Shown: positions 1-14,097, counted from the stretch's first letter. The stretch: 14,097 bases of DNA from a candidate division TA06 bacterium SM23_40 (GCA_001303705.1 LJUI01000059.1:1-14097), one strand, 5' to 3'. The notes: generated by a model not told the origin, from the letters alone. A program made the numbers and translations.

Positions 1-182
1 GGACGGTAGGAGTCCTCGGGCCTGACCAGTATACACTTCCGGCCAATACCACCGTTCAGCAACTGTTCATTCATGACGTGCCGCTGGCAGCGCCGTCCGG
101 CTACTACGAGTACCGCACTAGAATCGGAGTGCCGCCCTCAACACTCTACGACGGGGATCAATTCACCTTCAGGGTGTTGTGA
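1..182 (+). CDS. C-terminal end of a secreted beta-helix paralogue (5' truncated by window)
   Basis: Open from base 3 to the TGA at 180-182, giving 59 residues without a start; the rest lies left of the window. The peptide contains GPDQYTLP, then a basic-aromatic stretch with RIGVPPSTLYD, and ends GDQFTFRVL. The same series of motifs closes the intact beta-helix proteins downstream (GPDRYTL...RIGVPP...YDE.D.F.F), so this is the C-terminal module of the same family, most like the proteins at 5841-7814 and 8764-10293. The module is likely a small beta-sandwich after the helical solenoid; its function is unknown. A GC-rich hairpin follows 43 bases after the stop. Family membership is secure; only the tail can be seen. 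Confidence 0.85.
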   Translation, partial: TVGVLGPDQYTLPANTTVQQLFIHDVPLAAPSGYYEYRTRIGVPPSTLYDGDQFTFRVL

Positions 183-224
183 GGTGCCGTAGTGACTGCG
201 TGATCGTCGTTTGGGAGCTGAACT

Positions 225-252
225 GCCGGCCCTTCCAATTCGAGGGGCGGGC
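225..252. terminator. GC-rich hairpin, probable transcription terminator
   Basis: GCCGGCCCTT (225-234) pairs with AGGGGCGGGC (243-252) around an 8-base loop, with one mismatch and one wobble. It lies between the plus-strand stop at 182 and the convergent minus-strand mgsA end at 297, so it could serve both. There is no clear T-tract. Near-identical 10+8+10 hairpins occur at 2243-2270 and 5330-5357. Confidence 0.5.
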
Positions 253-296
253 GTTCGCATTCGCTGAGAACAGGCACCGCGATCGGAGTGTCGTTT

Positions 297-767
297 TCAC
301 GGGAGATCTCTACGGAGGTACTCCTCATAGTCTTTGAGAATCGGGGTATATTCTTCGTCCATCAACGGGGAACTGATCATGAAATCCGCCGTGGATCGAT
401 TGCAGGCGATTGGTATGTTGTACAGGACTGCGATTCGCAACAGTGCCTTCACATCGACATCGTGGGGATGCGGTTGCATCGGATCCCAGAAGAAGATCAC
501 GAAGTCTATCTTTCCTTCGGTGATCAGGGAGCCCAGTTGCTGGTCGCCGCCCAGGGGCCCGGAGCGCAATTTCCGGATCGAGATATCGTGAGAGATATTC
601 ATCTTTGCGAGCTTGTCCCGGATGGCCTTTTCGACCAAGTTCCCCGTAGTTCCCGTGCAGGTCAATCGGTGTTTGAGCAAGACAGTCACATTCCATTCGA
701 TCCACTCGATCAGATCCCTCTTTCTGTTGTCATGTGCGACAAGCGCAATGTTCTTTCTGACTTTCAT
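297..767 (-). CDS. mgsA: methylglyoxal synthase
   Basis: 156 residues, the normal length for the family. The enzyme converts dihydroxyacetone phosphate to methylglyoxal and phosphate in the cytoplasm, a bypass of lower glycolysis when phosphate is short. Diagnostic motifs are all present: ALVAHD (His12, Asp13), TGTTGN (38-43, phosphate binding), SGPLGGDQQ (69-77) with Asp75 matching the catalytic Asp71 of the E. coli enzyme, FFWDP (92-96) and PHDVDVKALLR (101-111) with His102 and Asp105. Compared with E. coli there is an insertion of about ten residues before SGPLGGDQQ (around 47-66). The ATG at 767 has GAGGAG (778-783 on the opposite strand) at 10-base spacing. It is transcribed against the beta-helix array, and nothing suggests a functional link to it. 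Confidence 0.97.
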   Translation of the reverse strand: MKVRKNIALVAHDNRKRDLIEWIEWNVTVLLKHRLTCTGTTGNLVEKAIRDKLAKMNISHDISIRKLRSGPLGGDQQLGSLITEGKIDFVIFFWDPMQPHPHDVDVKALLRIAVLYNIPIACNRSTADFMISSPLMDEEYTPILKDYEEYLRRDLP

Positions 768-1039
768 ATGCTCTTTTCTCCTCGTTGGGATTGACTCTTC
801 TCCCTTAGCATAATCCAGAAAGGGTTTCCTCCGCTACGGTGCTCTGTCATGGTGCCTGCTGATCCCTATCGGGCTCAGGCCTCTCCCGCCCCGGGCACGA
901 CCCCGGTGAGATGCCCACGTGAAGAGCCTCCGTCAGTCCCGCCGCGAGGCATGAGAAACACCGCCATGGGGTCCCGTGGTGAACGGGATCGGCAACGACG
1001 GTCATGGCGGCCTGTGCGATCGAGGGGGATATCCTTCGG

Positions 1040-1273
1040 CTAGTCGCCGTCCTTGAGGCCAATGATCTCGAAACCGCCTCGGGCACCTGGTTGTCCTGTC
1101 ATCTCTCTGAATCTGTGCAGAGCTCCGCAGTGGCGACACTGGATGAGTTCTTCCTCGTCCACGTTCACGAATTCGGCGGTGGGTTTCGTGGGATCCTGCG
1201 CAAGAGGAGCCCCCGTCTCAATCGGCCAGGACTCAAACATGATCTCATTGCATCTACGACACCTCTCCTCCAT
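1040..1273 (-). CDS. small CxxC/CxxC putative zinc-binding protein
   Basis: 77 residues. Two CxxC knuckles, C5-x2-C8 (CRRC) and C46-x2-C49 (CRHC), would make one four-cysteine zinc site; the segment between them is acidic and proline-rich, with VDEEELIQ just before the second knuckle. The ATG at 1273 has GGGAGGA (1281-1287, opposite strand) at 7-base spacing, a strong reason to accept so short a gene. It runs in the same direction as mgsA, 272 bases upstream of it; the gap contains an imperfect hairpin at 859-878 (CTGATCCC/GGGCTCAG) that could separate the two. I do not recognise the family; rubredoxin-like or ribbon-type regulators are possibilities. No function is assigned. Confidence 0.7.
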   Translation of the reverse strand: MEERCRRCNEIMFESWPIETGAPLAQDPTKPTAEFVNVDEEELIQCRHCGALHRFREMTGQPGARGGFEIIGLKDGD

Positions 1274-2159
1274 GGACTATTCCTCCCACGGTCAGTTCCA
1301 TCTCCGAATGGCGAGTTCCCCGGCTTGACCATCTTTCCGAGCTCTACCGGAGGATCTCAGTCCGAAAGCTCCTTGATCTCACTCTCCTTCTAGGCTGTCT
1401 TCTCATTCTGCAAGCAATGGCCCGGGGCCACCCCTTGACGGGTGCCGAGAGCAGCCAACGGCGAGGCATCAGTGTAGGCCGAGCTTTTGCCGGCGTCAAC
1501 AGGAAACGCCCGTCGGCTCGAAGGCGCTCCGCCTTGGTCGCTTGGCCCTTGGCAATCCTGATGTCGTGAGCTATGGTGCACGCTAATGCTAGGACTTATG
1601 GGGCCGGCGGTCTCGTTTGATCAAGACCTCACTGCCTGACTTGGTTTCGCCAATCTCTCGTGTGGGCTTCGGCACCAACAAGACCTGACAACCTGTGCTC
1701 CGAGGGCTTCCCTACACCTACCGTCACCCTTCGGGGTGAATGAGAGAAATTGCTATCCCGGCAGTCTCTTCGGGGCTTTCTGTCTCCGCTCGGCGGGCCT
1801 TATGGCATCTCTGTCCGGTCTGGTGAACACCCAGTCGTGTGGGCCGAAGATTGTTTCGAGTTCGCGATCGTGCCGCCGCCGGTAGAGTAGGTGCATCGTC
1901 AATTCAAGATCGCCGGATGAGCAGCTCCCTGTGGTGCGCTCACGTATCGGTGGATTGGCGTATGTCATCGCGCGACGAGGGGGGGCCGACCCTGGACGCG
2001 GCTCGGGCCAACACGAACTCGAAATCATTCGCGTTATGGTGTGAGGCGTTCCGGATGCTCACATACGCTACGCAGAAGGTGGAGAAAGCGTAGTGCGTTC
2101 AGATTCTATGTGCAAGGGTACGAGCCGGAGTGCGACGCGAAGGGAATGGCGCGCGACGA
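1274..2159. other. gene-poor stretch, no supported coding sequence
   Basis: Open frames here are short, overlap one another on both strands, lack convincing ribosome-binding sites and match no family I know. The longest is a 91-codon minus-strand frame at 1753-2028, whose part downstream of an internal ATG (ending ...KRLPG) reads somewhat like protein; it may be a remnant. A stable hairpin lies at 1724-1739: TCACCC/GGGTGA around a TTCG loop closed by C-G. It has no T-tract. The stretch may be decayed sequence left from rearrangement of the array. Confidence 0.4.
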
Positions 2160-2216
2160 CGGACATCGACGCTTCACGACGAGGACAGCTTCACGTTCAC
2201 GGTTGTGGAGCCGTAG
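2160..2216 (+). pseudogene. C-terminal remnant of a beta-helix paralogue
   Basis: In the frame ending at the TAG of 2214-2216 the last codons read LHDEDSFTFTVVEP. This matches the ends of the intact paralogues (LYDEDSFSF at 5841-7814; LYDRDRFLFTVVEP at 10715-11905; LYDEDGFQFTVVE at 12232-13995). Upstream of about 2172 the frame loses all resemblance to the family, so only about 14-19 residues survive. A T-tailed terminator hairpin follows 27 bases after the stop, as expected for a former gene end. Confidence 0.75.
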
Positions 2217-2242
2217 CCCAAGCCAAGCTCACGACATAGAAA

Positions 2243-2276
2243 GTCCGCTCTCCTAAGCGGAAGGGCGGGCGTTTTT
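2243..2276 (+). terminator. Rho-independent terminator after the beta-helix remnant
   Basis: GTCCGCTCTC (2243-2252), an 8-base loop, and AAGGGCGGGC (2261-2270) form nine pairs including wobbles, followed by GTTTTT (2271-2276). It has the same design and nearly the same 3' arm as the hairpins at 225-252 and 5330-5357, but is the only one of the three with a T-tract. Confidence 0.7.
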
Positions 2277-2320
2277 CTGTATCTAGGTCGGCTTGAGGCG
2301 CCTCCTTGGGCGGACCAACG

Positions 2321-2556
2321 ATGTGTGAAATCCCCGACACGGGGCCGCATCACAAAGACGGCGTGGAGCCCTTCAGGGACGAAGCCGGTGGCGTTGTACG
2401 CACCAAATAGCGGCCAGCGACAAGAACTGGGGTCCGATGAATCGCCCGGTGGGTGCCGACTTCATGGCCAAACTCCAGAAGCTCCGACAACCGCCAGAGG
2501 AGGGGGGTGAAGGCGCGGAAGAGGGCGGATCCGAGGCGGCAACCGAGCCGGAGTAG
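2321..2556 (+). pseudogene. possible broken (or -1 frameshifted) short gene
   Basis: Two short frames abut. ATG 2321 to TAG 2408-2410 gives 29 residues ending EPFRDEAGGVVRTK. In the -1 frame, an open stretch passes through that stop and continues as IAASDKNWGPMNRPVGADF to a TAG at 2554-2556, ending in a Glu/Gly-rich tail. The second frame has its own ATG at 2437 (39 residues), but without a good ribosome-binding site. Both segments look more like protein than the surrounding frames. They could be one gene broken by an indel, a gene using a -1 frameshift near ACCAAATAG (2402-2410), or chance. A terminator-like hairpin follows immediately. Function unknown. Confidence 0.3.
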
Positions 2557-2594
2557 AAACGGGTCACGGACCCTCCTCAGATTTGCCCGTTTTT
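2557..2594 (+). terminator. probable terminator with 7-bp stem and T-run
   Basis: AAACGGG (2557-2563) pairs perfectly with CCCGTTT (2586-2592), followed by further Ts to 2594. The 22-base loop is large, though an inner GGGT/ACCC pairing is possible. It starts directly at the stop codon of the short frame ending at 2556. Confidence 0.5.
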
Positions 2595-2701
2595 GCTCAA
2601 AATCGGCCCATACACGGTAGGTTGAGACGCTATCTTTTTTTGCCAATGGTATGAGATGGGCGAAAGAGTATCCGCCTTAGGATCGCCCTGAGAGAGGGGA
2701 A

Positions 2702-3175
2702 ATGGAACGAGATCGCATCCGACAGAAGGTGCTTGAGCAGCAAAGCCAGCTCCTCGCCATGGGAGCTCAGGAGGCGGGGACGATCCGGTTCTGGATCCGG
2801 CAGCAATACAGTCTGCCGCCGACGGATCTCCGCTACCTGACGCTGACCGAGGAGCAGATAACGCTTGAGTACTACGCCTACCTGGCCGCCAGCGGCGCAC
2901 GGATCTGTAGTCGCTGCGGGACGCTCGGCACCGACCGGTTCTGCGTTCAGTGCGGGAACGAGCTGAACTACGGCATCACGAAGAAGTGCCCCAAAGAGAC
3001 GTGCGGCGCGCGATTCGCGTCGGAGAACTGGGAGTACTGCCCGATCTGCGGGAGCGAGCTCGAGATGCACACCCGGTACGATCCGACCTATCCCGCCTGG
3101 GCAGACGAGGAAAGCATGGATCTGGGGATAGGGCAACCCAGCACCGAGGACGACAAGCACTGGGAAGACGTGTGA
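2702..3175 (+). CDS. double zinc-ribbon protein of unknown function
   Basis: 157 residues. The N-terminal half is charged and helical: residues 1-25 are rich in Arg, Gln and Glu, then come FWIRQQYSLPPTDLRYL (30-46) and an acidic helix EEQITLEYYAYLA (50-62). The C-terminal half carries eight cysteines in two ribbons: C69-x2-C72...C81-x2-C84 and C96-x4-C101...C113-x2-C116. Two four-cysteine zinc sites are therefore likely, resembling generic double zinc ribbons. The tail is acidic (ends EDDKHWEDV). The ATG at 2702 has GAGAGGGG just upstream, closely spaced. The FWIRQQY...PPTD...EE..LEYYA arrangement recalls small accessory proteins seen in phage-derived loci, but this is an impression only. A small hairpin follows the stop. 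Confidence 0.85.
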   Translation: MERDRIRQKVLEQQSQLLAMGAQEAGTIRFWIRQQYSLPPTDLRYLTLTEEQITLEYYAYLAASGARICSRCGTLGTDRFCVQCGNELNYGITKKCPKETCGARFASENWEYCPICGSELEMHTRYDPTYPAWADEESMDLGIGQPSTEDDKHWEDV

Positions 3176-3179
3176 AAAA

Positions 3180-3195
3180 GTCTTGCCGTCAAGAC
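3180..3195. terminator. short perfect hairpin after the zinc-ribbon gene
   Basis: GTCTTG (3180-3185), loop CCGT, CAAGAC (3190-3195): six perfect pairs, starting five bases after the stop at 3175. It is preceded by AAAAA but has no T-tract downstream, so terminator activity on the plus strand is doubtful. Confidence 0.3.
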
Positions 3196-3308
3196 AATTC
3201 TAGGGGCCTGAAATGCCGATTTCGCTGTGTCCCAGGTCTTGTGCGCATGCGGCATCACCTTTTTGGTAGCTGAGTGCTTCGCCGGGGCAACGGCCCCATC
3301 AGGCGGCA

Positions 3309-3349
3309 GGAGCTGAGGCGATGATGCGCCGGGTGATCGTCTCAGCTCC
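3309..3349. terminator. 14-bp hairpin immediately upstream of promoter A
   Basis: GGAGCTGAGGCGAT (3309-3322) pairs with ATCGTCTCAGCTCC (3336-3349) with a single G-U, enclosing a 13-base loop. It ends 8 bases before the -35 element at 3358. The same stem recurs at 5579-5619, where a T-rich tail follows, so it is probably an insulating terminator; a palindromic operator is the alternative. A smaller nested hairpin (GGGGC/GCCCC inside CGCC/GGCG, 3280-3305) lies just upstream. Confidence 0.6.
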
Positions 3350-3357
3350 TTATGTTC

Positions 3358-3386
3358 TTGACACACTCGCCGAATAGGTGTAGACT
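3358..3386 (+). promoter_or_regulatory. sigma70-type promoter of RNA module copy A
   Basis: Perfect -35 TTGACA (3358-3363), exactly 17 bases of spacer, and -10 TAGACT (3381-3386). A TSS is predicted near 3392-3394. The corresponding element at 5631-5659 keeps the -35 and the spacing while most of the spacer differs, so the hexamers look selected. Confidence 0.85.
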
Positions 3387-3391
3387 CCCAA

Positions 3392-3544
3392 GGTAGGCGT
3401 TGAGTTCCCGAGATTTCTGCCGGCTTGGGACCGGCAGAGGACGCCCGGTGGCCTCGGGAGCGGTTTGGCACTACAACAGCTCAGGATACATCCATCGAGA
3501 GCGACACCGAGCGTCACGGGTGAGGGGTCGTTCTTTTCTTTTTT
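3392..3544 (+). ncRNA. candidate structured RNA, copy A (sRNA or attenuating leader)
   Basis: About 150 nt between a strong promoter and a T-rich terminator. TTCCCGAG near the 5' end pairs with CTCGGGAG about 55 nt later. Inside, CTGCCGG/CCGGCAG forms a 7-bp hairpin, and TTGAG/CTCAG can close the outside. The 3' end is the terminator at 3502-3544. Copy B (5665-5816) keeps long blocks unchanged, and its changes in the inner hairpin preserve pairing (C-G to U-G and G-C to G-U). There is no sizeable open frame with a ribosome-binding site in it. The next gene starts 36 bases after the T-tract, so the RNA could be independent or could attenuate that gene. I do not recognise it as 6S, SRP, tmRNA, RNase P or a common riboswitch. 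Confidence 0.6.
3502..3544 (+). terminator. terminator at the 3' end of RNA copy A
   Basis: CGACACC (3502-3508) pairs with GGGGTCG (3524-3530) with one mismatch. An inner CACC/GGTG pairing is also possible. An almost unbroken T-tract follows at 3531-3544. The hairpin sequence is identical in copy B. Confidence 0.75.
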
Positions 3545-3580
3545 GGCCATCGGTGGATCTCCGTCTCACGAAGGGGTGGA

Positions 3581-4513
3581 ATGGTGACGACTGGGAGAGG
3601 CATGTGGATCGGACCATTGCTCTTGCTCGTAGCGCTCTGCTCTTCTGCCATCCTCATCTTCTCCTGTGTGGGAACCGCCACAAGAGAAGAGTTCGATTTG
3701 GGCGGAACGGATGCCGAGTTCACGGCAGGCAAGGCAGAGAAGTGGCATGAGGAGATGCCTGAACTGTCCGAGGAGGCGATCGACTTTCTCAGGGGGTTCT
3801 CGAACAGACTGCGTGCAGTCGGCCGACGTCCTGGATGTGGTGGGGCCACAAGCGATAACTTCCGATTTTCGGTGTTGTATGCCGATACCCACATCATAGT
3901 CCGCGACTGCGACGGGGATTCCGAGTGGTCTCATCGCACATTCCCGTTCTTTTGGACGAGCTTTTACGTAAGCGATGATGGGCAGATCGCAACCATATGT
4001 GGGACTGACGAGCTGGGAAGGACGTGCCGGCTAGAGATATACGATCCCGATGGATTGCGAGGTGCGTGGGAGAATGACTCACTGATTTCATGGGTCTCTC
4101 GACTCTTTCCGAGTGGCCACTACATAGCGATCATGGGTCAGTCCAAGCCATATGTGACGCTTGTCGACAATCGCGGGGAAGTCCAATGGGTCAAACGGAT
4201 TCCCAGCCTTGACGGACACTGGGCTGCCGTGAGTTCTGCCTCACCCGATGATGACTTTGTGGCTTTCGCTGTCCCTCTAATCGATTATCCGAGAACGCAG
4301 GAAGTTCAGTTGGTGATTATCGGTGTCGACGGCAAGGTTAGGTGCGATACCACACTTTCTTACGGCCGGTTCCCCGCCATCCGAGTGGATTCAGAATTCG
4401 TGGCGGTCGGTGTAGCAAATGAGTGGTTGGTGTACCGAACTGAGTCGGGGAAGCTAATAGGCACTCTGTCTAACGAAAAGTTCAAGGCGTTGGCTCAGTG
4501 GTGGGCACCGTGA
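3581..4513 (+). CDS. membrane-anchored or lipoprotein beta-propeller-like protein
   Basis: 310 residues. The N-terminus has a hydrophobic segment (about 10-28), then Cys29 in IFSC, a slightly atypical lipobox (Phe at -2); the protein is either a lipoprotein or held by an uncleaved anchor. A linker with an acidic helix (EEAIDFLRGF) follows. From about residue 95 come repeated strand-rich units: VSDDGQIATICG, FPSGHYIAIMG, SPDDDFVAFAVP and FVAVGVANEWLVYRTESGK. These look like WD40 or quinoprotein-type propeller blades, about four to five, fewer than a full propeller. The ATG has AAGGGGTGG just upstream; Met8 (3602) is an alternative start. Codon use looks less GC-biased than in the beta-helix genes. 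RNA copy A lies upstream and a beta-helix tail remnant follows 20 bases after the stop, as if this gene replaced the body of a paralogue. Confidence 0.85.
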   Translation: MVTTGRGMWIGPLLLLVALCSSAILIFSCVGTATREEFDLGGTDAEFTAGKAEKWHEEMPELSEEAIDFLRGFSNRLRAVGRRPGCGGATSDNFRFSVLYADTHIIVRDCDGDSEWSHRTFPFFWTSFYVSDDGQIATICGTDELGRTCRLEIYDPDGLRGAWENDSLISWVSRLFPSGHYIAIMGQSKPYVTLVDNRGEVQWVKRIPSLDGHWAAVSSASPDDDFVAFAVPLIDYPRTQEVQLVIIGVDGKVRCDTTLSYGRFPAIRVDSEFVAVGVANEWLVYRTESGKLIGTLSNEKFKALAQWWAP

Positions 4514-4532
4514 TCTAATCAGGGGAGCGTGG

Positions 4533-4571
4533 GACAGCAGCAGCTTCGAGTTCAAGGTGGTGGAGCCGTAG
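4533..4571 (+). pseudogene. C-terminal scrap of a beta-helix paralogue
   Basis: In the frame ending TAG at 4569-4571 the codons read DSSSFEFKVVEP. This matches the family ending (DxxFxFxVVEP) seen in the intact genes and in the remnant at 2160-2216. Homology stops within about 12 codons, and the DNA upstream belongs to the unrelated gene ending at 4513. Confidence 0.7.
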
Positions 4572-4698
4572 GGCGGGTACAGGTCTCCTTTTCAGGGTTT
4601 GGTGTGCGATATCAGGCGCCTGGCCGGACAGGGAAAGAAAGGGCGCGCTCTCGTGGCCCATTGGGCCCATCACGGCACCAAGAGGAGGAGAGATTCAG

Positions 4699-5238
4699 AT
4701 GAGGGTTCTGGTGCTTCTAACGCTGAGCACTGCCCTGGTGTTGGGTTGCTCGGAGGAGGAGGAAGCTGTCTCAACCAGCCCCGATGAGGAGCCAAACCTC
4801 AGGTGCGTTAGAGTCCACTGGACCGACGATGGCTATATTCCGCTATGGGACCGCAAACAAGGACCCGATGCGATGTATACTCTCTGCGTCGGCGATACGA
4901 TCGATTCACTCTACGTGATAGTCCTTCAAAACTGGTGGTTTGGATGCACTTTCCCACTTTCGCAACCGTTTACCTTCTCGAGTCTTCTTCTTGAAGATGA
5001 AGAGAGAGTAGCCCTCCAATCAGACACGTATAGGGGATTGTACGTACCCGATGATACTTGGTTGTATGGAGGACAGCTTCCCTTTTGCCTTTCTGCCATT
5101 TCGACCCCCAACAACGGCATCATAGAGGCAGCAGCACAGGGAGACACAGTGGTGGCGACGTTCTATCCGCTCGCCGTCTTTCCCTTTCCGACCAAGTTCG
5201 GTATAGGCGTGAGCGACACGATGCGAGTGCTTCCATAG
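4699..5238 (+). CDS. small secreted lipoprotein of unknown function
   Basis: 179 residues. The N-terminus is a clean lipoprotein signal: a short MR start, hydrophobic stretch 3-15, and lipobox V14-L15-G16-C17 followed by an acidic linker (SEEEEA). The mature part is strand-rich with several further cysteines (in NLRCVRV, YTLCVGD, FGCTF, PFCLSA), consistent with a disulfide-containing beta domain outside the cytoplasm. A hydrophobic, aromatic segment with QNWWFGC sits in the middle. The ATG at 4699 has AGGAGG (4683-4688) at 10-base spacing. It lies 127 bases after the beta-helix scrap and shares no similarity with that family. I recognise no named domain. A terminator-like hairpin lies 91 bases after the stop. 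Confidence 0.85.
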   Translation: MRVLVLLTLSTALVLGCSEEEEAVSTSPDEEPNLRCVRVHWTDDGYIPLWDRKQGPDAMYTLCVGDTIDSLYVIVLQNWWFGCTFPLSQPFTFSSLLLEDEERVALQSDTYRGLYVPDDTWLYGGQLPFCLSAISTPNNGIIEAAAQGDTVVATFYPLAVFPFPTKFGIGVSDTMRVLP

Positions 5239-5329
5239 GTATAGGTGCACTGCTGCTCGCGGCGGCGGACGCCTTTCTCTTCTTCGCGGTAGTGAAGCCG
5301 CAAGTTGGACGAGGCAGAAGGTACGGAAC

Positions 5330-5357
5330 GCCCGCTCTTCCGGGTCGAAGGGCGGGC
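5330..5357. terminator. GC-rich hairpin, probable terminator
   Basis: GCCCGCTCTT (5330-5339), 8-base loop, AAGGGCGGGC (5348-5357): ten pairs including one wobble. It belongs to the same hairpin family as 225-252 and 2243-2270. No T-tract follows. Confidence 0.55.
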
Positions 5358-5380
5358 ATCGTATGTGGTTATGTGGGGAC

Positions 5381-5438
5381 GAGCGCCGCAGTTGTACGCA
5401 GTCGGTAACCTCGAAAAATACGTGTACCCCTGGGGACA
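5381..5438. repeat. 58-bp dispersed repeat, copy 1
   Basis: Matches 8118-8175 with about eight mismatches. The distal 34 bases (from GTAACCTCGAAAAATACG onward) differ at only two positions. This copy includes GTGTACCCCTGGGGACAC, an inverted repeat with a single bulge. Neither copy is coding. It may be the end of a REP-type or insertion-sequence-derived element; no transposase is present here. Confidence 0.7.
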
Positions 5439-5440
5439 CC

Positions 5441-5472
5441 AGCCTAGGGTTTGACGGCTCTAACCCTAGGCT
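5441..5472. repeat. perfect 11-bp inverted repeat
   Basis: AGCCTAGGGTT (5441-5451) and AACCCTAGGCT (5462-5472) are exact reverse complements around a 10-base spacer. It starts two bases after the dispersed repeat ends. TTGACG (5451-5456), 17 bases, then TTATAT (5474-5479) overlaps it and could be a weak promoter, making the palindrome a possible operator; a short element end is the alternative. Confidence 0.65.
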
Positions 5473-5497
5473 ATTATATTGCAGATCTTGTGATCAG

Positions 5498-5575
5498 CTA
5501 GTGGGCCGGTAGGCCTCGGGCCTTCGCCACCTCGGTCGGGAGGCTGAGCGTCCAGCTACCGGACAACGGCCCTAG
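5498..5575. other. possible branched RNA or DNA fold in the intergenic region
   Basis: Nested complementary blocks: CCGGTAG (5506-5512) with CTACCGG (5556-5562), GCCTC (5513-5517) with GAGGC (5540-5544), and outer CTAG/GGGC pairing with GGCCCTAG (5568-5575). It lies directly upstream of the hairpin of RNA module copy B. Chance cannot be excluded in GC-rich DNA. Confidence 0.3.
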
Positions 5576-5578
5576 CTC

Positions 5579-5625
5579 GAGCTGAGGCGATCAATGCGCC
5601 GGGTAGATCGTCTCAGCTCCGTTTT
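5579..5625 (+). terminator. 13-bp hairpin with T-rich tail upstream of promoter B
   Basis: GAGCTGAGGCGAT (5579-5591) pairs with ATCGTCTCAGCTC (5607-5619) with one G-U, followed by CGTTTT. It is the counterpart of 3309-3349; its tail supports a terminator role that insulates the promoter starting at 5631. Confidence 0.7.
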
Positions 5626-5630
5626 CCTTC

Positions 5631-5659
5631 TTGACACCCTTCCTAAATGGGTGTAAACT
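5631..5659 (+). promoter_or_regulatory. sigma70-type promoter of RNA module copy B
   Basis: TTGACA (5631-5636), 17-base spacer, TAAACT (5654-5659). A TSS is predicted near 5665. Same geometry as 3358-3386, with most of the spacer diverged. Confidence 0.87.
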
Positions 5660-5664
5660 CTCAA

Positions 5665-5816
5665 GGTAGGCGTTGAGTTCCCGAGATTTCTGCTGGCCGA
5701 GGGCTGGCAGAGGGCGCCCGGTGGCCCCGGGAGCATTTTGGCACCGTAACAGCTCAGGGTAGGTTATTCGAGAGCGACACCGAGCGTCACGGGTGAGGGG
5801 TCGTTTTTTTGTTTTT
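5665..5816 (+). ncRNA. candidate structured RNA, copy B (sRNA or attenuating leader)
   Basis: About 150 nt, the partner of copy A. The 5' block from GGTAGGCGTTGAG onward and the 3' block from GAGAGCGACACC through the hairpin are unchanged from copy A; the middle varies. The inner hairpin is CTGCTGGCC/GGCTGGCAG, with substitutions relative to A that keep pairing through G-U. The outer CCCGAG/CTCGGG stem has one mismatch here. The beta-helix gene starts 24 bases after the T-tract, so the terminator lies between promoter and gene. That means either read-through control (attenuator or riboswitch) or an independent sRNA. Confidence 0.6.
5775..5816 (+). terminator. terminator at the 3' end of RNA copy B
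   Basis: CGACACC (5775-5781) pairs with GGGGTCG (5797-5803), then seven Ts, G, five Ts (5804-5816). The stem is identical to copy A; the T-tract is longer. Confidence 0.8.
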
Positions 5817-5840
5817 CGCGCTAGATCAACAGGAGAGAGA

Positions 5841-7814
5841 GTGCGGCGAATGAGGCGGACTTGGCCAATGACAGTCGCGTGTTTTGGCGCTATCGGTATG
5901 GCATACGTGGCTCCTGCGACAGTGATACATGTCCCGCAGGAGTACCCGACCATCCAGGCGGGAGTCGATGCCGCGGTAAACGGGGATACGGTGCTCGCGG
6001 CTGACGGCACCTACGCAGGCGATGGTAATCGGGATATCGATTTCAACGGTAAGGCGATTGTGGTCATGTCCGAGAACGGACCGGAGGTCACGATCATCGA
6101 TTGTGAGGGTGACTCCCTCGATCCGCATCGGGGGTTCTTCTTCGGCAGTGGAGAGGGTTCAGCGTCCATCCTGCAGGGGTTCACGATCAAGAACGGATGG
6201 GAGAGTGGCGGCGGGATCCTGTGCTTTCACACTTCTCCCACCATCGTGGGCAACACGCTCATGGCGAATGTCACCGACTTCCGCGGCGGTGGGATCCTAT
6301 GCCACAACGGTTCTCCCGCTATCGTAGGGAATGTGTTGACCGGCAATTCAGCGATGGCCCTTGCCGGGCGTGGCGGTGGCATCCATTGCAGTTCGGGCGC
6401 CTCACCCACCATCGTGGGCAATACGATCCTGGCGAATACGGCTGTGTACGGCGGAGGGATTGGTGTCCTCAATGCCTCTGCGACCCTTCTCGGGAATACG
6501 ATACTCGAGAACACGGCGGAGCTCGAGGGCGGCGGGATATACTGCGATGGCTCGCTCATGTCGGTCACCAACTGCATCCTCCGGGAAGATAGTGCCGGCG
6601 TAGGTGGTGAGATCTCGTTGGCGGACAGGAGTTCTCTTGCGGTCCGTTATTCGGACCTTGAGGGCGGAGCAGGCGCGATCTTCATGCCGCCTGGCTGTAT
6701 CTTGCACTGGGGTGTGGGCAACATCGACGAGGATCCGATGTTTGTGCTGGCCGAACAGGGAGACTACCGTATTATCTGGGACTCTCCCTGTGTGGACGCG
6801 GGTCATCCAGACTCTCTTGACCCGGATAGCACGCGGAGCGATATGGGAGCCCACTACTTCGATCAGAACGACTACATGACCATCTACGTGACGCCTATGA
6901 GTACCGAGGTCACACCGGGCGGCACACTTGAGGTCACCTATACGGCGATGAATCGGTGGGGGTTCCCTGTGTCATACTGGGCGCTGGCCGAGGCGGTTCT
7001 CCCGAATACGCATACCGTGACTGTGATGGGCCCCGATCGCTACACCCTGGCGCCCCACGTCTGGAGGCAGCAGCTAATTGCTCAGGACGTGCCGCTCACT
7101 GCGGAACCCGGGCTGTACCTGTATCGGGCGAGGATCGGTGTACCGCCCAATACGCTCTACGACGAGGACAGCTTCTCGTTCGAGATCGCTCCTGTCTGCG
7201 ACTATCTGATCTGGGAAGCTGATCCGACGCCAATCAGCGGCCAGCCGATCATGGATGCGCTATCTGCCCTTGGCAGGAGTTCCGAGTTCGTGGAGGGTCC
7301 TCTGGGCAACTACGACCTGTTCGCTTACCGCGGACTGTTCATCTGCCTGGGTGTGTACTCGAACAACGCCATGATTATGGAAGGCTCCCCAGAGGCGGCC
7401 CAGATCGAGGAGTACATCGCCGCAGGCGGTAGCGTCTACCTGGAAGGGGGTGATGTCTGGTACTACGACCCCCTGTTCATGGGCGGTCATGACTTCGGCC
7501 CGAGCTTCGGGATCATCCCGATCGATGACGGAGTGGGCCCTTCGATCGGGATCGTCTCGGGCGTGGAGAATTCGCTCATGCCCGGACTCGCTGGCTTGAC
7601 CTCCCCTTACTTCGGCGAGAACGCTTGGTTCGACTGGCTCGGCGCAATACCACCGGCCGAGGTCATCTTCACGATGCTGGATATGCCTCCCGACATTGGC
7701 GTAGCCAATCCGACTCCCTCAGGTGGCCACACCGTCGGGACATCATTCGAGCTCGGTGGAACCGATTTTGTGGGAGAGGTCGTGGCCGAGTTCGTCGCCT
7801 TCTTCGAGGACTGA
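5841..7814 (+). CDS. secreted right-handed beta-helix protein with C-terminal amidotransferase-like domain
   Basis: 657 residues from GTG 5841, chosen because AGGAG (5831-5835) sits 5 bases upstream; ATG 5850 is the alternative, and frame further upstream would start inside the terminator. A signal peptide (RRMRRTW, then a hydrophobic run) likely ends APA before TVIHVP. The mature start YPTIQAG and the DGTY and SENGPEVTIIDCEG motifs match DUF1565/PbH1 proteins. About five glycine-rich turns (GGGI-C...SPTIVGNT) span roughly 123-254, followed by NIDEDPMFV, SPCVDAGHPD, DMGAHYFDQ and the family C-terminal domain to about 451. Residues 452-657 are unique in this array: LIWEADPTPISG, YRGLFICLGVYS and IEEYIAAGGSVYLEGGDVW resemble a Rossmann-type GATase1/ThuA-like fold, without an obvious catalytic Cys. 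It is probably exported or surface-exposed; ligand unknown. RNA copy B precedes it. Confidence 0.93.
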   Translation: MRRMRRTWPMTVACFGAIGMAYVAPATVIHVPQEYPTIQAGVDAAVNGDTVLAADGTYAGDGNRDIDFNGKAIVVMSENGPEVTIIDCEGDSLDPHRGFFFGSGEGSASILQGFTIKNGWESGGGILCFHTSPTIVGNTLMANVTDFRGGGILCHNGSPAIVGNVLTGNSAMALAGRGGGIHCSSGASPTIVGNTILANTAVYGGGIGVLNASATLLGNTILENTAELEGGGIYCDGSLMSVTNCILREDSAGVGGEISLADRSSLAVRYSDLEGGAGAIFMPPGCILHWGVGNIDEDPMFVLAEQGDYRIIWDSPCVDAGHPDSLDPDSTRSDMGAHYFDQNDYMTIYVTPMSTEVTPGGTLEVTYTAMNRWGFPVSYWALAEAVLPNTHTVTVMGPDRYTLAPHVWRQQLIAQDVPLTAEPGLYLYRARIGVPPNTLYDEDSFSFEIAPVCDYLIWEADPTPISGQPIMDALSALGRSSEFVEGPLGNYDLFAYRGLFICLGVYSNNAMIMEGSPEAAQIEEYIAAGGSVYLEGGDVWYYDPLFMGGHDFGPSFGIIPIDDGVGPSIGIVSGVENSLMPGLAGLTSPYFGENAWFDWLGAIPPAEVIFTMLDMPPDIGVANPTPSGGHTVGTSFELGGTDFVGEVVAEFVAFFED

Positions 7815-7842
7815 CAACATTACGGAGACCACTCAGATAGAA

Positions 7843-7875
7843 TGAGCGCCTCACAAGGAGGTGTTCACTTTGTTG
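7843..7875 (+). terminator. possible terminator after the fused beta-helix gene
   Basis: TGAGCGCCTC (7843-7852), loop ACAAG, GAGGTGTTCA (7858-7867): ten pairs including two wobbles, then CTTTGTTG. It lies 28 bases after the stop at 7814. The T-tract is weak. Confidence 0.45.
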
Positions 7876-8383
7876 CCGGCGGGGCTCCCGCTGGGAACTA
7901 TGTTCCTATTGATGTGAGTCGAGAGCTCTCGCTTCATTGCCGATGATCGAGCCCATGAGGCGAAGGACCTGCATTGGAGACAGCGTGGCGCTCGTACGCC
8001 ACAAAAAGTCGTGAAACTCCCGGCTCCCTTTAGGGAGCTGACCTGCACATCAGTCGGCGACCGTGCCCACTCTTAGTGATTGAGGAGAACGTATTTCTTC
8101 GCCCCTCAGGTCGGCGAGAGCACCGCGCTTGTGCGCACTCTGTAACCTCGAAAAATACGCGTACCTCTGGGGACATGTTGAAGCACCTAAGTACCGCCAG
8201 ATGGACAGATCAGGCAGTTATCTCCCACCTTGCAGGGGGTCCTGACCGACTCGAACTCTCTTCTAACAGACTGTTTTGCACCTCCAGGCCGTGCTGGGTG
8301 CCCGCCCCGCTTCATGATCCGCTACGAGCGCGTTCGTTGTCTGCTCCGCACGGGTACCTCTCGCACCTAACCCGCCAAATCTC
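7876..8383. other. intergenic stretch without a supported gene
   Basis: No open frame here has both a ribosome-binding site and a recognisable product. Small perfect hairpins occur: GTGGCG/CGCCAC (7985-8002) and GCTCCC/GGGAGC around TTTA (8023-8038), neither with a T-tract on the plus strand. The second copy of the dispersed repeat lies at 8118-8175. The remainder shows nothing I can name. Confidence 0.4.
8118..8175. repeat. 58-bp dispersed repeat, copy 2
   Basis: Direct-orientation partner of 5381-5438. The 34 bases at 8142-8175 differ at two positions (T to C and C to T); the preceding 24 bases are less conserved. The two copies flank the unit made of RNA copy B and the fused beta-helix gene. 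Confidence 0.7.
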
Positions 8384-8412
8384 TTGACAGGATGGGGCTT
8401 ATGTGATAGGCT
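8384..8412 (+). promoter_or_regulatory. sigma70-type promoter of beta-helix leader type 2, copy 1
   Basis: TTGACA (8384-8389), 17-base spacer ending TGTGA, -10 TAGGCT (8407-8412). The same hexamers and spacing recur at 10329-10357. The start codon it would serve is about 350 bases downstream at 8764, implying a long leader. Confidence 0.8.
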
Positions 8413-8418
8413 CTCGGT

Positions 8419-8656
8419 TGATGAGAAATGCAGGCTGATCCGGCACATGCCCGGCCACCGGCAAGGGATGTGCGGCGCGGGTTGGGGGATGTAGCCATGT
8501 ACCGAGGGTGCCTCCTTGATGGTGGCGAAGGACCTGGGTGACGGGGGCAGGCCGCGAATGGCGGTTGGACCGCTCCACGCGGGTCAATCCGATATCGCAA
8601 AGGAGAACGGCTGCGAGCCTCGAGCTGCGTCGTGCGAGCTTTGAGGAAGTAGCCGT
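8419..8656 (+). promoter_or_regulatory. long structured 5' leader, copy 1
   Basis: Near the 5' end GCACATGCCC pairs with GGGATGTGC (one bulge), close to a block shared with copy 2 (CAGGCTGATCC here, GAGGCTGATCC there). It ends in a nested element: ACGGCTGC (8607-8614) pairs with GTAGCCGT (8649-8656), enclosing CCTCGA-GCT paired with AGC-TTTGAGG. The distance from -35 to this stem is 223 bases here and 224 in copy 2, although the interior has largely diverged. No T-tract follows the stem. The gene start lies 107 bases further on. Confidence 0.55.
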
Positions 8657-8763
8657 GTGTGTTTGGCCTTCGCTCCCGGCGGTATCAGGGGGGAGACGGG
8701 AGATCGAAGCGGCGTGAGGACACAACTTGTCGCACAGAAGAACATCGACAGGAGGATGGTGTC

Positions 8764-10293
8764 ATGAACAAGCGGATGCCTCTAGTATGCGTGACCCTGG
8801 TTCTCGGGCTGAGCATAAGCGTATCAGCGACGGTTCTCCACGTGCCCGGCCAGTACCCGACCATCCAGGCGGGGATTGACGCCGCCGGCGAAGGTGATAC
8901 GGTCCTCGTGGCTGACGGCACGTACACCGGCGACGGGAACCGGGATCTCGACTTCGGCGGCGTGAATATGGTGGTGATGTCGGAGAACGGGCCCGAGGTG
9001 ACGATCATCGACTGCGAGGGGAGCTCTGTGGACCCGCATCGGGCGTTCTTCTTCCACGGCGGAGAGGACCAGAGCTCTGTCGTGCAGGGATTCGAGATCA
9101 CGAATGGGTATGCCGTTGGACTGTACCCATTCAGCGACGGTGGCGGGATTCTCTGCATCAGCTCCTCCCCGAATATCATGTGGAACACTATCACGGATAA
9201 TGTGGCCGTGTACGCCGGTGCGATTTCGTGCGATTACTCGTCCGCGCGAATCGCCAACAACATATTCGTGGGGAATGCTGCCTTTGAGAATGCCGGTGCG
9301 ATCGGCTGCGACTACTCAGATGTGACCATCGCGGACAACACGCTCGTATTGAACAGTGCAGGCTTCGGCGCCGGCGCCATAGGATTCGGCAACTCCTCCA
9401 ATTTGACGATCACGGGGAACATGATCCTGCGGAATACAGCGGGCTGGGGTGGGGGCGGCATCGGCTGCGCGTACTCCGCCGGACTCATCATGGAAAATAC
9501 CTTCGCCGAGAACTCAGCAGATAGTGTCGGGGGCGGCATCGGTGTGGGTTGGCAGAGCTCCCTGGCGATGGTGGAGAACACGATGGCCGGGAATGTGGCC
9601 CCGTTCGGCGGTGCGGTCTGGTGCGACTCCGCCTGCACTGTGACGATGATCAACTCCATCCTCTGGGGGGACAGTGCGGCGCTGGGTCGGGAGATCTGCA
9701 TGGAGAACAGATATGGAGCGCCCAGTTCGGCGACGGTCTCGTACTCGGATGTCGATGGCGGCGAGGTAGAGGTGTATGTTGCCCCGGGATGCGTGCTCAA
9801 CTGGGGCGATGGCAACATCGACGCCTTTCCGGAGTTTGTGCTGCGGTCCAAGCAGGACTACCGTCTGCTGTGGGGTTCCCCCTGCATCGATGCCGGGCAT
9901 CCTGACACGCTCGACCCGGATAATACGCGGTGTGATATGGGCGCCTACTACTTTGATCAGACGGAGTACATGACCCTGTACCTGTCGCCGGATGGGGCAG
10001 TGGTCGTGCCCGGAGGCCTGCTCGGCGTGACGTACACGGTCATCAATCGGTGGGCACAGCCGGAGACGTTCTGGGTGCAGACGGAGGTGCAGTTGCCGGG
10101 CGGGGGCACGCTGAACGTCATCGGTCCTGATCGATACACGTTGCCTCCCGACTTCACGGTACAGCGTTATCTGACTCACAACGTGCCGATGGGGGCACCT
10201 CTGGGCCTGTATGCCTATCGGTCGAGGATCGGAGTGCCGCCCTTTATGATCTACGACGAGTATCACTTCCCATTCTGGGTGGTGGCGCCGTAG
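8764..10293 (+). CDS. secreted right-handed beta-helix protein
   Basis: 509 residues from ATG 8764, which has AGGAGG (8750-8755) at 8-base spacing; the frame is open further upstream but lacks family similarity there. The signal peptide starts MNKRMPLV and probably ends SVSA before TVLHVP. The mature start QYPTIQAGIDAA is shared with the other paralogues. About seven glycine-rich turns span roughly residues 126-309 (GGGILC, GAIGC, GGIGC...), several with GAI instead of GGI. Then come NIDAFPEFV, SPCIDAGHPD (near 372), DMGAYYFDQ and the C-terminal domain with GPDRYTLPP, RIGVPP and the ending FPFWVVAP. The role is unknown; solenoids of this kind often bind carbohydrates or act as adhesins. A promoter and structured leader lie upstream. 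Confidence 0.95.
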   Translation: MNKRMPLVCVTLVLGLSISVSATVLHVPGQYPTIQAGIDAAGEGDTVLVADGTYTGDGNRDLDFGGVNMVVMSENGPEVTIIDCEGSSVDPHRAFFFHGGEDQSSVVQGFEITNGYAVGLYPFSDGGGILCISSSPNIMWNTITDNVAVYAGAISCDYSSARIANNIFVGNAAFENAGAIGCDYSDVTIADNTLVLNSAGFGAGAIGFGNSSNLTITGNMILRNTAGWGGGGIGCAYSAGLIMENTFAENSADSVGGGIGVGWQSSLAMVENTMAGNVAPFGGAVWCDSACTVTMINSILWGDSAALGREICMENRYGAPSSATVSYSDVDGGEVEVYVAPGCVLNWGDGNIDAFPEFVLRSKQDYRLLWGSPCIDAGHPDTLDPDNTRCDMGAYYFDQTEYMTLYLSPDGAVVVPGGLLGVTYTVINRWAQPETFWVQTEVQLPGGGTLNVIGPDRYTLPPDFTVQRYLTHNVPMGAPLGLYAYRSRIGVPPFMIYDEYHFPFWVVAP

Positions 10294-10328
10294 GTGAGGA
10301 TCGGCAGCATCAGCGGCCGGCATTGTCC

Positions 10329-10357
10329 TTGACAGAAGTGGGAGTGTGTGATAGGCT
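10329..10357 (+). promoter_or_regulatory. sigma70-type promoter of beta-helix leader type 2, copy 2
   Basis: TTGACA (10329-10334), 17-base spacer ending TGTGTGA, TAGGCT (10352-10357). It begins only 35 bases after the preceding stop, giving the gene at 10715 its own promoter. Confidence 0.8.
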
Positions 10358-10363
10358 CTCCAC

Positions 10364-10602
10364 TGATAGGAAGTAGAGGCTGATCCGACGCAGGCCCGGC
10401 GACGAGGGATGTGCGGATCTGGGTCTCGTGCCAACTCCTGAAATGACCCGGGAAGGTGGGCCCAGATGGTGGGGCATGTCGGTTGGGGCAGGGCTGGCCC
10501 GGCTGAAGTGGGCCGGGCGGTCGCCTCAGATCAGATAATGCGGTGAAGGCGAACGGCTACAGACCTGGAGTCCTGTGGTGAGGGCTCTGGGGAAGTAGCC
10601 GT
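10364..10602 (+). promoter_or_regulatory. long structured 5' leader, copy 2
   Basis: Partner of 8419-8656. GAGGCTGATCCG and GGGATGTGCGG blocks are kept near the 5' end. Internal stems differ from copy 1: CTGGGTC/GACCCGG, and GCCCGGC (10497-10503) with GCCGGGC (10512-10518). The 3' nested element is kept: ACGGCTAC (10553-10560) with GTAGCCGT (10595-10602), enclosing CCTGGAGTCC paired with GGGCTCTGGG (ten pairs with wobbles). The inner arms differ from copy 1 in sequence but still pair. Confidence 0.55.
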
Positions 10603-10714
10603 ATGCATGTGGGGTATGCGGGTGGACACCGGAAAGGGGGGGAAAGGCGAAGCATTCTGGAGGCGTGCAGACATAAGCACTCACAGAGGAATCTATCAAA
10701 GGGAGGGCGAGGCG

Positions 10715-11905
10715 ATGAGACTGTTGACGACGTTGTGGTGTGCAGCCCTGGTTCTCGGGCTGTGCGGGAGTATCTCGGCCACGGTCATACATGTCCCGGA
10801 CGACTATCCGACCATCCAGTGGGGTATTGATGCAGCGGTCGGCGGTGATACCGTGCTGGTGGCCGATGGCACATACACCGGTTCGCTGAACCGAGACCTC
10901 GATTTCGGCGGCAAGGCGATCGTCGTGATGTCGGAGAACGGGCCGCACGTGACCATCATCGACTGTGAGGGGAGCATCTCAGAACCGCATCGCGGGTTCT
11001 ACTTCCACAGCGGGGAGGGCCCGGCATCCGTGGTGCGGGGGTTCATAATCCAGGGTGGATGGGCCGAGTACGGCGGCGGGATCAATTGCGACAGTTCTTC
11101 TCCCACGATCCAGGGCAACACGATCAGGGGGAATACAGCCGGCTACGACGGCGGTGGGATCTATTGCGGAGAGTGTTCTTCGGTCATCGTCGATAACACG
11201 ATCACAGAGAATGCGGCCAACACCGGTGGGGGGATCGCCTGCTACTACAACTCTTCTCCGACGGTCATGAACACCATCCTCTGGGCAGACGATGCCGGCA
11301 CAGGCCATGAAATCTACCTGGGTGAAGCCAGTTCGATGGCTGTGTCCTACTCGGATATATCGTCTCGATGGTTGGCAGTCTTCGTTGCCCCGGGTTGCAC
11401 CCTGGAGTGGGGAGAGGGTAACATTGAGACGAATCCGAAGTTTGTGCTGGCCAATCTGCAGGACTACCGACTGCTGTGGGGGTCGCCCTGCATCGACGTC
11501 GGGCATCCGGACTACCTCGACCCGGACGGCACGCGGAGCGACATCGGGGCCCACTTCTTCGATCAATCGAAGACCATCGTCGCGTATGCTACGCCCCAGA
11601 CTCGCACTCTGTCCCCGGGTGATAACTGTGCAGTACTCTATGCAATGATCAACATCCACCCTGAGCCAGTAGAGGTGAGAGGGGGCGTTGAGCTTACCCT
11701 GCCCAACGGCGAGCCGTGGTCGGGGAACCCGCTAGAGGGACCTGGCTACACCGTTTTCCCACCTGAGTTCACCTGGCAGATTGTTCGGGAATATACGGTG
11801 CCCGAGACGTGGCCGCTCGGAGTCTCCGTCTTCACCTGGAGAGTGGGAATGCCCGGGAACCTCTACGACAGAGATCGCTTCCTGTTCACGGTGGTGGAGC
11901 CATAG
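10715..11905 (+). CDS. short secreted right-handed beta-helix protein
   Basis: 396 residues from ATG 10715, with GGGAGG (10701-10706) at 8-base spacing. The signal peptide (MRLLTTLWCAALVLGL...) probably ends SISA before TVIHVP. It has the usual DDYPTIQ, DGTYTG and SENGPHVTIIDCEG start but only about three helical turns (roughly 120-198: GGGINC, GGGIYC, GGIACY), the fewest in the array. Then come NIETNPKFV, SPCIDVGHPD (near 257) and DIGAHFFDQ. Its C-terminal domain belongs with that of the next gene (NPLEGPGYTV, GMPGNLYD, ending FLFTVVEP), not with the RIGVPP type of the genes before it, although its leader resembles that of the gene before it. Confidence 0.94.
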   Translation: MRLLTTLWCAALVLGLCGSISATVIHVPDDYPTIQWGIDAAVGGDTVLVADGTYTGSLNRDLDFGGKAIVVMSENGPHVTIIDCEGSISEPHRGFYFHSGEGPASVVRGFIIQGGWAEYGGGINCDSSSPTIQGNTIRGNTAGYDGGGIYCGECSSVIVDNTITENAANTGGGIACYYNSSPTVMNTILWADDAGTGHEIYLGEASSMAVSYSDISSRWLAVFVAPGCTLEWGEGNIETNPKFVLANLQDYRLLWGSPCIDVGHPDYLDPDGTRSDIGAHFFDQSKTIVAYATPQTRTLSPGDNCAVLYAMINIHPEPVEVRGGVELTLPNGEPWSGNPLEGPGYTVFPPEFTWQIVREYTVPETWPLGVSVFTWRVGMPGNLYDRDRFLFTVVEP

Positions 11906-12231
11906 GGCATGTAGGCAGCCTCCAAGGGTGGGGGGTTCTGGAGCGGGCGCGTCAGTATACTCGCCGGTCCCTATGCTCATCCGATAGATGGTGCTGACAG
12001 ATCAGATACTGACGAGCACTGGGCGCCTCTCTGTGAGGCGCTCGTGTGCAGGTGGTTTGGCGCAGGTCGGTGTGTCAGGGGAGCTGGTGTGTCAGGGGAG
12101 GCGGTGCACGGCACCGACCTCAGCCAAGAGGCCCGGTCTGGCCGCGGCCATTGCACCTGTGACGAGGCGCGGTTGTGCAGGTGAGAGCGTCGATTTTGCG
12201 CACAGAAGAACGCCGAAAGGAGGGTGGCGCC
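11906..12231 (+). other. intergenic leader of the fourth beta-helix gene
   Basis: It lacks the type 2 leader and a TTGACA. TATACT (11956-11961) could be a -10 but has no good -35. GGGCGCCTC (12021-12029) pairs with GAGGCGCTC (12035-12043). AGGTCGGTG (12064-12072) pairs perfectly with CACCGACCT (12112-12120), enclosing two direct copies of GGTGTGTCAGGGGAG (12069-12083 and 12086-12100). Just before the gene, CGCACAGAAGAAC (12199-12211) is identical to 8731-8743 in front of the gene at 8764. Confidence 0.5.
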
Positions 12232-13995
12232 ATGGGCAAGCGGACAATTCTGCTGAGTACAACTCTGGTTCTTGGATTGGGCGTAGGCGTCTCGGCGACA
12301 GTTCTTCACGTGCCCAGTGAGTATCCCACAATCCAGGCGGGGATCGATGTAGCGGTCGACGGGGATACCGTACTGGTCGCCGACGGCACGTACACCGGTG
12401 ACGGGAACCGCGACCTCGACTTGGGCGGCAAGGCCATTGTCGTCATGTCCGAGAACGGGCCGCAGGTCACGACCATCGTGTGCGAGGGAAGCGTGCAGGA
12501 CCCCCATCGCGGGTTCCACTTCCACAGCGGCGAGGACTCCGCCTCAGTAGTCAAGGGGTTTACGATCAGGGACGGGTGCGCGCACGGTGTCTGGCCGGAC
12601 TACAACGGTGGTGGTATCTTGTGCAATGTCGCTTCACCCACCATCGAAGGCAACAGGATTACGGGGAATGTAGGAGGCGTGGGCGGTGGGATTTCCTGCC
12701 TGTCGTCCTCGGCGATCATCGTTGACAACGCGATCACGGAGAACTCGGGCTGCGGGATCACATGCTTCCTCAGTTCTCCGATCATCGAAGGCAACACGAT
12801 CGCGGCTAATACGGGCGGTGGCGGCGCCGGGATCCGATGTGAGAACAATTCCTCGCCTACAATCGAGGGCAATACGATCACGGAAAACGAGGCCGGCAAG
12901 GGCGGCGGGATCGGCTGCTGGGAAGACTCCTCGCCGACGATCGCACGCAACGTTATCGCTGGGAACACGACTTCCTCCGGTGGCGGCGCCGGAATCTATC
13001 TCCATGAGAACTGTTCTCCCGGCATCCAGGAGAATACGATCACCGGGAACGTGGCCATGGAGGACGAGAGCGTCGGCGGCGGCATCTGCGGCTGGGTCGA
13101 TTCTTCCCCGACGATCGAGGGCAACACAATCACGGGAAACGCGGCAGGCATGGGCGGCGGGATGGGTTTCGTCGACTTCGGGTCGCCGCTCATCAAGGGC
13201 AACTCAATAGCGGCGAACACGGCAAGCCTGGCTGGCGGCGGGATCTATTGCGGGTGGGACACCTCTCCGACCGTCACCGGGAATACATTCACGGGAAATG
13301 CGTCCGTCTATGGTGGAGGGATGGCGTGCTTCGATAACTCGTACCCCACGGTTATCAATACTATTCTGTGGGGCGACAGTGCTGGGATCGGCGGGGAGAT
13401 ATTTGCGGATGACACGAGTTGGGTGGTGGTCACGTACACCGATGTCGAGGGCGGCTGGCCGGGGGAGGGCAACATAGATACCGATCCGTGGTTCGTCCAG
13501 CAGAGCTGGGGCGACTACCGTCTGCTCTGGCCATCTGCGTGCATCGACTCCGGGCATCCTGATTCTCTCGACCCTGATGGCACGCGGAGTGATATGGGGG
13601 CGCACTTCCTGGATCAGTCGAAACCTCTCGTCATCTATGTGTCCCCGCAGGGACGGACGATAGCTCGCGGACAGATAGGCAGTCTGCTGTACACGATCAT
13701 CAACTGCCACGAGGAACCCGAACCCTGTTGGTGGATCGCAAGGCTCATACGGCCCGGCGGCCAGCCCTGGCCAGGGAACCCGCTGGAGGGGCCCCTCTAT
13801 CTCGTCGTGAAGCAGAACGCTTACTATCAGGCGTACCGGTCGTATACCGTACCTCTCCAATGCCCGCTCGGAACGTGGAGTTTTTCGACCAAACTGGGTC
13901 TGCCGGGGAACCTGTACGATGAGGACGGGTTCCAGTTCACGGTGGTGGAGTCGCGGGGAACTCTATCCGGCGGAGCCGGTGTTCGGGGATTGTAG
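12232..13995 (+). CDS. secreted right-handed beta-helix protein with ten helical turns
   Basis: 587 residues from ATG 12232, with AGGAGG (12218-12223) at 8-base spacing. The signal peptide (MGKRTILLSTTLVLGL...) likely ends GVSA before TVLHVP. After the shared SEYPTIQAG start there are about ten turns (roughly 126-388) with the consensus GGGIxC...SSPTIEGNTITGN, the most regular in the array and visible as 70-80 base DNA repeats. Then come NIDTDPWFV, ACIDSGHPD (near 435), DMGAHFLDQ and a C-terminal domain with NPLEGPLYLV, GLPGNLYD and FQFTVVE. Where relatives stop after VVEP, this protein reads VVES and continues 13 residues (RGTLSGGAGVRGL), apparently by loss of the ancestral stop. Probably exported; ligand unknown. 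Confidence 0.95.
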   Translation: MGKRTILLSTTLVLGLGVGVSATVLHVPSEYPTIQAGIDVAVDGDTVLVADGTYTGDGNRDLDLGGKAIVVMSENGPQVTTIVCEGSVQDPHRGFHFHSGEDSASVVKGFTIRDGCAHGVWPDYNGGGILCNVASPTIEGNRITGNVGGVGGGISCLSSSAIIVDNAITENSGCGITCFLSSPIIEGNTIAANTGGGGAGIRCENNSSPTIEGNTITENEAGKGGGIGCWEDSSPTIARNVIAGNTTSSGGGAGIYLHENCSPGIQENTITGNVAMEDESVGGGICGWVDSSPTIEGNTITGNAAGMGGGMGFVDFGSPLIKGNSIAANTASLAGGGIYCGWDTSPTVTGNTFTGNASVYGGGMACFDNSYPTVINTILWGDSAGIGGEIFADDTSWVVVTYTDVEGGWPGEGNIDTDPWFVQQSWGDYRLLWPSACIDSGHPDSLDPDGTRSDMGAHFLDQSKPLVIYVSPQGRTIARGQIGSLLYTIINCHEEPEPCWWIARLIRPGGQPWPGNPLEGPLYLVVKQNAYYQAYRSYTVPLQCPLGTWSFSTKLGLPGNLYDEDGFQFTVVESRGTLSGGAGVRGL

Positions 13996-14097
13996 GTGAG
14001 GGGGGTCGCTGCGGGCAGCCCCGCATCCGAACTCCCCGGGTCCGGCCCCGGTACCCACATTGATCTTGGCCGGAATACATCGAATCTAACGATATAG
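13996..14097. other. 3' edge of window, no gene seen
   Basis: TGCGGG (14010-14015) and CCCGCA (14020-14025) form a small perfect hairpin after the last gene, without a T-tract. Nothing else is recognisable before the window ends. Confidence 0.35.

What the first reader, a model, noticed from the sequence alone, without database searches (positions are those of the whole stretch)
3309..5816. Duplicated module of hairpin, promoter, ~150-nt structured RNA and terminator upstream of two unrelated exported proteins
3309-3544 and 5579-5816 are homologous over about 235 bases. Each has a 13-14 bp hairpin, TTGACA-N17-TARACT, a conserved transcript with a nested hairpin, and an identical terminator stem with a long T-tract. 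Homology stops at the T-tract, and the downstream genes (propeller-like protein; beta-helix protein) are unrelated. Differences in the inner hairpin keep pairing. The layout fits a small-RNA gene family or an attenuating leader or riboswitch controlling exported proteins. I do not recognise it as a known RNA class.
Basis: partly seen in the sequence, partly recalled or inferred. Interest (0 to 1): 0.82.

Follow-up and report, generated by a model that had tools for sequence, protein, structure and literature searches.

The report
New attenuator RNA before exported proteins
A bacterium from a barely sampled phylum carries at least nine copies of a previously undescribed RNA switch that appears to decide, while the message is being made, whether genes for exported (mostly beta-helix) proteins are switched on.

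Summary
Window 3309-3543 and 5579-5816 are 84% identical, and seven more copies exist in the same genome (covariance model, E from 7e-41 to 4e-14). All nine lie between a TTGACA-N17-TANNNT-type promoter and an exported-protein gene. In eight of them the start codon follows the T-tract by about 25-40 nt; in the ninth (C79) a broken gene follows further on. Seven of the nine precede beta-helix genes.

The RNA is a three-way junction (P1/P2/P3), a linker with conserved AACAGC, and a terminator. Base pairs hold in 96.5% of cells, with double changes above all 500 shuffles. I also found an alternative helix: the P3 segment (GCCCGGUGGC) pairs with the terminator's 5' arm and loop (GRCRCCGAGC). It excludes both P3 and the terminator, and it is the predicted state in 8/9 transcripts just before the terminator's 3' arm is made.

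The best reading is therefore a transcription-attenuating leader, probably riboswitch-like with unknown ligand, not an sRNA gene. There is no Rfam match and no homologue in other genomes searched. The upstream hairpin is not part of the unit. The antiterminator rests on complementarity and conservation; its covariation is not significant. No transcription or ligand evidence exists.

The parts
3309..3349 (+). 14-bp upstream hairpin; separate repeated element, not part of the leader
   Evidence: fold z -4.6; absent from six of nine leaders and present without the leader at C88
3358..3386 (+). promoter TTGACA-N17-TAGACT, copy 1
3405..3542 (+). leader RNA core, copy 1
   Evidence: R1 161 bits, E 7e-41
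3405..3460 (+). three-way junction: P1 3405-3412/3453-3460, P2 3416-3423/3431-3438, P3 3443-3452
3440..3452 (+). antiterminator strand (overlaps P3)
3475..3480 (+). conserved unpaired AACAGC motif in the linker, function unknown
   Evidence: alignment A5; 0.75 identity between the two sequence groups against 0.31-0.43 for flanks
3497..3544 (+). terminator hairpin with T-tract; 3503-3515 is the site bound by the antiterminator strand
3581..4513 (+). exported, possibly lipoprotein, 310 aa, no Pfam match; start codon 38 nt after the core end
5579..5620 (+). 13-bp upstream hairpin, copy 2; separate element
5631..5659 (+). promoter TTGACA-N17-TAAACT, copy 2
5678..5815 (+). leader RNA core, copy 2
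   Evidence: R1 159 bits, E 3e-40
5678..5733 (+). three-way junction: P1 5678-5685/5726-5733, P2 5689-5696/5704-5711, P3 5716-5725
5713..5725 (+). antiterminator strand (overlaps P3)
5748..5753 (+). conserved AACAGC linker motif
5770..5817 (+). terminator hairpin with T-tract; 5776-5788 is the antiterminator target
5850..7814 (+). exported beta-helix protein, 654 aa from the ATG (PF13229)

Best explanation
A cis-acting transcription-attenuation leader. RNA polymerase starts at the conserved promoter. The nascent RNA can fold P1-P2-P3, a three-way junction that buries the segment GRYGCCCGGUGGC inside P3; the terminator then forms and transcription stops before the exported-protein gene. Alternatively, that segment pairs with the terminator's 5' arm and loop (GRCRCCGAGCRUC), the terminator stem is cut to about six weak pairs, and polymerase reads through. 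A signal that stabilises the junction would switch the gene off; one that disrupts it would switch it on. I think the signal is most likely sensed by the RNA itself (riboswitch-like, ligand unknown), with the AACAGC linker and junction nucleotides as candidate sensor elements. Shown by sequence: nine copies, promoter, junction, terminator, conserved complementarity, gene position. Inferred: transcription, switching, direction of control, ligand.
For: Nine homologues in the genome, all with a promoter-like pair spaced exactly 17 nt; in eight, an exported-protein start codon 25-39 nt after the core end, too close for another promoter. Structure test: 96.5% of cells paired (slid controls 40-55%), 5 pairs with changes on both sides against 1.7 in shuffles (0/500), covering P1, P2 and terminator. 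Alternative helix: 96% of cells paired against 17-48% when slid; includes 39-112 C-G to U-A and 46-105 U-A to U-G. Its duplex is the best or within about 1 kcal/mol of the best window of the leader in every copy and beats 92-99.6% of permutations. Before the terminator 3' arm exists the helix has probability 0.59-1.0 in 8/9; in the full transcript terminator plus junction is favoured or near-isoenergetic in most. P3 and the target site stay 0.97 and 0.77 identical between the two sequence groups while linkers are 0.31-0.43. The weak tenth candidate at C2 has its best complement at the equivalent GGUGG segment. No Rfam match.
Against: Covariation inside the antiterminator helix is not significant by shuffling (54/500 for cells paired, 312/500 for double-changed pairs), because 7 of 11 pairs never vary. 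One copy (C117) favours the junction before the terminator is complete (AT 0.12), and two (W3, C168) favour the antiterminator even at full length. All sequences come from one genome, so relatedness inflates the counts. Terminator T-tracts are interrupted, and C79's is poor (UUUUGUACUUUG). No expression data, no ligand, and the aptamer-like part is small.
Confidence: 0.72

Rival explanations
1. Attenuator controlled by a protein or a trans-acting RNA, not by a ligand bound to the leader: a regulator binds the linker (AACAGC) or P2/P3 and picks one of the two folds.
For: Same terminator/antiterminator evidence. The conserved single-stranded AACAGC looks like a binding site. The genome has other, different leader types before the same gene family, which would suit regulators.
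Against: No regulator gene was noticed next to the copies (not searched systematically). P2's CUGC/GCAG base and A9 are invariant or nearly so beyond pairing needs, as in an aptamer.
Confidence: 0.25
2. Family of trans-acting small RNAs that end at the terminator; the downstream genes have their own control.
For: Promoter and terminator delimit a discrete RNA of about 155 nt in most copies.
Against: Every copy lies before an exported-protein gene, in eight of nine 25-39 nt before its start codon with an RBS between, leaving no room for a second promoter; an antiterminator would have no use in an sRNA.
Confidence: 0.08
3. Passive duplicated promoter cassette with a fixed partial terminator: copies arose by duplication and recombination, with no signal-dependent switch.
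For: Copies are 80-88% alike in the main group and sit before unrelated genes, which fits cassette copying. Beta-helix genes themselves are amplified (53 matches).
Against: Divergent copies (55-66% identity) keep P1, P2 and the terminator by compensatory change and keep P3 and its target almost unchanged while flanks diverge.
Confidence: 0.1
4. Leader-peptide (ribosome-stalling) attenuator.
For: Four of the main-group copies have an ATG or TTG with a weak AAGG/AGGG-like site just before P1.
Against: No reading frame is conserved: stops fall at different places in all three frames, including codon 3 of frame 1 in C168, and gaps are not multiples of three. P2 changes keep pairing but change codons.
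Confidence: 0.03

Closest known systems
Transcription-terminating riboswitches in general (established literature; reviewed in PMC10907184, only the abstract was seen)
   Same: Promoter-proximal junction RNA whose strand is shared between an aptamer-like fold and an antiterminator, followed by an intrinsic terminator and an RBS.
   Different: No ligand known; no sequence match to any Rfam class; controls exported beta-helix proteins rather than metabolism or transport genes.
T-box leaders (RF00230)
   Same: Terminator/antiterminator switch upstream of a gene; a GGUGGC stretch faintly recalls the T-box core (memory, a lead only).
   Different: No Rfam match, no long specifier stem, far too short, target genes not amino-acid related.
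Protein-controlled attenuators (e.g. TRAP, LicT/SacY type)
   Same: Alternative terminator and antiterminator hairpins in a leader.
   Different: No known binding motif recognised; not tested directly.
Candidate structured RNAs of comparative-genomics surveys (PMC2864571, PMC8632094)
   Same: Conserved structured RNA of unknown ligand upstream of a consistent gene class.
   Different: So far known only from one genome of a very thinly sampled phylum; none of the Rfam models matches.

Membership tests
Riboswitch | conserved RNA domain in the 5' leader with compensatory changes | tested here: met
   nine copies, 5 double-changed pairs, 0/500 shuffles
Riboswitch | mutually exclusive terminator and antiterminator folds | tested here: met
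   predicted by complementarity and folding; covariation of the alternative helix itself inconclusive
Riboswitch | direct binding of a ligand by the RNA | not testable with these tools
   needs in-line probing or SHAPE
Any Rfam family (release 15) | score above gathering threshold | tested here: not met
   permissive searches give only chance-level matches
T-box | match to RF00230, long specifier stem | tested here: not met
   no Rfam match; leader core is only about 138 nt
Leader-peptide attenuator | conserved short reading frame in the leader | tested here: not met
Trans-acting sRNA gene | independent of the downstream gene | tested here: not met
   all nine copies lie before exported-protein genes, eight with a start codon 25-39 nt after the core
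Protein-dependent attenuator | cognate RNA-binding protein | not testable with these tools
   no linked regulator noticed; not searched systematically

The most novel reading that the evidence does not exclude
A new riboswitch class sensing an unidentified metabolite or second messenger that sets expression of an amplified family of exported beta-helix and other surface proteins, one of at least three unrelated leader-RNA types doing so in this genome.
Probability: 0.42. Interest if true: 0.78.

Novelty: new variant of a known kind. Interest (0 to 1): 0.6.

Why it matters
It would be an undescribed class of attenuator RNA with a fully specified, testable switch, found in a phylum represented by one held genome, and it would link RNA sensing to a large set of exported beta-helix proteins of unknown role. 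Finding its ligand would say what such bacteria sense before they change their surface proteins.

Tried and rejected
DNA search of 98 genomes across the domain: only the own genome. R2 model on 386 genomes: only the own genome, but only 8 candidates per genome were scored. R2 in the two small phyla whose genomes also carry related beta-helix proteins (3 and 8 genomes): nothing. GTDB-wide exact pattern scan: 32 loci, none a convincing leader; best 19 bits, E 0.0035 for that search. Viral contigs: 3 pattern matches, all chance level. Plasmids: no match. A second antiterminator pairing between AACAGC and the terminator 3' arm was considered by eye; the one register counted did not pair consistently, so it is not claimed. 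C163 and C92 weak matches (14-18 bits) judged chance. Leader peptide and T-box ideas rejected as above. Literature searches gave no paper describing this leader.

Full report
Observation. A DNA search of the source genome (2.88 Mb, 90% complete, G000) found further copies at once. A covariance model built from six copies raised the number to nine clear members, E from 7e-41 to 4e-14, and one weak candidate at C2 (E 0.004). Rebuilding the model with all nine did not change the set.

Context. In all nine the order is the same: a sigma-70-like promoter with a spacer of exactly 17 nt (hexamer matches 9-11 of 12), the RNA core, a T-tract, and an exported-protein gene. The distance from the core end to the start codon is 25-39 nt in eight copies, with a purine-rich RBS between. 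In the ninth (C79) the first gene is broken by an in-frame TAG and follows further down. Seven of the nine sit before beta-helix proteins, one before an FG-GAP repeat protein (C160), and one (window 3581) before a probable lipoprotein with no Pfam match. The short gap leaves no room for a second promoter, so the gene must be reached by read-through past the terminator (inference). In the two copies C89 and C168 the promoter lies about 120 nt before the core; elsewhere about 45-49 nt.

Secondary structure. The alignment supports a three-way junction: P1 UUCCCGAG/CUCGGGAA, P2 UCUGCYGG/CYGGCAGA and P3 GCC-CGGU-GGC; then a linker with conserved AACAGC, and a terminator. On the model-fitted alignment 96.5% of cells pair, against 40-55% in slid controls, and five pairs change on both sides against 1.7 in shuffles (0 of 500). 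An alignment made without the model gives nearly the same consensus, with six pairs showing double changes. Examples are P1 8-50, G-C to C-G in C89, and terminator 103-128, A-U to G-C. Single-sequence folding energies are mostly unremarkable, so the case rests on comparison, not stability.

The switch. Two features were unexplained by this structure: P3 (GCCCGGUGGC) is almost invariant even in copies that are only 55-66% identical overall, and so is the top and loop of the terminator (CRCCGAGC), where a terminator needs no fixed sequence. They are complementary. Columns 37-49 pair with 102-114 in an 11-pair helix with two mismatches. Forming it excludes P3 and takes the upper part of the terminator's 5' arm, leaving about six weak terminator pairs. 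Duplex energies are -15 to -19 kcal/mol, better than 92-99.6% of permutations. In transcripts cut just before the terminator's 3' arm the helix has probability 0.59-1.0 in eight of nine copies; in complete transcripts terminator and junction win or are close in most. That near-balance is what a terminator/antiterminator switch needs (inference from established riboswitch mechanism). The limits are real: shuffling does not make the helix's covariation significant because seven of eleven pairs never vary, C117 behaves differently, and all sequences share one genome.

What it is not. No Rfam model reaches its threshold in the window or in the copies scanned, and permissive searches give only chance-level matches. 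No reading frame is conserved. The upstream 13-14 bp hairpin is absent from six copies and occurs without the leader at C88, so it is a separate repeated element.

Distribution. No homologue was found in 98 genomes by DNA search, in 386 genomes across the domain by model, in two small phyla with related beta-helix proteins, in plasmids, in a viral-contig pattern scan or in a pattern scan of one genome per GTDB species. The own phylum is represented by this genome alone, so lineage restriction is expected and absence elsewhere is weak evidence.

Wider picture. The genome encodes 53 matches to the beta-helix N-terminal region, and other upstream regions carry at least two further leader types. 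Type B is a covarying hairpin CGGCUAC...GUAGCCG at window 8600-8666 and 10546-10612 and at three other loci. Type C is a terminator GGACCUGAGCGGUGGAGCUGCUCGGGUC with U-tract at C122, C42, C169, C116 and more weakly C155. Neither matched Rfam where scanned. RNA-level control of this surface-protein family therefore looks general in this organism (inference).

Verdict. A transcription-attenuating leader RNA of a new sequence class, confidence 0.72; a true ligand-binding riboswitch is likely but unproved, about 0.4.

Noticed in passing
window 8383-8666 and 10328-10612: Second leader type before the next two beta-helix genes: TTGACA promoter-like start and a downstream hairpin CGGCUAC..GUAGCCG with covarying inner stem; also at C4, C11 and C28.
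   Followed up: partly
L093 (C122), L096 (C42), L109 (C169), L125 (C116), L101 (C155): Third leader type: conserved terminator GGACCUGAGCGGUGGAGCUGCUCGGGUC plus U-tract between promoter and gene, mostly before beta-helix genes.
   Followed up: partly
whole genome G000, e.g. window 5850-13995 and L085: 53 matches to one beta-helix N-terminal family in 2.88 Mb, including a long same-strand run on C117.
   Followed up: partly
window 5443-5489: Sub-threshold Acido-Lenti-1 match (24.9 bits against a gathering score of 37, E 0.047).
   Followed up: no
window 5440-5623 and L007: Stretch ending in the 13-bp hairpin resembles DNA just 3' of a tRNA-Glu gene at C88.
   Followed up: no
window 5381-5438 and 8118-8175: 58-bp direct repeat, 86% identical, apparently outside genes.
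   Followed up: no
L112:2150-2322: Weak tenth leader candidate (E 0.004) before a secreted non-beta-helix protein; its best antiterminator complement lies at the equivalent GGUGG segment.
   Followed up: partly
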